64,000 nucleotides of DNA from Rhodopseudomonas palustris (GTDB lineage: Bacteria > Pseudomonadota > Alphaproteobacteria > Rhizobiales > Xanthobacteraceae). Location: the NCBI RefSeq assembly GCF_013415845.1, contig NZ_CP058907.1:5043501-5107500 (forward strand). Reading direction: 5' to 3'. The number at the start of each line of letters is the position of its first letter. The stretch's first letter is position 1. The position numbers and the translations under genes were made by a program. Shown piece by piece: positions 1 to 64,000 of this stretch. Below the pieces are notes generated by a model. The model was not told where the DNA came from. It saw only the letters and a program-made list of their open reading frames with translations, and made no database searches.

Positions 1-1
1 A

Positions 2-232
2 ACAATCGTCTCGGCGATGCAGCAGATCGCTGACGAACAAGGCTTCAAGGTTCCTGCACTGACGGATGACCTGGTGCTGCACGAGTCGGGCTTCGACTCA
101 CTCGGCTTTGCCGTGCTGGTTGCGCGTCTCGAAGACGAACTCGGCATCGATCCGTTCAGCACAGCTGATGACGCCATCTTTCCGGAGACACTCGGCGACT
201 TCATTGGAGCCTATGAGAATGTCCCCGCGTGA
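2..232 (+). CDS. Acyl carrier protein, 5' end outside window
   Basis: Small acidic carrier protein. The reading frame is open to the window edge, so the true start probably lies upstream; the first ATG in view (17) would give only 71 residues, short for the family. The phosphopantetheine attachment motif is GFDSLGF, with the serine codon at 98-100, followed by the usual acidic helix (ARLEDELGIDPF). The stop overlaps the start of the next gene, an AMP-dependent ligase, by 14 bases, so the two are translationally coupled and the ligase probably loads this carrier. Family assignment is clear from the motif; the acyl group carried is unknown. Confidence 0.85.
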   Translation, partial: TIVSAMQQIADEQGFKVPALTDDLVLHESGFDSLGFAVLVARLEDELGIDPFSTADDAIFPETLGDFIGAYENVPA

Positions 233-1598
233 GATCGTCGCGCTACGCCACTATCTCACCACTGATCTGACCAGCCGTACGCTGTCGGACGCGAGCGATG
301 AGATCGCGTTAGCCGACATCGCGCGTGGGACCTGTTTCGGCGGCAAGCTGCCTGAGCTCGCCGGCTGTTCGGTGCTGTTGTCGCTGTCGACACAGCTCGT
401 CACTGGACTCGCAATGATCGAACTCGACGGCGTGGCGCGGCGGATGCTGCTGTGCCCACCGGACGTCGATATGACCTACGCCGCCGATCTGATCGCGGAT
501 GCGGAGATCGACGCCATCGTGACAGATGCGCCGGAGCGGTGGCAGGACCTCGGCGTCAGCGCCATCGTCACCGCAGGCCTGCCATTGCAGCCTGCGCCCC
601 CTATCGCAGCCACGCATGCCACGTCTTGGTTGATGCTGACCTCCGGCACCACCGGCCGTCCGAAGATCGTCGCGCATACTCTGGCGGCGCTGACCGGTGC
701 GATCGTCGGCGACAACGTCGCAAAGGATGCGTCTCCGATCTGGGCGACCTTCTACGACATCCGCCGCTACGGTGGCCTGCAGATTTTCCTCCGCGCCGTG
801 CTCGGCGGCGGCTCGATGGTGCTCTCCGCGCCCGGCGAAGCAATTGGCGATCATCTGGCACGCCTCGCTGCGCGCGGCGTGACCCACATTTCCGGCACGC
901 CGTCGCATTGGCGCAAGGCACTGATGAATCCGGCGATCGGCGGCTTCCGCCCCAGCTATGTCCGCTTGTCTGGCGAGATCGCCGATCAAGCCGTGCTCGA
1001 CGGTCTGCGCAACGCGTTTCCCGATGCGTCCATCGGCCACGCCTACGCCTCGACCGAGGCCGGCGTCGGCTTTGCGGTGAATGACGGCCGTGAGGGCTTT
1101 CCAGCGTCGCTGATCGGCAACGCGCCCGGCATCACCATGAAAGTGGTCGACGGCTCGCTGCGGATCAAATCGACCCGCACCGCACATACTTACGTCGGCC
1201 GCAGCGCGCCGCCGCTGACGGATGCGGGCGGCTTCGTCGACACCGGCGACATCGTCGAGCTGCGCGAAGATCGTTATTACTTCGTCGGCCGCCGCGACGG
1301 CGTCATCAACGTCGGGGGCCTCAAGGTTCATCCCGAGGAAGTCGAAGCCGTGATCAACCAGCATCCCTCGGTGCGGATGTCGCGGGTGCGGGCGCGTCGC
1401 AGCCCGATCACCGGCGCGCTGGTGGTGGCCGAGGCGGTGCTCGCAAGCGTCGCGGACGCCGGGCGCACTGGAGCAATCCGCGAGGCGATCCTCGCCAATT
1501 GCCGCGCCGCGCTGCCGCCACACAAGGTCCCGGCGTCGATCCGTTTCGTGCAGCAACTCGACGTCACCGCCTCCGGAAAGCTGGCCCGCCATGCGTAA
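219..1598 (+). CDS. AMP-dependent acyl/aryl ligase (ANL superfamily)
   Basis: Adenylate-forming enzyme of 459 residues that should activate a carboxylic acid as acyl-AMP and pass it to CoA or, given its position, to the upstream carrier protein. Visible motifs: the P-loop-like LTSGTTGRPK near residue 141, YASTEAG near 276, DTGD near 341, the hinge/A8 region GRRDGVINVGGLKVHPEE near 360, and the C-terminal catalytic lysine in TASGKL. It is somewhat shorter than typical acyl-CoA synthetases, mainly at the N terminus. I chose the ATG at 219 because it overlaps the carrier-protein stop; a longer frame from 66 would lie within the carrier gene. It overlaps the next gene by 8 bases. Substrate is not predictable from sequence alone. 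Confidence 0.85.
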   Translation: MSPREIVALRHYLTTDLTSRTLSDASDEIALADIARGTCFGGKLPELAGCSVLLSLSTQLVTGLAMIELDGVARRMLLCPPDVDMTYAADLIADAEIDAIVTDAPERWQDLGVSAIVTAGLPLQPAPPIAATHATSWLMLTSGTTGRPKIVAHTLAALTGAIVGDNVAKDASPIWATFYDIRRYGGLQIFLRAVLGGGSMVLSAPGEAIGDHLARLAARGVTHISGTPSHWRKALMNPAIGGFRPSYVRLSGEIADQAVLDGLRNAFPDASIGHAYASTEAGVGFAVNDGREGFPASLIGNAPGITMKVVDGSLRIKSTRTAHTYVGRSAPPLTDAGGFVDTGDIVELREDRYYFVGRRDGVINVGGLKVHPEEVEAVINQHPSVRMSRVRARRSPITGALVVAEAVLASVADAGRTGAIREAILANCRAALPPHKVPASIRFVQQLDVTASGKLARHA

Positions 1599-2322
1599 GG
1601 TGGTGGTGACCGGCGGCAGCCGGGGCATTGGGCTTGCGATCGCACGCCGCCTCGCAGCGGCCGGCTACGACGTGATCGCGGTGGCACGACGCGAGAGTGA
1701 GGAACTCACCGCGGCGATTGCCGAGGCTTCGCAAGGGCCCGGCACGATCAGCTTCAAGGCTTACGATCTCGGCGACATCGACGGCCTGGCCGGCTTCGCC
1801 AAGTCGCTTCGCCAGGAATTCGGCAAGATCTACGGCCTCGTCAACAATGCCGGCATCGGCACCGAGGGCGTGCTCGCGACCATGCACAACAGCCAGATCG
1901 AGACGCTGCTGCGCATCAACGTCACCTCGCCGATCGTACTGACCAAGTACATCGTCCGCCACATGATGGCCGATGGTGCGGGCCGCGTGATCAACATGTC
2001 GTCGATCATCGGCTCGACGGGCTACAACGGACTGTCGGTGTACGGCGCTACCAAGGCCGCGGCGATCGGTTTCACCCGCTCGCTCGCCCGCGAGGTCGGC
2101 CGGCTCGGCATCACCGTCAACGCGATTGCGCCCGGATTCATCGACACAGAATTGACCGCCGGACTCGCTGGCGAAGGCCGCCAGAAGATCGCCGGCCGCA
2201 GCGCGCTGCGCCGCCTGGCGGAAGCCGACGACGTCGCCCAGATGGTCGAATTCCTGCTCGGCGATGGTGGCCGCAACATCACCGGTACGGTGCAGACGAT
2301 CGACGCCGGGAACACGGCGTAG
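1591..2322 (+). CDS. Short-chain dehydrogenase/reductase, FabG-like
   Basis: Classical SDR of 243 residues. The N-terminal nucleotide-binding motif TGGSRGIG is at residues 7-14, the NNAG motif follows near residue 85, and the catalytic Ser (MSSIIGS) and Tyr-X3-Lys (YGATK) are both present. The C terminus contains GNTAxxIDAG-like sequence typical of 3-oxoacyl-ACP reductases. It overlaps the ligase gene by 8 bases, so carrier, ligase and reductase form one operon. Reduction of a keto group on the carrier-bound product is the natural inference. It is a member of a very large family, so the exact reaction is open. Confidence 0.85.
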   Translation: MRKVVVTGGSRGIGLAIARRLAAAGYDVIAVARRESEELTAAIAEASQGPGTISFKAYDLGDIDGLAGFAKSLRQEFGKIYGLVNNAGIGTEGVLATMHNSQIETLLRINVTSPIVLTKYIVRHMMADGAGRVINMSSIIGSTGYNGLSVYGATKAAAIGFTRSLAREVGRLGITVNAIAPGFIDTELTAGLAGEGRQKIAGRSALRRLAEADDVAQMVEFLLGDGGRNITGTVQTIDAGNTA

Positions 2323-2395
2323 GTCGCCGGAATTACTAACCTCTCGTCATTCCGGGGCGCACGCAGCGCGAACCCGGAATGACAATGCAAGACCG
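2323..2395. other. Convergent intergenic gap with short repeat
   Basis: Gap between the converging SDR and aminoacyl-carrier ligase genes. It contains a CATTCCGGG...CCCGGAATG inverted repeat (about 2349-2380) that could act as a bidirectional terminator or be one of the short palindromic elements dispersed in this genome. Confidence 0.5.
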
Positions 2396-3337
2396 TCAGT
2401 CGAGCGACAGCACGTCCCGCACGCTCGCCGGCCACGCGTTGGTATCGATGCCATGGGTCGCGAACAGCGCGACAGCGAGGCGGTCCATGCCGAAGGCGAC
2501 GCAGCCGGTGTGGGCGGGGTTACCGGCCGCATCCTCGATGCCCCAGGTGACGCCGAAATGCTCGCGGTGATAGTTGAAGCTCATGCAGGCGGTCGGCTGC
2601 TCTTCCGAGCGCAGCGGCACCAGCAGTTCGAACTTCAGAGCCTGCTGCTGCTGGCTGATCGCCTTCATCTGGCCGACACGGCCGAAGAACGGATCGGACG
2701 CGGTCTCGACACGGAATGTGAGACCGAGATCTCGCGCGATCGCCTGCGCCTTCACCATCCAGCGCTCGCGGAAGTCAGCGACGTCCTGCGGCGCGCCGAT
2801 GCAGACATATTCCCGCATGCGGAACGACTGCAACCGGTCGAGATGCTTCGACGGTTCGCGGCGGAAGCAATCGGCCGCAACGTCGAAGCGCGCGCCGCCC
2901 GCCGGCAGCGGGCCACGGCTCGCCGCGATCGGATACACCGGATAGCAGGCCGCCGGCGACAATACGAGGTCCGCCGGAGACAGCGAGGTCGTCCAATCGC
3001 CGCCGGCATCGAACCGGCCGACCGCCGCGTTGATCTCCTGTTCGCTGCCATGCAGGCCGCAGACGCATCCGAGCAGATTGGGGAAGCTTTTCAGATAGCC
3101 GGACTTCTCGAGCTGGCTCCGGCTCATCACCGGTGGGAACCGCATCACTTCGGCCCCATCCTCGCGATGCTGCGAGATCAGCGCCGCCAGCTTCTCGACC
3201 ACGCCCTCGTACAGCGCAGTTCGCGCATAGACGCCGTCGGCACCTAGCGTGTGGAACAGGTGCTCAGCCAGGTGATCGAGCGGATCGACCGGATGCAGCT
3301 CGGCCTCGGCCGGTGTGGTGCGGATCGCCATGTTCAT
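2396..3337 (-). CDS. Amino acid:[carrier protein] ligase (class II aaRS-like)
   Basis: Protein of 313 residues related to the catalytic core of atypical archaeal-type seryl-tRNA synthetases but without a tRNA-binding domain. Characterised homologues from Bradyrhizobium and Agrobacterium activate small amino acids and load them onto a dedicated carrier protein. The zinc ligands expected for that family are present at Cys131, Glu176 and Cys279. Class II motif 2 (ADCFRREPS...FRMREYV) and motif 3 (GMDRLAVALF) are visible. The start has a strong AGGAGG site 7 bases upstream. Neighbours on the same strand (acyl-CoA dehydrogenase-like) and the divergent carrier protein at 4967 fit an aminoacyl-carrier pathway. 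The amino acid used cannot be read from sequence. Confidence 0.9.
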   Translation of the reverse strand: MNMAIRTTPAEAELHPVDPLDHLAEHLFHTLGADGVYARTALYEGVVEKLAALISQHREDGAEVMRFPPVMSRSQLEKSGYLKSFPNLLGCVCGLHGSEQEINAAVGRFDAGGDWTTSLSPADLVLSPAACYPVYPIAASRGPLPAGGARFDVAADCFRREPSKHLDRLQSFRMREYVCIGAPQDVADFRERWMVKAQAIARDLGLTFRVETASDPFFGRVGQMKAISQQQQALKFELLVPLRSEEQPTACMSFNYHREHFGVTWGIEDAAGNPAHTGCVAFGMDRLAVALFATHGIDTNAWPASVRDVLSLD

Positions 3338-3371
3338 GAAGCGGCCTCCTCGTTGACGATTGACGGTCGAT

Positions 3372-4601
3372 TCAGTCGCGCAGGCTCGCCGGCACCAGGC
3401 TCATCAGATTGGCGGTGCCAATGTTGGCGAGGATGCGGTCATTGTTGATCATCAGCGGCGCCGACAGCACGTCGCGCAAGTGCCGGCCGAGGGTAAAATC
3501 ACCGTCATTGCGATAACCCGACAGGCCGCAAGCCCGCATCGCGCTCATCACCGTCTCGACCGCGAGTTCGGAGGCTTCGACCTTCAGCAGGTTGATCGAG
3601 GACTGGAAGTCCAGCGAGGTCAGCGCGCGTTCGTCGAATTCGTGCGCAGTGTAGGCGTCGAGATGCGTGGCGATCATCGCCCGCAGCTTGGTCAGCGAGC
3701 GCTTGGCGCTGGTGAAGTGCGCAGCACCCGGCGGCATCTGCCCGCTGGCGCCGCGCGCCGCCTTGCGAACGAACGCCTGCGCCCTTTCCACTGCCGCAGC
3801 AGCGATGCCTGCCCAGGCCGACGACCAGCTGAGATGTGCCACCGGCGTCATCGTCTGCGCATGAATGCGATCGTAGGCCTCTGCAAACACCTGATCGGCA
3901 CGACCGTTGGCGCGCAGCTCGAAGCCGGTGCTGCAGGTGCCGCGCATGCCGAGCGTCTCCCAGCCGAGCGTGGGCGTCAGCGTGTAGTCGTCCTTGGTGA
4001 ACACCACCAGGACCTGATCCGAGGCGCCGGCATCGTCCGCGCGGCGAGCGATCGTCATCACGCCATCGGCTTCGGCACCATAGGAGATCACAGTCGCGTC
4101 GCGCAGCAGAGAGATGCCGGTTTCGGTCCGCGCGATCGCCGCAGCGCTGGAGCGGATGTTGCCGCCGTTGTTGCCTTCGGTGGTCGACGACGCCAACAGC
4201 ATCTGCTCGGCCGCGATCCGCCGCATCAACTGTTCGTGCCAGGCGGAGCCGCGGCCGTGCCGCACCAGGCAGGCCACCTTGGTCTGGTGCATCGCGACGA
4301 TCATCGCGGTGGAGGCGCAGGCGCGCCCGAGCGCGTAGCACATCTCGGCAATGTCGTGGATCGAGGCGCTCTCGCCGCCGAACTCGATCGGAATTTGCGC
4401 GCCGAGCAGACCATATTCGCGCGCCGCATCGATCGCGGCCTTGGGGAACCGCGCCTCGCGATCGACCGATTCCGCATCAGCGGCGGCAATCGCCGCGACG
4501 TGAACCACACGCTGCATCAGCGGCATCGCTTCCGAACCGAATTTGTCGTTGGCCGGCTTAAGGGTGAAGTCGCGAACCACGTTGTCGGTGATGATCGCCA
4601 T
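3372..4601 (-). CDS. Acyl-CoA dehydrogenase-like flavoprotein
   Basis: A 409-residue protein with the acyl-CoA dehydrogenase fold: N-terminal helical domain (AREYGLLGAQIPIEFGG, near 60-75), central beta domain (ASSTTEGNNGGN, and WETLGMRGTCSTGFEL) and C-terminal helical domain (CGLSGYRNDGDFTLGRHLRDVLSAPL). It lies 34 bases upstream of the amino acid:[carrier protein] ligase on the same strand, so the two are probably co-transcribed. In nonribosomal pathways, related flavoproteins oxidise aminoacyl groups while bound to a carrier; that role is inferred here, and an ordinary acyl-CoA substrate is not excluded. Confidence 0.8.
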   Translation of the reverse strand: MAIITDNVVRDFTLKPANDKFGSEAMPLMQRVVHVAAIAAADAESVDREARFPKAAIDAAREYGLLGAQIPIEFGGESASIHDIAEMCYALGRACASTAMIVAMHQTKVACLVRHGRGSAWHEQLMRRIAAEQMLLASSTTEGNNGGNIRSSAAAIARTETGISLLRDATVISYGAEADGVMTIARRADDAGASDQVLVVFTKDDYTLTPTLGWETLGMRGTCSTGFELRANGRADQVFAEAYDRIHAQTMTPVAHLSWSSAWAGIAAAAVERAQAFVRKAARGASGQMPPGAAHFTSAKRSLTKLRAMIATHLDAYTAHEFDERALTSLDFQSSINLLKVEASELAVETVMSAMRACGLSGYRNDGDFTLGRHLRDVLSAPLMINNDRILANIGTANLMSLVPASLRD

Positions 4602-4966
4602 GGCGTCGTGAACTCCCTGTTGCGGACGTTTGCGCTATGTATCGTTCGCGATCGGAATCAGCTCGGCTGCGCCGAGGGGACGATCGCTGCTGGTAGCAAG
4701 CTATGGATTGATCAGGAACACGTCGAGGCGAATTCAAAGTGAATCAATTTGGATTCGAATTGAGGGTTAATCGGACTTTGCCCCGATCGCGAAAACTTTC
4801 GGAATCCCCGTTAGTGTTAAAATTCGAATGAATATGTCGGAAACCGCCACAGCATTGTTTCCGACAGGCAGTTGCGATTACATCATCGCAACGTTGCGAG
4901 CTGTGCCCGTGGACCAAGCGTCCGCAAGCGCGCAGAAGACTTCGAACAGGTCATGGAGATCGCGTC
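4602..4966. promoter_or_regulatory. Divergent promoter region with paired ATTCGAAT palindromes
   Basis: AT-rich (4715-4835) divergent region between the flavoprotein and the carrier protein. The eight-base palindrome ATTCGAAT occurs at 4753-4760 and again at 4822-4829, with further GAATTC/GAATC-type half sites at about 4729-4745. Base composition is clearly lower in GC than the flanking genes. This is a candidate operator for an unidentified regulator. A short frame starting ATG at 4828 crosses into the carrier gene in another frame and is not considered coding. Confidence 0.45.
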
Positions 4967-5239
4967 ATGCAGGCAGGCCCGTCAGCTGCGGTGGAGAACA
5001 AAATCATCACTCTGGTGGAGTCGATCCTGGCGCAGAACAGCCTCGCGGGCGGCATCGCGCGCGACACCACATTCGCCGATGCGGGGCTGACGTCGATGGA
5101 GATGGTCAACCTGATGCTCGCGGTCGAAGCCGAATTCGATATGACGCTGCCCCAGTCGGACATCACGCCGGAGAATTTCACTTCGGCAGCGACCGTCGCG
5201 CAGCTCGTGTTGCGCCGTCAGCACGCCCAGGCCGCTTAG
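4967..5239 (+). CDS. Carrier protein, likely partner of the amino acid ligase
   Basis: Acyl/peptidyl carrier protein of 90 residues. The phosphopantetheine serine is Ser43 in GLTSMEMVNL, with the expected acidic helix II. The GGAG ribosome site sits 8 bases before ATG 4967. It is transcribed divergently from the amino acid:[carrier protein] ligase and acyl-CoA dehydrogenase genes, the arrangement expected of a cognate carrier. It differs from the carrier at the window start (LTSM instead of FDSL), suggesting two carriers with different loading enzymes. Confidence 0.88.
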   Translation: MQAGPSAAVENKIITLVESILAQNSLAGGIARDTTFADAGLTSMEMVNLMLAVEAEFDMTLPQSDITPENFTSAATVAQLVLRRQHAQAA

Positions 5240-5312
5240 TACGGCGACGCCCTTCGCAATCCCGACACGATCCGCATCACAACCGAACAAAACGATCAGC
5301 AGGAGACGCCAG

Positions 5313-5768
5313 ATGCCCAACCACCTGATCCTCACCTCCCGCACCGACGTCGAGCTGAAGCCGGCGCCGATCGAGCCGTCGTGGATCATCGAAGGCAATC
5401 CGGTCGCGACCAACTGCACGCTGTCGCGCAGCACCGATGGCATGGCGTCGACGATTATCTGGCAGTGCACCGAGGGCAAATTCAATTGGCACTACGACAT
5501 CGACGAGACGATCTGCATTCTCGAGGGCTCGGTGGTGATCGAAAGCGCCGGCATGCCGGCGAAGCGCTACGGTCCGGGTGATGTGATCTTCTTCAAGGAC
5601 GGCGCCAGCGCGCGCTGGCATGTCGAAGGCCACATCCGCAAAATCGCGTTCTGCCGCCGCACCCAGCCGCGGCTGGTCGGGTTGGCGGTGCGGGTGTTCG
5701 CCAAGCTTCGCTCGATGTTGCTGCCGTCCGCCAACCGGCCGGCGCAATCGCTGCTCGGTGCAAACTGA
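5313..5768 (+). CDS. Cupin-domain protein
   Basis: A 151-residue single-domain cupin. The beta-barrel motifs are recognisable: WHYDIDETICILEG at about residue 60 and PGDVIFFKDG near residue 91, which resemble the EutQ/DUF861 type of cupin. Only some of the usual metal ligands are obvious (His and Glu in motif 1), so metal binding is likely but unproven. AGGAG lies 8 bases before the ATG. The gene follows the carrier protein on the same strand by 73 bases and ends in a terminator, so it likely belongs to the carrier-protein locus. Its reaction is unknown. Confidence 0.75.
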   Translation: MPNHLILTSRTDVELKPAPIEPSWIIEGNPVATNCTLSRSTDGMASTIIWQCTEGKFNWHYDIDETICILEGSVVIESAGMPAKRYGPGDVIFFKDGASARWHVEGHIRKIAFCRRTQPRLVGLAVRVFAKLRSMLLPSANRPAQSLLGAN

Positions 5769-5809
5769 GCCAATTCCCCATCGCCGCGGCGCAAGGCCGC
5801 ACAAATCAG

Positions 5810-5839
5810 ACGGCGGATCGCGCGGCGGTCCGCCGTTTT
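5810..5839 (+). terminator. Rho-independent terminator after the cupin gene
   Basis: Inverted repeat ACGGCGGA (5810-5817) and TCCGCCGT (5829-5836), followed directly by T residues. It closes the carrier protein-cupin unit. Confidence 0.7.
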
Positions 5840-5865
5840 GGTTCGCCAGCCCTACTGAAGTCGGA

Positions 5866-5879
5866 TTGATTTGACGCAA
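5866..5879. promoter_or_regulatory. FixK/FNR-type box candidate
   Basis: TTGATTTGACGCAA fits the FixK2 pattern TTG(A/C)-N6-(T/G)CAA and lies 66 bases before the start of the DUF2478 gene, a normal spacing for activation. Recognised by pattern only. Confidence 0.4.
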
Positions 5880-5944
5880 AGAAGCATGTTGCGGGTTCTG
5901 GCATGTCCTAAGGCGAAAGTCGCATTTGGGGCAAAGCAGACGCG

Positions 5945-6532
5945 ATGGACTTTTCTCACGGCAAGTCGGGACGACCGTCGATACTCGCAATCGTGTACAC
6001 CGATGGCGCAGCCGCCTGCCGGCTGATGTCGGATCTCGGTCGCCGCTTGCGCGACGCCGGCGTGGTGGTCGCGGGTCTGGTGCCGTATCAGGGCGCGGTC
6101 GACGACGGCAGCCCGCGCTGCGATATGGAAGTCGAGGAGCTGTCCTCCCACTTCATCCTTCAGCTGGCGGAAGAGCGCGGCAAGCAGCCCAACGGCTGCC
6201 GCGTCGATCCGGAAGCCGTGCAGGAAGCCGCCGCTTTAATCGCAGCGTCGTTCCGCAACGCGCCCGAACTGCTGATCGTCAATAAATTCGGTAAGCTCGA
6301 AGCCGATGGCGGCGGCCTCAGCGACGTCATCAGCGACGCCGTGGATCAGGGGATTCCGGTCATCGTCGGCGTTCCTGAGCGACATCTGGCAACGTGGCGC
6401 TGCTTTACCAGCGGCCTGGCCGAAGAAGCGTTGCTCGACTCGCCCCGTATTCAGCAATGGCTGGCCCGCCGCGGCTTCGGCCTCCGGCGCAACACCGTCG
6501 GCCCGCAGCACGTGCTCAACTCGGCGGCGTAA
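5945..6532 (+). CDS. DUF2478 family protein
   Basis: A 195-residue protein resembling the DUF2478 family, small P-loop-NTPase-like proteins often found beside molybdenum transport or nitrogen-fixation genes. The N terminus (ILAIVYTDG) replaces a standard Walker A. The core contains VVVAGLVPYQG, the segment DPEAVQEAAALI, and a LLIVNKFGKLEADGGG strand-loop typical of the family. It stands alone on the plus strand, convergent with fixABCX, and is preceded by a FixK-like box, suggesting microaerobic expression. Function is not established. Confidence 0.7.
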   Translation: MDFSHGKSGRPSILAIVYTDGAAACRLMSDLGRRLRDAGVVVAGLVPYQGAVDDGSPRCDMEVEELSSHFILQLAEERGKQPNGCRVDPEAVQEAAALIAASFRNAPELLIVNKFGKLEADGGGLSDVISDAVDQGIPVIVGVPERHLATWRCFTSGLAEEALLDSPRIQQWLARRGFGLRRNTVGPQHVLNSAA

Positions 6533-6883
6533 GGCGATTGCTGGTTCAGCGCGGCCCTGGCCGTATCTTCGCCGCCCACCGCATACTGGCAGAATCCGAC
6601 AACTAATCGTCATGCCCGCGCTTGTCGCGGGCATCCACGTCTTGAAGACTGCGAAAGATCAAAGACGTGGATGGCCCGGTCGAGCCGGCCACGACAAGTG
6701 GATAAGGGATAGGCTCTGGGCCTCTCCCGCCACGGCTTCACCACCCTCGTCTTAGAAACGCCAATGCCCGGGACAAGCCCGGGCATTGAGTGTTGCGTCA
6801 TGAAGCAAGCATGGCCGAAGCAAATAGCTTCGGCGACGCGGGCTCTCTCACCCGCACGCGCCACCGCCCCGGGCGGTGTTCCC
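6533..6883. repeat. Intergenic palindromic repeats (ATGCCCGSG family)
   Basis: Gap between convergent genes, filled with short palindromes. A copy at 6612-6634 pairs ATGCCCGCG with CGCGGGCAT, and one at 6762-6788 pairs CAATGCCCGGG with CCCGGGCATTG. Between them is a degenerate copy (ATGGCCCGGTCGAGCCGGCCA at about 6670). The same family recurs near 25052-25135, 38374-38396 and 40396-40416. No coding gene is convincing here. The palindromes may also terminate both convergent transcripts. Confidence 0.7.
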
Positions 6884-7180
6884 TCAGCCGAACTTGAACA
6901 GCACGCCGTAGCCGCCGCGCGGGTAGCTCCACTCGATGTCGCCGCCACCTTCGGCGAGCACCCGGCAGGTGCCGCATTCGACGCAGCCGTCCGGCGTCAC
7001 TTCGACCTGTCCGTTACTGTTCAGCTCGTAGCAGTGCGCCGGGCACACTTTCAACAGCGCCAGCAGTTGCGGCGATGGCTTGGTGTGGGGCTTGACCTTG
7101 ATGTGGGCGTTGCCGACGTCGACCAGATAGCGGTTCTGATACAGCTTGTCTTCGACGCGAACCGGGGCTTCCGTTGTCAT
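6884..7180 (-). CDS. fixX: FixX ferredoxin-like protein
   Basis: A 98-residue ferredoxin-like subunit of the FixABCX electron-bifurcating complex. Cysteines for one 4Fe-4S cluster are visible in CPAHCYEL and [10 protein letters not shown]. The N-terminal sequence ([13 protein letters not shown]) is typical of FixX and its ETF-QO relatives. It is the last gene of the fixABCX unit, 33 bases after fixC. In the complex FixX receives electrons from FixC and should pass them to the ferredoxin or flavodoxin that reduces NifH. Confidence 0.95.
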
Positions 7181-7213
7181 CGTCCGTTCTCCGCTTTCTC
7201 GAATCCCGCTGAA

Positions 7214-8521
7214 TTATCGCCACGCCCGCGCGAAGCGGAACGCGTCGCCGAACAATCCGCCCCACGACCGTGCCGACACGAACGACTTGATCGTGGTCTT
7301 TTCCTTCTCGATCTTCGGCGTGCCGTCGACCCGCACGAAGTTCTGCAGCGCCTTGTTGACGAGCTGCGGATAGGTCAGGAAGAAGTTCTGCGAGCGGATA
7401 TGCAGCAGGTCCGGCATATCCTTGTATTTCTTCAGGTCCTTGATGACGAAGGAGTCGTCCAGCATCTTCTTGTAGAGGGCCAGATTCTCCTTGGTCATCG
7501 GATCCTTGCGCGACTTCACCTGGAAGATCGCCTCGGCGGCGATCCGGCCCGAGGTCATCGCCAGGTTCGAGCCCTCGCGGTGCATCGCGTTGTTGAGCTG
7601 CGCGGCATCGCCGACCACGACCCAGCCGTCGCCATAGAGCTGCGGGATCGCGTTGTAGCCGCCTTCCGGGATCAGATGGCCGGCGTATTCCTTCACCTCG
7701 GAGCCTTCGATCAGCGGCGCCACAGACGGATGCTTCTTGAAGCGCTCGAGCAGGCCGTAGGGGGTCTCGCCGGTCTTCTGAAAGTCCGACACCAGACAGC
7801 CGATGCCGATCGAGATCGACTCTTTGTTGGTGTAGATGAAGCCCATGCCGGTCATGCCGGCCGAGATCGTGCCGGCGGCTTCGATCACCACGCCCTCGTC
7901 GCCCTTCAGGTTGAAGCGGGCTTCGATGGTCTCGCGCGGCAGGAAGTGCATTTCCTTCACGGCCAGCGCGACGTTCTCCGGCGTCGGGCGCTCACGCAGC
8001 TCGGCCTTGGTGCCGAGCAGGCCGTTGACGCCTTCGGCCAGTACCACGACGTCGGCATGAACCTGGCCGCCTTCACGATCGGTGATCACGCCGATCACCT
8101 TGCCGTAAGCGTCCTGCACCAGTTCCTTGACGGTGGTTTCGCACAGCACGATCGCGCCGGCTTCCTGCGCCTTGCTGGACAGCCATTTGTCGAACTGGGC
8201 ACGGATGATGGTGTAGCGATTCGGCTTCTCTTCGTTGAAGTCTTCCGAACGGTGATGCAGGCCGGTGTGCGACTTGCCGTCCATCATCCAGAACCGCTGT
8301 TCGACGAGGTGCCGCTCCAGCGGCGCGTCCTCGCGGAAGTCGGGCACCAGCTTCTCCAGCATGTCGGCGTAGAGAATCGCCCCTTGCACGTTCTTCGAGC
8401 CCGGGTACTCGCCGCGCTCGATTTGCAGCACCTTCAGGCCACGCTTGGCCATGGTCAGCGCAGCGGCGTTGCCGGCCATGCCGGCCCCGACGACGATGGC
8501 GTCGAAACGTTCTTCGATCAT
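7214..8521 (-). CDS. fixC: FixC flavoprotein (ETF-quinone oxidoreductase-like)
   Basis: A 435-residue FAD protein. The Rossmann dinucleotide motif [13 protein letters not shown] begins near residue 11, and the [11 protein letters not shown] motif of the GR2/ETF-QO fold is present near residue 305. In FixABCX it takes electrons from the FixAB electron-transfer flavoprotein and divides them between quinone and FixX. Twelve bases separate it from fixB and the start has GGAGG upstream, consistent with one operon driven by the fixA promoter. Confidence 0.95.
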
Positions 8522-8533
8522 GGCAGCCTCCTG

Positions 8534-9640
8534 TTAGCTCGCGATCCGGTCGCGGGTGTGCGCAGACAGCCGTTTGCGGAATGCTTCGGTCAGCGCCGGC
8601 AGCAGCCGGATCGCATCGGTGACGAGAGCGAGATGGGCAAAGTCGAAGATCGGCGCGTTCTTGTCGGTGTTGATCGCGACGATCAGGTCGGAGCCGTCGA
8701 CGCCGACGCGGTGCTGAATCGCGCCCGAGATGCCGGCCGCAATGTACAGCTTCGGCCGGATAGTCTTGCCGGTCTGGCCGATCTGGCGGTCGGCCGACAC
8801 CCAGCCCTTCTGCACCAGCGGCCGCGAACAGCCGTATTCGGCGCCGAGCACGCCGGCGAGCTGGCGCACCAGCTGGAAGTTCTCCGGCGAAGCAAGCCCG
8901 AGGCCGCCGGCCACCACGATATCGGCATAAGCGAGGTTCGAGGTCGCCTTGTCGCGATCCGGCACGAAGGCCAGGATCTTGGTGACGATATCGGCTTCGA
9001 CCAAACCGAGCGGAAATTCGATGACACGGCCGACCGGCTTTTCGACCCGATCGGGCATCGACATCACGCGCGGCCGTACGGTCGCCATCTGCGGTCGGAA
9101 GTTGAGCGTGTAGATCGTGCAGAGCAGCGAGCCGCCGAAGGTCGGACGGGTCGCGGCGAGCGAATTGTCGGAGTCGACCTCAAGCTCGGTGCAGTCTGCG
9201 GTCAGGCCGGTGAGCAGCGTGGTCGCCACTGCGCCGGCGAGGTCGCGGCCGAGCGTGGTGGCACCGAGCAGCAGGATCTCCGGCTTGTGGGTGTTGACGA
9301 GATCGGTCAGCGCCTTGGTGTAGGACTCGTTGCGATAGTCCGTCAGCACGTCGTCGGCGACGACGTAGGCAAGATCAGCGCCGTAGCAGAACGACTCGGC
9401 GACCGCAGCCTTGGTGGCATCGCCGGTCGGGCCGATCACCACCGCGGCGAGCTCGACGCCGAGCTTGTCGGCGAGCCGCCGGCCGGAGCCCATCAGTTCC
9501 CAGGAGACGGGGTGAACGTGACCACGCTCCTGCTCGATGAACACCCAGACGTGCTTATAGGCTTTGAAATGCTCGGGCAGCTCCTTCTTGGCGGCGGCGC
9601 GTCCGGCGGGCTGCGGGGCAGGCTTGGCGGGCTGGCTCAT
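8534..9640 (-). CDS. fixB: FixB, electron-transfer flavoprotein alpha subunit
   Basis: A 368-residue ETF-alpha homologue that pairs with FixA. The N-terminal segment after a short Ala/Pro linker contains [11 protein letters not shown] and a domain I core. The C-terminal FAD-binding region reads [37 protein letters not shown] and [11 protein letters not shown], all typical of ETF-alpha. It lies 24 bases after fixA. The protein holds the FAD involved in electron bifurcation from NADH in characterised FixABCX systems. Confidence 0.95.
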
Positions 9641-9664
9641 CGAAGCGGCTCTCTGTTCGGGTTG

Positions 9665-10510
9665 TCAGAATCCGCGCGCCAGCTCGAACATTTCGTTCTC
9701 GAGCTTGGGCCGGAGCTTGAAGATTTCGTCGATCAGCGCTTCCGCCGGCGGCTGGCCGGCGGCCTCGACCACCTTGGCCTTCTCGGCGCGCGGGGTGGGT
9801 GCGAACACGCGCTTCACCACCGTCGGCGAACCGCGGAGGCCGCACTTCTGGATGTCCTCGACGCCGGCATCCTGCGCGCTCCACTTCACCACTTCGGCGC
9901 GGGCGGCATTCAGCGCGTTGATCATCGAGCCGCGGCGCACCTGATTGGTGCCTTCCAGCATCGTGATCAGGCAGGGCAGATTGCTGCGCAGCACCTGCAC
10001 GCCGCCTTCGGAGCGGCGCTCGACTTCAATGGTGCGAGCGTCGAGGTCGAGCGATGAGACCTTCGAGACATAGGTCAGCTGCAGGAAGTCGAGCCGCTTG
10101 CAGATGCCGGGGCCGACCTGGGCGGTGTCGCCGTCGATGGTCTGCTTGCCGGTGAACACCACGTCGACAGCACCGAAGGTGGAGCCGATCTTGCGGATCG
10201 CGGCGGCGAGCGCGTAGCTGGTCGCCAGCGTGTCGGAGCCGGCGAAGAACCGATCGGTCAGCAGCACGGCGCGGTTGGCGCCGATGGTCAGCGCCTTGCG
10301 CAAGGAATCTTCCGCGGTCGGCGGGCCCATCGTCAGCACCGTGACTTCGCCGCCGAACTTGTCGCGCAGCCGCAGCGCCTCTTCGAGCGCGAACAGATCG
10401 TAGGGATTGATGATCGTCGGCACGCCCTGGCGCATGATCGTGTTGGTGACCGGATGCACACGGATCTGGGCCGAGTCCGGAACCTGCTTGATACAGACGA
10501 CGATATGCAT
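9665..10510 (-). CDS. fixA: FixA, electron-transfer flavoprotein beta subunit
   Basis: A 281-residue ETF-beta homologue beginning MHIVVCIKQVPDS, the conserved N terminus of the family. The ATG at 10510 is preferred over a longer frame from 10609 because it matches the family start, has GGAG about 8 bases upstream and falls just after the sigma-54 promoter at 10558-10577. The family core FTGKQTIDGDTAQVG is present near residue 120. It is first gene of fixABCX, whose proposed job is NADH-driven reduction of ferredoxin for nitrogenase. Confidence 0.95.
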   Translation of the reverse strand: MHIVVCIKQVPDSAQIRVHPVTNTIMRQGVPTIINPYDLFALEEALRLRDKFGGEVTVLTMGPPTAEDSLRKALTIGANRAVLLTDRFFAGSDTLATSYALAAAIRKIGSTFGAVDVVFTGKQTIDGDTAQVGPGICKRLDFLQLTYVSKVSSLDLDARTIEVERRSEGGVQVLRSNLPCLITMLEGTNQVRRGSMINALNAARAEVVKWSAQDAGVEDIQKCGLRGSPTVVKRVFAPTPRAEKAKVVEAAGQPPAEALIDEIFKLRPKLENEMFELARGF

Positions 10511-10557
10511 GGAGTGGCTCCGCGCTTGCTGACAGAAGCTTGACGACGGAGACTTAT

Positions 10558-10577
10558 GAGCAAGCCTCGTACCAACT
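10558..10577 (-). promoter_or_regulatory. Sigma-54 promoter of fixABCX
   Basis: On the minus strand the element reads TGGTACGAGGCTTGCT. GG (10573-10572) and GC (10561-10560) have the invariant ten-base spacing. The predicted start of transcription is about 40 bases before fixA. Confidence 0.85.
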
Positions 10578-10678
10578 TTTCCAGCGTGGAGAATATCGCG
10601 GCAAACCAATCACTTGCGACGAGAGGCCGGGATTGTTACCGGCGCTTCCGAGGGTTGCAATCCGACAACTCCGACACT

Positions 10679-10694
10679 TGTCGGGAAGGCGACA
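10679..10694. promoter_or_regulatory. NifA upstream activator site for fixA
   Basis: TGT (10679-10681), ten bases, ACA (10692-10694), an exact TGT-N10-ACA match. It lies about 130 bases before the predicted transcription start of fixA. Confidence 0.8.
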
Positions 10695-10783
10695 GCGGCG
10701 TGACCGACCAGACATTTCACGCCGCAGTGAGATCGCCCGCCAAACACGACATGGATGTGAGAAAATGAGTCTGGCAGGCGCGG

Positions 10784-10815
10784 CAAAACGGCCCGCCGCG
10801 AACGCGACGGGCCGT
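10784..10815 (-). terminator. Terminator after nifW
   Basis: Inverted repeat ACGGCCCG (10788-10795) and CGGGCCGT (10808-10815); read on the minus strand the stem is followed by TTTTG. It separates the hesB-nifUSVW operon from fixABCX. Confidence 0.75.
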
Positions 10816-10842
10816 CGATAGCAGGGCGCAAGGGGCGCGCGG

Positions 10843-11193
10843 TTACTTCAGTGCGTCGAGCGGGACGAAGGCCGGGCGCTTCGGCGTCTTCGGCGCCACC
10901 GCGTCCTTCAGCACCTTGAACACCCGTTGATCGAGCGGCGAGGAAGCCACGAAGTCGGCATAGGCCCGCTCCAGCACCGCCTTGCAACGGGCGGAGGCTT
11001 CGTCGCCCGGCAGATGCTCGAGATCTTCGCCGGCGAGATACTGGCCCATGCGCCGGAGGATGTGCAGCCGTGCGACGTTGAGCAGCTTCGGATCGTAGGC
11101 AACGCCGAGAAGCTCGAAGAACTCCTCGGCGGATCCGGCACTCTGCAGCCGGGCGACGATGTCGACGGGTTCGGTGACGGCGGATGTGCTCAT
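10843..11193 (-). CDS. nifW: NifW, nitrogenase-stabilising protein
   Basis: A 116-residue NifW. Family sequence is clear: SAEEFFELLGVAYDPKLLNVARLHIL and GDEASARCKAVLERAYADF. NifW is reported to protect or assist maturation of the MoFe protein against oxygen; the exact mechanism is unsettled. I took ATG 11193, preceded by AAGGAG, instead of a longer frame to 11271 that would overlap nifV. It is the last gene of hesB-nifUSVW and is followed by a terminator. Confidence 0.92.
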   Translation of the reverse strand: MSTSAVTEPVDIVARLQSAGSAEEFFELLGVAYDPKLLNVARLHILRRMGQYLAGEDLEHLPGDEASARCKAVLERAYADFVASSPLDQRVFKVLKDAVAPKTPKRPAFVPLDALK

Positions 11194-11221
11194 CTCGGTC
11201 TCCTTGATCTGTTGTCGCCGC

Positions 11222-12415
11222 TCAGGCGCAGTTGGTGAGCGTCCGCTCGCGGACCTCGCGCCAAATCGCAATCAATGTCTCGTTGCCGACCGGGCCCTTG
11301 TGGGTGACTGCATAGCGGCGGACCTTGGCCAGGATACCCTGCGCCTCGTCCGCGGTCGCCGGCAGATCCAGCTTGGCGAGCGACGAGGTGATCGCCGATA
11401 GCCCAGAGTGCTTGCCGATGACAATGCGGTTGGAGCGGCCGAACAAATTCGGATCGAGCGACTGGTAGGTGCGCTGATCCTTGAGCAGGCCATCGACATG
11501 TATTCCCGATTCATGGGTGAAGACGTGCTCACCGACGATCGCCTTGTTGAGCGGAATGGTACGGGCGGCTGCGGTGGCAACAAGATCGGCAACGTTGCCG
11601 AGCTCCGACAGCACGATGCCAGTGTCGCGGCCATAGAGCTGCTTCAGCGCCACTGCGACCTCTTCGAGCGGCGCATTGCCGGCACGTTCGCCGAGGCCGA
11701 TCACCGTCACCGAGGCATGGGTGGCACCGGCGCGGAGCGCGGCCAGCGTGTTGGCGGTGGCGAGGCCGAGGTCGTCATGACCGTGGAATTCGAGCTCGAG
11801 GTCGGTCGAGGCGCGAAGCGTCGCCAGCAGCGCATGGCTGGAGAATGGGTCGAGCACACTCAGCGTATCGGCGATCCGAAACCGGCGCGCGCCGGATGCC
11901 TTTGCGGTGGCGATCACCTCGGCGAGGAATTCGGGATCGGCTCGCGAGGAATCCTCACCGCCGACGGCGACGTCGAGGCCGCGGTCCCGAGCATAGCCGA
12001 CCACGCGCTTGACGGTCTCGATCGCATTCGACCGCTTGCCACCGAGCTTGGCGGCGATCTGCACGTCCGACACCGGCACCGAGACATTGACCATCGCCAC
12101 GCCGGCCTTCAGCGCGGCATCGACGTCCTCGGTGCGCATCCGGCACCAGGCAATCGTCGTCAGCGGCAAGCCGGCTTCGACGATGGCGCGGATCGCCGCG
12201 ATCTCATCGGCGCCCATCGCGGGCGTCCCCGCCTCGATTTCCGGCACGCCGGCGCGCGCCAGCGCTCGGGCGATCGCAACCTTCTCGGCGGTGGAGAAGG
12301 CGACACCCGGCGCCTGCTCACCATCGCGCAGTGTGGTGTCGTTGAGCATGATCGGGGCGGGCTGAAAACCGCAAGACTGATCCGGCCGGACGATCTCAGA
12401 CTTGATCTCAGACAT
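11222..12415 (-). CDS. nifV: NifV, homocitrate synthase
   Basis: A 397-residue enzyme condensing acetyl-CoA with 2-oxoglutarate to homocitrate, the organic ligand of FeMo-co. [17 protein letters not shown] near residue 24 is the signature of the DRE-TIM metallolyase family, and the metal-binding [10 protein letters not shown] and the [14 protein letters not shown] segment are conserved. The ATG at 12415 overlaps the nifS stop by 8 bases. A longer frame from 12469 would lie inside nifS. Confidence 0.95.
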
Positions 12416-13640
12416 GGGTTGTTCCTTGCGCACTTCCAGACGAATGGCCGACCGCCTGCGGAGCATCATCGACCCCGAACGGCGAGATCGCCCGCAGCTT
12501 GGCGACCACGGCGGGAACGACTTCCAGCGCGCGGTCGATGTCGGCGTCGGTGTTGTCGCGTGACAGCGAGAACCGCACGCCGCCGCGGACCGCGTCCTCG
12601 GCGACCTTCATGGCCAGCAGCACATGCGACGGCTCGAACGAGCCGGTCGCGCAGGCCGAACCCATCGAGGCGGCAATGCCGGCGCGATCCAGCAGCGTGA
12701 TGATCGCCTCGCTGTCGATGAACGAGAACGCGATGTTCGATGTATTAGGCAGACGCTCGGCGCGGGCACCGACGGCAACGCAATGGCCGACCCGCGCCAG
12801 GATCTCGCGCTCGAGCCGATCGCGCAGACCACGCACCCGAATATCCTCGTCAGCCATCGCCCCAGCGGCAAGTTCGGCCGCAATGCCGAGGCCGACGATG
12901 CCCGGCACGTTCTCGGTGCCGGCGCGGCGGCCACGCTCCTGCTGGCCACCTTTGATCTGCGGCTTGAAGCGGATGCCGGCGCGGACATACAGCGCGCCGA
13001 CGCCCTTCGGGCCGTGCAGCTTATGTCCGGACAGCGACAGCATGTCGATCATGGTCGACTGCAGATCGATCGGACACTTGCCGACCGCCTGCACCGCGTC
13101 GGTGTGAAACAGCGCGCCGACCTCCTTGGCAAGCTCGGCGAGATCGGCCACCGGCTGGATCACGCCGGTCTCATTATTGGCCCACATGATCGACGCAATC
13201 GCGACACGGTCGGACATCGCTTCGCGATAGGCCAGAATGTCGAGCCGGCCCTGACGATCGACCGGGATCAGGTGAACGCGGATGCCCTTGTTCTTTTCCA
13301 GCCAGGCGCACAGCGACAGCACCGCCGGATGTTCCACCGCCGAGATGATCACTTCGCGCCGACGCGGCGCCGCTTCGAGCGCGGACAGGATTGCGGCGTT
13401 GTTGCTCTCGGTACCACCCGAGGTGAAGATCAGCTCATGCGGCTGTGCGGCGCCGAGCAGCGCCTGGACGCGCTCGCGCGCTCGCTTGACGGCGAGCGCA
13501 GCATGGCCGCCGAGCCCATATTTCGACGATGGGTTGCCGTAGTACAGCGAGAAGTACGGCAGCATCGCTTCGACGACGCGCGGATCGGTCCGCGTCGTTG
13601 CATTGGCGTCGAGATAGACGATGTCTGCCGGCTCGCTCAT
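12408..13640 (-). CDS. nifS: NifS, cysteine desulfurase
   Basis: A 410-residue PLP enzyme supplying sulfur for nitrogenase Fe-S clusters. The PLP lysine lies in [11 protein letters not shown] near residue 200, and the catalytic cysteine in [13 protein letters not shown] near residue 330. The N terminus [13 protein letters not shown] is typical. It overlaps nifU by 4 bases (ATGA) and nifV by 8, so nifU-S-V are translationally coupled. The frame extends upstream to 14216 but that part lies in nifU. Confidence 0.95.
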
Positions 13641-14623
13641 GACACCGGCACCACACGTAGCGGCCGGCCGAACTTCTCGACCAGCTTGGCCTGGACGCCC
13701 GACAGCGTCACCGACGAGAGCTGGCATCCGACGCAATTGCCGGACAACCGGACATAGACAATGTTGCCATCGAGGCTGACGAACTCGCAGTCGCCGCCGT
13801 CGCGCTGCAGATGCGGACGCAGTTCTTCGACCGCCTCGGCGATCAGCGCCTCCTGCGGCGGCGCATCGACCAGTCCAGCCGGCGGCGTCGCCGGACGCGG
13901 CGCAGCTTTGGCAATCGGGCGCAGATGCGCAGGCGTTGCCTTGGCGGCAAAGATGTTGGCGGCCGGAGCCGGCGCGCCATGGGGCTTCAGCTCGGTGGCG
14001 CGCGGCGTCGCCGAGCCGATGCGGTAGGCGTCTTCGGCCGGGATCAGGCCGTCCTCGACCATCTCGGCGTTGACCCGCGCCAGCAGGGATTCGATCTGCT
14101 TGAAGCAGGTGCTGCAGCAGCCGGCGGCCTTGGTGTAGGCGGTCACGTCGTCCAGACTGGTCAGCCGGTTGAAGCGAATGGTGCGCTCGATCATCATCTG
14201 GCCGACGCCGAGGCACTTGCAGGCCGGCGGCGCATCAGCCTCGGCCACTGCGGCCTTGCCGCGAAACGAACCAATCGCCTGCTGCAGGGCCTCGAAAGTC
14301 ATCACCGCGCAATACATCCGCTCACGCGGCAGGTCGCCCAGGTAGTCAGCAATCGCCGCGGCGCTGATGCCGCTGGCTTCGTCGATGGTCTTGCCGGTGA
14401 TCATGTCGGTGAGCGCCGCAGAGGCGGCGATCGCCGAGCTACAGCCGAACGCTTGGAAGCGAGCCTGCGCGATCCGCCCGTCGTCGGGCTCGACCTTCAA
14501 CATCAACTTGACGGCATCGCCCCAGCCGATGCTGCCGAACCGACCGACCGCATTGGCCTGCGGCAGCGGACCAGCGTTAGCGGAGGTAGAGAAGTGATGG
14601 TCGAACTTGCCGAGACCGAGCAT
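13637..14623 (-). CDS. nifU: NifU, Fe-S cluster scaffold
   Basis: A 328-residue scaffold with the full three-part NifU architecture. The N-terminal IscU-like domain contains AFGCSSAIAASAALTDM. The central 2Fe-2S domain has CKCLGVG near residue 135 and CCSTC about 33 residues later. The C-terminal Nfu-like domain has NCVGCQLSS. Between the last two is a long Ala/Pro-rich linker. It assembles clusters with sulfur from NifS for NifH and for NifB. It lies 27 bases after the IscA-like gene. Confidence 0.96.
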   Translation of the reverse strand: MLGLGKFDHHFSTSANAGPLPQANAVGRFGSIGWGDAVKLMLKVEPDDGRIAQARFQAFGCSSAIAASAALTDMITGKTIDEASGISAAAIADYLGDLPRERMYCAVMTFEALQQAIGSFRGKAAVAEADAPPACKCLGVGQMMIERTIRFNRLTSLDDVTAYTKAAGCCSTCFKQIESLLARVNAEMVEDGLIPAEDAYRIGSATPRATELKPHGAPAPAANIFAAKATPAHLRPIAKAAPRPATPPAGLVDAPPQEALIAEAVEELRPHLQRDGGDCEFVSLDGNIVYVRLSGNCVGCQLSSVTLSGVQAKLVEKFGRPLRVVPVS

Positions 14624-14650
14624 GGCGCGCTCCTATGGTTGGCGCTGCGC

Positions 14651-14971
14651 TTAGCCGAACGACTTGCCGCAGCCGCACTTGGTGCCGGCATTGGGATTGT
14701 CGAAGGTGAAGCCCGAGCCCTCGAGGCTCTCGACGAAGTCGATGGTCATGCCGGACAGCAGCGGCTGCGAGTCGGGATCGATGAACACCTTGACGCCGCC
14801 GGCTTCGACCACCGCGTCATCGACCCGAGGTTCGGCATCGAGACCAATCAGATACTTGTAACCGGCACAGCCCCCCGCTTCGACCATGACGCGTAGCCCG
14901 GCGTCGAGCTTGCCGGCGCGCGACATCGCAGCCTTCACAGCGGTCCCGGCTTGTTCGGTGAGAATGATCAT
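14651..14971 (-). CDS. IscA/HesB-type Fe-S carrier
   Basis: A 106-residue A-type carrier protein, the first gene of the nifUSVW operon. The three conserved cysteines are Cys35 (EAGGCAGYKY) and Cys99/Cys101 (CGCG) near the C terminus. It probably moves Fe-S clusters between NifU and nitrogenase targets, as the nif-linked IscA proteins do elsewhere. The sigma-54 element at 15007-15024 lies directly upstream. A second, more distant A-type gene is at 28454. Confidence 0.92.
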   Translation of the reverse strand: MIILTEQAGTAVKAAMSRAGKLDAGLRVMVEAGGCAGYKYLIGLDAEPRVDDAVVEAGGVKVFIDPDSQPLLSGMTIDFVESLEGSGFTFDNPNAGTKCGCGKSFG

Positions 14972-15006
14972 GATCGGCCTCCATCGGTTAGGTCCGACAT
15001 GAACAA

Positions 15007-15024
15007 GTGCAACCGCTGTGCCAG
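15007..15024 (-). promoter_or_regulatory. Sigma-54 promoter of hesB-nifUSVW
   Basis: The minus strand reads CTGGCACAGCGGTTGCAC, a near-perfect -24/-12 element with GG (15022-15021) and GC (15010-15009). The transcription start should be about 27 bases before the IscA-like gene. Confidence 0.9.
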
Positions 15025-15078
15025 CGGAGGCACAGCGGCAAGCTACTGATTTCGCGCGAAATTATCAGTACGCGACAA

Positions 15079-15094
15079 TGTCGGAGGTCCGACA
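15079..15094. promoter_or_regulatory. NifA upstream activator site for hesB-nifUSVW
   Basis: TGT (15079-15081), ten bases, ACA (15092-15094), centred about 90 bases before the predicted start of transcription. Confidence 0.85.
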
Positions 15095-15166
15095 TCGTCG
15101 CGAAGCCGACGGTTTCCGACAATGGATCGCAGGTTAGAGGCGAGCTACCCCGCTACGCAGCGCTAA

Positions 15167-15340
15167 CCTCTCCCCGCGCGCGGGGAGAGGTCGGCCCGGC
15201 AAAGCCGGGCCGGGTGAGGGGTCGCTTCCGCGAGCCTGAGCATGCGAGCTGTATTCGCCGGACTACCAACGTCACTATTCGCACTCGGCCGTGTGGTGAT
15301 GCCCCCTCATCCCACCCTTCTCCCCGCGCGCGGGGAGAAG
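15167..15340. repeat. Palindromic repeats between nifQ and the hesB promoter
   Basis: Two perfect 24-base palindromes with the same CTCCCCGCG core lie at 15167-15190 and 15317-15340. A third stem-loop pairs CGGCCCGGC (15192-15200) with GCCGGGCCG (15204-15212). These look like dispersed REP-type elements and could also terminate the nifH...nifQ transcript. No gene is seen between them. Confidence 0.7.
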
Positions 15341-15379
15341 GAGCTCGCTGTGCATGTGGCGATGCTTCCTGAATCTGAC

Positions 15380-16090
15380 TTAAGCCACACCGGCCGCCCG
15401 CAGTTCGACCTCGCGGCGGCGGATCGCCATCCGGCTTTCGCCGCTCTCCTCGCCGAAGCATTCGGCGAAGTCGCCGCACTGCGAGCAGACGGGGGTGCTA
15501 CACATCACCATACCGTCGTCTTCGCAGAGCTTGCGGTAGAAGAACCGCTTCCAGCGCATGTTGCGGGTGTTGTCGCGGGCCAGCGGCTCGAAATGCCGCA
15601 TCAGCAGCCGGCTCAGCTCGGTACGGCTGCGCAGGCCGAGATCCTCCCACAGATGTTCCGGCTGCATCGCCCGCCGCGCCACCATCGCGGCGAGCCAACG
15701 GCCGACGTCACCGGAGGTCGAGCGATGCTTGAGCAGCAGGTCGCGGACCATCGCAGCTTCCTCGTCCTCGTCGTGCTCGCCGACTGCCAGCACTGACAAG
15801 AGGACCGAGACGTGCGGGAACCAGCCGACGATCAGCGCCGCAAAATCGTCGGCCGTCAGACCGCTGGACTCGGTGATCGAGCCGGGTTCGGTGACCGCAA
15901 CCGACAGGATCGATGCCAGCACGTGACGATCGAACGCACGGTCGTCATCGATCTGGGCTTCGGCCGGGGTGCAGCCGGTCAAGGCCCGGTACACCACCGC
16001 CGGAGAGGACGCGAAGCTCGACGCCGTCACGCGCAGCGGCAGCGCCGCTGCCGTCGCACCTGCCGCCTGGATTCCCGCTGCGCCGAGCAT
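15380..16090 (-). CDS. nifQ: NifQ, molybdenum donor for FeMo-co synthesis
   Basis: A 236-residue NifQ. The C-terminal C-X4-C-X2-C-X5-C cluster motif is present as CSTPVCSQCGDFAEC, which in studied NifQ proteins binds a Mo-Fe-S cluster passed to NifEN. The conserved segment RWKRFFYRKLCEDDG precedes it. ATG 16090 has GGGAG upstream; a frame running to 16189 would overlap fdxB. It is the last gene of the nifH-to-nifQ run. Confidence 0.94.
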   Translation of the reverse strand: MLGAAGIQAAGATAAALPLRVTASSFASSPAVVYRALTGCTPAEAQIDDDRAFDRHVLASILSVAVTEPGSITESSGLTADDFAALIVGWFPHVSVLLSVLAVGEHDEDEEAAMVRDLLLKHRSTSGDVGRWLAAMVARRAMQPEHLWEDLGLRSRTELSRLLMRHFEPLARDNTRNMRWKRFFYRKLCEDDGMVMCSTPVCSQCGDFAECFGEESGESRMAIRRREVELRAAGVA

Positions 16091-16107
16091 GTCCGTCGCT
16101 CCCTTGT

Positions 16108-16419
16108 TTAGAGCCCGAGTTCGCTGGCCTTGACGTGGGTCTGGCACGCCTTCGGGCAGACCCGGACGCAAGCCGAGCAGCCGATGCAATTGCCGGCCGC
16201 GTCGAGCACCATCACCTTGCGGACGAATTCCTCGTCGTCATCATCGTCGTCGAGCGAGCAGGCGACCAGTTCGCCGTCCTCGTTGACGCCCATCAGATGC
16301 ATCACGTCGCGCGAGCACACCTTGTGACAGCGGCCGCAGCCGATGCACTTCTTGTCGTCGATCGCGGTGAGATAAGTCGGTTCCCACGGCTTGCCGTCGC
16401 GGGTGGAGAAGATCGCCAT
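16108..16419 (-). CDS. fdxB: FdxB, nif-specific ferredoxin III
   Basis: A 103-residue ferredoxin with two 4Fe-4S motifs, CIGCGRCHKVC near residue 25 and CIGCSACVRVCPKAC near residue 78. An acidic run (LDDDDDDEEF) lies between them. This layout identifies the nif-specific ferredoxin III family. It is placed between the DUF683 gene and nifQ, as in other alphaproteobacterial nif clusters, and probably supplies electrons for cofactor synthesis instead of to NifH directly. Confidence 0.93.
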   Translation of the reverse strand: MAIFSTRDGKPWEPTYLTAIDDKKCIGCGRCHKVCSRDVMHLMGVNEDGELVACSLDDDDDDEEFVRKVMVLDAAGNCIGCSACVRVCPKACQTHVKASELGL

Positions 16420-16479
16420 GTTGTCGCTCCTCGCGCGGCCAATGGGCCGCGCAGTTCGGGCTGAGGCGTTCGGCCGCGA

Positions 16480-16686
16480 TCAGGCGGCCTTCGCTTCCAG
16501 CTCCTTCAAAGCCTTCCGCGCAGCTTCAAGGGCCGCGTAGGCATCCTGGGTTTCCTGCGCCACCGTCATGATGGTCTGCCAATTAATCGGCAGCTCCTCG
16601 GACAGGTCGTGCAGGTTCATCTTCATCGTGGTCGCGCGGGCGGACAGTTTCTTGATCTCGGCCTTCAGCGTCTCGATGTCGGACAT
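16480..16686 (-). CDS. Small nif-associated protein (DUF683/CCE_0567 family)
   Basis: A 68-residue, mostly helical protein with heptad-like spacing at both ends (IETLKAEIKKLSARATTMKM and AYAALEAARKALKELEAKA) around a conserved LPINWQTIMTVAQETQDAY core. The family is restricted to nif clusters and is found beside nifX, DUF269 and fdxB, as here. Its role is unknown; the small helical fold suggests a binding or chaperone function. Confidence 0.88.
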   Translation of the reverse strand: MSDIETLKAEIKKLSARATTMKMNLHDLSEELPINWQTIMTVAQETQDAYAALEAARKALKELEAKAA

Positions 16687-16704
16687 AACGATCTCGCTCT
16701 CGCT

Positions 16705-17169
16705 TCAGAGGTTGGCGACGTCGGGGTATTTGCGGATCATCTCGCTGCCGGCGGCGACCAGCTTGTCGCCCTCCTCGGCCAGCTTGCCGAGGTTGTCGAA
16801 GCCGAAGCGGTGGACGTCGCGCATGTGTTTGTTGATGACGATCAACCGCCCGGCGCTGAGGATCAGCCGGCCGAAGCCCTCGTGGTGCATCTTCATCATC
16901 GGCGACACCATGATCCTGGTCTCGCGTTCGATCGACAGGGCCACCGCGTTGTAGAACAGCTCGAGCCGCCACAGCGTCTCCGGATCCGGATCGCCCATGA
17001 TCGGGATCTCGCGGCGCTTGGCCTTGTCGACGATGAACGGCTCCAGCAGCTTGAGATCGGACTTGCCTTCCCAGACACCGTGAGTGTCCTGGGCGCGGAG
17101 CTGCTTGACCAATTCCTTGACGAACAGCGAGTCGAGCGCGGCGTCGGGAGCAGTGGTGGCTTCGGTCAT
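16705..17169 (-). CDS. NifX-associated protein (DUF269)
   Basis: A 154-residue member of the DUF269 family, always found next to nifX. Conserved parts include [23 protein letters not shown], the [12 protein letters not shown] segment and [15 protein letters not shown] take ATG 17169, immediately after the nifX stop (17171) with GAGG upstream; an in-frame start at 17187 inside nifX is possible and would add six residues. Function is unknown; context suggests FeMo-co trafficking. Confidence 0.9.
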
Positions 17170-17170
17170 G

Positions 17171-17569
17171 TCAGGCCTCGTCGGCAAAATCGAACGTACG
17201 CTCTTCGCCCTTCATCAGTGCCTTGCGCAGCCACGGCGGCGGCACGCCGCGCAGCACGCCCTGCAGCTTGGTGATGAGGTCGGTGATCAGCTCCGGCTGT
17301 GCCAGCTTGAGCGGATGGACCTGGGCGGCGACGACACGCGCCGCGCCGGAGCCGCCGATCGCCGTGCAATACATGATGGCGCAATCGCGGATCGCGTCGA
17401 TCTTGGCGACCAGCTTGTCCTCGTTTCCGTCTTCCTTCTCCTCGGCGAACTGCACCGCTTCGATGAAGCGATAATCGTCGGCGGTGATTTCGTAGATCGC
17501 GATGTTCCGGGCCCAGCCGAAATGCGCATCGACGCGCGCAAGGTCCTGGGTGGCAAAGGCGACTTTCAT
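17171..17569 (-). CDS. nifX: NifX, FeMo-co precursor-binding protein
   Basis: A 132-residue NifX beginning [22 protein letters not shown], the conserved start of the dinitrogenase cofactor-binding domain (also present at the C terminus of NifB). NifX holds NifB-co or the VK-cluster between NifB and NifEN. The ATG at 17569 has a strong AGGAG 8 bases upstream. A frame open to 17674 would add 35 residues overlapping nifN and has no good ribosome site. Confidence 0.92.
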
Positions 17570-17624
17570 GCCGGTTCTCCTGAGTTGTGCATCGGTGCTC
17601 TGCTCCGCTCGACTACCGTCGTTG

Positions 17625-18998
17625 CTAATGAGCCTTAGCCGGCGCATCGGTCTGGTCCGGGCAAGCAGAGGCACTACGCCAGCTGTTCACGTCCGGCTCC
17701 TTGATGTTGGCGATGAACAAATTGCCGATCGCGAAGATCAGATCGCGGGTGCCGCGATAGCCGACTGCGACCTGATGCGCGGCACCAAGCCGGTCGAACA
17801 TCGGCAGGCCCATCCGGAACAGCGGCACGCTCAGGCGCTCCGCGGCCTGACGGCCGTGCGAATGCGTCACCAATAGATCGCAATCTTCGGCACGGCGCTC
17901 GAGATCTTCGAGATCGCCGATCAGCACCTCGTCGCTTGGCACCTGCGCCAGGCTCGGCGACGTAGTGGTCGTCACCGCGGCGCTGACGGTACAGCCCATA
18001 TCGGCGAGCCAGCCGCCGATATTCAGCAGCATGTCCGGCTCGGCGCCGATTGCGACGCTCTTGCCACCGAAATAGAAGTGGCCGTCGAGCATGGCGTCGA
18101 CCAGTTGGCTGCGCTGCCGGCGATATTTCGGCGGCACCGGCCGGCCGCTGATCTTGGCCAACGTCGCCATCAGCTCATCGGCCGCCGCGAGCCCGGTGAC
18201 CCGCGACAGCAGCGTGAACGGCACACCGGCCTTGGCTTCGAGCGCGGCTGCGGCTTTGCGCATCTGCTCGCCGAACGCCAGCGTGTGGCCCGCGCCGCCC
18301 ATCGCGACGACTTCGGCCACCGAGACACCGCCATGCGTCGTCGGGGTGAAATCATCCGGCACATGCCCGTCGAGCGAGCCGGAGATATCCGGCAGGAAGG
18401 TCGGCACCAGGCCGAACGCCTCGATGATGTCGCGCAGCTCATCAATGTCGCCCGGCGTCAGATGGCTGCCGGCCAACACGTTGATCCTGTCGGCATCCGG
18501 CGCGGCGCCTTCAGCCGATGTCTCGACCAGGGTCTCGACGATCCGCGTCACCGTGGCAGCGAAGCCGTCTTCGAACGCGCCTTTGAAGTCGGGCGTCGAC
18601 ACCGGCACCAGCGCGACGTTCGCCAGTTCCGGATGATTGGCCCGCACCATCTTGATGTAGCCGTCGAGATCGTCGCCTTTGATCTCGGTGACGCCGGTGG
18701 TGCAGATCCCGATCACGTCGGGCTTGGTACGGCCGACGATGTTGACGATCGCCTGCTCGACGTTCTCAAAGCCGCCGAGCACGGTGGCGACTTCGCTCAT
18801 CGCGGTGGTCTGCAGCGGGATCGACTCGCGGAAGTGGCGGACGAACAGCACCAGACCGAACGAGGTGCAGCCTTGGGAGCCGTGCAGCAGCGGCATGCAG
18901 TTGCGCAGGCCCATGAAGGCCAGCGCGGCGCCGAGCGGCTGACTCATCCGCAGCGGATTGACGGTGCAGGATTTGGTCGAGGTGACGATCTGTGCCAT
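17625..18998 (-). CDS. nifN: NifN, FeMo-co assembly scaffold beta subunit
   Basis: A 457-residue NifK-like subunit of the NifEN scaffold. The N-terminal cluster region contains NPLRMSQPLGAALAFMGLRNC and LLHGSQGCTSF, and a GICTTGVTEIKGDD segment follows. It has the P-cluster-like cysteine pattern typical of NifN but lacks a full set of NifK cysteines. ATG 18998 has GGGAGG 7 bases upstream and lies 10 bases after the nifE stop; a frame reaching 19073 would overlap nifE. It completes NifB-co to FeMo-co with NifE. Confidence 0.95.
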   Translation of the reverse strand: MAQIVTSTKSCTVNPLRMSQPLGAALAFMGLRNCMPLLHGSQGCTSFGLVLFVRHFRESIPLQTTAMSEVATVLGGFENVEQAIVNIVGRTKPDVIGICTTGVTEIKGDDLDGYIKMVRANHPELANVALVPVSTPDFKGAFEDGFAATVTRIVETLVETSAEGAAPDADRINVLAGSHLTPGDIDELRDIIEAFGLVPTFLPDISGSLDGHVPDDFTPTTHGGVSVAEVVAMGGAGHTLAFGEQMRKAAAALEAKAGVPFTLLSRVTGLAAADELMATLAKISGRPVPPKYRRQRSQLVDAMLDGHFYFGGKSVAIGAEPDMLLNIGGWLADMGCTVSAAVTTTTSPSLAQVPSDEVLIGDLEDLERRAEDCDLLVTHSHGRQAAERLSVPLFRMGLPMFDRLGAAHQVAVGYRGTRDLIFAIGNLFIANIKEPDVNSWRSASACPDQTDAPAKAH

Positions 18999-19008
18999 CG
19001 CAGCCTCC

Positions 19009-20472
19009 CTACGCCACTCGGGCCGAGCGCCCGAAGATCGCGCGCTGGCGATCGTCGGCGGCATTCGCGGCATCGGCGCGCTGTTCCCAGGTCACTTCGT
19101 CCCACGGCGGCGCGCTGCGCACCTGCGCCCAGATCGGATTGGACAGCGATTTGTCGATCTGCCGAACCATCTCGACGATGCCGACATAGCCGCAATACGC
19201 GTAGGTGCGCTCCTGGTTGATATCCATCCAGGGCATCCGCGCCTTCAAGGCGACGAACTGCGAGCGGCCGCCCGACAGCATGATGTCGGCCTGCGCATCT
19301 TTGAGCATCTTGTACATTTCGCGTGGGCGCAGATCGTCGATCTGGTGGACGTCCGGGCTCATCTCCTTGAGCCGCAGCTTGTCTTCCTTGGTCGACTTCT
19401 TGACGCTGGTGCCGACGATGGACAGCCCCGCTTCCTGCAGCGCCGCCACCACCGACCACGACTTTACGCCGCCGGTGATCAGCAGCACCTTCTTGCCTTC
19501 CAGCCGCGGGGTGTAGGCCTTGATCGCCGCCCAGGCCTTGGCCTCTTCGCGTGCGATCAGCGCCTCGGTGCGGGCCATCAGCTCGTCCGGCGCGCCGCGG
19601 GCGATCAGCAGCCGGGCAATCTGGCGAAGCGACTCGGAGGTGTCGCTGATGCCGTAGAACGAGCCTTCGAAATACGGGATGCCGTACCGCTCTTCCATCT
19701 TGCGCGCGACATTGATCATCGCGGTCGAGCACACCATCATGGCGGCGCGGGCGCGGTGCGATTGCGCCACTTCGTGATAGCGCGCATCGCCCGACAGGCA
19801 CGACAGAATGCGGATCCCGAGTTCGTCGAGCAGCGGCTTCACCTGCCACAATTCGCCCGCGACGTTGTATTCGCCGATGATGTTGATGTCGTAGGGGGTC
19901 GTGAACTCCGGCTCCTGAGTGCCGATCACATAATCGAGAATCGCCTCGCCGGCGAGCTTGTTGCCGAGATTCTTCGGGCCGACGAAGCCGGGAGAGATGA
20001 TCGGAACGCAGGGCTTGCCGAATTTCTCGGAGGCGACCTTGCAGACGGCGACGATGTCGTCGCCCATCATCGCCGGAACACAGGTCTGATACACGAACAC
20101 GGCCGGCGGATCGTACTTCTCGATGATCTCGCGGATCGACCGAAACAGCCGCTTCTCGCCGCCGAAGATCACGTCGTTCTCGCCCATGTCGGTGGTGAAG
20201 CCGGTGCGATACAGCTTCGAGCCGGACGACTTGGTGCCGCGATTGTCCCAGGACGAGCCTTCGCAGGCGATCGGGCCGTGCACCAGGTGCGCGACGTCGA
20301 CAATCGGCTGCAGCGCGATTTTGGCGCCGTCGAAGGCGCAGCCACCGGCTGCGCCCCCCGGCTGCAGCGGTTTGCTGCAGCCCTTCTTGCGTTGCTTGTC
20401 GGACTTGGCCTGATTGGCCGCACAGCCGGGCTCGTTGAAGACGTCTTGAATCTTGTCTGCGAGGCGGCTCAT
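19009..20472 (-). CDS. nifE: NifE, FeMo-co assembly scaffold alpha subunit
   Basis: A 487-residue NifD paralogue that forms the NifEN scaffold with NifN. Conserved blocks include [44 protein letters not shown], and [12 protein letters not shown]. The N-terminal [14 protein letters not shown] stretch is rich in Cys/Gly as in other NifE proteins. It follows nifK by 39 bases and precedes nifN by 10. Confidence 0.96.
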
Positions 20473-20511
20473 GCGGCGCTCCTGACGGTCAGGTGGTCCG
20501 AACGTTTGGCA

Positions 20512-22071
20512 TCAGCGGATGATATCGAAGCTGACGTCGGTCTTGCCGGCAGTGTTGGTCGCCTTGTCCATTTCGTCGAAGATCTTGTCGAGGATCTTGA
20601 CCAGGACGTTCATCGACCCCTGATAGCCCCACACCGGCGAGCGGTGGTGGTGGTGGCGGTCGAACACCGGGAAGCCGAGGCGGATCAGCGGGGTGCCCGT
20701 GTCGCGCTCGAGATACTTGCCGTAGGTGTTGCCGATCATGAAGTCCACCGGTTCAGTGAACAGCAGCGATCGCAGGTGCCACAGATCCTTGCCGGCGTAG
20801 ACCTTGCAGCCCGCTCCGAACGGCGACGAGTCGAGCAGAGCCTGAACCTTGGCTTCCCAGGCCTTGTTGCCGTTGGTCGCCAGGATGTGGACCGGCTCGC
20901 CGCCGAGTTCGAGGATGAATTCGGCGAGGCCGTAGCAGAGGTCCGGATCGCCGTAGATCGCGAACTTCTTGCCGTGGATGTGGGCCGAGGAGTCACCGAT
21001 GGCGTCAACCAGACGGCCGCGCTCCTTGGTCAGCGCTTCCGGGATCGCCTTGCCGGTGATCCGCGACACCGCCTGCAGGAAGCGATCAGTGCCGGCGATG
21101 CCGACCGGGTGGTTGAACGCGACCACTTCCTGGCCGTGATCGGCGATCGTCGCCAGGGTCTTCTCGGTGCAGAACTCCTGCATCGAGATCGTCGCCTTGG
21201 CGTGGACCGCGTTGGCGGCCTGCTCCAGCGTGGTACCGCCGTCGTACATCCGGAACTCACCGTCGGCCGGGGTATCCCAGACGTCGCTGTTGTCGCCGAA
21301 GATGGTGTAATCGACGCCCATCAGTTCAAAGATCCGCTTGATCTCGCGGATGTTGCCGACGGTGTAGCCGTCGAACCCACCGAGGAAGTTGATCGACTCG
21401 TTCGGCTTGCGCTCGAGCTTTTCCACGGTGCCGGACTTGCCGTCCCAGAAGTGCTCGACGATGCCCTTCATCGTGTTGTCGTAGCCGGTGATGTGGCTGC
21501 CGACGAACGCCGGGGTGTGGGCGTAGGTGACGTCGAATTCCTGCGGGACCGAGCCCTTTTCCTTGGCGTTCTTGATGAACGCATTGAGGTCGTCACCGAT
21601 GACCTCGGCCATGCAGGTGGTCGAGACCGCGATCATCTTCGGCTTGTACAGCGCATAGGCGTTGGCCAGGCCGTCGATCATGTTGTTGAGGCCGCCGAAC
21701 ACCGCGGCGTCTTCGGTCATCGACGAGGAGACGCACGAGGTCGGCTCCTTGAAGTGGCGGGTGAAGTGGCTGCGGTAATAGGCGACGCAGCCCTGCGAGC
21801 CGTGCACGAACGGCAGCGTTTTCTCGAAGCCGACCGCGGCAAACACCGCACCGAGCGGCTGGCAGGCCTTGGCCGGGTTGATGACGAGAGCTTCGCGAGC
21901 GAAGTTCTTGTCCTGGTATTCCTTGGTCTTGGTCCAGTCCGCGACGCGCGTGACCTCGGCATCGCCAACATAGTTCTCGAAATTCTTCCGCTTGTTCTCC
22001 ATCAACTCTTCGTACTGGGGCTCACGGAAGAGTTCGAAGTGATCGCGGATCTTCTCTGCGGTCTCGGTCAT
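20512..22071 (-). CDS. nifK: NifK, nitrogenase MoFe protein beta subunit
   Basis: A 519-residue beta subunit. P-cluster cysteines are visible as Cys70 (PAKACQPLG), Cys95 ([10 protein letters not shown]) and Cys153 ([13 protein letters not shown]). The segment [18 protein letters not shown] and the C-terminal [16 protein letters not shown] are typical. It is co-transcribed with nifH and nifD; a 9-base-pair hairpin lies in the nifD-nifK gap. Its length and motifs are those of group I Mo-nitrogenases. Confidence 0.98.
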
Positions 22072-22106
22072 GGTGGTGTCTTTCCCAAGAATTCGGTGAC
22101 ACGGCG

Positions 22107-22129
22107 CTTCCGGCGGCTGACGCCGGAAG
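22107..22129 (-). other. Hairpin in the nifD-nifK spacer
   Basis: CTTCCGGCG (22107-22115) pairs with CGCCGGAAG (22121-22129) around a five-base loop. No T-run follows, so it is more likely an RNA stability or processing element than a terminator. Confidence 0.6.
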
Positions 22130-22159
22130 GCCGGGGTGTGATGGTTCAGCTCCGAGTCT

Positions 22160-23623
22160 TCAGCTCCAAGGCGCCTTGGTCAGTTTCCAGACCGGGGCAT
22201 TGATCGCGATGTCCATGTCGCGGGCGAAGATGCCGAACCCGTCGTAGCCATGATACGGGCCCGAATAGTCCCAGGAGTGCATCTGGCGGAACGGAACGCC
22301 CATCTTCTGGAAGATGTACTTTTCCTTGACGCCCGAGCCGACCAGATCGGGACGCACCTTCTCGACGAACTTCTCGAATTCGTAGCCGGTGACGTCGTCG
22401 TAGATCAGCGTGCCGTCCTTCACGTAATGGGTGGTGCGCTGATAATCGTCGTTATGGCCAAATTCGTAGCCGGTTCCGACCACTTCCATGCCGAGATCTT
22501 CGTAGGCACCGATGACGTGGCGCGGACGCAGACCGCCGACATACAGCATCACCTTCTTGCCTTCGAGGCGCGGGCGATATTTGGCGATCACCGCTTCCAT
22601 CTGCGGCTTGTACTTGGCGATGACGCGCTCGGCGCCTTCCTTGATCTTGTCGTCGAACTTCGACGCGATCTCGCGCAAGCTCGCTTCGATCTTGGTGGGA
22701 CCGAAGAAGTTGTATTCCACCCACGGAATCCCGAACTTCTCTTCCATGTGCCGCGTGATGTAGTTCATCGAGCGGTAGCAGTGCAGGATGTTCAGCTTCG
22801 CCTTCGGGGTATTCTCCAGCTCGGCAATGGTGCCGTCGCCGGACCACTGCGCGATCACGCGGAGGCCCATCTCCTCGAGCAGGATGCGCGAGGCCCAGGC
22901 GTCGCCGCCGATATTGTAGTCGCCGATGATCGCGACGTCGTAGGGGGTCGACTGGAAGCCGGCATTCTTCTCGCCAGCCTTGTCGAACACCCAGTCACGG
23001 ATCACGTCGTTGGCGATGTGGTGGCCGAGCGACTGCGACACGCCGCGGAAGCCTTCGCAGCGCACCGGGATGATCGGCTTGCCGTCATACTGCTTCGACT
23101 TGGCCTTCGAGACCGCCTCGATGTCGTCACCGATCAGACCGATCGGGCATTCCGACTGCACCGAGATGCCCTTGGAGAGCGGGAACAGCTCCTGGATCTC
23201 GTCGATGATCTTGCCGAGCTTCTTGTCACCTCCGAAAACGATGTCCTTCTCCTGGAAGTCGGAGGTGAACTGCATCGTGCCGAAGGTGTCGACGCCGGTG
23301 GTGCCCTTGTAATAGTTACGGCGCGAGCCCCAGGAATACTGGCCGCAGCCGACCGGGCCGTGGCTGATATGGACCATGTCCTTGATCGGGCCCCACACCA
23401 CGCCCTTCGAGCCGGCGTAGGCGCAACCGCGGATCGTCATCACGCCGGGGATCGACTTGATGTTGGACTTGACCGAGCACTCCGCCTTTTCGGCGTCGTA
23501 CGTATTGAGGTGCTTGGCGCGACGCTTGGCCGACTTGTCCGGATAGGCCTCCAGGACTTCGCCGATCAGCTTCTTGTTACGTTCCTTGATGTCCGCGGGG
23601 GATTCTGCGACTGCGGTGCTCAT
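22160..23623 (-). CDS. nifD: NifD, nitrogenase MoFe protein alpha subunit
   Basis: A 487-residue alpha subunit. P-cluster ligands are Cys67 ([11 protein letters not shown]), Cys93 ([11 protein letters not shown]) and Cys159 ([13 protein letters not shown]). FeMo-co ligands are Cys282 ([10 protein letters not shown]) and His449 ([13 protein letters not shown]). All expected ligands are intact, so the subunit should be functional. It lies 71 bases after nifH, with a hairpin between them. Confidence 0.98.
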
Positions 23624-23657
23624 CGTTGTTCCTCGTATCTGGGGCCGCCGGAATGGC

Positions 23658-23682
23658 GGCCGGTCGCGCTAGGCGACCGGCC
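23658..23682 (-). other. Hairpin in the nifH-nifD spacer
   Basis: GGCCGGTCGC (23658-23667) pairs perfectly with GCGACCGGCC (23673-23682) around a five-base loop. Placed directly after nifH, it may stabilise the nifH message or limit read-through, which would give more NifH than NifDK. Confidence 0.65.
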
Positions 23683-23694
23683 TGGCTGATGCGA

Positions 23695-24654
<960 letters not shown>

Positions 24655-24740
24655 TCAAAACCGTCGCACGGCTCAGATGCGGACGTTGCCCTTTGCAGTA
24701 CCTGCTCGGCCAACCATCCCTCGCCTTGCTGATCCCTGTT

Positions 24741-24759
24741 TTGCAACGAGCGTGCCAAG
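24741..24759 (-). promoter_or_regulatory. Sigma-54 promoter of nifHDK
   Basis: The minus strand reads CTTGGCACGCTCGTTGCAA, a perfect -24/-12 element with GG (24756-24755) and GC (24744-24743). The leader to the nifH ATG would be about 140 bases. Confidence 0.93.
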
Positions 24760-24827
24760 CGTCGCCGGAGACGAAAAAGTGTGTGTTTTCGCGGAGATGT
24801 AGAATGTCCGGGCAGAATGTACGTAGA

Positions 24828-24843
24828 TGTTTAGAATCCGACA
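24828..24843. promoter_or_regulatory. NifA upstream activator site 1 for nifH
   Basis: TGT (24828-24830), ten bases, ACA (24841-24843), about 100 bases before the predicted transcription start. Confidence 0.85.
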
Positions 24844-24877
24844 TCGCTGCCGAGCGGACGACATCCCAGGGGACGGC

Positions 24878-24893
24878 TGTTAGAAACGAAACA
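24878..24893. promoter_or_regulatory. NifA upstream activator site 2 for nifH
   Basis: TGT (24878-24880), ten bases, ACA (24891-24893), 50 bases beyond site 1, that is, close to five helical turns, so both lie on nearly the same face. Confidence 0.8.
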
Positions 24894-25019
24894 AACTGAT
24901 ACCGGCCGGGGAGCTAAGCGAGACTCTGTCGCAACTTGAGATCGACTTCGCTGCGTCATTGCGTGCGAAGCGACGCAATCCAAGGCCCGGTGCATGGGGA
25001 TCCTGGATTGGGCTCCCCG

Positions 25020-25140
25020 CAATCACGAGGATAGCGAGTGCACGCATCGTCGTGCCCGGCCTTGTGCCGGGCATCCACGACTACGGCAGGGCTCCCGGAG
25101 CAAGAACGTGAATGGCCGGGACGAGCCCGGCCATGATGAT
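25020..25140. repeat. Double palindromic repeat between the SIR2-like gene and nifH
   Basis: Two stem-loops of the dispersed GCCCGGC family: TGCCCGGC/GCCGGGCA (about 25053-25073) and ATGGCCGGG/CCCGGCCAT (25112-25133). Upstream, 24945-25015 contains a further repeat-like stretch (GCGTGCGAAGCGACGCAATCC). They may end the transcript that comes from nifB. Confidence 0.6.
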
Positions 25141-25169
25141 CATTGAGGTTGGGAGAAACGAAAAAGTGT

Positions 25170-26072
25170 CTAAGCCGTCAGCGCCTGACTCTGCAGCAGT
25201 TCGCCGAGCGTGGCGACGAACTTCGTCAGCGGCCAATCGATGCGGGTGATCGCCTGTTCTTCGAGGAAGCGCTGCTCGTTGCGGGTCGGCGTGTCCGGAA
25301 GCACCGCCCAATGCCGGGCAGAGGACCGCTTCATAATCTGACGGGCAAAGACGCGATCGAGCTGGTTGTCGAACCGACAGCCCAGGAACAGGAAATGCCG
25401 GTCTTTGCGCTGGTCCTGCACTGTCAGCGGAATCGGTGTCTGAATGTCGATCTCGGTCAGGACTTCGACATAGTCGCTGTCGGACACCAGGAAATTCGCG
25501 GCCGGCACCACCGAGCCGATCGGCTGATACAGCATGGTGTTCCAGCCGAGCGCTTCGTCCGGCACCGGCGCATACAGCGGCATCTCGTCTTCGGCAACAA
25601 TGCCGGGGGCCGGCTCGGCGATTTCGCTGCCGTCGGGCCGATAGTAATTCACCCAATGGCCGTGGTGTTCGCTCTGGCTGACGCCCTGTGCCATGCCCCA
25701 GTTCTCACGTCCGGCAAAGGCCTTTTGCGGCAGGTCGTCGTACCAGGCATGAACCAGCAGCGGCAGATCGGGCAGCGATGCCAGCATCCGATGCAGCTCG
25801 TTCGGCTGGGGCGAGGACCGGAACGCATCGGCCATCATCGTCGTCAGCGTCTTGCGGTGCTTGAAGTTCTCGATGTATTGCGCGGCGCCGGTGAGATTGT
25901 TGCGGACCTTGTGCGGCACCGTGGTCTTCGCAGTGAGCCGTGCCACCAGCTCGGCGGGCGAGGTCGGCACGCTGCTGGTCTCGCCGAGCGCGACGCAGGC
26001 GGAGCCGAGATAGGGGATGATCCGCCCGCGCACCAAGCCCGCGGCGATGTCGTCGAGTGCTTGTGCCGGCAT
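25170..26072 (-). CDS. SIR2-like domain protein in the nif operon
   Basis: A 300-residue protein with the outline of SIR2-like (SIR2_2) domains. The N-terminal loop reads IIPYLGSACVALGE where the NAD-binding GAGxS loop of sirtuins is expected, and the C-terminal half contains FLFLGCRFDNQLDRVFARQIM, resembling the strand-helix after the Rossmann core in this family. It is the last gene of the nifB-to-nifT run, 15 bases after the preceding gene. Related genes occur in other alphaproteobacterial nif clusters. The catalytic His is not obvious, and function is unknown. Confidence 0.7.
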   Translation of the reverse strand: MPAQALDDIAAGLVRGRIIPYLGSACVALGETSSVPTSPAELVARLTAKTTVPHKVRNNLTGAAQYIENFKHRKTLTTMMADAFRSSPQPNELHRMLASLPDLPLLVHAWYDDLPQKAFAGRENWGMAQGVSQSEHHGHWVNYYRPDGSEIAEPAPGIVAEDEMPLYAPVPDEALGWNTMLYQPIGSVVPAANFLVSDSDYVEVLTEIDIQTPIPLTVQDQRKDRHFLFLGCRFDNQLDRVFARQIMKRSSARHWAVLPDTPTRNEQRFLEEQAITRIDWPLTKFVATLGELLQSQALTA

Positions 26073-26087
26073 CTTCCTGCTCCCCTG

Positions 26088-26366
26088 TCAGATTGTTCTT
26101 GCGGTCTTGTGATGCACCACCACCAGGCCGGTCGCGCGAGCCGCGTCGGTGGTGATGGTCCAGCAGTGATTTGATCCGTCGACCAGATAGACGCTGAATC
26201 GCGGATAATCGCGGAACGGCTGCTCCGCATAGATGTCGGATGCGTCGCACTGCGTCAGCGACAGACCGGGAAGTTCCTGTCGCACCGTCTTCAGCGCACC
26301 GGCCTCGGCCGCGTCGCCTCCGAGCAGCGCGTCGAGCCGGGCGAAATCGTCGGGCGACAGCGCCAT
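26088..26366 (-). CDS. Small nif-associated protein (DUF6129-like)
   Basis: A 92-residue acidic protein with no membrane segment. Conserved-looking parts are VRQELPGLSLTQCDASDIYAE and FSVYLVDGSNHCWTITTD. Small proteins like this occur between nifT and downstream accessory genes in alphaproteobacteria; I believe it is the DUF6129 family, but that name is from memory of the pattern. It starts 2 bases after the nifT stop, so it is part of the operon. Confidence 0.65.
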   Translation of the reverse strand: MALSPDDFARLDALLGGDAAEAGALKTVRQELPGLSLTQCDASDIYAEQPFRDYPRFSVYLVDGSNHCWTITTDAARATGLVVVHHKTARTI

Positions 26367-26368
26367 GG

Positions 26369-26569
26369 TCAGAGCTTGCGCGCTTCGACGGTGATCGGCA
26401 GCGGGGTGTCCGCGGCCATCGCCGGCAGTTCGAGCTGCCAGCCATTGGCCAGCGTGACCTTACCGCCCCACAGCGCCGGATTCTCCATCTCGACGATCAG
26501 CTCCTCGAGGTCCTTCTTGGCGACATAAGCCGAGTGCCCGGTTGCGGTCTTGCGGATCATCACTTTCAT
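26369..26569 (-). CDS. nifT: NifT/FixU
   Basis: A 66-residue NifT. The conserved N terminus MKVMIRKTATGHSAYVAKKDLEE and the GGKVTLANGWQLELP core are those of the family. ATG 26569 is preferred over a longer frame to 26632. NifT is a small protein of unknown and usually non-essential function in nitrogen fixation. Confidence 0.92.
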   Translation of the reverse strand: MKVMIRKTATGHSAYVAKKDLEELIVEMENPALWGGKVTLANGWQLELPAMAADTPLPITVEARKL

Positions 26570-26606
26570 CGAGGGTGGTCCTTTGCTTGGCCGCCGCGGC
26601 GACGGG

Positions 26607-26840
26607 TCAGAGTGCGGTGATTTCGTCTTCAAGGCAGCCGATCACCCGGTGCTCGGCGAATTCGACCAGATAGACCGGCCGATTGGTTTCGGTGTGCAGG
26701 CCGATCCGGACGATTTCGCCGGCATCGCCGCTCTTCACCAGCAGCGCGTCGTCCGGCTGATCCGGAAAGCTGCCGTCGTTGAATAGGTCGATCTCGGCGC
26801 GGACGCGCTGGCCCCATTGGTATCGCGGCTCGGGCGTCAT
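26607..26840 (-). CDS. NifZ-domain protein, second copy
   Basis: A 77-residue NifZ-type protein (YQWGQRVRAEIDLFNDGSFPD near the N terminus, GDAGEIVRIGLHTE in the middle, VYLVEFAEHRVIGCLEDE at the end). Its ATG overlaps the stop of the upstream nifZ by one base (TGATG), an arrangement for coupled translation. It is shorter than the upstream nifZ and diverged, probably an old tandem duplicate. NifZ helps mature the second P-cluster of the MoFe protein. Confidence 0.85.
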   Translation of the reverse strand: MTPEPRYQWGQRVRAEIDLFNDGSFPDQPDDALLVKSGDAGEIVRIGLHTETNRPVYLVEFAEHRVIGCLEDEITAL

Positions 26841-27139
26841 CACACGGCCTCCTGGGTTTCGGCCTGAAAGGCTTCGACCGCGGCCAGCTCACGGCGCTTC
26901 ATGCCGACGATGCGGCCCTGCGCCACGAAGTCGACGCCATAGATATAGAATTGCTGCAGGAAAGTGCCGATCGAAACGACGTAGCCTTCGTCGCCCTTCT
27001 TCACCAGCACCTCACCGATTTCCTTGCCCGGAAAGGTGCCGTCGTTACGGATGTTGAGCCGCGACCGGACCTTCTGGCCGTATTCAAACTCCGGCGGGCC
27101 GTCGAGCTCGACGATGTCGCTGTCACGCGCGATGTTCAT
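26840..27139 (-). CDS. nifZ: NifZ, P-cluster maturation protein
   Basis: A 99-residue NifZ. Family features: FEYGQKVRSRLNIRNDGTFPGKE, EVLVKKGDEGYVVSIGTFLQQFYIYGVDF and GMKRREL. It overlaps the upstream LRV gene by 4 bases and the second NifZ by 1, so all three are coupled. Known NifZ assists formation of the second P-cluster in NifDK. Confidence 0.92.
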   Translation of the reverse strand: MNIARDSDIVELDGPPEFEYGQKVRSRLNIRNDGTFPGKEIGEVLVKKGDEGYVVSIGTFLQQFYIYGVDFVAQGRIVGMKRRELAAVEAFQAETQEAV

Positions 27140-27921
27140 GGCGAGGGCTCCGTTGCGGGTTTGAGCTGGGCAGGTTCGGTGAAGCCGCTGCGGCTACGCG
27201 CAAGTTCGCGCACCAGCGGATCGGGATCGTCGAGCAGCGGCGCCAGTTCGTAGGCGTCGACACGGCTGGCTACTTCGTAGCGAACCCGCCAATCGGCGTC
27301 GCCGAGCATCGCCAGCAACCGGCCCGGCGTCATCCGCCTGGCGGCTTCAAGACGAACTTCGCCGTCTTTATCCATCGCGATCTGCGCCAGCCATTCCGAG
27401 CCGATCCGCCGCGCTACTTCGCGGCGCACGCCAGGATCGGGATCGAGCACCAAGAGCGGCAGCAGGCCGGGCGAAGCCCGCCGCGCCACGATCTGGCGAA
27501 CATAGTAGTCTTCGTCGCTCGCCATCGGTCGCAGCTCGTCGTCGCTGAGCACCGAGGCGACGCGGATCCGCACCTCGCGATGCGGGTCACCGCGCAGGCC
27601 GAGCAGATAGCGCTTGGGCAGCCGGCGTGCCGCGCTCCACCGCACCGTCTCGTCGGGATCCTGCAGCAGCTTCGGCAGCAGAAACACTGTGGCGTAGCCG
27701 GCCGCGACCGCGCGCGTTTCGAAATACGGATGGTCGAGATAGGAGTCAGCGAGCGCGCGATTCTGCTGGAAGAACCGCTCCAGCCGCCGCGCATAGCGGT
27801 CCTGGACACAAGCCTTCTTCAATTCGCACTGCCCGGCAGACAGCAGCTCGTGATGCGGGCACGACGCGCAATCGACCTCGTTGCCCTGCCAATCGCGGGC
27901 TTCGTCGATGTCAGTCGTCAT
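27136..27921 (-). CDS. 4Fe-4S leucine-rich-variant (LRV) repeat protein
   Basis: A 261-residue protein with an N-terminal 4Fe-4S motif, Cys18-X2-Cys21-X10-Cys32-X5-Cys38, followed by about eight LRV helical repeats, each roughly 24 residues, with units such as DPHREVRIRVASVL, DPGVRREVARRI and DGEVRLEAARRM. The arrangement matches the structurally known Azotobacter vinelandii LRV protein, which is also encoded in a nif cluster. Its role is unknown; a scaffold or sensor function is suggested by fold only. It overlaps the TPR-like gene by 11 bases. Confidence 0.88.
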   Translation of the reverse strand: MTTDIDEARDWQGNEVDCASCPHHELLSAGQCELKKACVQDRYARRLERFFQQNRALADSYLDHPYFETRAVAAGYATVFLLPKLLQDPDETVRWSAARRLPKRYLLGLRGDPHREVRIRVASVLSDDELRPMASDEDYYVRQIVARRASPGLLPLLVLDPDPGVRREVARRIGSEWLAQIAMDKDGEVRLEAARRMTPGRLLAMLGDADWRVRYEVASRVDAYELAPLLDDPDPLVRELARSRSGFTEPAQLKPATEPSP

Positions 27922-28450
27922 CGTCCTGCCCTATCCGCCGCCACACATCGAGCAGCACGGCGGCGCCGACCTTGTCGGTCGGATCGAGCTCGAGCAGCTT
28001 TTCGACCGCCGCGTGACCTTCGTCGAGCTGGCCGAGCCGCATCTGCAAATACGCGTAGGCCTTCAGCGCGAACAGATAGAACCGCGGCAGCACCGCCGAG
28101 TAGCTGGAGAACTCGGCATCGCCGCGCCGCACCTTGCGCCAGTCGGATGCGAGGCCGTTGTCGCGGGCAGCCTTGCACAGGCAGGCCTGCGCCACTTCTA
28201 GCGCCTCGCCGAGGCGGCCCTTGTAGAAATAGAAACGGTACAACCCAATCAGCACTGCGGCGTGGTCGGGTGCCAGCAGATGAGCCTCGCGCAGATGTTG
28301 CTCCGCCAGCGCCTCGCTCTGATAGTCGCGCCCCGCCAATTCAAGATGCCGATGCGCATCCGCCGGCAGACCAGCGCCGAGCAGCGCCCCGGCCAATAGC
28401 GACTGCTCCGGGCCGGACATCGTCAGCTCGCTGTGCATCAGGTCGGGCAT
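27911..28450 (-). CDS. TPR-like helical-repeat protein of the nif operon
   Basis: A 179-residue, all-helical protein with at least three TPR-like units: ALAEQHLREAHLLAPDHAAVL, FYKGRLGEALEVAQACL and YLQMRLGQLDEGHAAVEKL, the last followed by ELDPTD. Such repeats normally mediate protein-protein contacts. It starts 4 bases after the IscA-like gene and overlaps the LRV gene, so it is an integral part of the operon. Function unknown. Confidence 0.75.
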   Translation of the reverse strand: MPDLMHSELTMSGPEQSLLAGALLGAGLPADAHRHLELAGRDYQSEALAEQHLREAHLLAPDHAAVLIGLYRFYFYKGRLGEALEVAQACLCKAARDNGLASDWRKVRRGDAEFSSYSAVLPRFYLFALKAYAYLQMRLGQLDEGHAAVEKLLELDPTDKVGAAVLLDVWRRIGQDDDD

Positions 28451-28453
28451 GGC

Positions 28454-28810
28454 TCACAGCTCCCGCAGCTGATGCAGACCGGCGGCCGGCTTGGGGCCGC
28501 TGTCGCTGGCGCACTGACAGTTCGATCCCTTCGGATCGTGGAACATGAAGCCGCTCGAGGTCGGCGTCTCCATGAAATCGATCACCACGCCTTCGAGCAG
28601 CTTCAAGCTCGATTCCGGCAGAAACAGCTTGTAGTCGCCGCGATCGACCACCGCGTCGCCGGTGTGCGGCGCGCCGGCGATATCGAACTGGGCCGACAGG
28701 CCAGAGCAGCCGCCGGCGCTGACCACCAGGCGGAAGCCACCGGTACCGCCGCTGAACCGCAGCATGCGACGGATGAATTTTTCGGCCGAGGGGGTGAAGC
28801 TCATATCCAT
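28454..28810 (-). CDS. IscA/HesB-like protein, nif-associated
   Basis: A 118-residue A-type Fe-S carrier. Conserved cysteines are Cys35 (SAGGCSGLSAQF) and Cys98/Cys100 (NCQCAS). It has an 18-residue C-terminal extension beyond the usual end. It lies between fdxN and the TPR-like gene in the nifB operon. It differs clearly from the copy before nifU (14651), so each may serve a different target. Confidence 0.88.
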   Translation of the reverse strand: MDMSFTPSAEKFIRRMLRFSGGTGGFRLVVSAGGCSGLSAQFDIAGAPHTGDAVVDRGDYKLFLPESSLKLLEGVVIDFMETPTSSGFMFHDPKGSNCQCASDSGPKPAAGLHQLREL

Positions 28811-28820
28811 CGGAATCGCC

Positions 28821-29042
28821 TCATGCTGCCTGGTAGCGCGGGACGGAATTGTCGATCACGCAGGTGCCGTCGACCGGGCACACCGCGACACATTGCGGCT
28901 CATCGTAGTGGCCGATGCACTCCGAGCACTTCGAAGGGTCGATCGCAAAAGTGCCGGCCTTTTCGAAGATCGCCACATTCGGGCACTGCGGCTCGCAGGC
29001 CGAGCAGCCGGTGCATTGCGAGGCGACGATCTTGTAGGCCAT
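28821..29042 (-). CDS. fdxN: FdxN-type ferredoxin (2x[4Fe-4S])
   Basis: A 73-residue bacterial-type ferredoxin with [13 protein letters not shown] and the long-spaced [18 protein letters not shown] motif. This C-X2-C-X8-C-X3-C second motif marks FdxN-like, low-potential ferredoxins of nif clusters. It is 23 bases after nifB and is a probable electron donor to NifH or to NifB. The frame extends to 29249, but [10 protein letters not shown] is the family start and is preceded by AAGGGGAAC. Confidence 0.93.
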
Positions 29043-29065
29043 GGTCGTTCCCCTTCCGCGTCGTC

Positions 29066-30622
29066 CTAGGCCTCGGTGAACGCGCCCTGGCGGATCGTGG
29101 CATCGCCTCGCGCGACGTGGCGGATCTCCGACTTTCCGACGCGTTCCAGGTACTGCTTGAAATACGCGATCACCGACTGCTCGATGTATTCGAATGCGTA
29201 GGTCTCGACTGCCTCGATGCCGGCGCCGGCGAGCGAGTCCTTCGGGCACATGCCGATCTTGGCGACCAGAACGGCGGTGCAGTCATTCAGCGCCTTGAGG
29301 ATCGGCTCGATACCGGTTTCGCTGGCGTAGCCGCCTTCGCAATACAGATCGACACGGCGGTGGCCGACAAACTTCGCACCGGCGGTCGACACCTCGTAGA
29401 TCTGGAACTCGTGGGCGTGGCCGAAGTGCTCGTTGATAACGCCGCCGCCCTTGGTGGCGATCGCCACCTGGATCTTGATGGTCGCCGTCTCGTCGGCGAG
29501 CTTCTCCAGCTCGCGCTGCTTGGCGACTGCGATCGCGTCGCGCTCGGCCTCGACCTTGGCCTGGTAGGCCTGGCGCGCGGCGAGGTCGTATTCGACGTCC
29601 ATCGCCATCACCTTTTCGGTGGTGAACTCGGCGCTGCGATCCTCGCCGAGCAGGCCGACCGCGTCGGCGCGGCACTGCCGGCAGTGCCGCATCATGTTCA
29701 TCTCGCCTTCGCAGGCGTCCTGCAGCGCCTTCAGCTCCTGCGCGGTCGGGCCGCGCTGGCCCGACAGGCCGAACGCAGTGCCGTGCTCGGCTTCGGAAAT
29801 CAGCGGCATGATGTTGTGCAGGAAGGCGCCGCGCGACTTCACCGCCTTGTTGACCTCGATCAGGTGCTCGTCGTTGATGCCCGGGATCATCACCGAGTTG
29901 ACCTTCACCAGGATGCCGCGTGCGACCAGCATCTCCAGTCCGAGCAACTGCCGCTCGCTGAGGATCTTCGACGCCTCGACGCCGGTGTAACGGCGGTGAT
30001 TGTAGAAGATCCACGGGTAGATCTTCGCGCCGACCTCCGGATCGACCATATTGATCGTGATGGTGACGTGATCGACCTTCATGGCGGCGATCTGCTCGAC
30101 ATAGTCGGGCAGCATCAGGCCGTTGGTCGACAGGCACAGCTTGATGTCGGGCGCGGTCTCGGTGACCAGCTCGAAGGTCTTGAAGGTCTTGGCCGGATTG
30201 GCAAGCGCATCACCCGGACCGGCGATGCCAAGTACGGTCATCTGCGGGATGGTCGAGGCTACTGCGACGACTTTGCGCGCGGCCTGCTCCGGGGTCAGCT
30301 TCTCGCTGACCACGCCGGGACGGGATTCATTGGCGCAATCGTATTTGCGATTGCAGTAATTGCACTGGATGTTGCACGCGGGCGCGACCGCGACGTGCAT
30401 GCGGGCGAAGTGATGATGCGCCTGCTCGCTGTAGCAGGGATGATTCTTCACCTTCTCCCAGACTTCCGGCGGCAGATCGCTGGGGCCAGCGGCCGAGCCG
30501 CAGCCGGTCTTGCCGGCGCCGCTCTTGCTGCTGCAGCCCGATTGCGCCGCGCTCTTGCGCATCTCGTCGAACGACGTCGTTCCCAGCGCGCTGAAATCGT
30601 GCAGTTGCAGCAGCTTGCTCAT
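29066..30622 (-). CDS. nifB: NifB, FeMo-co biosynthesis radical SAM enzyme
   Basis: A 518-residue two-domain NifB. The radical-SAM motif C-X3-C-X2-C is at Cys83, Cys87 and Cys90 ([10 protein letters not shown]). The C-terminal part (from about residue 390, [26 protein letters not shown]) is a NifX-like cofactor-binding domain. It makes NifB-co, the 8Fe core of FeMo-co, with carbide from SAM. It follows a ferredoxin gene by 158 bases; the spacer holds a stem-loop at 30732-30767. Confidence 0.97.
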
Positions 30623-30731
30623 ATCCGGGCCTCGTTCGATCGCCGCACGACGGGCGGCTTGTCGGTGGGTGATGGTGCTGCAACCGAGCCGGCGAAGATC
30701 AGGAGCGATCCGCGGGCGCGGCGATCCATTG

Positions 30732-30767
30732 AAGACGGCGTCCGACGGTCAAGGCGTCGGCCGTCTT
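30732..30767 (-). terminator. Stem-loop between ferredoxin and nifB (partial terminator?)
   Basis: AAGACGGC (30732-30739) pairs with GCCGTCTT (30760-30767), with inner CGACG/CGTCG pairing possible. There is no T-run on the minus strand. It may stabilise the upstream ferredoxin message or attenuate transcription into nifB. Confidence 0.45.
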
Positions 30768-30780
30768 GCAAGATCACGCG

Positions 30781-30975
30781 TCAGGCCGGCACGCAGGTGT
30801 TGTCGACCGGGCAGACCGAGACGCACTGCGGCTTGTCGAACTGACCTTCGCACTCGGTGCACTTGGTCGCGTCGATCACATAGGTGCCGCGCTTCATGCT
30901 GATCGCAGCGTTCGGGCATTCGAATTCACACGCACCGCAGACGGTGCACTGGGAGGTAACAATCTTGTAGGCCAT
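30781..30975 (-). CDS. FdxN-type ferredoxin, first gene of the nifB operon
   Basis: A 64-residue ferredoxin with two cluster motifs, [13 protein letters not shown] and [18 protein letters not shown]. It is closely related to the fdxN at 28821 (both begin MAYKIV.SQCT), so the two flanking nifB are probably duplicates. Upstream are two exact NifA sites. It is a likely electron donor in nitrogen fixation. Confidence 0.92.
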
Positions 30976-31014
30976 GGTCGGCTCCTGGTTCGCAGAGGGC
31001 TGCTGACCAGTTGT

Positions 31015-31034
31015 CTTTCAAGCCGCGTGCCAGA
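31015..31034 (-). promoter_or_regulatory. Variant sigma-54 promoter of the ferredoxin-nifB operon
   Basis: The minus strand reads CTGGCACGCGGCTTGAAAG. The -24 half (TGGCACG) is perfect but the -12 dinucleotide is GA (31019-31018) where GC is nearly invariant. Position fits: about 30 bases before the ferredoxin start and 60-75 bases from the NifA sites. Confidence 0.6.
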
Positions 31035-31087
31035 TGCCTGATGATTGATTTTAAAGAGTTATTTCTCGCCCTGAGGGGCTGTGCCGG

Positions 31088-31121
31088 TGTAAGGCCCCCG
31101 ACACTTGTCGCAAGTCTGACA
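31088..31121. promoter_or_regulatory. Two tandem NifA upstream activator sites
   Basis: Exact TGT-N10-ACA matches at 31088-31103 and 31106-31121, separated by two bases. They serve the ferredoxin-nifB operon. Confidence 0.82.
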
Positions 31122-31246
31122 GGCATCCTGACCCGTCATCGAACTTCGCAAGACACCACAATGATCTGCTTCGAAGCGCCCACAGACAGACAAGGCGCGG
31201 CGCCAGGGGGCGTCGCGCCTTGTCTGATGATTTCAAGCGAGAAGGG

Positions 31247-33001
31247 TCAGAAGTGCTTGAGCTCGATGTTGTGCTTCTTCAGCGCGTAGCCGATCTGGCG
31301 CGGCGTGAGGCCGAGAATGCGTGCGGCCTTCGCCTGCACCCACCCGGCTCGCTCCATGGCGTTGATCAGCCGCTCGCGCTCCGACATGTTCGATTCGTCG
31401 GATGGCATCTCGGAACGAACCGGCGCCGGCGCAAAATCATCCGCTGATGCGACCGGCTCGCGCGGATGGACGATTTCCACCGGCGCCTTGCGCGGCAGCA
31501 CCTGCAGGGGGATTTCGGGGCGTGGGCGCTCAGGCGCGGGCTCGGCGTGGCCTTTCCACAGGATCGCCGACAGGCACTCGTCCTGATGACAGGCGAAATC
31601 GCTGTCGCGGATTTCCGGCCCCATCGCCAGGGTGGCGGTGCGGCGCACGCAGTTCTCCAGCTCGCGGACGTTGCCGGGGAACGAGCAGGCCTTCAGCAGA
31701 TCCAGCGCGTGCGACTCGAAGGCCAGCTCGCGGCCGTTCTCCTTGTTGAAGTTCTTCAGGAATTCGCTCGCCAGAAGCGGGATGTCGCTGGGCCGGTCGC
31801 GCAGCGGCGGCAGGATCATCGGCACTACATTGATGCGGTAATACAGATCGGCGCGGAATTCCTTGCGCGCCACCGCCTCTTCCAGATTGCGGTTGGTCGC
31901 GGCGACGATGCGGACATTGACCTTGATGGTCTGGTTGCCGCCGACCCGTTCGAATTCCTGTTCCTGCAAGACGCGCAGCAGCTTGGCCTGGAACGACGCG
32001 GAGATCTCACCGATCTCGTCGAGGAACAGCGTGCCCTTGTCGGCGAGCTCGAACCGGCCCTTGCGCGAGGCGATCGCGCCGGTGAACGCGCCCTTCTCGT
32101 GCCCGAACAGCTCGGACTCCAGCACCGATTCCGGCAGCGCCGCGCAGTTGATCTTGATGAACGGGCCGTTGGCGCGCGCCGACAATTCGTGGATCGCTTT
32201 TGCGATCAGCTCCTTGCCGGTTCCCGACTCGCCGCGCAGCAACACGGGCGACTGCGACTTGGCGATGATGCTGACCTTGGCCAGCAGTTTGCGGATCGCC
32301 GGGCTCTCGCCGACGATGCCGTCGACCTTGACCCGCTTGCGCTCGCGCTCCGGCTTCAGCTCGGACAGTTCCTTCTGCAGCCGGTGGCTTTCCGCCATCA
32401 GCCGCTCGCGGTCGCGGGCGACGACGCGGTGCAGCTTCACGGTTTGGCCGATCAGATTGGCCACCATGGTGAGGAAGCGCACGTCGGCGTCCATCCGGAA
32501 GTGCGAACGGCCATCGCGGACGCGGTCGATACTCAGCGTCCCCACCACCCGCGAGTCGATCCGGATCGGCACGCCGATGAACGACACCCGGATTTCGTCG
32601 GTGGCGCCGAGCGCCATGGCATCGGCGGCGGTGAACATCGGATGGGCGGAGACGTTGTCGGCGACCAGCGGCACCGCGGTCGCGACGATCTGGTCGATCG
32701 CCTTCTGCGGCAGCCGGGCGCGATAGCGGTTGTCGCTGCCCTCATTCCAGCCGACCCCGACGGTAATATCGGGCACGCCGTCATCGGCGAGCAGCGACAC
32801 CACGCCGTTGCGCATCTGCAAAAATGACTGCAGCAGGTTGACGACGTTGGCGAGGGTGATCTCCAACCGCGCCGGTGAGGTGAGGATTTTCGAGATCTCG
32901 AAAATGCCGGTGAGCGCGATGTCACTCAGCGGTATCGGAGGATGGGTCATCGAAGGCGACGGGTACTCGTTATCGACAAGGCGAATTTCGCGCTGAGCCA
33001 T
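31247..33001 (-). CDS. nifA: NifA, sigma-54-dependent activator of nif genes
   Basis: A 584-residue enhancer-binding protein. Order: GAF domain (about 30-190), AAA+ domain with Walker A GESGTGKE at 257-264 and the sigma-54-contacting GAFTGA at 304-309, an interdomain linker, and a Fis-type HTH (about 545-580, QAKAARILGLTPRQIGYALKK). The cysteine pattern C439-X11-C451-X19-C471-X4-C476 is that of directly oxygen-sensitive alphaproteobacterial NifA. It lies downstream of fixR on the same strand. Confidence 0.96.
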   Translation of the reverse strand: MAQREIRLVDNEYPSPSMTHPPIPLSDIALTGIFEISKILTSPARLEITLANVVNLLQSFLQMRNGVVSLLADDGVPDITVGVGWNEGSDNRYRARLPQKAIDQIVATAVPLVADNVSAHPMFTAADAMALGATDEIRVSFIGVPIRIDSRVVGTLSIDRVRDGRSHFRMDADVRFLTMVANLIGQTVKLHRVVARDRERLMAESHRLQKELSELKPERERKRVKVDGIVGESPAIRKLLAKVSIIAKSQSPVLLRGESGTGKELIAKAIHELSARANGPFIKINCAALPESVLESELFGHEKGAFTGAIASRKGRFELADKGTLFLDEIGEISASFQAKLLRVLQEQEFERVGGNQTIKVNVRIVAATNRNLEEAVARKEFRADLYYRINVVPMILPPLRDRPSDIPLLASEFLKNFNKENGRELAFESHALDLLKACSFPGNVRELENCVRRTATLAMGPEIRDSDFACHQDECLSAILWKGHAEPAPERPRPEIPLQVLPRKAPVEIVHPREPVASADDFAPAPVRSEMPSDESNMSERERLINAMERAGWVQAKAARILGLTPRQIGYALKKHNIELKHF

Positions 33002-33313
33002 AGCTGGTCTCCATCGCTCCCGAGCCTTCCCCCGTCAGATCCGGAGCATTGGCGGATTGTGGATGAATTCCAACCAGATGTCGTGCTCATCTTGGCTGCA
33101 TGACTGCGGAAGTTATGGCTAGCTCTGCTTAGTTCATTACCACTGGCAAAAATACTGATAATCAACTGATTACTACCCTAGCACCAGTCCGCCGCCGCTC
33201 CTGCATTGACGCAGCGCAAAACTGATCGACCAAAAGAACGGCAGCCAGCAGACGCCGCGTGTGATTGCCAATCAGCCGCAAACTAATTGCGAACTATTCG
33301 CTCAGGCTAGCAC
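33002..33313 (-). promoter_or_regulatory. fixR-nifA intergenic region with FixK-type box
   Basis: A 312-base gap, less GC-rich than the genes around it. TTGACGCAGCGCAA (33206-33219) fits the FixK2 pattern in both orientations. An AT-rich stretch TGATAATCAACTGATTA lies at about 33157-33173. nifA may thus have its own microaerobic promoter in addition to read-through from fixR. No GG-N10-GC element was noticed here. Confidence 0.4.
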
Positions 33314-34210
33314 TCAGACGTGCTGACCGCCATTGATGTGGATTTCTTCGCCGGTGACATAGCTGGCCGCATCCGAGCACAGGAAGAACATCACCTTGGC
33401 GACTTCCTCAGGGGTTCCGATCCGGCGCATCGGAATCGTTGGCGCCAGCATTGCCTCGGTCTCGGGCGACAGGATGTCGGTCTTGATCTCACCCGGCGCG
33501 ATCGCATTTACCCGGATGCCGTAGGGCGCGTAGTCATGCGCCATCTCACGGGTCAGGCAGGTCAGCGCCGCTTTCGAGGTGGCGTAGGCGCTGCCGGCGA
33601 ACGGATGCACGCGCGAGCCGACGATCGAGGTGACGTTGACGATCGAGCCCTGGCCGGCGCGCAGTTCGTCGAACAGCCCCTGCGCCAGCATCACCGGTGC
33701 CAGCAGGTTGACGTGGAACACGCTCATCCAGGTGCCGACCGGCGTGTTCAACGAGGTCAGCCGTTCGCCCTCGGCGCTCTTGGGGGAGATCGCCGCATTG
33801 TTGATCAGGGCGTTCAATGGGCCGCCGCCGAGCTTCTCTTTCAGTTCGTCGATCGCCCGGGGCACCGCGCGATGGTCGGCGAGTTCGACCGCGACGTGAT
33901 TCTCGAGGCCGGTCGCCCACGGACAGCGGTCGTCGGCGAACGGCTGCCGCGAGCAGGTAATGATGCGCCAGCCGGCGTCGGAGAACAGCTTGCCGGTGGC
34001 ATGGCCGATACCGCGCGACGCGCCGGTCAGGACCAGCGTCTTTTGCTTGCCGACGCGCGCCTCGCGCTGATCATTGTGAAACGGACAGGCGCCGCCTGTG
34101 GCCGACGGCATTCCGGCCGGCATACCAGGAGGCATCTCTGCGGGGCGCCCGGCAGGGGGCGAAGCGGGCGCGGGTTCGGGCCGCTCTGCGTGCAGTGGTT
34201 CAGGGTGCAC
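33314..34210 (-). CDS. fixR: FixR-type short-chain dehydrogenase
   Basis: A 298-residue SDR located upstream of nifA, the position of fixR in Bradyrhizobium. The NAD(P) motif TGASRGIG is at 62-69, NNAA follows, and the catalytic Ser (NVTSIVGS) and YATSK are present. A Pro/Met-rich N-terminal extension of about 55 residues contains GACPFHN. The start is GTG 34210, with GGAG 8 bases upstream and a sigma-54 element at 34246-34263. Its enzymatic role is unknown; in Bradyrhizobium it is dispensable for fixation while its promoter drives nifA. Confidence 0.85.
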   Translation of the reverse strand: MHPEPLHAERPEPAPASPPAGRPAEMPPGMPAGMPSATGGACPFHNDQREARVGKQKTLVLTGASRGIGHATGKLFSDAGWRIITCSRQPFADDRCPWATGLENHVAVELADHRAVPRAIDELKEKLGGGPLNALINNAAISPKSAEGERLTSLNTPVGTWMSVFHVNLLAPVMLAQGLFDELRAGQGSIVNVTSIVGSRVHPFAGSAYATSKAALTCLTREMAHDYAPYGIRVNAIAPGEIKTDILSPETEAMLAPTIPMRRIGTPEEVAKVMFFLCSDAASYVTGEEIHINGGQHV

Positions 34211-34245
34211 GGGACGGTCTCCATCGGTTTCGTTGCAAGTGAACT

Positions 34246-34263
34246 TGCATGAACCGGGCCAAC
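34246..34263 (-). promoter_or_regulatory. Sigma-54 promoter of fixR-nifA
   Basis: The minus strand reads TTGGCCCGGTTCATGCAA, with GG (34260-34259) and GC (34248-34247) at ten-base spacing. The predicted start is about 25 bases before the fixR GTG. No TGT-N10-ACA was found nearby, as is also true of the Bradyrhizobium fixR promoter, where RegR binds upstream. Confidence 0.78.
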
Positions 34264-34468
34264 CGCTACGACGTTCGATTTAGGCCGACAAACCACACCT
34301 AGTTGCCAGCCGATGTCATTACAGCGACACCGCTCGCGCCGCACAACCCGACACAACGTTGGCTTTCCGACATCAAAACCCGCCACCCATTACCACTAAC
34401 AGCGCCTGCTCGGTCTGGTCCGGCTCTTGCTTAAACAGGCTTCGGACACTGAACACAGCGTGGTGGTG

Positions 34469-35323
34469 ATGACGCAGCCTCTCCAACTCAGCGCCGGCGG
34501 CTTCGCGGTCGTGCTCGGGACTAATGAGATCGCCTCCGCCGTCGCTGTGCATCTGCACCGCGCCGGCTGCTGTGTGGTGATGTCGCACGATCCGTTTCCG
34601 CCGGTGATCCGCCGCAAGATGGCGTTTCACGATGCGCTGTATGGCGACGAAGTCACGGTCGAAGGCGTGCGTGGCGAGCGGGTCGATCACGCCACCCAGA
34701 TTTTCAAGGCGCTGCGCCGCCACGACAACGTGCTGGTGACCTGGCTGGCGCTGCCGGACCTGCTGCCGATCAGCACGGTCGACGTGCTGATCGATGCGCG
34801 GATGCAGAAGCACCGGGTGACGCCGGACCTGCGCGGGCTCGCGCGCGTCAGCGTCGGCCTCGGGCCCGGCTTCTCGACCGCGGTGAACTGCGACGTTGCG
34901 ATCGAAACCCGTCCCGGCCGCAGCGGCCTGATCGTCGGCTCCGGCTGGACCGATGCGGCCGACGGCGTCGCCAGCCCGCTCGGCGGCGTCGGAGCCGAGC
35001 GCTTCCAATATTCGCAGGCCAGCGGCCGATGGCGGACCGCGGTCGAAATCGGCAGCCGTGTCTTCAGCGGCTATCCGATCGGTCACCTCGGCGGCGTTCC
35101 GGTGCGGGCGCCGTGCGACGGCATCCTGCGCGGCGTCGTGCGCGACGGCCAGGACGTGCCGCAGGGCGTCAAGCTGCTGGAGGTGGATTCCCGCGGCCGC
35201 CATGCGCAGTGGACCGGGATCGACGATCGCGGCCGGGGCATCGCCAAGGCGGTGCTGCGCGCCGTGCAGCCGCAGACCGAAATTCGCCCGAGCTACGCGG
35301 CGCAGCCGATCGCGGTGTTCTAG
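34469..35323 (+). CDS. YqeB/EF2563-like molybdenum hydroxylase system protein
   Basis: A 284-residue protein like those of selenium-dependent molybdenum hydroxylase systems (EF2563/YqeB). Features: an N-terminal Rossmann-like part (GFAVVLGTNEIASAVAVHLHRAGCCVVM), DPFPPVIRRKMAFHDALYGDEVTVEGV, a VDVLIDARMQKH segment, and a C-terminal biotinyl/lipoyl-like GILRGVVRDGQDVPQGVKLLEVDSRG. ATG 34469 is preferred to a TTG at 34427, although its ribosome site is weak. It diverges from fixR. Function is unproven; it may act on molybdenum cofactor insertion. Confidence 0.72.
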   Translation: MTQPLQLSAGGFAVVLGTNEIASAVAVHLHRAGCCVVMSHDPFPPVIRRKMAFHDALYGDEVTVEGVRGERVDHATQIFKALRRHDNVLVTWLALPDLLPISTVDVLIDARMQKHRVTPDLRGLARVSVGLGPGFSTAVNCDVAIETRPGRSGLIVGSGWTDAADGVASPLGGVGAERFQYSQASGRWRTAVEIGSRVFSGYPIGHLGGVPVRAPCDGILRGVVRDGQDVPQGVKLLEVDSRGRHAQWTGIDDRGRGIAKAVLRAVQPQTEIRPSYAAQPIAVF

Positions 35324-35380
35324 GCGGGCGACGGCCTGCCGCTCGCCATCGCCAGGATGGCTTTCCTACATTGACTGACG

Positions 35381-35423
35381 CCTCATCCCGATGCCCGGCT
35401 TTGCCAGGCTCCTCAGGATGAGG
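35381..35423. repeat. Palindromic intergenic repeat (CCTCATCC family)
   Basis: CCTCATCC (35381-35388) pairs with GGATGAGG (35416-35423). This resembles a repeat frequent in Bradyrhizobium and Rhodopseudomonas genomes. It lies between two convergent genes. Confidence 0.55.
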
Positions 35424-35493
35424 ACTTCGGACGCTTGGCAAAGGCCAAATCCGCTTCAATCAATCGATGAAGCGCTCTAGGCCGAGCGACCCA

Positions 35494-35516
35494 GAGCGCA
35501 GCACTGGACTGCGCTC
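35494..35516 (-). terminator. Terminator-like hairpin after feoB
   Basis: GAGCGCAG (35494-35501) pairs with CTGCGCTC (35509-35516), 14 bases beyond the feoB stop on the minus strand. There is no strong T-run. Confidence 0.5.
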
Positions 35517-35529
35517 ATCGACGCCGGCA

Positions 35530-37410
35530 CTAGCCGGCGCCGAGGGCGACGGCGACGTTGTAGGTGATCAGGCTGGCGATATAGGCGAGCACGAACATGT
35601 AGACGAAGGTGACGCCCATCCAGCGCCAGCTTCCGGTCTCGCGCTTGATCACCGCCAGCGTCGAGGCGCATTGCGGCGCGAACACGAACCAGGCCAGCAG
35701 CGACAGCGCGGTGGCCAGGCTCCACTTCGAAGCCAGCACCAGGCCGATCTGCTCGGCCGCTTCCTTGCCGCCCTCGATCGCATAGACGGTGCCGAGCGCC
35801 GCGACCGCGACCTCGCGCGCCGCCATGCCGGGGATCAGCGCCACCGCGATCTGCCAGTTGAAGCCGAGCGGCGCCAGCACCGGCTCGACCGCGTGGCCGA
35901 TGATCGAGGCCAGGCTGTAGTCGATCGCCGGCTCGGTCGCGCCGATCGGCGGCCGCGGGAACGAAGCCAGGAACCAGATCAGCACCATCATCGAGAAGAT
36001 GGTGGTACCGGCGCGCTGCAGGAACATCTTGGCACGGATATAGATGCCGATGGCCACGCTCTGCAGCCGCGGCAGTTTGTAGTCCGGCAGTTCGAGCATG
36101 AACGGCGCCGGCTCGTAGTCGCGCCACATGAAGAACTTGACCAGCGCCGACACCGTCAGGGCGCTGACGATGCCCGCGGTGTAGAGGCCGAACATCACCA
36201 GCCCCTGCAGATTGATCCAGCCGAACACGTCCTTGGCCGGCACGAAGGCCGAGATGATCAGCGTATAGACCGGGATGCGCGCCGAGCAGGTCATCAGCGG
36301 CGCGATCAGGATGGTGGTGAGGCGGTCGCGGCGGTTGTCGATCACGCGCGTCGCCATGATTCCGGGGATCGCGCAGGCAAAGCTCGAAAGCAGCGGAATG
36401 AAGGCACGGCCGTGCAGACCGGCGCCGCCCATGATGCGATCCATCAGGAACGCGGCGCGCGCCATGTAGCCGAGGTCTTCCAGCAGCAGGATGAACAGGA
36501 AGATGATGATGATCTGCGGCAGGAACACGAGGACGCTGCCGACGCCGGAGATCACGCCGTTCTGCAGGAAACTCTGCAGCAGCCCCTCGGGCAAGTTGGC
36601 CTGGACGAAGGCGCCGAGGGCTTCGAAGCCACCGGAGATCAGCTCCATGATCGGCTGCGCCCAGGAGAACACCGCCTGGAACATCACGAACAGGATCAGG
36701 ATCAGGATCAGCAGGCCGGCGACGGGATGCAGCACCACCCGGTCGATCTGAGCCGTCAGGGTGTGGGGCCGCGCCGGCAGGCTGACGCAATCGGCGATGA
36801 TGCGGTCGGCCTCGCGTTGCAGGGCGCGCAGCTCGCTGGTGGACAGCGGCCGCCAATTGGTGTCGGTCGCGGGCGCCGGCGCCCGGGCGGCGAATTCATC
36901 GGTCCGCTTCAGCAGCTCCGCGGTGCCGCCCTTGCGGACCGCGATAGACGTCACCACCGGAATACCAAGCTGCGCCGACAGCTTCTCGACATCGACCGTG
37001 ACGCCACGGCGCATTGCGATGTCGTACATGTTCAGCACGAGCATCAGCGGACGGCCGGTCCCCTTCAATTCCAGCATCAGCCGGAAGGTCAGCCGCAGGT
37101 TTGTCGAGTCGGCGACACACAGCACCAGATCCGGCACCGGCTCGCCCGACTTGCGGCCGAGCACCACATCGCGGGTGATCTCTTCGTCGGGGCTGCGGCC
37201 GCGCAGCGAATAGGTGCCCGGCAGATCGACCAGACTGACGACACGGCCGGCCGGCGTGGTGAACAGGCCGGTCTTGCGCTCGACGGTCACGCCCGGGTAG
37301 TTCGCCACCTTCTGGCGGCTACCCGTCAGCGCGTTGAACAGGGAGGTCTTGCCGCTATTGGGTGTTCCAACCAGGGCAAGGTTGAACGGGTGAGAATCGA
37401 TCGAGCTCAT
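35530..37410 (-). CDS. feoB: FeoB, ferrous iron transporter
   Basis: A 626-residue inner-membrane Fe(II) transporter. The N-terminal GTPase has G1 GTPNSGKTS at about 14-22 and G3 DLPGTYSLRG near residue 63. The C-terminal part has many hydrophobic segments including paired Gate motifs. It is shorter than the roughly 770-residue enterobacterial FeoB, typical of the compact alphaproteobacterial type. It follows feoA by 37 bases and likely feeds the iron-hungry nitrogenase system under anoxic growth. Confidence 0.95.
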   Translation of the reverse strand: MSSIDSHPFNLALVGTPNSGKTSLFNALTGSRQKVANYPGVTVERKTGLFTTPAGRVVSLVDLPGTYSLRGRSPDEEITRDVVLGRKSGEPVPDLVLCVADSTNLRLTFRLMLELKGTGRPLMLVLNMYDIAMRRGVTVDVEKLSAQLGIPVVTSIAVRKGGTAELLKRTDEFAARAPAPATDTNWRPLSTSELRALQREADRIIADCVSLPARPHTLTAQIDRVVLHPVAGLLILILILFVMFQAVFSWAQPIMELISGGFEALGAFVQANLPEGLLQSFLQNGVISGVGSVLVFLPQIIIIFLFILLLEDLGYMARAAFLMDRIMGGAGLHGRAFIPLLSSFACAIPGIMATRVIDNRRDRLTTILIAPLMTCSARIPVYTLIISAFVPAKDVFGWINLQGLVMFGLYTAGIVSALTVSALVKFFMWRDYEPAPFMLELPDYKLPRLQSVAIGIYIRAKMFLQRAGTTIFSMMVLIWFLASFPRPPIGATEPAIDYSLASIIGHAVEPVLAPLGFNWQIAVALIPGMAAREVAVAALGTVYAIEGGKEAAEQIGLVLASKWSLATALSLLAWFVFAPQCASTLAVIKRETGSWRWMGVTFVYMFVLAYIASLITYNVAVALGAG

Positions 37411-37447
37411 CGCGCAATCGCCAAATCAAGAAGCTGCAATCTGCGCG

Positions 37448-37738
37448 TCACATCAACACGACGGCCATCGCCTCGCGGCGGCGGACCGCGATGGTGATGT
37501 TGTCGACCCGGACCGCGATCGGATCCCGGCCGATGATACCCTCGTGCAACACTTCGACCTTGGCCCCCTCGACGAAGCCGAGCTCGATCAGCCGGCTTTC
37601 CAATTCGATCGGCTGCAACGACGACGCCCCGCGGTGCGGATCGATCGCCTGGACGACGCCGCGATAGCCGCGTCGCGCGTTCCCCAGCAGGATCGGCTGG
37701 TGATGGCTGTGGCCGTTGTGATGGGGGATTTGGGTCAT
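37448..37738 (-). CDS. feoA: FeoA, ferrous iron transport accessory protein
   Basis: A 96-residue SH3-like FeoA. The core reads LESRLIELGFVEGAKVEVLHEG and PIAVRVDNITIAVRRREA. An N-terminal His-rich lead (HHNGHSHHQP) precedes it and may bind metal. ATG 37738 is chosen over a TTG at 37753 in the same frame. It is first gene of feoAB. Confidence 0.9.
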   Translation of the reverse strand: MTQIPHHNGHSHHQPILLGNARRGYRGVVQAIDPHRGASSLQPIELESRLIELGFVEGAKVEVLHEGIIGRDPIAVRVDNITIAVRRREAMAVVLM

Positions 37739-37798
37739 TACTCGTTCTTCCAATCGGCGCCGCGAAGGTCAAGAGATTCAAGCCGGCGCCATCGGGAG

Positions 37799-37875
37799 TT
37801 TAGAACGATTGTAACAGGCGCTATCAATTCTCAATCTAACAAAAGAGCCCTGCCAAATGGTTTGATTTGGCACAA
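37799..37875. promoter_or_regulatory. Possible iron and oxygen control sites before feoA
   Basis: TTTAGAAC at 37799-37806 is a half site of the iron-control element bound by Irr in related bacteria. TTGATTTGGCACAA at 37862-37875 is one base off the FixK2 pattern and closely resembles the box at 5866. Both are 60-140 bases before feoA. Pattern matches only. Confidence 0.35.
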
Positions 37876-38098
37876 AACTGCGGACGGCTTCGGCCAGATT
37901 CAATCTAAGAGCGAACGTGCAAACCGCATGCCTCGTCTGACCGCACCTCGGATCATCACGCAGCCGCGATCCGTAAACCATGGAGCGTGATCGGCGGCGG
38001 GAGACCGTCTCCCGTTAAGGCTTCGGCCAACGCTGCGGCGGATACTGGGCACAGGATCGGGAACATGTCCCGATCACCGCCTCTGACCGGATCGCGCC

Positions 38099-38260
38099 AT
38101 GGCCGCCAAGACCTCCAAAGCGAAACGACGCAAGCCGGCCGCTGCGGCGGGCGGCGCGTGGCTCACGATGCTGGCTCAGAACCTGACCAACATGGCGATC
38201 GTGACCGCATCGTCGGGTTCGGTGCTGCTCTGCCTGCTGATCGCCAAGCGTTTCGCCTGA
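38099..38260 (+). CDS. Possible small membrane protein (53 aa)
   Basis: ATG 38099 to TGA 38260 encodes 53 residues: a basic N terminus (AAKTSKAKRRKPAAAAGG) followed by one hydrophobic, probably transmembrane segment (MAIVTASSGSVLLCLLIA) and a short KRFA tail. The positive-inside layout argues for a real single-pass protein. The ribosome site is weak. It lies alone between divergent feoA and the convergent chemoreceptor gene. No family recognised. Confidence 0.35.
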   Translation: MAAKTSKAKRRKPAAAAGGAWLTMLAQNLTNMAIVTASSGSVLLCLLIAKRFA

Positions 38261-38431
38261 GAGCGATTCCGCTCTATTGGAATCAGAGCCGCGCTTTGGC
38301 GGACTCACCACAGACAGAACCTCACGATGGGGACGCGCGCAGCGCCGTCTCGAACCCTCCCCCTAAAACGTCGATGCCCGGTACGAGGCCGGGCATGACG
38401 CGGAGTTGAAGGGGGAAAAACGGCGCGGCGA
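38261..38431. repeat. Palindromic repeat copy before the chemoreceptor gene
   Basis: Contains a copy of the ATGCCCGG family (ATGCCCGG 38374-38381 with CCGGGCAT 38389-38396). No other feature is seen; it may terminate the minus-strand chemoreceptor transcript. Confidence 0.55.
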
Positions 38432-40129
38432 TCAGGCTGCGCGGACCGTATCGAGGAACCGGGTGACCTCGATCTTCAGCCGGCTGGATTCCTGTGACAG
38501 CGACTGCGCCGCCGACAGCACTTGAGCCGAGGCCGAACCGGTCTCGGTCGCGCCGCGCTGCACGTCGGTGATGTTCGCCGACACCTGCTGGGTGCCATGC
38601 GCCGCCTGCTGCACGTTGCGGGAGATTTCCTGAGTAGCGGCGCCCTGCTCCTCGACCGCGGCAGCGATCGCCGACGAAATCTCCGACATCCGCCCGATGG
38701 TCTGCCCGATCTCGCGGATCGCATTGACCGACTCGTTGGTCGCCGACTGGATTCCCGAAATGTGCTGGCCGATTTCGCCGGTGGCTTTCGCAGTCTGCTC
38801 GGCCAGCGCCTTGACCTCGGCGGCCACCACCGCGAAGCCGCGACCGGCCTCACCGGCGCGCGCCGCCTCGATCGTGGCGTTGAGCGCCAACAGGTTGGTC
38901 TGGCCCGCAATGGTGTTGATCAGTTCGACGACGTCGCCGATCCGGCTGGCCGCTTCCGACAAATCACCGACGCTGGCGTTGGTCTTGCGGGCCTGATCCA
39001 CCGCCTCCGAGGCGATCCGCGACGACTCCTGGACCTGACGGCTGATCTCGGTGATCGACGACGACATCTCCTCGGTCGCGGAAGCGACCGACTGGACATT
39101 GGTGGAAGCTTCTTCGGACGCCGCCGCGACCGACGTCGCCAGCTCCTGGGAGCGATCGGCTGTCGAGGTCAGCGTGCCGGCCGATGCCTCCAGCTCGGTG
39201 GAGGCCGACGACACCGTCTCGACGATCTCGCTGATCGCGGCTTCGAACTGCCTTGTGGCCGCGTCGACCCGGTGGCCGCGCGCGATCTTTTCCTCGGCCT
39301 CGCGCGCCGCGGCCTGATCGGCCTCGCGCTTGGCGATCAGCGCTTCCTTGAAGATCTGCAGCGAATCCGCCATCGCGCCGATTTCGGTCGACTCGCCGCG
39401 ATGCGGCACCTCGGCAGCGAGGTTACCCTGGCCCAGCGCCTGCATCGGCGCGATGATCGACGCGATGCCGCGGCTGATGTCGCGGATCACCAGATAGCTG
39501 GCGATGAACCCGAACGCGATCGTCAGCACCAGAATGGTGACGACGATCATCACCGCCGAGCTATAAGTCGCTTCCGCCAAAGCGGTCGACTCATCAGCAC
39601 CCTTCTTGTTCAGATCGACATCCTTCTGCAGGACGGCATCGACCCGGCTTCCGATCGGCCCCAGCGTCTTTGTCAGGTACTCGCCCAGCTCGGCAGTGGA
39701 CTGACCGACACTCTTTTGCGACATCTCCACTGCCTTCTTGGCACCGTCGAGATAGACGTTCAGCTCCTTGCTGAACTGTTCGTACAGCGCCTTTTCTTCA
39801 GGCGTGGTAATCATCTTTTGGTAGCTGTCGAGCTGCTTGTTGATGACCTCTTCGACGCCGGCGATTCGCTTTGCGGCCGTCGCCTTGCCTTCCGCCGTTG
39901 TCTCCATCGCGTGGGCTCGCAGCGTCACCCGATACATCGCCAGGGTCGTGCGGATGTCACCAAGCACGCGCACGCTCGGCAGCCAGTTGGTGGCGATATC
40001 GACCGTCGAGTCGTTCAGGGTCCGCATCTTGAGCAGGCCCAGCCCACCGATCCCCGACATGGCCACGAGAAGCAGCGCCACGAGCGCGATGATCTTGGTA
40101 CGAATCGAAAGTCTGGACAACATCGGCAT
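38432..40129 (-). CDS. Methyl-accepting chemotaxis protein 1
   Basis: A 565-residue chemoreceptor: TM1 (about 12-32, [21 protein letters not shown]), a periplasmic four-helix-bundle sensor (about 35-190), TM2 (about 192-214), HAMP, and a long cytoplasmic signalling hairpin containing [21 protein letters not shown]. The sensor begins with [23 protein letters not shown]. It is highly similar to the receptor encoded at 40480, especially in the cytoplasmic half, so the two are tandem duplicates with diverged sensors. Confidence 0.93.
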
Positions 40130-40479
40130 CTACTCGTCTGATGGAAGACCAAATATCAGGAATTGGTACATTACCGCACAGCCACTCGGCGCAGCCGGGG
40201 GTCGGCGATCCAATTCTGGAACCAAGGTGCAGCTTGCAGGTTGAGGTGGCGTTAAACTACGACCTCGTAGAACTACCAGACCGGAAGAACTACTCGCTTC
40301 GGAAGTCCGGCTCCGGCGCTCGTTCATCAAACTCGTCAGGACCGGCTGACCCGGCCACTCATGATTTGCTCGCAGTTTCTGTTCCAAAACGTGGATGCCC
40401 GGGCCGAGCCCGGGCACGAGATCGTTGCGAGTAGCGGCTTAGCCGCTGCGTACCCCGCTGACGGCAGGGGCCCGAGCGG
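40130..40479. repeat. Intergenic region with palindromic repeat
   Basis: Gap between the two receptor genes. TGCCCGGG (40396-40403) pairs with CCCGGGCA (40409-40416), another copy of the dispersed family. Promoter elements for receptor 1 must lie in 40130-40380 but none could be assigned. Confidence 0.5.
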
Positions 40480-42180
40480 TTAGGCAGCCCGCACGGTGTC
40501 GAGGAATTTGGTGACCTCGACCTTCAGCCGGTTGCTGTCCTGCGACAGCGACTGCGCGGCGGAGAGCACCTGCGACGAGGCGGAGCCGGTCTCGGTGGCG
40601 CCGCGCTGTACGTCGGTGATGTTCGACGACACCTGCTGGGTGCCGTGCGCCGCCTGCTGCACGTTGCGGGAGATTTCCTGCGTGGCGGCGCCCTGCTCTT
40701 CCACCGCCGAAGCGATCGTCGAGGCGATCTCCGACATCCGGCCGATGGTCTGGCCGATCTCCTTGATGGCTTCGACCGATTGGCCGGTCGCGGTCTGAAT
40801 GCCGGTGATGTGCTGGCTGATTTCACCGGTGGCTTTGGCGGTCTGTTCCGCCAGCGCCTTCACTTCGGCCGCCACCACCGCAAAGCCCCGCCCCGCCTCG
40901 CCGGCACGCGCCGCTTCGATCGTGGCGTTCAGCGCCAGCAGGTTGGTTTGGCCGGCAATGGTGTTGATCAGTTCGACCACGTCGCCGATCCGCGCCGCAG
41001 CATGCGACAGATCGCTGACGCTTTCGTTGGTCCGACGGGCCTGATCGACCGCATCGTTGGCGATGCGTGCCGATTCCTGCACCTGCCGGCTGATCTCGGT
41101 GATCGACGAGGTCATCTCTTCGGTCGCCGACGCCACCGACTGGACGTTGGTGGAGGCTTCCTCGGAAGCCGCCGCCACCGACGTCGCCAGTTCCTGGGCA
41201 CGCTCGGCGGTCGAGGTCAGGGTGCTGGCCGAAGCTTCGAGCTCCGTGGAGGCCGACGACACGGTATCGACGATCTCGCCGATGGCGTGTTCGAACTGCC
41301 GGGTCGCGCTGTCGACCCGCTGGGCGCGCGCGATCTTCTCCTCGGCCTCCTTGGCAGCCGCGGCGTCGGCATCGCGCTTGGCGATCAGCGCCTCCTTGAA
41401 GACCTGCAGCGCATCCGCCATCCGGCCGATTTCGGTCGGCTCGCCGCGATGCGGCACCTCCGCCGCCAGATTACCCTTCCCGAGGTCCTGCATCGGCGAA
41501 ATGATCGATGCGATCGCGCTGATGATGTCCCGGATCACCAGCACGCTCATGGCGATGCCGAGCGCAAAGGCGATCGCGAGAATCGTGACGACCAGGCCAA
41601 AGCCGAAGCTGTAGGTGGTATCAGCAGTCTCGGTCGAGGTCTGCGCCCCCTTGTTGTTGAGGTCGATGTCGCGCTGCAGCGTGTCATCCATCCGGGTCGC
41701 GATCGGGACCAGGTTCTTCTTCGCATAGTCCCAGGCCGACGCGGGAAACTGGCCAACGCTGCTGCGCGAGATCTCAAGGGCCTTTACGACGGCGGCTTTG
41801 TAGTCGATCCACCCCTTGGCAAAGTCCTCGTACAAAGCCCGCTCCTCTGGAGAGGTCACCAGCTTCTCGTAGTCCTTGAGGGCCTTATCCAGCGACACCT
41901 GGGTCGAAGACATCCGTTTGTCGGCGCCATCCTTGCCTTCTGCGGTGAGATCCAGGATGTGATCGCGCAGGGCGCCACGGTAGCTCAGCACGTAGGCGCG
42001 CATCTCGCCGAGAACCCGCACGCTCGGCAGCCAGTTGGTCGCGATATCCGTCGACGCGGCATTGAGCGACCGCATCTCGACCACCGCCAGCGCGCCGAGA
42101 CCCGACAGGGCAATCAGCAGGGCGGCGACCAGCGCAGTAATCTTGGTACGTATGGTGATCTTGGCGAACATCGACATCAT
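40480..42180 (-). CDS. Methyl-accepting chemotaxis protein 2
   Basis: A 566-residue chemoreceptor with TM1 (about 13-33), a periplasmic four-helix bundle, TM2 (about 190-213), HAMP and a cytoplasmic signalling domain with the [21 protein letters not shown] hairpin. The C terminus ends [16 protein letters not shown]; receptor 1 ends nearly the same way. It is a tandem paralogue of the receptor at 38432. There is no C-terminal pentapeptide tether for CheR visible. The ligand is not known. Confidence 0.93.
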
Positions 42181-42374
42181 CCTGTGAGAAAGACATGGCG
42201 CGCGCCGTCATCTGACGATAGCCCGGCATCGAACCGGACTCACCATCACTGACTCAGCCGAGACTGCGCCCCTGCACCGCCGCCACTGTGAGTTTCACTC
42301 GCTTGCGAGTTCCTTAATTCAGCACCGCGTACGATTACGTACGTTGCCGACGCCACGAACTAACAAGCCGAGAA
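42181..42374. promoter_or_regulatory. Receptor 2 upstream region with CGTACG repeats
   Basis: CGTACG occurs twice around ATTA (42328-42333 and 42338-42343), forming a perfect 16-base inverted repeat if CGTACG units are paired. It lies about 150 bases before the receptor 2 start. Possible operator; nothing else assigned. Confidence 0.35.
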
Positions 42375-42770
42375 CTACGTGCGCGGATGATGATGTGCCG
42401 GCGGGCCCCCGACCCAGCGCAGCAGGTGCTTGCTGAGCCAGCTCTGGTGAACCTCGTGGGATTCCGAGGTTGGCACCGCCTTGACGGCAGCTTCAGGGTC
42501 GTCCGCGATGTGGGAGTGCGGCTCCGGCTCGTCTTCAGGATGGGGATGGGCCGCCGCGGCGGCCGCGCGGGCGAGCTGCTCGCGAACCAATTCGCCAGCC
42601 AGATATTCCGCGAGCGCCAGCGGCGGCATCATGCCGAGTTCCTCGGTCCGCTTGCGGCCGGCGGCCGTCACCGTGATCAGCCGGTTGTCGATGATCACGA
42701 ACACGCTCGGGTAGTACACGCCGTTGACGGCGATCTGAAACTGGTACGGACCAGACCGACTGTGCGTCAT
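42375..42770 (-). CDS. Hypothetical protein with His-rich C-terminal half
   Basis: A 131-residue protein. The N-terminal part (about 1-75) is a compact beta-rich domain (YQFQIAVNGVYYPSVFVIIDNRLITVTAAGRK) with no family I recognise. The C-terminal half is acidic and His-rich (AAHPHPEDEPEPHSHIADD, then PPAHHHPRT), a composition seen in metal-buffering tails. It sits between the chemoreceptors and the RubisCO operon on the same strand, beyond the operon terminator, so it is probably a separate unit. Confidence 0.6.
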   Translation of the reverse strand: MTHSRSGPYQFQIAVNGVYYPSVFVIIDNRLITVTAAGRKRTEELGMMPPLALAEYLAGELVREQLARAAAAAAHPHPEDEPEPHSHIADDPEAAVKAVPTSESHEVHQSWLSKHLLRWVGGPPAHHHPRT

Positions 42771-43000
42771 CTGAGTTCTCCGACGTCAGGGCCTCCGCCG
42801 AATTTGAGCGAACGCCAACGCGAACTGACCTGTGACCACACCCCAGCATTGCACGACGCTCAGGAAACGCAAGCTACCACTCCCCAATCGGCGCGGAGCG
42901 TTTCTTTTCCGTTGCGGCTTTTGCTGACGTTGAGATCAACTGATCGGAGAATGCGGCGGGCCGTCAGATGGTCCTCGAACAACTACCAGGTCCAAAGCAA
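42771..43000. other. Intergenic region, no gene seen
   Basis: Spacer between the His-rich protein gene and the cbb operon terminator. It should hold the promoter of the His-rich gene; no convincing element or frame was found. Confidence 0.4.
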
Positions 43001-43026
43001 ACGGCCCGCGCCGAAGCGCGGGCCGT
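43001..43026 (-). terminator. Strong terminator of the cbbFPTAM operon
   Basis: Perfect 11-base-pair stem, ACGGCCCGCGC (43001-43011) with GCGCGGGCCGT (43016-43026) around CGAA. Minus-strand sequence after the stem is TTGCTTTGG. Confidence 0.85.
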
Positions 43027-43049
43027 CAGTCGTGTGCGGTGCGAGAAGC

Positions 43050-44435
43050 TTACGCCGCCTGCGGCTTCAGCTTGGCGCGCCAGTTCGGATACAGCTTGTC
43101 GGCGTCCTGCGGGAAGCTCTCGAACGCGCGGGCGAATTCGCGGTGATCCTTGGCGAACTCGACCGGATCGGCGCCCTGCTTCCAGCACTGTTCGGCCTGA
43201 CGCAGCGACTTGGCACCGGCCGCGCCGCCGTCGACGTGACCGAACGCACCGCCGCCCGCCGTCATGATCAGGTTGGAGTGGCCGAGGTTGTCGAAGAAGC
43301 CCGGCATCCGCAGCGCGTTCATGCCGCCGGAGATGATCGGCGTGGTCGGGTTGAGGCCGAGCCACTCCTGGTGGAAGTACGGACCGTCGGCCGAATCCTC
43401 GGTGATCATGTAGGCGATCGCGCGGTCGGCGGCTTCGCCTTCCATCTTGCCGAAGCCCATGGTGCCGGTGTGGATGCCCGAGGCGCCCTGCAGACGCGCC
43501 ATCTTCGACAGCACGAAGGCGGTGTAGCCGCGCTTGGACTGCGGCGAGGTCACCGCACCGTGGCCGGCGCGATGGTAGTGCAGGTACTGCTTCGGGAACG
43601 CACGGCGGGCGGTGGTGACCGCAGCCGGGCCGGCAACGTAGCCGTCGACCAGGAACGCGATGTGGTCGGCGTTGTCGGCGAAGGTCTCGAGGATGAATTC
43701 ACCGCGCGCCAGCATCTCGTAGTGATCGTCGGCGGTGATGTTGAACGAGAACAGCTTGGCTTCGCCGGTCTTGTCCTGCGCACGGCGCATCGCGTCGGCG
43801 ACGGCCCGCACCGTGTCCTTGAACGGCGCGAACACCTGGTTGCCCTGCGGCTCGTCGTTCTTGATGAAGTCGCCGCCCAGCCAGAAATCGTAGCAGGCAT
43901 TGGCGAACGGCTGCGGGCGCAGGCCGAGCTTCGGCTTGATGATGGTGCCGACGATAAAGCCGCCGTTGACCACCGGGCGGCCGAGCACGCGCCACAGATC
44001 CCGAATCGTCGTCGACGGGCCGTCGAACAGCTTCAAGTAAGCCGGCGGGACATAGAAGTCGTACATCTTGGCGTATTCGACGTCGCCCATGCCCTGGTTG
44101 TTGCCGATCGTCAGGGTCAGGAACGAGGCGATCATGGCACGGCCGTCGATCACGTTGCGATCGAACAGCTCGATCGGGTACGCGATCTTCATCAGGCCCT
44201 TGGCCTCGTCGATCTCGTACACCAGCGCGTCGACGCCGCGGGTGAAGTCGTCGGTGGTGGAGACTTCGACGTTGGTGCCGGTCGAGGATTCGGCGGCGAA
44301 GTGCGCGGCGGTCTGGATGAAGTTACCGAAGCCGGCCTTCGGCTTCATGATGTAGGCGCACAGCACGTGCCGTCCGCCCGCGATCAGCTCGCTCTCTTTG
44401 AGGTTGAGGTTGGCGTAGCGGTTCGACTGGTCCAT
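43050..44435 (-). CDS. cbbM: Form II RubisCO (CbbM)
   Basis: A 461-residue form II ribulose-1,5-bisphosphate carboxylase/oxygenase, a large-subunit-only enzyme. Catalytic Lys167 is in TIIKPKLG, and the carbamylated Lys192 with metal ligands Asp194 and Glu195 is in GGDFIKNDE. Loop 6 and the [14 protein letters not shown] phosphate site are present. ATG 44435 has AGGAG upstream; the frame reaches to 44651 inside the aldolase gene. Last gene of the operon and followed by its terminator. Confidence 0.97.
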
Positions 44436-44493
44436 GGTGATCTCCTGCAATGCGAGGCGCGGCGGCCCGCTGGCCGCCGCGAATTGAAAGCGG

Positions 44494-45579
44494 TTACTCC
44501 GCGGCGCGGGCGACCTGGCCGATCTGCGGATCGAGCGCGCCGGACTTGTAGCGCTTGGCCATCTCCGCCATCGGCACGACCTTGATCTTCGAGGCATTGC
44601 CGGCGGTGCCGAATTGCTCGAAGCGCAGCTTGCAGATGTCGCGCATCGCATCCATCGCGGGCTTCAGGAACTTGCGCGGATCGAACTCCGCCTTGTTCTG
44701 GGTGGCGACTTTCCGGAACACGCCGGTCATCGCCAGACGGCAGTCGGTGTCGATATTGACCTTGCGGACGCCGTGCTTGATGCCACGCACGATTTCCTCG
44801 ACCGGCACGCCGAAGGTCTGCGGCATCGCGCCGCCGAACTCGTTGAAGATGTCCTGCAGATCCTGCGGCACCGACGACGAGCCGTGCATCACGAGGTGGG
44901 TATTCGGCAGGCGGCGGTGGATCTCTTCGACCACCTTCATAGCCAGCACGTCGCCGTCGGGCTTGCGGCTGAACTTGTAGGCGCCGTGCGAGGTGCCCAT
45001 CGCGATCGCCAGCGCGTCGACCTTGGTGGCGCGCACGAACTCGACCGCCTGATCCGGATCGGTCAGCAGCTGTTCGCGGCTGACCTTGCCCTCGACGCCG
45101 TGGCCGTCTTCCTGCTCGCCGCCGCCGTGCTCCAGCGAGCCGAGCACGCCGAGCTCACCTTCCACCGAGGCGCCGACCCAATGCGCCATGTCGACGACGC
45201 GGCGGGTGATGTCGACGTTGTACTGATAATCGGCGGCGGTCTTGGCGTCGGCCTTGAGCGAGCCGTCCATCATCACCGAGGTGAAGCCGTAGCGGATCGC
45301 GGTGGCGCAGGTGGCTTCGTCGTTGCCGTGGTCCTGATGCATACACAGCGGGATGTCCGGATACATTTCGGCCAGCGCGTCGATCATCTTCGCCAGCATG
45401 ATGTCGTTGGCGTAGGAGCGGGCGCCGCGCGACGCCTGGATGATCACCGGCGCGTCGACCAGCGCCGCCGCCTCCATGATCGCGAGGCCCTGCTCCATGT
45501 TGTTGATGTTGAACGCGGGCACGCCGTAGCCGTGCTCGGCGGCGTGATCCAGCAATTGCCTCAGAGTGATGCGCGCCAT
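44494..45579 (-). CDS. cbbA: Class II fructose/sedoheptulose-bisphosphate aldolase (CbbA)
   Basis: A 361-residue zinc-dependent aldolase of the Calvin type. It begins [27 protein letters not shown]; metal-binding [27 protein letters not shown] and [12 protein letters not shown] motifs follow. It forms and cleaves fructose- and sedoheptulose-bisphosphates in the cycle. It is 58 bases before cbbM and 61 bases after cbbT. Confidence 0.95.
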
Positions 45580-45640
45580 GATGTCTCCTCAGATACTATC
45601 CGTATGACGACAACCGTCGTCGTGTTGTTCGAAATCGGGC

Positions 45641-47656
45641 TCAGTGCTTACCGCGGGCGATCGCGCCCTTGGCGGCGTCCACCACCGCTTCCGCGGTGAT
45701 GCCGAACTTCTGGTACAGGATCGGCGCCGGCGCCGAGGCACCGAACCCGGTCATGCCGACGAACGCGCCGGTATCGCCGATCCAGCGGTGCCAATCGGTG
45801 TCGCGCGCCGCTTCGATGCCGACACGCGGCGCGGTGCCGAGCACGCTGGCGCGGTAGGCGTCGTCCTGTTCGGCGAACAGTTCGAAGCACGGGGCCGACA
45901 CCACCGCCGCCTTGATGCCTGCGGCTTCCAGCTTGCAGGCCGCATCCAGCGCCAGCGACACTTCCGAGCCGGTGGCGATCAGGGTGACGTCACGCTGGCC
46001 CGGATCGACCACGACGTAAGCGCCGCGCGCCACCGGGTTGCCGGAGACGCCGTTCGGCCGCGGCAGCGGCGGCAGGCCCTGACGCGACAACGCCAGCACC
46101 GACGGACGCGAGGTCTGCTTCAGCGCGCAGTCCCAGGCCTGCGCGGTTTCGATCGCGTCGGCCGGGCGGAACACCAGGACGTTCGGGATCGCGCGGAGCG
46201 AGGCGACGTGCTCGACCGGCTGATGGGTCGGACCGTCTTCGCCGAGGCCGATCGAGTCGTGGGTCATCACGTGGATGACGCGCACGCCCATCAGCGCCGC
46301 AAGGCGGATCGCCGGACGGCTGTAGTCGGCGAACACCAGGAAGGTGCCGCCGAACGGCACGAAGCCGCCGTGCAGCGCGATGCCGTTCATCGCCGCCGCC
46401 ATGCCGAATTCGCGGATGCCGTAGTGCAGGTAGGACCCGCCGAACGCGCCCGGCTTGACCGACGCGGTGCCCTTGGCATGCGTCAGGTTGGAGTGCGTCA
46501 GGTCGGCCGAGCCGCCGAGGATGTTCGGCGACGCCGGCACGATGGCGTCGATGGTGAGCTGCGACGCCTGACGGGTGGCGATGGTCGGCTTGTCGGCGTC
46601 GAACTTGGCGATCAGGCCCTGCAGCGCGCCTTCGTAGTCCGCCGACAGCTTTCCGGCGAGCGCATCGGTGAAGCCGGTGCGGGTCGCAGCATCGGCCGCC
46701 GCCAGCCGCTGATTCCAGGCCTCGTGCGCCGCCTTGCCGCGGCCGCCGGATTCCCGCCAGCGAGCCAGGATCCCTTCCGGAATCTCGAACGGCGGATACG
46801 GCCAGTTCAGCGCAGCGCGGGTCTTCTCGACCTCCTCGGCGCCGAGCGGTGCACCATGCGCCTTCTCGGTGCCGGCGACCTTCGGCGAGCCGAAGCCGAT
46901 CGTGGTACGGCAGGCGATCAGCGACGGACGGTCGCTGTTCTTGGCCTGCTCGATCGCCGCCGCGACCGCTTCCGGATCATGACCGTCGACGCGGGTGGTG
47001 GCCCAGCCGGACGCGGCGAAGCGCGCGAGCTGATCGTCCGAGCACGACAGCGAGGTGTCGCCGTCGATCGAGATGTGGTTGTCGTCCCACAGCACGATCA
47101 GCTTGTTGAGCTTGAGGTGGCCGGCCAGCGAGATCGCCTCGTGGCTGACGCCTTCCATCAGACAGCCGTCGCCGGCGATGACGTAGGTGTGGTGATCGAC
47201 CAGTGCGTCGCCGTAGCGCGCATTCATCATGCGTTCGGCAAGCGCCATGCCGACCGAGGTCGCAAGCCCCTGACCGAGCGGGCCGGTGGTGGTCTCGACG
47301 CCCTGGGTGTGGCCGTATTCCGGATGGCCCGGGGTCTTCGAACCCCACTGCCGGAACGACTTCAGCTGATCGATCGTCACTTCCGGATAGCCGGTCAGAT
47401 GCAGCAGCGCGTACAGCAGCATCGAGCCGTGGCCGGCCGACAGCACGAACCGGTCGCGGTCGGCCCAGGCCGGATCGGCCGGATCGAACTTCAGGAAGCG
47501 GGTGAACAGCACGGTGGCTACGTCGGCCATGCCCATCGGCATGCCCGGGTGGCCGGACTTCGCCTTCTCGACACCGTCGATAGCGAGAAAGCGGATCGCA
47601 TTCGCCATGTCGCGATGCGTGACCTTGTCGTGGATGTCGCGTGCGGGAACGTTCAA
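45641..47656 (-). CDS. cbbT: Transketolase (CbbT)
   Basis: A 671-residue thiamine-diphosphate enzyme. Substrate and cofactor motifs include [30 protein letters not shown] and the ThDP motif [20 protein letters not shown]...[11 protein letters not shown] chose the TTG at 47656 (Leu-Asn-Val-Pro) because GGGGAGG lies five bases upstream; a TTG at 47680 or the ATG at 47608 are alternatives. It rearranges sugar phosphates to regenerate ribulose-5-phosphate. Confidence 0.93.
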
Positions 47657-47690
47657 ACCGGCCTCCCCAGATTCTTCCAAATGTTGGGCA

Positions 47691-48566
47691 TTACTTCATG
47701 CTTCGTTTGCGGTCGATCAGCTGCATGATCAACGGCGTCAGGATGAGCTGCATCGCCAGGTCGAGCTTGGCGCCGTGGATCACGATCGAGTTGGCGCGCG
47801 ACATGAAGCTGCCTTGGATCATCGACAGCAGATACGCAAAGTCGATGCCGCGCGGGTTCTTGAAGCGGATCACCACCATCGATTCATCGGCGGTGGGAAT
47901 CCAGCGCGCGATGAACGGGTTCGAGGTGTCGACGGTCGGCACCCGCTGGAAGTTGATGTCGGTCTCGGCGAACTGCGGCACGATGTAGTGCACGTAGTCC
48001 GGCATCCGGCGCAGGATGGTGTCGGTCACCGCCTCGGTCGAATAGCCGCGCGCCGCACGGTCGCGATGCAGCTTCTGAATCCATTCGAGGTTGATCACCG
48101 GCACGACGCCGATCTTGAGGTCGGCGTGCTGCGCGACGTTGACCTTCTCGGTGATCACCGCGCCGTGCAGACCTTCGTAGAACAGCAGATCCGAATTCGC
48201 CGGCAGATCCTGCCACTGGGTGAAGTTGCCGGGCGGTACGCCGTGCAGCGCGGCTTCCTCGTCGTCGTGGACGTAGTGACGGGTGCGACCGATGCCGGTC
48301 TCGGCGTAGCTCCGGAAGGTCTGCTCCAGCTCCTCGAACAGGTTGGTCTCAGGGCTGAAATGGCTGAAGTGGCGATTACCGCGCTCGGCTTCCTCCGCCA
48401 TCTTGTTGCGCATGTCGACGCGATTGTAGCGGTGGAACGCGTCGCCCTCGATGAACGCGGCGTTGACGTTCTCGCGGCGGAAGATCTGCTCGAACGTCTT
48501 CTTCACGGAGGTGGTGCCGGCGCCGGAGGAGCCGGTGATGGAGATGATCGGATGCTTACGGGACAT
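47691..48566 (-). CDS. cbbP: Phosphoribulokinase (CbbP)
   Basis: A 291-residue class I (proteobacterial) phosphoribulokinase making ribulose-1,5-bisphosphate. The P-loop is GSSGAGTTS at about 12-20; [13 protein letters not shown] and the lid segment [12 protein letters not shown] are conserved. It lies 34 bases before the cbbT start and 37 bases after cbbF. Confidence 0.96.
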
Positions 48567-48603
48567 GAGGAGTTACTTCCAATTCCAACCGGGAGAGACG
48601 ACG

Positions 48604-49635
48604 TCAGACGCGGAACAGGCCGCGGCGGGCGAACAGCGGCGCCGAACGCGAGGCCGCACTCGGATCGGTGTGCAGCAGTTCGATGCGCTTGACCTTGTCG
48701 ATCGACCCCATGATCAGCGGCGACCGCTGGTGGATCGTCTTGGCGGTGAGATCGAGCACCCGCTCGCGCCCGGTCGAAGCGGCGCCACCGGCCTGCTCCA
48801 TCACGAACGACATCGGATGGGTTTCGTAGAGCAGCCGCAGCCGGCCGTTGCCGTAGCCCGGGCGGTTGTCGCCGGGGTACAGGAACACGCCGCCACGGGT
48901 GAGGATCCGATACACCTCGGCCACCAGCGAGCCGATCCAGCGCATATTGAAATCCTTGGCGCGCGGGCCGTCGGCGCCGGCGATGCACTCGTCGACGAAG
49001 TCGCGGATCGGTTGCTCCCAATGGCGATGGTTGGAGGCGTTGACGGCATATTCGGCGGTGTCGGCCGGCACCTTCACGCGCTCGCGGATCAGCCGGTAAA
49101 CCTTGGCCTTGCGGTCGAGCGTGAAGATGTTGACGCCGTCACCGAGCGTCAGCACCAGCGAGGTCTGCGGCCCATACACCACGAAGCCCGCCGCGATCTG
49201 GCAGGAGCCGGCCGCAGTGAACGGCTTCACGCCCGGCTGGTTCGGGATGATCGAGAAGATCGTCCCCACCGTCATGTTGGTGTCGATGTTGGACGAGCCG
49301 TCGAGCGGATCGTAGGCGATCGAAATCGGCGCGTTCGGATCGCCGTCGAGCAGGGTGTCGGATTCTTCCGACGCCAGCGCGGCGTAGGGCACATCCTTCA
49401 GCGACTTGACGATGATCTGCTCGGCCTTGACGTCGAGATCCTTCTGCACGTCGCCATCGGCATTGCTGCCACCGTGCGCGGCGCCGGTGATGCCGGCGAG
49501 AGCCCCCTGCCCGATCAGTTCAGAGATTTCGATCGATCCCGCGGCGATCGCGCCGACCGCGGCGGCGACAGCTTTTTTCTGCGGATCGACCGCATACGAA
49601 TCCAAAAGAACTGAGAGCGTTTGGCCCTGATCCAT
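48604..49635 (-). CDS. cbbF: Fructose-1,6-bisphosphatase class I (CbbF)
   Basis: A 343-residue type I bisphosphatase, first gene of cbbFPTAM. The metal site is in ALASEESDT and [15 protein letters not shown], with substrate contacts in [16 protein letters not shown] and [14 protein letters not shown] 49635 has GGGGGAG eight bases upstream; an in-frame start at 49713 is less likely. It dephosphorylates fructose- (and possibly sedoheptulose-) bisphosphate. Confidence 0.95.
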
Positions 49636-50106
49636 GATGACTCCCCCACAACGCAGCGCGACCAAATGGTTCCGCGAGCTCCGTTGCGCGGAGCTTGTGA
49701 GCCGATCGGTCACATAAGAGAAATTGCATTTTCCTTGGTACCACCAAAGGAATTTTTATATGAAGCACCGCAGCCCTGTATTTTCTTACCGGAAAACGGC
49801 GGCGCGGCGCGCATTCTGCACAATTAGTCGAAGACCGCCGTGATTTAGATCAGAAGACACGGCCCCAGATCGGGGTGATTTGGCCCCGATCGGTCGGAGA
49901 GTCGACACTCTTATACTTTAGCAGCGCCGCGTATCCACACCCTGCGGGTCTTTGCCGCTGCAGAGGCCAGCCAAGATGCTGCAGCGCGACGTCCCTTGAG
50001 CTTCCGTCGCATTTTTGGGACATAGGAAAACTGAACCAAAACAGATGGTTGAGCGACCGGAGCGATGCTCGCGACGGCGCCGCCGTCGTTCAAAGGGGGA
50101 GACGGT
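49636..50106. promoter_or_regulatory. Divergent upstream region of cbbF
   Basis: A 471-base gap holding the cbb operon promoter. It contains an AT-rich run (49715-49785) and an inverted repeat GATCGGGG (49868-49875) with CCCCGATC (49884-49891). No gene for CbbR lies nearby. T-N11-A type half sites are possible in the AT-rich part but not specific enough to claim. Confidence 0.4.
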
Positions 50107-50856
50107 ATGAGCGAAGCGGTGATGGCCGGCGCGGAGGCGTTCGCGTTCGACGGCGGCAAAACGGGCGTGCTGCTGGTGCATGGATTTACCGGCAGCCCAC
50201 AGAGCATGCGCTATCTCGGAGAACGGCTCGGCGAGCGCGGCTATTCCATTATCGGCCCGCGGCTGCCCGGACACGGCGTCTCGCCGGCCGCAATGGCCAA
50301 GACTACCGCCAACGACTGGGTCGACTGCGCCGAGGACGCGCTGCTGGAGCTGTCGGCCAAATGCGACAAGACCTTCGTGGCCGGACTGTCGATGGGCGGC
50401 ACGCTGTCGCTGTATCTGGCCGCCTCGCATCCGGACAAGGTCGCAGGCGTGATCCCGATCAACGCTGCTGTTCAGATCGACTCGCCCGATCTCGCCGGGC
50501 TGGCTTACGCCCGCGGCCTGCCGGAATTCGTCCCCGGCATCGGCTCTGACATGGTCGACACCACCACCAAGGAGCTGGCCTACGACCAAGTGCCGGTGAC
50601 CTGCGTCAAGCAGGTGATGGGGCTGGCCGCCACCGCCCGCGCGCTGCTGCCGAGGATCAAATGCCCGACCTTGGTGATCAACTCGCGCGTCGACCACGTG
50701 CTGTCGCCGGCCAATGCGACCGTGATCGCCAACCACGTCGGCTCCAGCCGGATCGAAACGCTGTGGCTGGACAATTCCTACCACGTCGCCACGATCGACA
50801 ACGACAAGGACCTGATCGCTTCTGCGATCGACAGTTTCGTGACGCGGAACCTGTGA
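50107..50856 (+). CDS. Alpha/beta hydrolase (carboxylesterase-like)
   Basis: A 249-residue serine hydrolase resembling Est30-like carboxylesterases. VLLVHGFTGSP forms the oxyanion region near residue 22, the nucleophile is in AGLSMGG near residue 96, and the acid and His lie in INSRVDHVLSP and LDNSYHVATID. GGGGAG is five bases before ATG 50107. It stands alone, with a stem-loop after it; the substrate is unknown. Confidence 0.85.
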   Translation: MSEAVMAGAEAFAFDGGKTGVLLVHGFTGSPQSMRYLGERLGERGYSIIGPRLPGHGVSPAAMAKTTANDWVDCAEDALLELSAKCDKTFVAGLSMGGTLSLYLAASHPDKVAGVIPINAAVQIDSPDLAGLAYARGLPEFVPGIGSDMVDTTTKELAYDQVPVTCVKQVMGLAATARALLPRIKCPTLVINSRVDHVLSPANATVIANHVGSSRIETLWLDNSYHVATIDNDKDLIASAIDSFVTRNL

Positions 50857-50862
50857 TCCACA

Positions 50863-50887
50863 GCGGCAGCGGCGCACCCGCTGCCGC
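50863..50887 (+). terminator. Stem-loop after the hydrolase gene
   Basis: GCGGCAGCGG (50863-50872) pairs with CCGCTGCCGC (50878-50887), six bases after the hydrolase stop. No T-run follows. Confidence 0.55.
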
Positions 50888-50945
50888 AATCGCACGCGGC
50901 GAACTGTGCGGCCCATGTCTGCGCTGAGTGCTCCGAAAACCAGTC

Positions 50946-50974
50946 GCTCCGCTCGTCCTTGCAAGGAGCGGAGC
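50946..50974 (-). terminator. Terminator of the IclR gene
   Basis: GCTCCGCTC (50946-50954) pairs with GAGCGGAGC (50966-50974). On the minus strand it is followed by CGACTGGTTTTCGG, giving a modest T-run. Confidence 0.6.
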
Positions 50975-50984
50975 AACCAAGCCC

Positions 50985-51740
50985 TTACTTCACACCGCCA
51001 TGGCCGAGCGCCATACCAATGGTGCGGGCGGCTTCCATGACGTGGACGGAGTATTCCTTGATCTGCTTGCGCTTGACGCGGATGTCCGGGCCGGACATCC
51101 CGATTGCGCCGATCAATTCGCCGGAACGGCCGATGATCGCGCAGGCGCAGGCGGCGATGCCTTCGCGCCACTCGCCGTGCAGCACTGACGCATAGCCCTG
51201 CGACCGGATGGTGCGGATGTCTTCGCGCAGCTCCTCGAGCGTGGTGCGGGTCGAATCCGTATAGCGCTTCAGGTGCGGGCGAAGGATTTCCAGATAATCG
51301 TCGGGCATCTGCGCCAGCATCGCCTTGCCGGTCGCGACCGTGAACGCCGGCGCGCGCATACCGACGCTGGTGTGGGCGCGGATGTGATGGGCGCTTTCGA
51401 TCTTGTCGACATACAGAACTTCGGTGCCGTCGAGCACCGACAGGTGGACGGTCTCGCCGGTGATCTCGGCCAGCCTGGTCATCGCCGGCCGCGCGACCCG
51501 AACCAGATCCATGCGCTGGATGACGTGATGGCCAAGCTCCCACAGCTTGGTGGTCAGCTCATAGGTGCTGTGCGGCGGAATCTGGCGGACGTAGCCCTGT
51601 GACTGCAACGTCGCCAGCAGCCGGTGCACGTTGCTCTTGGTGAACTTCAGCTCGTTGGCGAGGTCCGTGACCCCGCGCGGTTGATCGCTGAGCGCAAGGG
51701 TCTCGAGCAGTCGAAGTCCCTTGATGAAGGCTTTGTCCAT
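50985..51740 (-). CDS. IclR-family transcription regulator
   Basis: A 251-residue IclR protein: N-terminal winged helix (about 1-65, GVTDLANELKFTKSNVHRLLATL) and C-terminal effector domain (about 80-250, HLSVLDGTEVLYVDKIES and IGMSGPDIRV). It is 80 bases downstream of the ABC importer genes, separated by a stem-loop. The two matched palindromes at 55907 and 56094 are the natural candidates for its operators, making it the probable controller of both the importer and the CoA-transferase operon. Confidence 0.9.
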   Translation of the reverse strand: MDKAFIKGLRLLETLALSDQPRGVTDLANELKFTKSNVHRLLATLQSQGYVRQIPPHSTYELTTKLWELGHHVIQRMDLVRVARPAMTRLAEITGETVHLSVLDGTEVLYVDKIESAHHIRAHTSVGMRAPAFTVATGKAMLAQMPDDYLEILRPHLKRYTDSTRTTLEELREDIRTIRSQGYASVLHGEWREGIAACACAIIGRSGELIGAIGMSGPDIRVKRKQIKEYSVHVMEAARTIGMALGHGGVK

Positions 51741-51776
51741 TCAGGCGGCCGGGCAATATCTCTTTGTTGAAATAGC

Positions 51777-51800
51777 GACCGGCAGTCGTAACTGCCGGTC
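51777..51800 (-). terminator. Stem-loop between the importer and IclR genes
   Basis: GACCGGCAG (51777-51785) pairs with CTGCCGGTC (51792-51800), six-base loop, 20 bases after the binding-protein gene on the minus strand. Confidence 0.6.
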
Positions 51801-51820
51801 GAAGTTTGCGACGCGCCGGC

Positions 51821-52909
51821 TTACTGGGCCAGCATCGCGTTCAGCTTTTCTTGTCCGTATTCTTCATTGGTGGAATTCCCCGCCGGCGACGGAGCACCCC
51901 AGAAGTCCGGGCTCCACTCGATCGCCTTGGCGACGTTCTCGGGATTGTTTGCCCAGTACCGCGCGATATTCTTATCCGTCGCCGCGTCGAACACGACCTT
52001 CGACGGCAGCGCCACCGGGAAGGTGGATGTCAGTTGCGCGGCGCGCTTCGGATCAAGACGCCAAGACAGCAGCTTCAGGGCATTGTCGTAGTTCGGCGCG
52101 CCTTTTGGAATCGAGAAAAAGTCGTAATAGACGAAGCCCTGGTTGAAGGTGAGGTCGATCGGCGCGCCTTCCAGCGCCAGCTTGCTCATCGAACCGGTAT
52201 AAGCCAGGCACATGTCGGCTTCACCATCGAGAATGAGCTGCGGCGGCTGCGCGGCGGTGGTCCACCACTTCACCACGTGCGGCTTGATCTCCTTGAGCTT
52301 CTTGAGCGCCCGATCCATGTCGATCGGATACAGCTTGTCCTTGGTGACGCCGTCGGCCATCAGCGCCGCTTCGAAGGTGAAGCGCGGCCACGCCGGCATG
52401 CAACGGCGTCCCGGGAACTTCTTCACGTCCCAGAAATCGGCCCAAGTCTGCGGGGCCTTGTCGCCCTTGAACTTGTCCTTGTTGTAGACGAGGCCGACGC
52501 CGATCACTTGCAGCGCGACGCCCTTCTTGCGCTTCAGATTGTCCGGCATCGCCGCCAGGGTCTTGTGCGCGGACTCCGACAGCTTCGAATAGTCGATGTC
52601 GGCCAGGCAGCAATCGCCAAGCAGCTTGGTTTCCTGGTCAAAGATGAAGGTCAGGTCCCACTGCGCCTTGCCGGCTTCGGCCTGCGCCTTGATGCGCGGA
52701 CCGCTGCGGGCTTCCTGCACGGTGACGACCTTGATGCCGGTTTCCTTCTCGAACGGGTCGTACATCACCTTGCGCAGCGCATCGCCGTAGCCGCCGCCCG
52801 GATCCTGCATGATCACGACATTGCTCTGGGCTGCGGCGGTCCCCGCCCCCAGTGCGATGAATGCCGCCGAAGCCAAGGCCGGCAGTCTGAAGCGTTTCAG
52901 TCCCAACAT
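51821..52909 (-). CDS. ABC importer substrate-binding protein (PotD-like)
   Basis: A 362-residue periplasmic binding protein with a signal peptide (MLGLKRFRLPALASAAFIALGAGTAAAQS cleaved near residue 28). It belongs to the spermidine/putrescine (PotD-type) family: NVVIMQDPGGGYGDALRKVMYDPFEKETGIKVV at the mature N terminus. It is the last of three importer genes, 33 bases after the permease. Ligand unknown; the family includes polyamines, opines and other organic compounds. Confidence 0.88.
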   Translation of the reverse strand: MLGLKRFRLPALASAAFIALGAGTAAAQSNVVIMQDPGGGYGDALRKVMYDPFEKETGIKVVTVQEARSGPRIKAQAEAGKAQWDLTFIFDQETKLLGDCCLADIDYSKLSESAHKTLAAMPDNLKRKKGVALQVIGVGLVYNKDKFKGDKAPQTWADFWDVKKFPGRRCMPAWPRFTFEAALMADGVTKDKLYPIDMDRALKKLKEIKPHVVKWWTTAAQPPQLILDGEADMCLAYTGSMSKLALEGAPIDLTFNQGFVYYDFFSIPKGAPNYDNALKLLSWRLDPKRAAQLTSTFPVALPSKVVFDAATDKNIARYWANNPENVAKAIEWSPDFWGAPSPAGNSTNEEYGQEKLNAMLAQ

Positions 52910-52942
52910 CGTGCGTCTTCCTCGTGGTTTGATCGTTTGTCG

Positions 52943-54733
52943 TCAGTTCGCTTTTTGCGAGGTCGCCAGGACCGGCCGGGCAAGAAACAGTCCTCCCACG
53001 ACCAGCAGAACTTCGAGCGTGGAGACCACCGCCAGCACCGGATTAAGCCGGTAGTTGATGTCGCCCCACAGCATCAGCGGCAGAGTCTTGAGCTGCGCGC
53101 TCGACAGGAACAGGGTCAGCACCAGCTCGTCGAACGAATGCAGGAAAGCGAAGAAGGTCGCGGCTGCGAGGCCCGGCGCAATCGCCGGCAGCGTCACCAG
53201 CCGGAGCACGGTCAGCGACGATGCACCATGCACAGCCGCGGCCTGTTCGAGCCGCTTGTCGACGCCCTGCAGCGCCGCCGCCAGGATCACCACCACGATC
53301 GGCAGGCCGCCGATGGCGTGGGCCGCAGCGAGGCCGAACACCGAGCCGATCAGATCGAATTTCAGGAACAGGGTGTAGAGCGACAGGCCGAGCACTACCG
53401 GCGGCACGATGATCGGGCTGACCAGCAGCAGCATGATGGCGGACTTGCCGCGGATGTTGCCGCGGACGATGCCGAGCGCCGCGCAGGTGCCGAGACCGAC
53501 AGCGATCGCGGCCGACACCAAAGCGATCAGCGCCGAGGTCCAGAACGCCCGCATCCAGTTGGTGTCGGAGAAGAACTGCTCGTACCAACGCAGCGAGAAG
53601 CCCGGCGGCGGGAAGGTCAGATAGCTGGCGCTGCTGAACGAGATCACCATCACCACGACGATGGGGAGGATCAGCACGGCGACGACGACACCGCCCATCA
53701 CCCGCACCGTCCAGGTACCGACGCCGGCCGGCAGCAGTCCGAGCAGGCGCAGCAGCGGCCAGCCGATCGTGTCGGCAAGGCTGCTGCCGATCGAGCGGCG
53801 CGTCGGATCATCGGCAGCCGTGCTCGTCGTGCTCGCCGCATTCGACTCGGTCAGCTTGCGACCGCCCCAGATGAATTCGAGGCCGAGGAAACGTCCGGCG
53901 ATCGCCACCACCGCCAGGGTAATCAGCAGCAGCACCACGCCGAGCGCCTGCAGGAAGCCTTCCGACGTCACCGAATCCGCCTGCTGGGTGATGTGCATGG
54001 CGAACATCTGGTCGCCCGGCCCGCCGAGCAGCGTCGGTGTAATGAAGAAGCCGATCGCCGCAACGAACACCAGCAGGAAGCCGGCGCCGATGCCGGGCAG
54101 CGTCAGCGGCAACAGCACGCGCCAGAACACGGCGATCGGGCCGGCACCGGAGGCGAGCGCGGCGCGGGTCAGGCCGGGGTCGAGCCGTGACACGCTGGAA
54201 TAGATCGTCAGCACCATCAGCGGCAGCAGCACCGCGGTCATGCCGAGCAGCACGGTGCCGCGATGAAACAACAATTGCACCGGCTCGCCCAGAATGCCGA
54301 TCGCCACCAGCAGCTTATTGACCGGCCCGGTGCGGCCGAGGAGCACCATCCAGGCGTAGGTGCGGATCAGGATGGCAATGAAGTATGGCAGCACGATCGC
54401 GGTGGCGATCAGCGCCCGGGTGAGACCCTGGGTACGATGGATCAGAAGCGCGGTGGGATAGCCGAACAGCAGGCACAGGAACGCCACCGTGACCGAGATC
54501 TGCATGGTCCGGACCAGCGATTCCCAGTACAGCGGCACCGCGAAGACGCGCTGGAAGTAAGTCAGCCAGCTCGGACCGCTGATGCTGATCCGGATCAGAT
54601 CGATCAGCGGCAGCAGATAAATGAAGCCCAGAAACGCCACCGCCGGCAGCAGCAGCAGCGCCGGGTTCTTCAGCTTCATCGCCAGACTGGAGGCCGGCTG
54701 CCGCGGCTCGTCGGTCAGCGAGAGCGTCGTCAT
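52943..54733 (-). CDS. ABC importer permease, two permease domains fused
   Basis: A 596-residue inner-membrane protein made of two PotB/PotC-type permease domains in one chain. The first (about 20-290) carries an EAA-like loop near RAALASGAGPIAVFWRVLLP, and the second (about 345-590) carries LEQAAAVHGASSLTVLRLVTLP. The roughly 50-residue linker (SNAASTTSTAADD) joins them. Ordinary importers of this family use two separate proteins. It overlaps the ATPase gene by 4 bases. Confidence 0.9.
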   Translation of the reverse strand: MTTLSLTDEPRQPASSLAMKLKNPALLLLPAVAFLGFIYLLPLIDLIRISISGPSWLTYFQRVFAVPLYWESLVRTMQISVTVAFLCLLFGYPTALLIHRTQGLTRALIATAIVLPYFIAILIRTYAWMVLLGRTGPVNKLLVAIGILGEPVQLLFHRGTVLLGMTAVLLPLMVLTIYSSVSRLDPGLTRAALASGAGPIAVFWRVLLPLTLPGIGAGFLLVFVAAIGFFITPTLLGGPGDQMFAMHITQQADSVTSEGFLQALGVVLLLITLAVVAIAGRFLGLEFIWGGRKLTESNAASTTSTAADDPTRRSIGSSLADTIGWPLLRLLGLLPAGVGTWTVRVMGGVVVAVLILPIVVVMVISFSSASYLTFPPPGFSLRWYEQFFSDTNWMRAFWTSALIALVSAAIAVGLGTCAALGIVRGNIRGKSAIMLLLVSPIIVPPVVLGLSLYTLFLKFDLIGSVFGLAAAHAIGGLPIVVVILAAALQGVDKRLEQAAAVHGASSLTVLRLVTLPAIAPGLAAATFFAFLHSFDELVLTLFLSSAQLKTLPLMLWGDINYRLNPVLAVVSTLEVLLVVGGLFLARPVLATSQKAN

Positions 54734-55875
54734 GCCAGCACCCAGCAGTCTTCCGGACCCCAGCCGACATGCAGTCGGTCGCCGACATTCGGCAACGGCC
54801 GCTTGGCGCTGTCGGGGCAGCGTACAAGCAGCGTCTCGCCGCTTTCCATCTGCGCTTCGATACGCAGTGTCTCACCGAGGAAGATCGCCGAGGTCACGGT
54901 CACCGGCGTCGAGTTCGCGGTCGGCTCGTCCGCAATCGCGACCCGCTCGGGCCGTACCAGCACGGTGACGCGACCGACGTCGATGGCGTCGCGGCTCTCG
55001 GCGTCGAACACGTAGCCGGACCGGTTCTTGAGCGTCACCGTGGTGCCGCGCTTCTGCATGATCTCCGCTTCGATCAGATTGCTCTCACCGACGAACGAGG
55101 CCACGAAGCGATTGGCGGGGTGACGGTAGATGTCGAGCGGACGGCCGATCTGCACGATCTTGCCGGCATCCAGCACAGCAATGCGATCGCTCATGGTCAG
55201 CGCTTCGCCCTGGTCATGGGTGACGAACAGGATGGTGCTGCCGATGGTCTGGTGCAGGTCGCGAATTTCGATCTGGATCGACTCGCGCAGGCGGCGGTCG
55301 AGCGCGCTAAGCGGCTCATCCATCAGCACGACCTTCGGCCGCATCACGATCGCGCGTGCGATGGCGACGCGCTGCTGCTGGCCGCCCGACATTTCCGACG
55401 GCGATTTGTTGGCATGGGCCGACAGCCGCATGATCTCCAGCGTCTCGGCGACGCGGCGCGCCGTGGTGGCGCGGTCGACGCCCGCCATGCGCAGCGGGAA
55501 CGCGACGTTCTGCGTCACCGTCATGTTGGGAAACAGCGCGTAGCTCTGAAACACCATGCCGAAGCCGCGCTTGTGCGTCGGCACGTTGTGCACCGGCTTG
55601 CCGTCGACCAGGATTTCGCCGCCGTCGAGGGTCTGGAAGCCGGCGAGCAGATTGAGCAGCGTAGTCTTGCCGCTGCCCGACGGGCCGAGCAGCGTGATGA
55701 ATTCGCCGGGCTCGATATCGAGATTGATCCGGTCGACCGCGTGAAACTGACCGTAGCGCTTTTCTGCTTCGCGCACCGCGATGCTGGAGCCGATGACCTG
55801 CCGCTCTTGTGCGGCCTGCGATCCTGCTCCTCGCGCGCCGAAACCTCCTGCGCGCAGAGCCACTGGCTCGGCCAT
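54730..55875 (-). CDS. ABC importer ATP-binding protein (PotA-like)
   Basis: A 381-residue ATPase with Walker A GPSGSGKTT near residue 64, signature SGGQQQR near 160, Walker B VVLMDEP near 180 and the H-loop THD. The C-terminal third is a TOBE-type regulatory domain typical of PotA. ATG 55875 has a perfect AAGGAGG site; ATG 55893 is an alternative. An N-terminal extension of about 28 residues (VALRAGGFGARGAGSQAAQE) is unusual. Confidence 0.92.
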   Translation of the reverse strand: MAEPVALRAGGFGARGAGSQAAQERQVIGSSIAVREAEKRYGQFHAVDRINLDIEPGEFITLLGPSGSGKTTLLNLLAGFQTLDGGEILVDGKPVHNVPTHKRGFGMVFQSYALFPNMTVTQNVAFPLRMAGVDRATTARRVAETLEIMRLSAHANKSPSEMSGGQQQRVAIARAIVMRPKVVLMDEPLSALDRRLRESIQIEIRDLHQTIGSTILFVTHDQGEALTMSDRIAVLDAGKIVQIGRPLDIYRHPANRFVASFVGESNLIEAEIMQKRGTTVTLKNRSGYVFDAESRDAIDVGRVTVLVRPERVAIADEPTANSTPVTVTSAIFLGETLRIEAQMESGETLLVRCPDSAKRPLPNVGDRLHVGWGPEDCWVLA

Positions 55876-55906
55876 CGTCCCCTCCTTGATCATTCCCGAC
55901 TTCGTC

Positions 55907-55923
55907 GTTCTATATTATGAAAC
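55907..55923. promoter_or_regulatory. Candidate IclR operator, importer side
   Basis: GTTCTATATTATGAAAC, an imperfect copy of the palindrome at 56094 (GTTCTA-N5-TRRAAC). It lies 32 bases before the ATPase start. Confidence 0.6.
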
Positions 55924-56093
55924 GCTATTCCAATTATTCTTGGCGGCCGTCCTCGCCTTGTCAAGTCGGGGAACGCGCTGTGCGACGCGGTGGCGCGAGC
56001 CGAGCCGGCATGCAGATGCGCCGCAGCGCCGTGCAGCAGTATGATCGGCATTGACAGGGGCTCGGCTGCGCGACTAATTTTATTTGGAAAGAC

Positions 56094-56110
56094 GTTCTAC
56101 AATATAGAAC
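56094..56110. promoter_or_regulatory. Candidate IclR operator, CoA-transferase side
   Basis: GTTCTACAATATAGAAC is a perfect palindrome with a five-base centre. It ends 20 bases before the GTG start of the first catabolic gene, a position suited to repression. Confidence 0.7.
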
Positions 56111-56130
56111 GCACATTCGGGAGGCTGATC

Positions 56131-56937
56131 GTGGCGAGCGATCTTCGCGGACTGGCGAAGTATGTGGAGCCGGGAATCCGGCTGGCGGTGCCGGTCGACT
56201 ATGCCGGCGTCTCGATGGCGATGACGCGCCCGATCATCGAGCGCAAGGCCGGCAATCTCCATCTCATCTGCGTGCCGACCGGCGGTCTTCAGGTCGATCA
56301 ACTGATCGGCTCGGGCCTGGTCCGCACCGTCGAGACCAGCGCGGTCACGCTCGGCGAGGCCGGCGGCGCGCCGCGGTTCAACGCAGCCGTCAAGGACGGT
56401 TCGATCAAGCTGATGGACGCCACCTGCCCGGCGATTCACGCCGGCCTGATGGCGGCGCAGAAGGGCAGCCCGTTCATGCCGATGCGCGGACTGATCGGTA
56501 GCGACATCCTACGTCACCGCAAGGATTGGCGCGTGATCGACAATCCGCTGGCGGACGGCGGCGACCCGGTGGTGCTGATCCCGGCGATCAAGCCGGACGT
56601 GACGATCTTCCACGCCCCGATGGCTGACCGCTTCGGCAATGTCTGGGTCGGGCGTCGCCGCGAACTCGCCGCGATGGCCTATGCGTCGGCGACGACGCTG
56701 GTGACCGTCGAGCGGATCGTCGAGGAAAGCCTGCTCGCCAACGAGATCACCGCGGCCGGCGTGCTGCCGGCGATCTACGTCACTGAAGTCGCGCTCGCGC
56801 CGAAGGGCGCCTGGCCCTACGGGCTGTGGGGCGAATACCAGACCGACACGCAGGAACTCGTCCGCTACGCCCGCGCGGCGCGGACTGCCGAAGGCTTTGC
56901 CGACTACATGGCGACGACGCAGATGGAGCCCGCCTGA
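56131..56937 (+). CDS. CoA-transferase-like subunit A
   Basis: A 268-residue alpha subunit of the class I CoA-transferase fold (glutaconate CoA-transferase-like; GLVRTVETSAVTLGEAGG, KPDVTIFHAPMADRFGNVWVG). GTG 56131 is preceded by GGGAGG; the frame open to 55990 has no ribosome site and would cover the operator. It overlaps subunit B by one base (TGATG). The related IpdAB ring-opening hydrolases have the same fold, so the enzyme may not be a true transferase. Confidence 0.82.
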   Translation: MASDLRGLAKYVEPGIRLAVPVDYAGVSMAMTRPIIERKAGNLHLICVPTGGLQVDQLIGSGLVRTVETSAVTLGEAGGAPRFNAAVKDGSIKLMDATCPAIHAGLMAAQKGSPFMPMRGLIGSDILRHRKDWRVIDNPLADGGDPVVLIPAIKPDVTIFHAPMADRFGNVWVGRRRELAAMAYASATTLVTVERIVEESLLANEITAAGVLPAIYVTEVALAPKGAWPYGLWGEYQTDTQELVRYARAARTAEGFADYMATTQMEPA

Positions 56938-57704
56938 TGACCGATATTCATCCGCGCGAGATCCTGATCTGCACCATCGCCAAATTGCTCGACGGCGTCC
57001 GCCACGTCGCAGTCGGCGCTTCCTCGCCGATCCCTGCCTCGGGCGCGATGCTGCTGCGGGCGCTGAAGCAGAAGGCCGGCGAGACCGGACCGAGAATCTC
57101 GATCCTCGGATCGGTGGAGCACAACTTCTTCACCAACGGCTCGGCTGAGTTGTTCGACTGCGCCGGCCAGGGCCGCATCGATGCGTTCTTCCTCGGCGGC
57201 GGTCAGATCGACGGCCAGGGCAATATCAACCTGGTCGGCACCGGCGACTATCCGCAGACGCAGGTGCGCTGGCCGGGCTCGTTCGGATCGGCCTATCTGT
57301 ACTACGTCGTGCCGCGCGTGATCCTGTTCCGCGAGGAGCACACCCCGCGCGCGATGGTCGAGAAGGTGGATTTCATCAGCGCGCCCGGCCTCAGTGACGA
57401 AGGCGTCTATCGCCCCGGCGGCCCGATCGCGCTGCTGACCAGCAAGGCGCTGTTCCGTTTCGACAAGGACCGCCGCGGCTTCGAACTCGAGAGCGTGCAT
57501 CCCGGCTACGACCTCGCCGCCATCAAGGAGGCGACTGGCTTCAAGTTCGCGCATGACGATGTGCCGGCGCAGACTGCACTCCCCGATCCGCAGGTCCTGA
57601 AGCTGCTGCGCGAGCGCGTGTACGACGAAGTGGCCGAGACCTATCCGGACTTCGCCGCCCAGATGCGGCGCGAGATCGCCCAGCCGCTGCCGCGTGCGTC
57701 CTAA
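56937..57704 (+). CDS. CoA-transferase-like subunit B
   Basis: A 255-residue beta subunit. Fold features are DGVRHVAVGASSPIPASGAMLL, FFLGGGQIDGQGNINLVGTGDYPQTQVRWPG and DFISAPGLSDEGVYR. The usual catalytic-glutamate motif of transferases (SENG-type) is not evident; ILGSVEHNFFTNG lies where it would be expected. That leaves open an IpdB-like hydrolase role. Coupled to subunit A by TGATG overlap. Confidence 0.8.
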   Translation: MTDIHPREILICTIAKLLDGVRHVAVGASSPIPASGAMLLRALKQKAGETGPRISILGSVEHNFFTNGSAELFDCAGQGRIDAFFLGGGQIDGQGNINLVGTGDYPQTQVRWPGSFGSAYLYYVVPRVILFREEHTPRAMVEKVDFISAPGLSDEGVYRPGGPIALLTSKALFRFDKDRRGFELESVHPGYDLAAIKEATGFKFAHDDVPAQTALPDPQVLKLLRERVYDEVAETYPDFAAQMRREIAQPLPRAS

Positions 57705-57736
57705 GCCGACCGGCCACAATCCCACGGAGACGGCGC

Positions 57737-60046
57737 GTGAGTGAGATCAAGCGAATCCCGCACTGCAGCCATTGGGGCGCCTATACGCTGCTGGTGCAGG
57801 ACGGGAGCATCGTCGGCGTCGAGCCGTTCGCGCACGATCCCGCCCCGTCACCGATCATTCACTCGGTGCCGGAGTGGGCCAATCCCAAGCGCCGGGTACC
57901 GAGCCCGCTGGTACGCGCTGGCTGGCTGGAGAAACGAGAGCACAGCGACCGGCGCAAGCGCGGCGCCGAGAAGTTCGTTCCCGTCAGCTGGGACGAAGCG
58001 ACCACGCTGGTCGCGGATGAAATCCGCCGCGTCTCGACCACCTACGGCAACGCCTCGATCTTCGCCGGCTCCTATGGCTGGACCAATTCGGGCCGGCTGC
58101 ATCACGCCTCATCGCTTTTGAAGCGGATGCTGAATCTGGTCGGCGGCTTCACCCGACACGTCGACACCTATTCGATCGCTGCTGGTCCCGTGATCCTGCG
58201 CCACACGCTCGGCAGCTCCGATGCCTGCGACGGCCGCGCCAATACGCTCGACACCATCGCCGAACACACCGAGACGCTTGTGGTGTTCGGCGCGCTGTCG
58301 CCGCGCACCGCGCAGACAGAAGCCGGCGGCATCGGCGTGCACCGTGTCGAATCCTATCTGCGCAAGATCGCCGATCGCGGCATCCGCATCGTCCACGTCT
58401 CGCCACTGAAGGACGACCTGCCCGAATGGGTCGGCGCCGAATGGTGGCCGATCCGCCCGAACACCGACGCGGCGCTGATGCTCGGCCTCGCTGGCGAGAT
58501 CGTGCTGGCGGGCCGGCACGCCCGCGACTTCCTCGATCGCTGTACCAGCGGTGCCGATCAACTGATCGCTTATCTCGACGGATCGGCCGATGGCATCCGC
58601 AAGGATGCAACCTGGGCGGCGGAGATTTGCGGCCTCGATGCCGAGAGCATTCGCCAGCTGGCCCGTCGCCTGGTCGACACCCGCAGCATGCTGACGGTGA
58701 GTTGGAGCCTGCAGCGCGCGCATCACGGCGAACAGCCGTTCTGGTCCGCGCTCGGCCTCGCCTCGATCATCGGCCAGATCGGCCTGCCGGGCGGCGGTGT
58801 CGGCTACGGCTATGCGTCGCTCGGCGGCGTTGGCTCGCCGTTCAATATCGGCAAGTCGCCGGCGATTTCGCAGCTGACGCGGCCGATCGACAGCTTCATT
58901 CCGGTGGCGCGGATCAGCGACATGCTGCTGAACCCGGGCGGGACCTTCACCTATGAAGGCAAGACCCACACCTATCCGGATACGCGGCTGGTGTATTGGG
59001 CCGGCGGCAATCCGTATCACCACCATCAGGATCTCAACCGGCTCGCCGACGCGTGGACGCGGCCGGAGACCATCATCGTCCAGGATCCGATGTTCACCGC
59101 GACCGCGCAGCGCGCCGATATCGTGCTGCCGGCAACGACCTCGATCGAACGCAACGATCTCGCCGGCAATCGCCGCTCCGACTTCGTCATCGCGATGAAG
59201 CAGGCGATCGCGCCGGTCGGAGAGTCGCTACCGGATTTCGAGATCTTCAATCGTATCGCCGCAAAGCTCGGCGTCGCTGACGGCTTCAACGAAGGTCGCG
59301 ACGAGATGGGCTGGGTGCGGCACCTTTACGAAGAGGTGCGGCAGGACGCGGTCGAGCGGCTCGGCTTCGAGATGCCCGACTTCGACACGTTCTGGGAGCG
59401 CGGCTACGCCCGCTGCCCGGTCCGCGCCGAGCACACCTTCCTGGCCGACTTCCGAACCGATCCCGCCGCACACCCGCTCAACACCGAGAGCGGCCGGATC
59501 GTGCTCGGCAGCCGCACGTTGGCCGGGCTCGGTTATGACGATTGCCCGCCGCATCCGGCGTGGCTCGAACCGGCCGAATGGCTCGGCAAGGGCGACGCGT
59601 CGGATCTGCACCTGATCTCGCATCAGCCGATCGGTCGGCTGCACAGCCAGATCGAAACCGGCGTCGCCAGCGTGGCGGCCAAGCGCAACGGCCGCGAACA
59701 GGCCAAGCTCAATCCGCGCGACGCGGCAGCGCGCGGCATCGAGGACGGTCAGACTATCCGCGTCTGGAACGGCCGCGGCGCATGTCTGGCGACGGCGACC
59801 GTCACCGACTCGGTGCGCCCCGGCGTCCTGGTGCTGCCGACCGGTGCATGGTTCACGCCGCGCGACGAGAACGGACTCGAAGTCGCCGGCAATCCCAACG
59901 TGCTGACGCTCGACATCGGCACTTCGCAATTCGGCCAGGGCTGCTCGGCACACACCTGCCTGGTGCGCGCCGAACCACACATTGCCGATCAACGCGACGC
60001 TTTCGACGAATATCAGGACAAGCTGGTCGCCCTCGCGACCACCTAA
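57737..60046 (+). CDS. DMSO-reductase-family molybdoenzyme (BisC/TorZ-like)
   Basis: A 769-residue molybdopterin-guanine-dinucleotide enzyme close to biotin/methionine sulfoxide and N-oxide reductases. The Mo ligand is Ser112 in AGSYGWTNSGRLHH. There is no N-terminal cysteine motif for an Fe-S cluster and no twin-arginine signal, so it should be cytoplasmic and single-cofactor. The start is GTG 57737 with GGAG upstream, 32 bases after the CoA-transferase gene. Its likely substrate is an S- or N-oxide; a hydroxylase or dehydratase role is possible in this family. Confidence 0.88.
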   Translation: MSEIKRIPHCSHWGAYTLLVQDGSIVGVEPFAHDPAPSPIIHSVPEWANPKRRVPSPLVRAGWLEKREHSDRRKRGAEKFVPVSWDEATTLVADEIRRVSTTYGNASIFAGSYGWTNSGRLHHASSLLKRMLNLVGGFTRHVDTYSIAAGPVILRHTLGSSDACDGRANTLDTIAEHTETLVVFGALSPRTAQTEAGGIGVHRVESYLRKIADRGIRIVHVSPLKDDLPEWVGAEWWPIRPNTDAALMLGLAGEIVLAGRHARDFLDRCTSGADQLIAYLDGSADGIRKDATWAAEICGLDAESIRQLARRLVDTRSMLTVSWSLQRAHHGEQPFWSALGLASIIGQIGLPGGGVGYGYASLGGVGSPFNIGKSPAISQLTRPIDSFIPVARISDMLLNPGGTFTYEGKTHTYPDTRLVYWAGGNPYHHHQDLNRLADAWTRPETIIVQDPMFTATAQRADIVLPATTSIERNDLAGNRRSDFVIAMKQAIAPVGESLPDFEIFNRIAAKLGVADGFNEGRDEMGWVRHLYEEVRQDAVERLGFEMPDFDTFWERGYARCPVRAEHTFLADFRTDPAAHPLNTESGRIVLGSRTLAGLGYDDCPPHPAWLEPAEWLGKGDASDLHLISHQPIGRLHSQIETGVASVAAKRNGREQAKLNPRDAAARGIEDGQTIRVWNGRGACLATATVTDSVRPGVLVLPTGAWFTPRDENGLEVAGNPNVLTLDIGTSQFGQGCSAHTCLVRAEPHIADQRDAFDEYQDKLVALATT

Positions 60047-60062
60047 AGAGAGACAGCGATAT

Positions 60063-60632
60063 ATGACCAAGCCCGCCATCAGCCGCTTCCCGGTTCCGGA
60101 GATCGCCAGCCTGCCGGACGACATTCGCACCCGTATCCTCGCGGTGCAGGAGAAGTCCGGCTTCGTGCCCAACGTGTTTCTCACGCTGGCGCATCGTCCC
60201 GACGAATTCCGCGCCTTTTTCGCCTATCACGACGCGCTGATGGACAAGCCGGGCCCGATCACCAAGGCCGAACGCGAGATGATCGTGGTCGCCACCAGCA
60301 ACGCCAACCAGTGCCAATATTGCGTGATCGCGCACGGCGCGATCCTGCGCATTCGCGCCAAGAACCCGCTGCTCGCCGACCAGATCGCGGTGAACTATCG
60401 CAAGGCCGACATCACCCCACGGCAGCGCGCGATGCTCGACTTCGCCATGAAGGTTTCGGCCCAGGCCTATGAGGTCGGCGACGCCGACATCGAAGCGCTG
60501 AAGCGCCACGACTTCAGCGAAGAAGACATTTGGGACATCGCGGCGATCGCCGCCTTCTTCGGTATGTCCAATCGCCTCGCCAACGTCACCAGCATGCGGC
60601 CGAACGACGAGTTCTATGCGATGGGGCGCTGA
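60063..60632 (+). CDS. AhpD/CMD-like peroxidase-related protein
   Basis: A 189-residue carboxymuconolactone-decarboxylase-fold protein. The redox CxxC is CQYC in NQCQYCVIAHG near residue 83, with the EREMIVVATSN helix before it. ATG 60063 is chosen over 59982, which lies inside the preceding gene. It is 16 bases after the molybdoenzyme gene. Related proteins are alkylhydroperoxidase-like; the role here is unknown. Confidence 0.85.
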   Translation: MTKPAISRFPVPEIASLPDDIRTRILAVQEKSGFVPNVFLTLAHRPDEFRAFFAYHDALMDKPGPITKAEREMIVVATSNANQCQYCVIAHGAILRIRAKNPLLADQIAVNYRKADITPRQRAMLDFAMKVSAQAYEVGDADIEALKRHDFSEEDIWDIAAIAAFFGMSNRLANVTSMRPNDEFYAMGR

Positions 60633-60713
60633 GGCGCCTTCATCGAAAGCTCAAGCGACGATGCGCAGCGGCCGGCAAGAGCCGCAGCGGCCAACCTTTG
60701 AGGAAACACACCC

Positions 60714-61400
60714 ATGACGCTTCCCGGCGCTGCAGACGTCGCAACCCGGCAATCCATCATCGACGCCTGCCGCGAGATGACGGCCTTAGGAATCAACCAG
60801 GGCACGTCGGGCAACATCAGCGTGCGCACCGATGACGGCATCCTGGTGACGCCGTCCGGCGTGCCGTACGAGTCGATGCAGCCGGAAGACATCGTGGCGA
60901 TGAAATGGGATGGCTCGTGGACCGCGCCGGAGGGCCGCGTGCCCTCGACCGAGTGGCGCTTCCATCTCGACATTCTGCGGGAGAAGCCGGAAGCCAACGC
61001 CGTTGTGCACGCGCATCCAATCTTCTGCACGATCATCGCGATCATGAACCGCGCGATTCCGGCGATCCACTACATGATCGCGGCGGGCGGCGGCAACGAC
61101 ATCCCCTGCGCACCCTACGCGCAATACGGAACAGCCGAACTATCTCAGACCGTACTGGATGCGCTGCGCTATCGCCGCGCCTGCCTGATGGCCCATCACG
61201 GTCTGATCGCAATCGGCCCCAATTTGCGCAGAGCGTTGTGGCTGGCCGGCACCGTCGAAGTGCTCGCCAAGCAGTATCACGGCTGCCTGCAGATCGGCAC
61301 ACCGCCGCTGCTGTCCGACGACGAGGTCGACAGCATCCTCAAGCGTTGGGGCCAATACGGCCTGCGCGACAGCGACCGCGCCCCCAAGACCTCCAACTAA
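60714..61400 (+). CDS. Class II aldolase/adducin-family protein
   Basis: A 228-residue L-fuculose-phosphate-aldolase-like protein. Motifs: GTSGNISVR near 28, VTPSGVPYESM, and metal-binding EWRFHLDILREKPEANAVVHAHP plus the AHHG of the C-terminal half. Members are zinc aldolases or decarboxylases acting on phosphorylated sugars. It precedes a PfkB kinase by 30 bases, suggesting the two act in succession. Confidence 0.88.
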   Translation: MTLPGAADVATRQSIIDACREMTALGINQGTSGNISVRTDDGILVTPSGVPYESMQPEDIVAMKWDGSWTAPEGRVPSTEWRFHLDILREKPEANAVVHAHPIFCTIIAIMNRAIPAIHYMIAAGGGNDIPCAPYAQYGTAELSQTVLDALRYRRACLMAHHGLIAIGPNLRRALWLAGTVEVLAKQYHGCLQIGTPPLLSDDEVDSILKRWGQYGLRDSDRAPKTSN

Positions 61401-61430
61401 CACCAACCAACACTGCGCAAGGCTTGCTCC

Positions 61431-62390
61431 ATGGCCCATCCCCACGACGTCAGCGTCTGCGGCACCTATATCCTCGACATTCTCGGCGTGCCGGTGACCG
61501 AGATCCCGGCCGGCGGCGGCCGGGCGCTGATCGATGAAATCCGTCTCACCGTCGCCGGCACGGCGGGCGGCACGGTGGTGCCTTGCGCCCGGCTAGGCCT
61601 GAAGGCCCTCGCGGTCGGCGCGGTCGGCACCGACGAGAAGGCCGATTGGGTGCTGGACGCGATGGTGCGCGAGGGCATCGACATCTCGGTGATGGAGAAG
61701 ATCGCCGGCGCGCCGACCTCGGCCACCATCCTGCCGATCCGGCCCGATGGCTCGCGGCCGGTGCTGCACGCGCGCGGCGCTTCGGCGCGCTGGAAGATTT
61801 CGCCGGAGGCCCAGAAGGTCGCCTGCGGCAGCAAAGTGCTGCATCTCGGCGGCGTCGGATCGCTGCTAGCAATGGACGGCGAACCGACGGTGTCACTGCT
61901 GCGCGACGCCAAGGCTGCGGGCTGCATCACGACGGTCGATCTGATCCAGGCGCGCGGCGAAACGCTACCGCTGCTCGAACCGCTGATGCCCTACACCGAC
62001 TTCTTCATGCCGAGCATCGACGAAACTCACGCGCTGATCGGCAGCGACGATCCGGCCACCTGCGCCCGCTACTTCATCGGCAAGGGCGTCGGCGCCTGCG
62101 CGATCTCGCTCGGCGAGCACGGCTCGTTCGTGATGACGCGCGATGGACGTCAGTTCACCGTGCCGGCATTCGACATCACCGTGCGCGACACTTCGGGCTG
62201 CGGCGATTCCTACACCGGCGGCTTCATCGCCGGACTGGTGCGCGACTGGGATCTACAGGACTGCGCCAGACTGGCGACCGCCACGGCCGCCATCGTCGCC
62301 ACCGGGCTCGGCTCCGGCGCCAACCTCGTGTCGTTCGAGGAAACGGTGAAGGCGATGAACACGCTGCCGGTGCGTGCCGCACGCGCCTGA
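61431..62390 (+). CDS. PfkB-family carbohydrate kinase
   Basis: A 319-residue ribokinase-type kinase. The N-terminal GGGRAL and GTAGGTVVPCARLGLK segments and the C-terminal signature DTSGCGDSYTGGFIAGL (Asp catalytic base in GCGDSY near residue 258) are clear. It should phosphorylate a sugar or sugar acid. It lies 30 bases after the aldolase gene. Confidence 0.9.
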   Translation: MAHPHDVSVCGTYILDILGVPVTEIPAGGGRALIDEIRLTVAGTAGGTVVPCARLGLKALAVGAVGTDEKADWVLDAMVREGIDISVMEKIAGAPTSATILPIRPDGSRPVLHARGASARWKISPEAQKVACGSKVLHLGGVGSLLAMDGEPTVSLLRDAKAAGCITTVDLIQARGETLPLLEPLMPYTDFFMPSIDETHALIGSDDPATCARYFIGKGVGACAISLGEHGSFVMTRDGRQFTVPAFDITVRDTSGCGDSYTGGFIAGLVRDWDLQDCARLATATAAIVATGLGSGANLVSFEETVKAMNTLPVRAARA

Positions 62391-62436
62391 GCTCATCACG
62401 ACTTATCTTTCGATCGGAACGTTTCGAGGATCATTC

Positions 62437-63183
62437 ATGACCAGACATGCCATCGTCACCGGAGCCAGCCGCGGCATCGGACGCGCCATCGCGCTCGGCC
62501 TTGCCCAGCGCGGCTACGACCTCGCGCTCACCGATATTGCGCCGCAGGAAGGCGTGCTGCGCGAGACCGTCGAGGAGGTGAAGCAGCTCGGCCGCAAGTG
62601 CCTTCCGATCCTCGCCGACGTCAGCAAGATCGAGGATTGCCAGCGTTCGGTGACCGAGGCGGTCGCCGGGCTCGGCCACGTCGACGTGCTCGTCAACAAT
62701 GCCGGCATCCTGCGCCTCGCCATGATCGACGAGACCACGCCCGAGCATTGGGATCAGACCTTCGCGGTCAACGTCCGCGGCGTCTTCCAGATGACCCAGG
62801 CGGTGGTGGTGCACATGAAGGAGCGGCGCTACGGCCGCATCGTCAATATCGCATCGCTGGCCGCGCGCACCGGCGGTCCCGGCCAGTCGCACTACGCCGC
62901 GTCGAAGTCCGCAGTGGTCGGCTTCACCCGCGTCTCGTCGATGGAGTTCGGCGGCCACGGCATCACCGTGAATGCGGTCTGCCCCGGCATCATCCAGACC
63001 GAAATGGGCCGCAACAACCTGCGCGATCCGGAGCGGGTCACGTATTTCGAGAAGATCACTGACCTGCATCGGCTCGGCGAGCCGGAAGACGTCGTCGGCC
63101 CGGTCGCGTTCTTCGCATCGGACGATTCGGCGTTCGTCACCGGCCAGGCGCTCAATGTCGATGGCGGCATCTTCTACAGCTAA
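62437..63183 (+). CDS. Short-chain dehydrogenase/reductase
   Basis: A 248-residue classical SDR: TGASRGIG near residue 8, NNAGIL near 87, catalytic IASLAAR and YAASK, ending AFVTGQALNVDGGIFYS. ATG 62437 is preferred to 62374, which lies in the kinase gene. It fits oxidation of a sugar or hydroxyacid. Confidence 0.88.
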   Translation: MTRHAIVTGASRGIGRAIALGLAQRGYDLALTDIAPQEGVLRETVEEVKQLGRKCLPILADVSKIEDCQRSVTEAVAGLGHVDVLVNNAGILRLAMIDETTPEHWDQTFAVNVRGVFQMTQAVVVHMKERRYGRIVNIASLAARTGGPGQSHYAASKSAVVGFTRVSSMEFGGHGITVNAVCPGIIQTEMGRNNLRDPERVTYFEKITDLHRLGEPEDVVGPVAFFASDDSAFVTGQALNVDGGIFYS

Positions 63184-63215
63184 TCTCGTAACGCGCACCA
63201 AAAGGGAGTGATGCA

Positions 63216-64000
63216 TTGGCCACGTTTAAGGCTGTCCGGATCGACAAGGCGGACAAAGGGACCAGCGCTGCGCTGACGCAATTCGACGAAGCCGAGCTGA
63301 TGGACGGCGACGTCACTGTCCGGGTCGAATGGTCGACGCTGAACTACAAGGACGGTCTGGCGCTGACCGGCAAATCGCCGGTGGTGCGGCGTTTCCCGAT
63401 GATCGCCGGCATCGACTTCGCCGGCACCGTCGAGACCTCGACCAGTCCGAACTGGAAGCCGGGCGACAAGGTGATCGCCAACGGCTGGGGCATGGGGGAG
63501 ACCCATCTCGGCGCCTATGCGGAGAAGGCGCGCGTCAAGGGCGACTGGCTGGTGCGCCTGCCCGAAGGCATGACCGCGCGGCAGGCGATGGCGATCGGCA
63601 CTGCCGGCTACACCGCGATGCTGTCGGTGCTGGCGCTGGAGAACCATGGCTTGAAGCCTGCCGACGGACCGCTGATCGTCACGGGCGCCGCGGGCGGCGT
63701 CGGCTCGGTCGCGATCGCGCTCTTATCGAAGCTCGGTTATCACGTGATCGCCTCGACCGGCCGGATGTCGGAAGAGAGCTATCTGAAGAGCCTCGGCGCC
63801 GCCGAGATCATCGACCGCAACGAGCTCTCCGGACCGGCAAAGCCACTCGCCAAGGAGCGTTGGGTCGGCGGTGTCGACAGCGTCGGCTCCACGACTTTGG
63901 CAAACCTGCTGGCGATGACCAAGTATCGCGGCGCGATAGCGGCCTGCGGTCTCGCCGGCGGCATGGATCTGCCGTCGTCGGTCGCGCCGTTCATTCTGCG
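63216..64000 (+). CDS. AcuI-like acrylyl-CoA reductase family oxidoreductase, 3' end outside window
   Basis: At least 261 residues of a medium-chain reductase of the YhdH/AcuI type: [21 protein letters not shown] near residue 35, GIDFAGTVE and NADPH motif [10 protein letters not shown] near 155. The start is TTG 63216 with GGGAG eight bases upstream; the frame runs off the window. AcuI proteins reduce acrylyl-CoA to propionyl-CoA with NADPH. Presence in this operon suggests a C3 acyl-CoA intermediate or detoxification of acrylyl-CoA. Confidence 0.85.

Follow-up and report, generated by a model that had tools for sequence, protein, structure and literature searches.

To our knowledge, no role has been assigned to amino acid:[carrier protein] ligases since they were first described in 2010. 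In the open-access literature searched, no product was named for the ligase pathway and no pathway for Bll0957, which agrees with the first-pass annotation of the locus described here, where no end product was named. Family members have been reported to load glycine or alanine onto a carrier (PMC5370406), and a 2022 review gives the biological role of the family as unknown (PMC9437257). One member, Bll0957 of Bradyrhizobium, has an acd neighbour (bll0958), and both the ligase and the flavoprotein gene of Bradyrhizobium diazoefficiens were reported to be raised, under microoxic conditions, in a mutant of the PHB regulator PhaR (PMC10888616). For the Agrobacterium Atu2574 neighbourhood, Iyer and Aravind proposed aminoacylation of surface sugars (PMC2922099). 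A similar logic is seen in the altemicidin/SB-203208 (sbz) system, which combines two adenylating enzymes, two stand-alone carriers, carrier-fed GNATs, a cupin and an aaRS-like protein, the carrier-fed GNATs being established in SB-203208 biosynthesis (PMC6331615).

We analyzed a window of 64,000 nucleotides from the photosynthetic, nitrogen-fixing Rhodopseudomonas palustris (NZ_CP058907.1, positions 5,043,501 to 5,107,500). Gene calls and domain matches confirmed all seven genes of the first-pass inventory at their assigned places. These seven genes make up the right-hand side of a cluster of about 12 genes, the other end of which lies about 6 kb beyond the window on the upstream side. Five further conserved genes immediately upstream of the window encode a tandem GNAT, a class IV aminotransferase, a FadD-type ligase, and MetY-like and MetA-like proteins; lying outside the window, they were absent from the first-pass annotation. 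Conservation of the seven genes had been proposed as a check, and they were grouped, with relative order and orientation kept, in all seven other same-genus loci fetched. Genes on fetched stretches were called by a home-made codon-score caller; because this caller missed genes (none were called in L149, and the GNAT of G385 was overlooked), the main locus counts were redone using tblastn over 142 loci, with hand-set identity cut-offs per family and dereplication by ligase identity.

The ligase gene (2396..3337, minus strand) encodes a protein of 313 aa with a single tRNA-synt_2b catalytic domain and no tRNA-binding domain. The protein matched PDB 3mey (Bll0957) over residues 1-312 (E = 1.8e-181) and scored 481.6 bits against NF005479, for which the curated NCBIfam cut-off is 357. 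The zinc ligands noted at first pass, C131, E176 and C279, were present and invariant in 11 of 11 aligned sequences, comprising the window ligase and ten relatives. These matches make it a type I amino acid:[carrier protein] ligase, orthologous to Bll0957. An amino acid is probably loaded on one carrier, as had been claimed, and by orthology we take this amino acid to be glycine. Its presumed acceptor is the divergent carrier protein 2 (4967..5239, plus strand; PF00550, 31.2 bits), in which the phosphopantetheine serine lies in LTSM and not in the usual DSx. Carrier 2 scored 42.7 bits against NF005480 (PRK07081), under the cut-off of 72, and tblastn placed it near the ligase in 105 of 113 type-I loci.

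Three of the remaining genes of the set would form an acyl branch. Carrier protein 1 (ACP1; 2..232, plus strand; PF00550, 27.7 bits) probably has its start codon some 14 bases upstream of the first letter of the window (G000:C1:5043487) and carries its phosphopantetheine serine within GFDSL. The AMP-dependent ligase of about 460 aa (213..1598, plus strand; PF00501, PF13193), with an ATG at 213 or 219, contains TSGTTGRPK and a C-terminal GK and is predicted to acylate ACP1; its gene overlaps that of ACP1 by 20 bases if it starts at 213, and that of the SDR by 8. The SDR (1591..2322, plus strand; PF00106/PF13561) is a FabG-like reductase whose best NCBIfam match, 3-oxoacyl-ACP reductase, is under that model's cut-off, and whose YxxxK motif at residue 151 reads YGATK. 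A small cupin (5313..5768, plus strand; PF05899) closes the set.

The flavoprotein gene (3372..4601, minus strand; PF02771/PF00441) lies 34 bases from the ligase gene, and tblastn found it near the ligase in 110 of 113 type-I loci. An acyl-CoA dehydrogenase (ACAD) fold was seen in domain matches, in the predicted model (pLDDT 85.3), and in sequence and structure searches. A catalytic Glu was not found at either the MCAD- or the IVD-type position, where the protein has A255 and I385, with N387 two residues further on; positions 255 and 385 were taken as the canonical base sites from HMMER alignments and family motifs, and a literature search on these catalytic bases gave no paper in support. 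Ile or Val at 385 and Ala or Ser at 255 were seen in 16/16 rows of alignment A2 and 30/30 rows of A5, some of which are shared or near-identical. The claim that the amino acid is oxidised by the flavoprotein, if this means dehydrogenation, is not supported, because both canonical bases are missing. The nitrososynthases KijD3/DnmZ and DszC-type flavin monooxygenases rank among the best matches in sequence and structure, and the protein may be monooxygenase-like, although dehydrogenases matched it equally well; a PF01613 flavin reductase gene was found in 4 of 142 loci (L135, L144, L166, L170) and is absent from the window cluster. ColB1 and AnaB, carrier-bound amino acid oxidases that use the ACAD fold on aminoacyl-carrier substrates, were also among its matches; their substrates are Cys or Pro by entry titles, whereas the substrate here would be glycine, which has no beta carbon, and Ala and Ile stand at the canonical Glu positions.

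Compared with the described systems, the Rhodopseudomonas cluster resembles the Bradyrhizobium loci in its full-length ligase match with zinc ligands kept and in the carrier and ACAD-fold gene near the ligase, but differs in that an acyl branch, GNAT, FadD and MetA/MetY adjoin the ligase. With the Atu2574 neighbourhood it has the ligase, a carrier and a redox enzyme in common, while a tandem GNAT and a second carrier take the place of DUF1839 and the glycosidase. The sbz aaRS-like protein is described as IleRS-like and tRNA-using (PMC6331615), and the window ligase differs from it in this respect.

To assess the association between the two halves, we surveyed 397 genomes of the order. The type-I ligase was present in 24 genomes, and the AMP ligase in those 24 and 2 others (Fisher p = 1.7e-36); by genus, 8 had both, none the ligase only, 2 the AMP ligase only and 132 neither (p = 1.3e-11). 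The tandem GNAT (E < 1e-30) and the AMP ligase occupied an identical set of 26 genomes, the two genome lists being compared by reading. The other ligase type (type II) was present in 64 genomes of this sample, only one of which had the AMP ligase. The type-I cut of 58% identity was set after a gap was seen between 58% and 54%, and five ligase matches at 33-35% identity were counted as neither type. Left out as other families were three AMP-ligase matches (G490, 42%, 1e-82; G557, 41%, 7.6e-66; G095, 38%, 6e-50) and twelve GNAT matches at 1e-20 to 1e-28 (25-31% identity). In the family sample, the ligase and AMP ligase were together in 22 of 23 genomes; of the two genes, G068 (66% complete) had the ligase only, and G114 and G115 had the AMP ligase only.

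Among 32 dereplicated loci of at least 15 kb, SDR was found in 23, AMP ligase in 22, ACP1 in 21, FadD in 19, MetY in 25, MetA in 20 and GNAT in 20, whereas nine loci retrieved for other ligase types had none of these seven. The neighbourhoods recur in shuffled order, and the records concerned carry alpha-, beta- and gammaproteobacterial labels; this comparison also used 43 loci picked by eye as diverse from those then at hand. The gene set recurs, whole or split, in many related bacteria. The first-pass annotation had named unlinked halves in most relatives as the observation that would count against it, and here the outcome was mixed: ligase and AMP ligase were present together in all 24 genomes, but only 11 had them on a single contig and no more than about 10 kb apart, the remaining 13 having them on different draft contigs (10) or far apart on one contig (3). 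One relative lacks a stretch running from inside metY to carrier 2. Because the ligase, AMP ligase and GNAT co-occur (24/24), the other ligase type has the AMP ligase in 1 of 64 genomes, and the block was lost in a relative that keeps fix/nif, it is very probable that the two halves belong to one pathway. The placing of the second carrier module in the same pathway as the ligase is thereby supported, and the core idea of the first-pass annotation survives, although its interpretation as a whole is only partly supported.

The enzyme likely to join the branches is the tandem GNAT, whose gene lies just outside the window on the upstream side. A homologue with 94% identity, when modelled, has a tandem-GNAT fold and matched a GNAT structure in Foldseek (E = 2.9e-9). 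The CoA loop RxxGxG reads RxYAxL, and the GNAT shares its 26 genomes with the AMP ligase; these observations are an indirect hint that its donor may be acyl-ACP and not acyl-CoA. On balance, we lean towards a dedicated biosynthetic cluster of about 12 genes with two stand-alone carriers, which would make a small metabolite of the acylated amino acid kind. In such a pathway, the Bll0957-type ligase would adenylate glycine and transfer it to carrier 2, as shown for family members in the literature, and the flavoprotein would oxidise the glycyl group on the carrier, with monooxygenase- or amine-oxidation-type chemistry likelier than classical alpha,beta-dehydrogenation. The AMP ligase would place a carboxylic acid on carrier 1, where the SDR would adjust it, and FadD would supply or pre-activate acyl groups. 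The GNAT would then pass an acyl group from its carrier to an amine and so link the two branches, a role that co-occurrence and its loop motif suggest and that SbzI and FeeM play in their own pathways. The MetA/MetY pair and the aminotransferase may supply a homoserine-derived amino acid unit. A bolder version, which we consider doubtful, is a natural-product class in which a nitrososynthase-like flavoprotein oxidises carrier-tethered glycine at nitrogen or the alpha carbon and the tandem GNAT joins the oxidised product to the acyl-ACP branch and a MetY-made homoserine-derived unit, the cupin perhaps assisting in N-oxide or N-N chemistry; in Bradyrhizobium this would give a low-oxygen metabolite under PhaR control. 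If true, natural products with glycine oxidised on a carrier would form a widespread, undescribed class.

Other explanations were weighed against this dedicated cluster. In an N-acylglycine or glycine-lipid pathway, a (hydroxy)acyl-ACP would be made and the GNAT would acylate glycine, with the flavoprotein and MetA/MetY accessory or in another branch. The SDR, FadD, AMP ligase, ACP and GNAT do resemble FeeM and aminolipid N-acyltransferase systems (PMC11631085). G385, moreover, keeps the AMP ligase, SDR, FadD and GNAT in the absence of the ligase. Known glycine-lipid N-acyltransferases use free glycine, however, and the glycine-carrier system and the flavoprotein, found in 110 of 113 loci, are therefore left unexplained, and no O-acyltransferase was noticed among the families named, making this account rather unlikely. 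What has been predicted in print for the ligase family (PMC2922099) would instead have the aminoacyl group on carrier 2 oxidised and attached to an amino group of a cell-surface sugar, and genes that by eye resemble glycosyltransferases and flippases do lie further upstream in the window genome. Yet the predicted transferase DUF1839 was found in none of the 113 type-I loci, the window's included, whereas six fetched type-II loci (L061-L066) and L163 have DUF1839 and a GH2-like glycosidase after the ligase. No GH2 match was labelled among the called genes of 79 loci (L070-L148), and no GH2-like glycosidase was found in the window-genome cluster. The DUF1839-linked ligases, three rows in the tree, sit across a branch with 100/99 support, which places the DUF1839/glycosidase version outside the ligase clade of the window and makes sugar aminoacylation improbable here. 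That two unrelated gene groups are chance neighbours in Rhodopseudomonas could be argued from the 13 of 24 genomes in which the halves were not seen close together, but co-occurrence in both samples, including within-genus contrasts, and clustering that recurs in shuffled order render it very improbable.

The position beside nif noted at first pass holds within the genus, where the cluster adjoins fixX-fixC in all seven other loci fetched, the distance from cupin to fixX being at most about 6 kb, but it was not seen further out: fixX and fixC were not found in fetched loci outside the genus, and the relative G125 keeps fix/nif though the cluster is lost. The neighbourhood within the genus would suit a true dehydrogenase passing electrons to FixABCX, with the locus feeding nitrogenase; the loci outside the genus, G125 and the missing ACAD bases all argue against this, and we find it scarcely credible. 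The site counts at the cluster add to this, with 3 sigma-54 sites against 7.9 expected and 1 FixK site against 1.0, neither enriched, and 4 NifA-type sites against 1.8, a number reached in 17 of 200 shuffles, all four lying within open reading frames. Control of the cluster by Nif or FixK was rejected, as these counts give no support for it.

Our survey separates amino acid:[carrier protein] ligases into two gene contexts and defines the partner set of the Bll0957 type as the AMP ligase, tandem GNAT, second carrier, FadD and extra MetA/MetY. This partner set turns a vague metabolite into a testable pathway in the workable Rhodopseudomonas and Bradyrhizobium. The cluster MetY is 88-98% identical among 12 other same-genus genomes, and paralogues at 50-53% identity were present in all 16 genomes; by these identities, it is a separate copy. 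The cupin was found in 9 of the 32 dereplicated loci and is still present in the deleted relative L160.

All seven genes that the first-pass annotation had placed in a carrier-protein locus were found at window 2..5768: ACP1 (carrier 1), an AMP ligase, an SDR, an aaRS-like ligase, an ACAD-fold flavoprotein, carrier 2 and a cupin. ACP1 and the AMP ligase overlap by 20 bases (taking the AMP ligase start as 213), the AMP ligase and SDR overlap by 8 bases, and 34 bases separate the ligase and flavoprotein genes. The cluster is larger than that annotation reported and extends beyond the window. On the single 5.32 Mb contig of this genome, where the window spans C1:5043501-5107500, the block directly upstream (C1:5037196-5043386) encodes a MetA-like protein (PF04204), a MetY-like protein (PF01053), a FadD-type ligase, an aminotransferase of class IV and a protein of 294 aa (the predicted GNAT), with the FadD and aminotransferase genes overlapping by 4 bases. 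Between the cluster and fixX lies a DUF2478 gene (PF10649; window 5945-6532), also present in seven other same-genus loci. In the R. infernalis locus (L043, ~2600-7000), four extra genes were called between fixX and DUF2478, and none was called at that place in other Rhodopseudomonas loci.

The window ligase aligned along its length with Bll0957, a protein of solved structure (E = 1.8e-181). It carried C131/E176/C279 and exceeded the threshold of the NCBIfam family amino acid--[acyl-carrier-protein] ligase. The amino acid assigned specifically to Bll0957 is glycine. Members of the ligase family charge carriers with Gly or Ala (PMC5370406). The enzyme family is already known; what is new is this variant of its gene context. 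Among 60 ligase sequences placed in a tree after dereplication from 120, a 100/99 branch separated the 36 rows linked to a GNAT or AMP ligase from the three linked to DUF1839, a domain classed as papain-like (PMC10318531); the other 21 rows had none of these neighbours in the stretch covered. In seven loci of the other ligase kind (type II; L061-L066, L163), an ACAD-fold protein, ligase, DUF1839 and GH2-like glycosidase stand in a row, preceded by a carrier gene (uncalled in two). The DUF1839 kind with its glycosidase agrees with a published surface-sugar hypothesis (PMC2922099), whereas the window's kind has the GNAT and acyl branch instead.

The two halves of the cluster strongly co-occur. 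Across 397 genomes of the order, the Bll0957-type (type-I) ligase was present in 24 and the AMP ligase in 26, namely the same 24 plus two genomes, G385 and G448. The GNAT, at E below 1e-30, was detected in the same 26 genomes, the lists being compared by eye. Since genomes from the same lineage do not count as independent observations, the Fisher test of ligase against AMP ligase was collapsed to genera, giving 8 with both, 0 with the ligase only, 2 with the AMP ligase only and 132 with neither (p = 1.3e-11). The corresponding counts in the family sample of 198 genomes were 22, 1, 2 and 173. Type-II ligases (46-54% identity) occurred in 64 order genomes, one of which (G448) had the AMP ligase, and one mixed genus (g128) comprised four type-I genomes with the AMP ligase and three type-II genomes without it.

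Physical proximity was mixed. The ligase and AMP ligase lay within ~10 kb in 11 of the 24 genomes; among the remaining 13, they were far apart on one contig in three and on different draft contigs in ten. In seven Bradyrhizobium-group genomes the AMP ligase lies away from the ligase, within the series FadD-ACP1-AMP ligase-SDR (ACP1 uncalled in one of the seven), while GNAT, ligase, flavoprotein and carrier 2 remain together. The physical-linkage test set out in the first-pass annotation thus gives a mixed outcome, but the two halves are strongly linked in function.

The locus is real and conserved. The ligase was present in 8 of 11 same-genus genomes of the family sample, and 13 of the genus's 16 genomes had a close orthologue of the flavoprotein. 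A genome-contig scan yielded at least 80 named loci out of 590 confirmed relatives; 142 loci were fetched, of which 113 qualified as type I (at least 57% identity), 110 of them with the flavoprotein and 105 with carrier 2. Dereplication at 85% left 52 loci, and the 32 of at least 15 kb contained MetY (25), SDR (23), AMP ligase (22), ACP1 (21), MetA (20), GNAT (20), FadD (19), an alpha/beta hydrolase (19), aminotransferase (10), cupin (9) and a TPP enzyme (8), in an order shuffled from record to record; DUF1839 was found in none of the 32. Nine control loci, fetched around ligases of other types (45-49% identity in eight, 29% in the ninth), yielded no tblastn match at 1e-5 to the GNAT, MetA/MetY, aminotransferase, cupin or acyl-branch genes. 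A SnoaL-like gene lies near the ligase in 13 type-I loci, mostly labelled gammaproteobacterial (L108, L114-L118, L120-L122, L124, L127, L133, L139), and a PLP decarboxylase occurs in eleven loci, suggesting a product variant.

One relative, G125, had no ligase, AMP ligase or close flavoprotein. At its locus (L160; G125:C1:3933000-3952999, at about 8852-10920), metA is full-length and metY is reduced to a remnant of ~110 codons, followed directly by the cupin, DUF2478 and intact fix genes; neither carrier, and no GNAT, FadD or aminotransferase gene, remains at the locus. This is most simply explained by one deletion, with breakpoints inside metY and just before the cupin. Since G125 keeps fix/nif without most of the cluster, the cluster is dispensable for retaining that region. 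Each of the genus's 16 genomes has MetY paralogues at 50-53% identity, indicating that the housekeeping copy is a different gene from the cluster metY.

The 294-aa protein had no Pfam or NCBIfam match. Modelled via a homologue at 94% identity (mean pLDDT 78.7, pTM 0.54), its predicted fold resembles GNAT structures, some of them tandem (best Foldseek E = 2.9e-9, TM ~0.4), and it reads RxYAxL where the usual RxxGxG/A cofactor loop stands. In the pathway that we propose, the flavoprotein would probably oxidise glycine on carrier 2, the AMP ligase probably loads carrier 1, the tandem GNAT probably moves a carrier-bound acyl group to an amine, and an amino acid unit would probably come from MetA/MetY and the aminotransferase. 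The ligase reaction is the only step shown, and in family members only. Carrier 1 is the likelier donor, since the GNAT accompanies the AMP ligase even in G385, a genome with no ligase match. SB-203208 biosynthesis is an established case of carrier-fed GNATs together with two adenylating enzymes and two carriers (PMC6331615).

A search for nif-type promoter evidence at the cluster found none. In a B. diazoefficiens phaR mutant under microoxic conditions, RNA of the ligase gene bll0957 and the flavoprotein gene bll0958 rose 3.0-fold and their proteins by log2 2.5 and 1.7, respectively; the raised list also included metZ (bll1105) and a branched-chain aminotransferase (bll7459), and the binding tests named there concerned other promoters (PMC10888616). 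bll1105 and bll7459 may be orthologues of the cluster MetY-like and aminotransferase genes. Elsewhere in the R. palustris genome, a PP-binding search matched 2,684-aa and 645-aa frames (C1:3672933-3681210; L009), suggesting NRPS- or PKS-type genes there.
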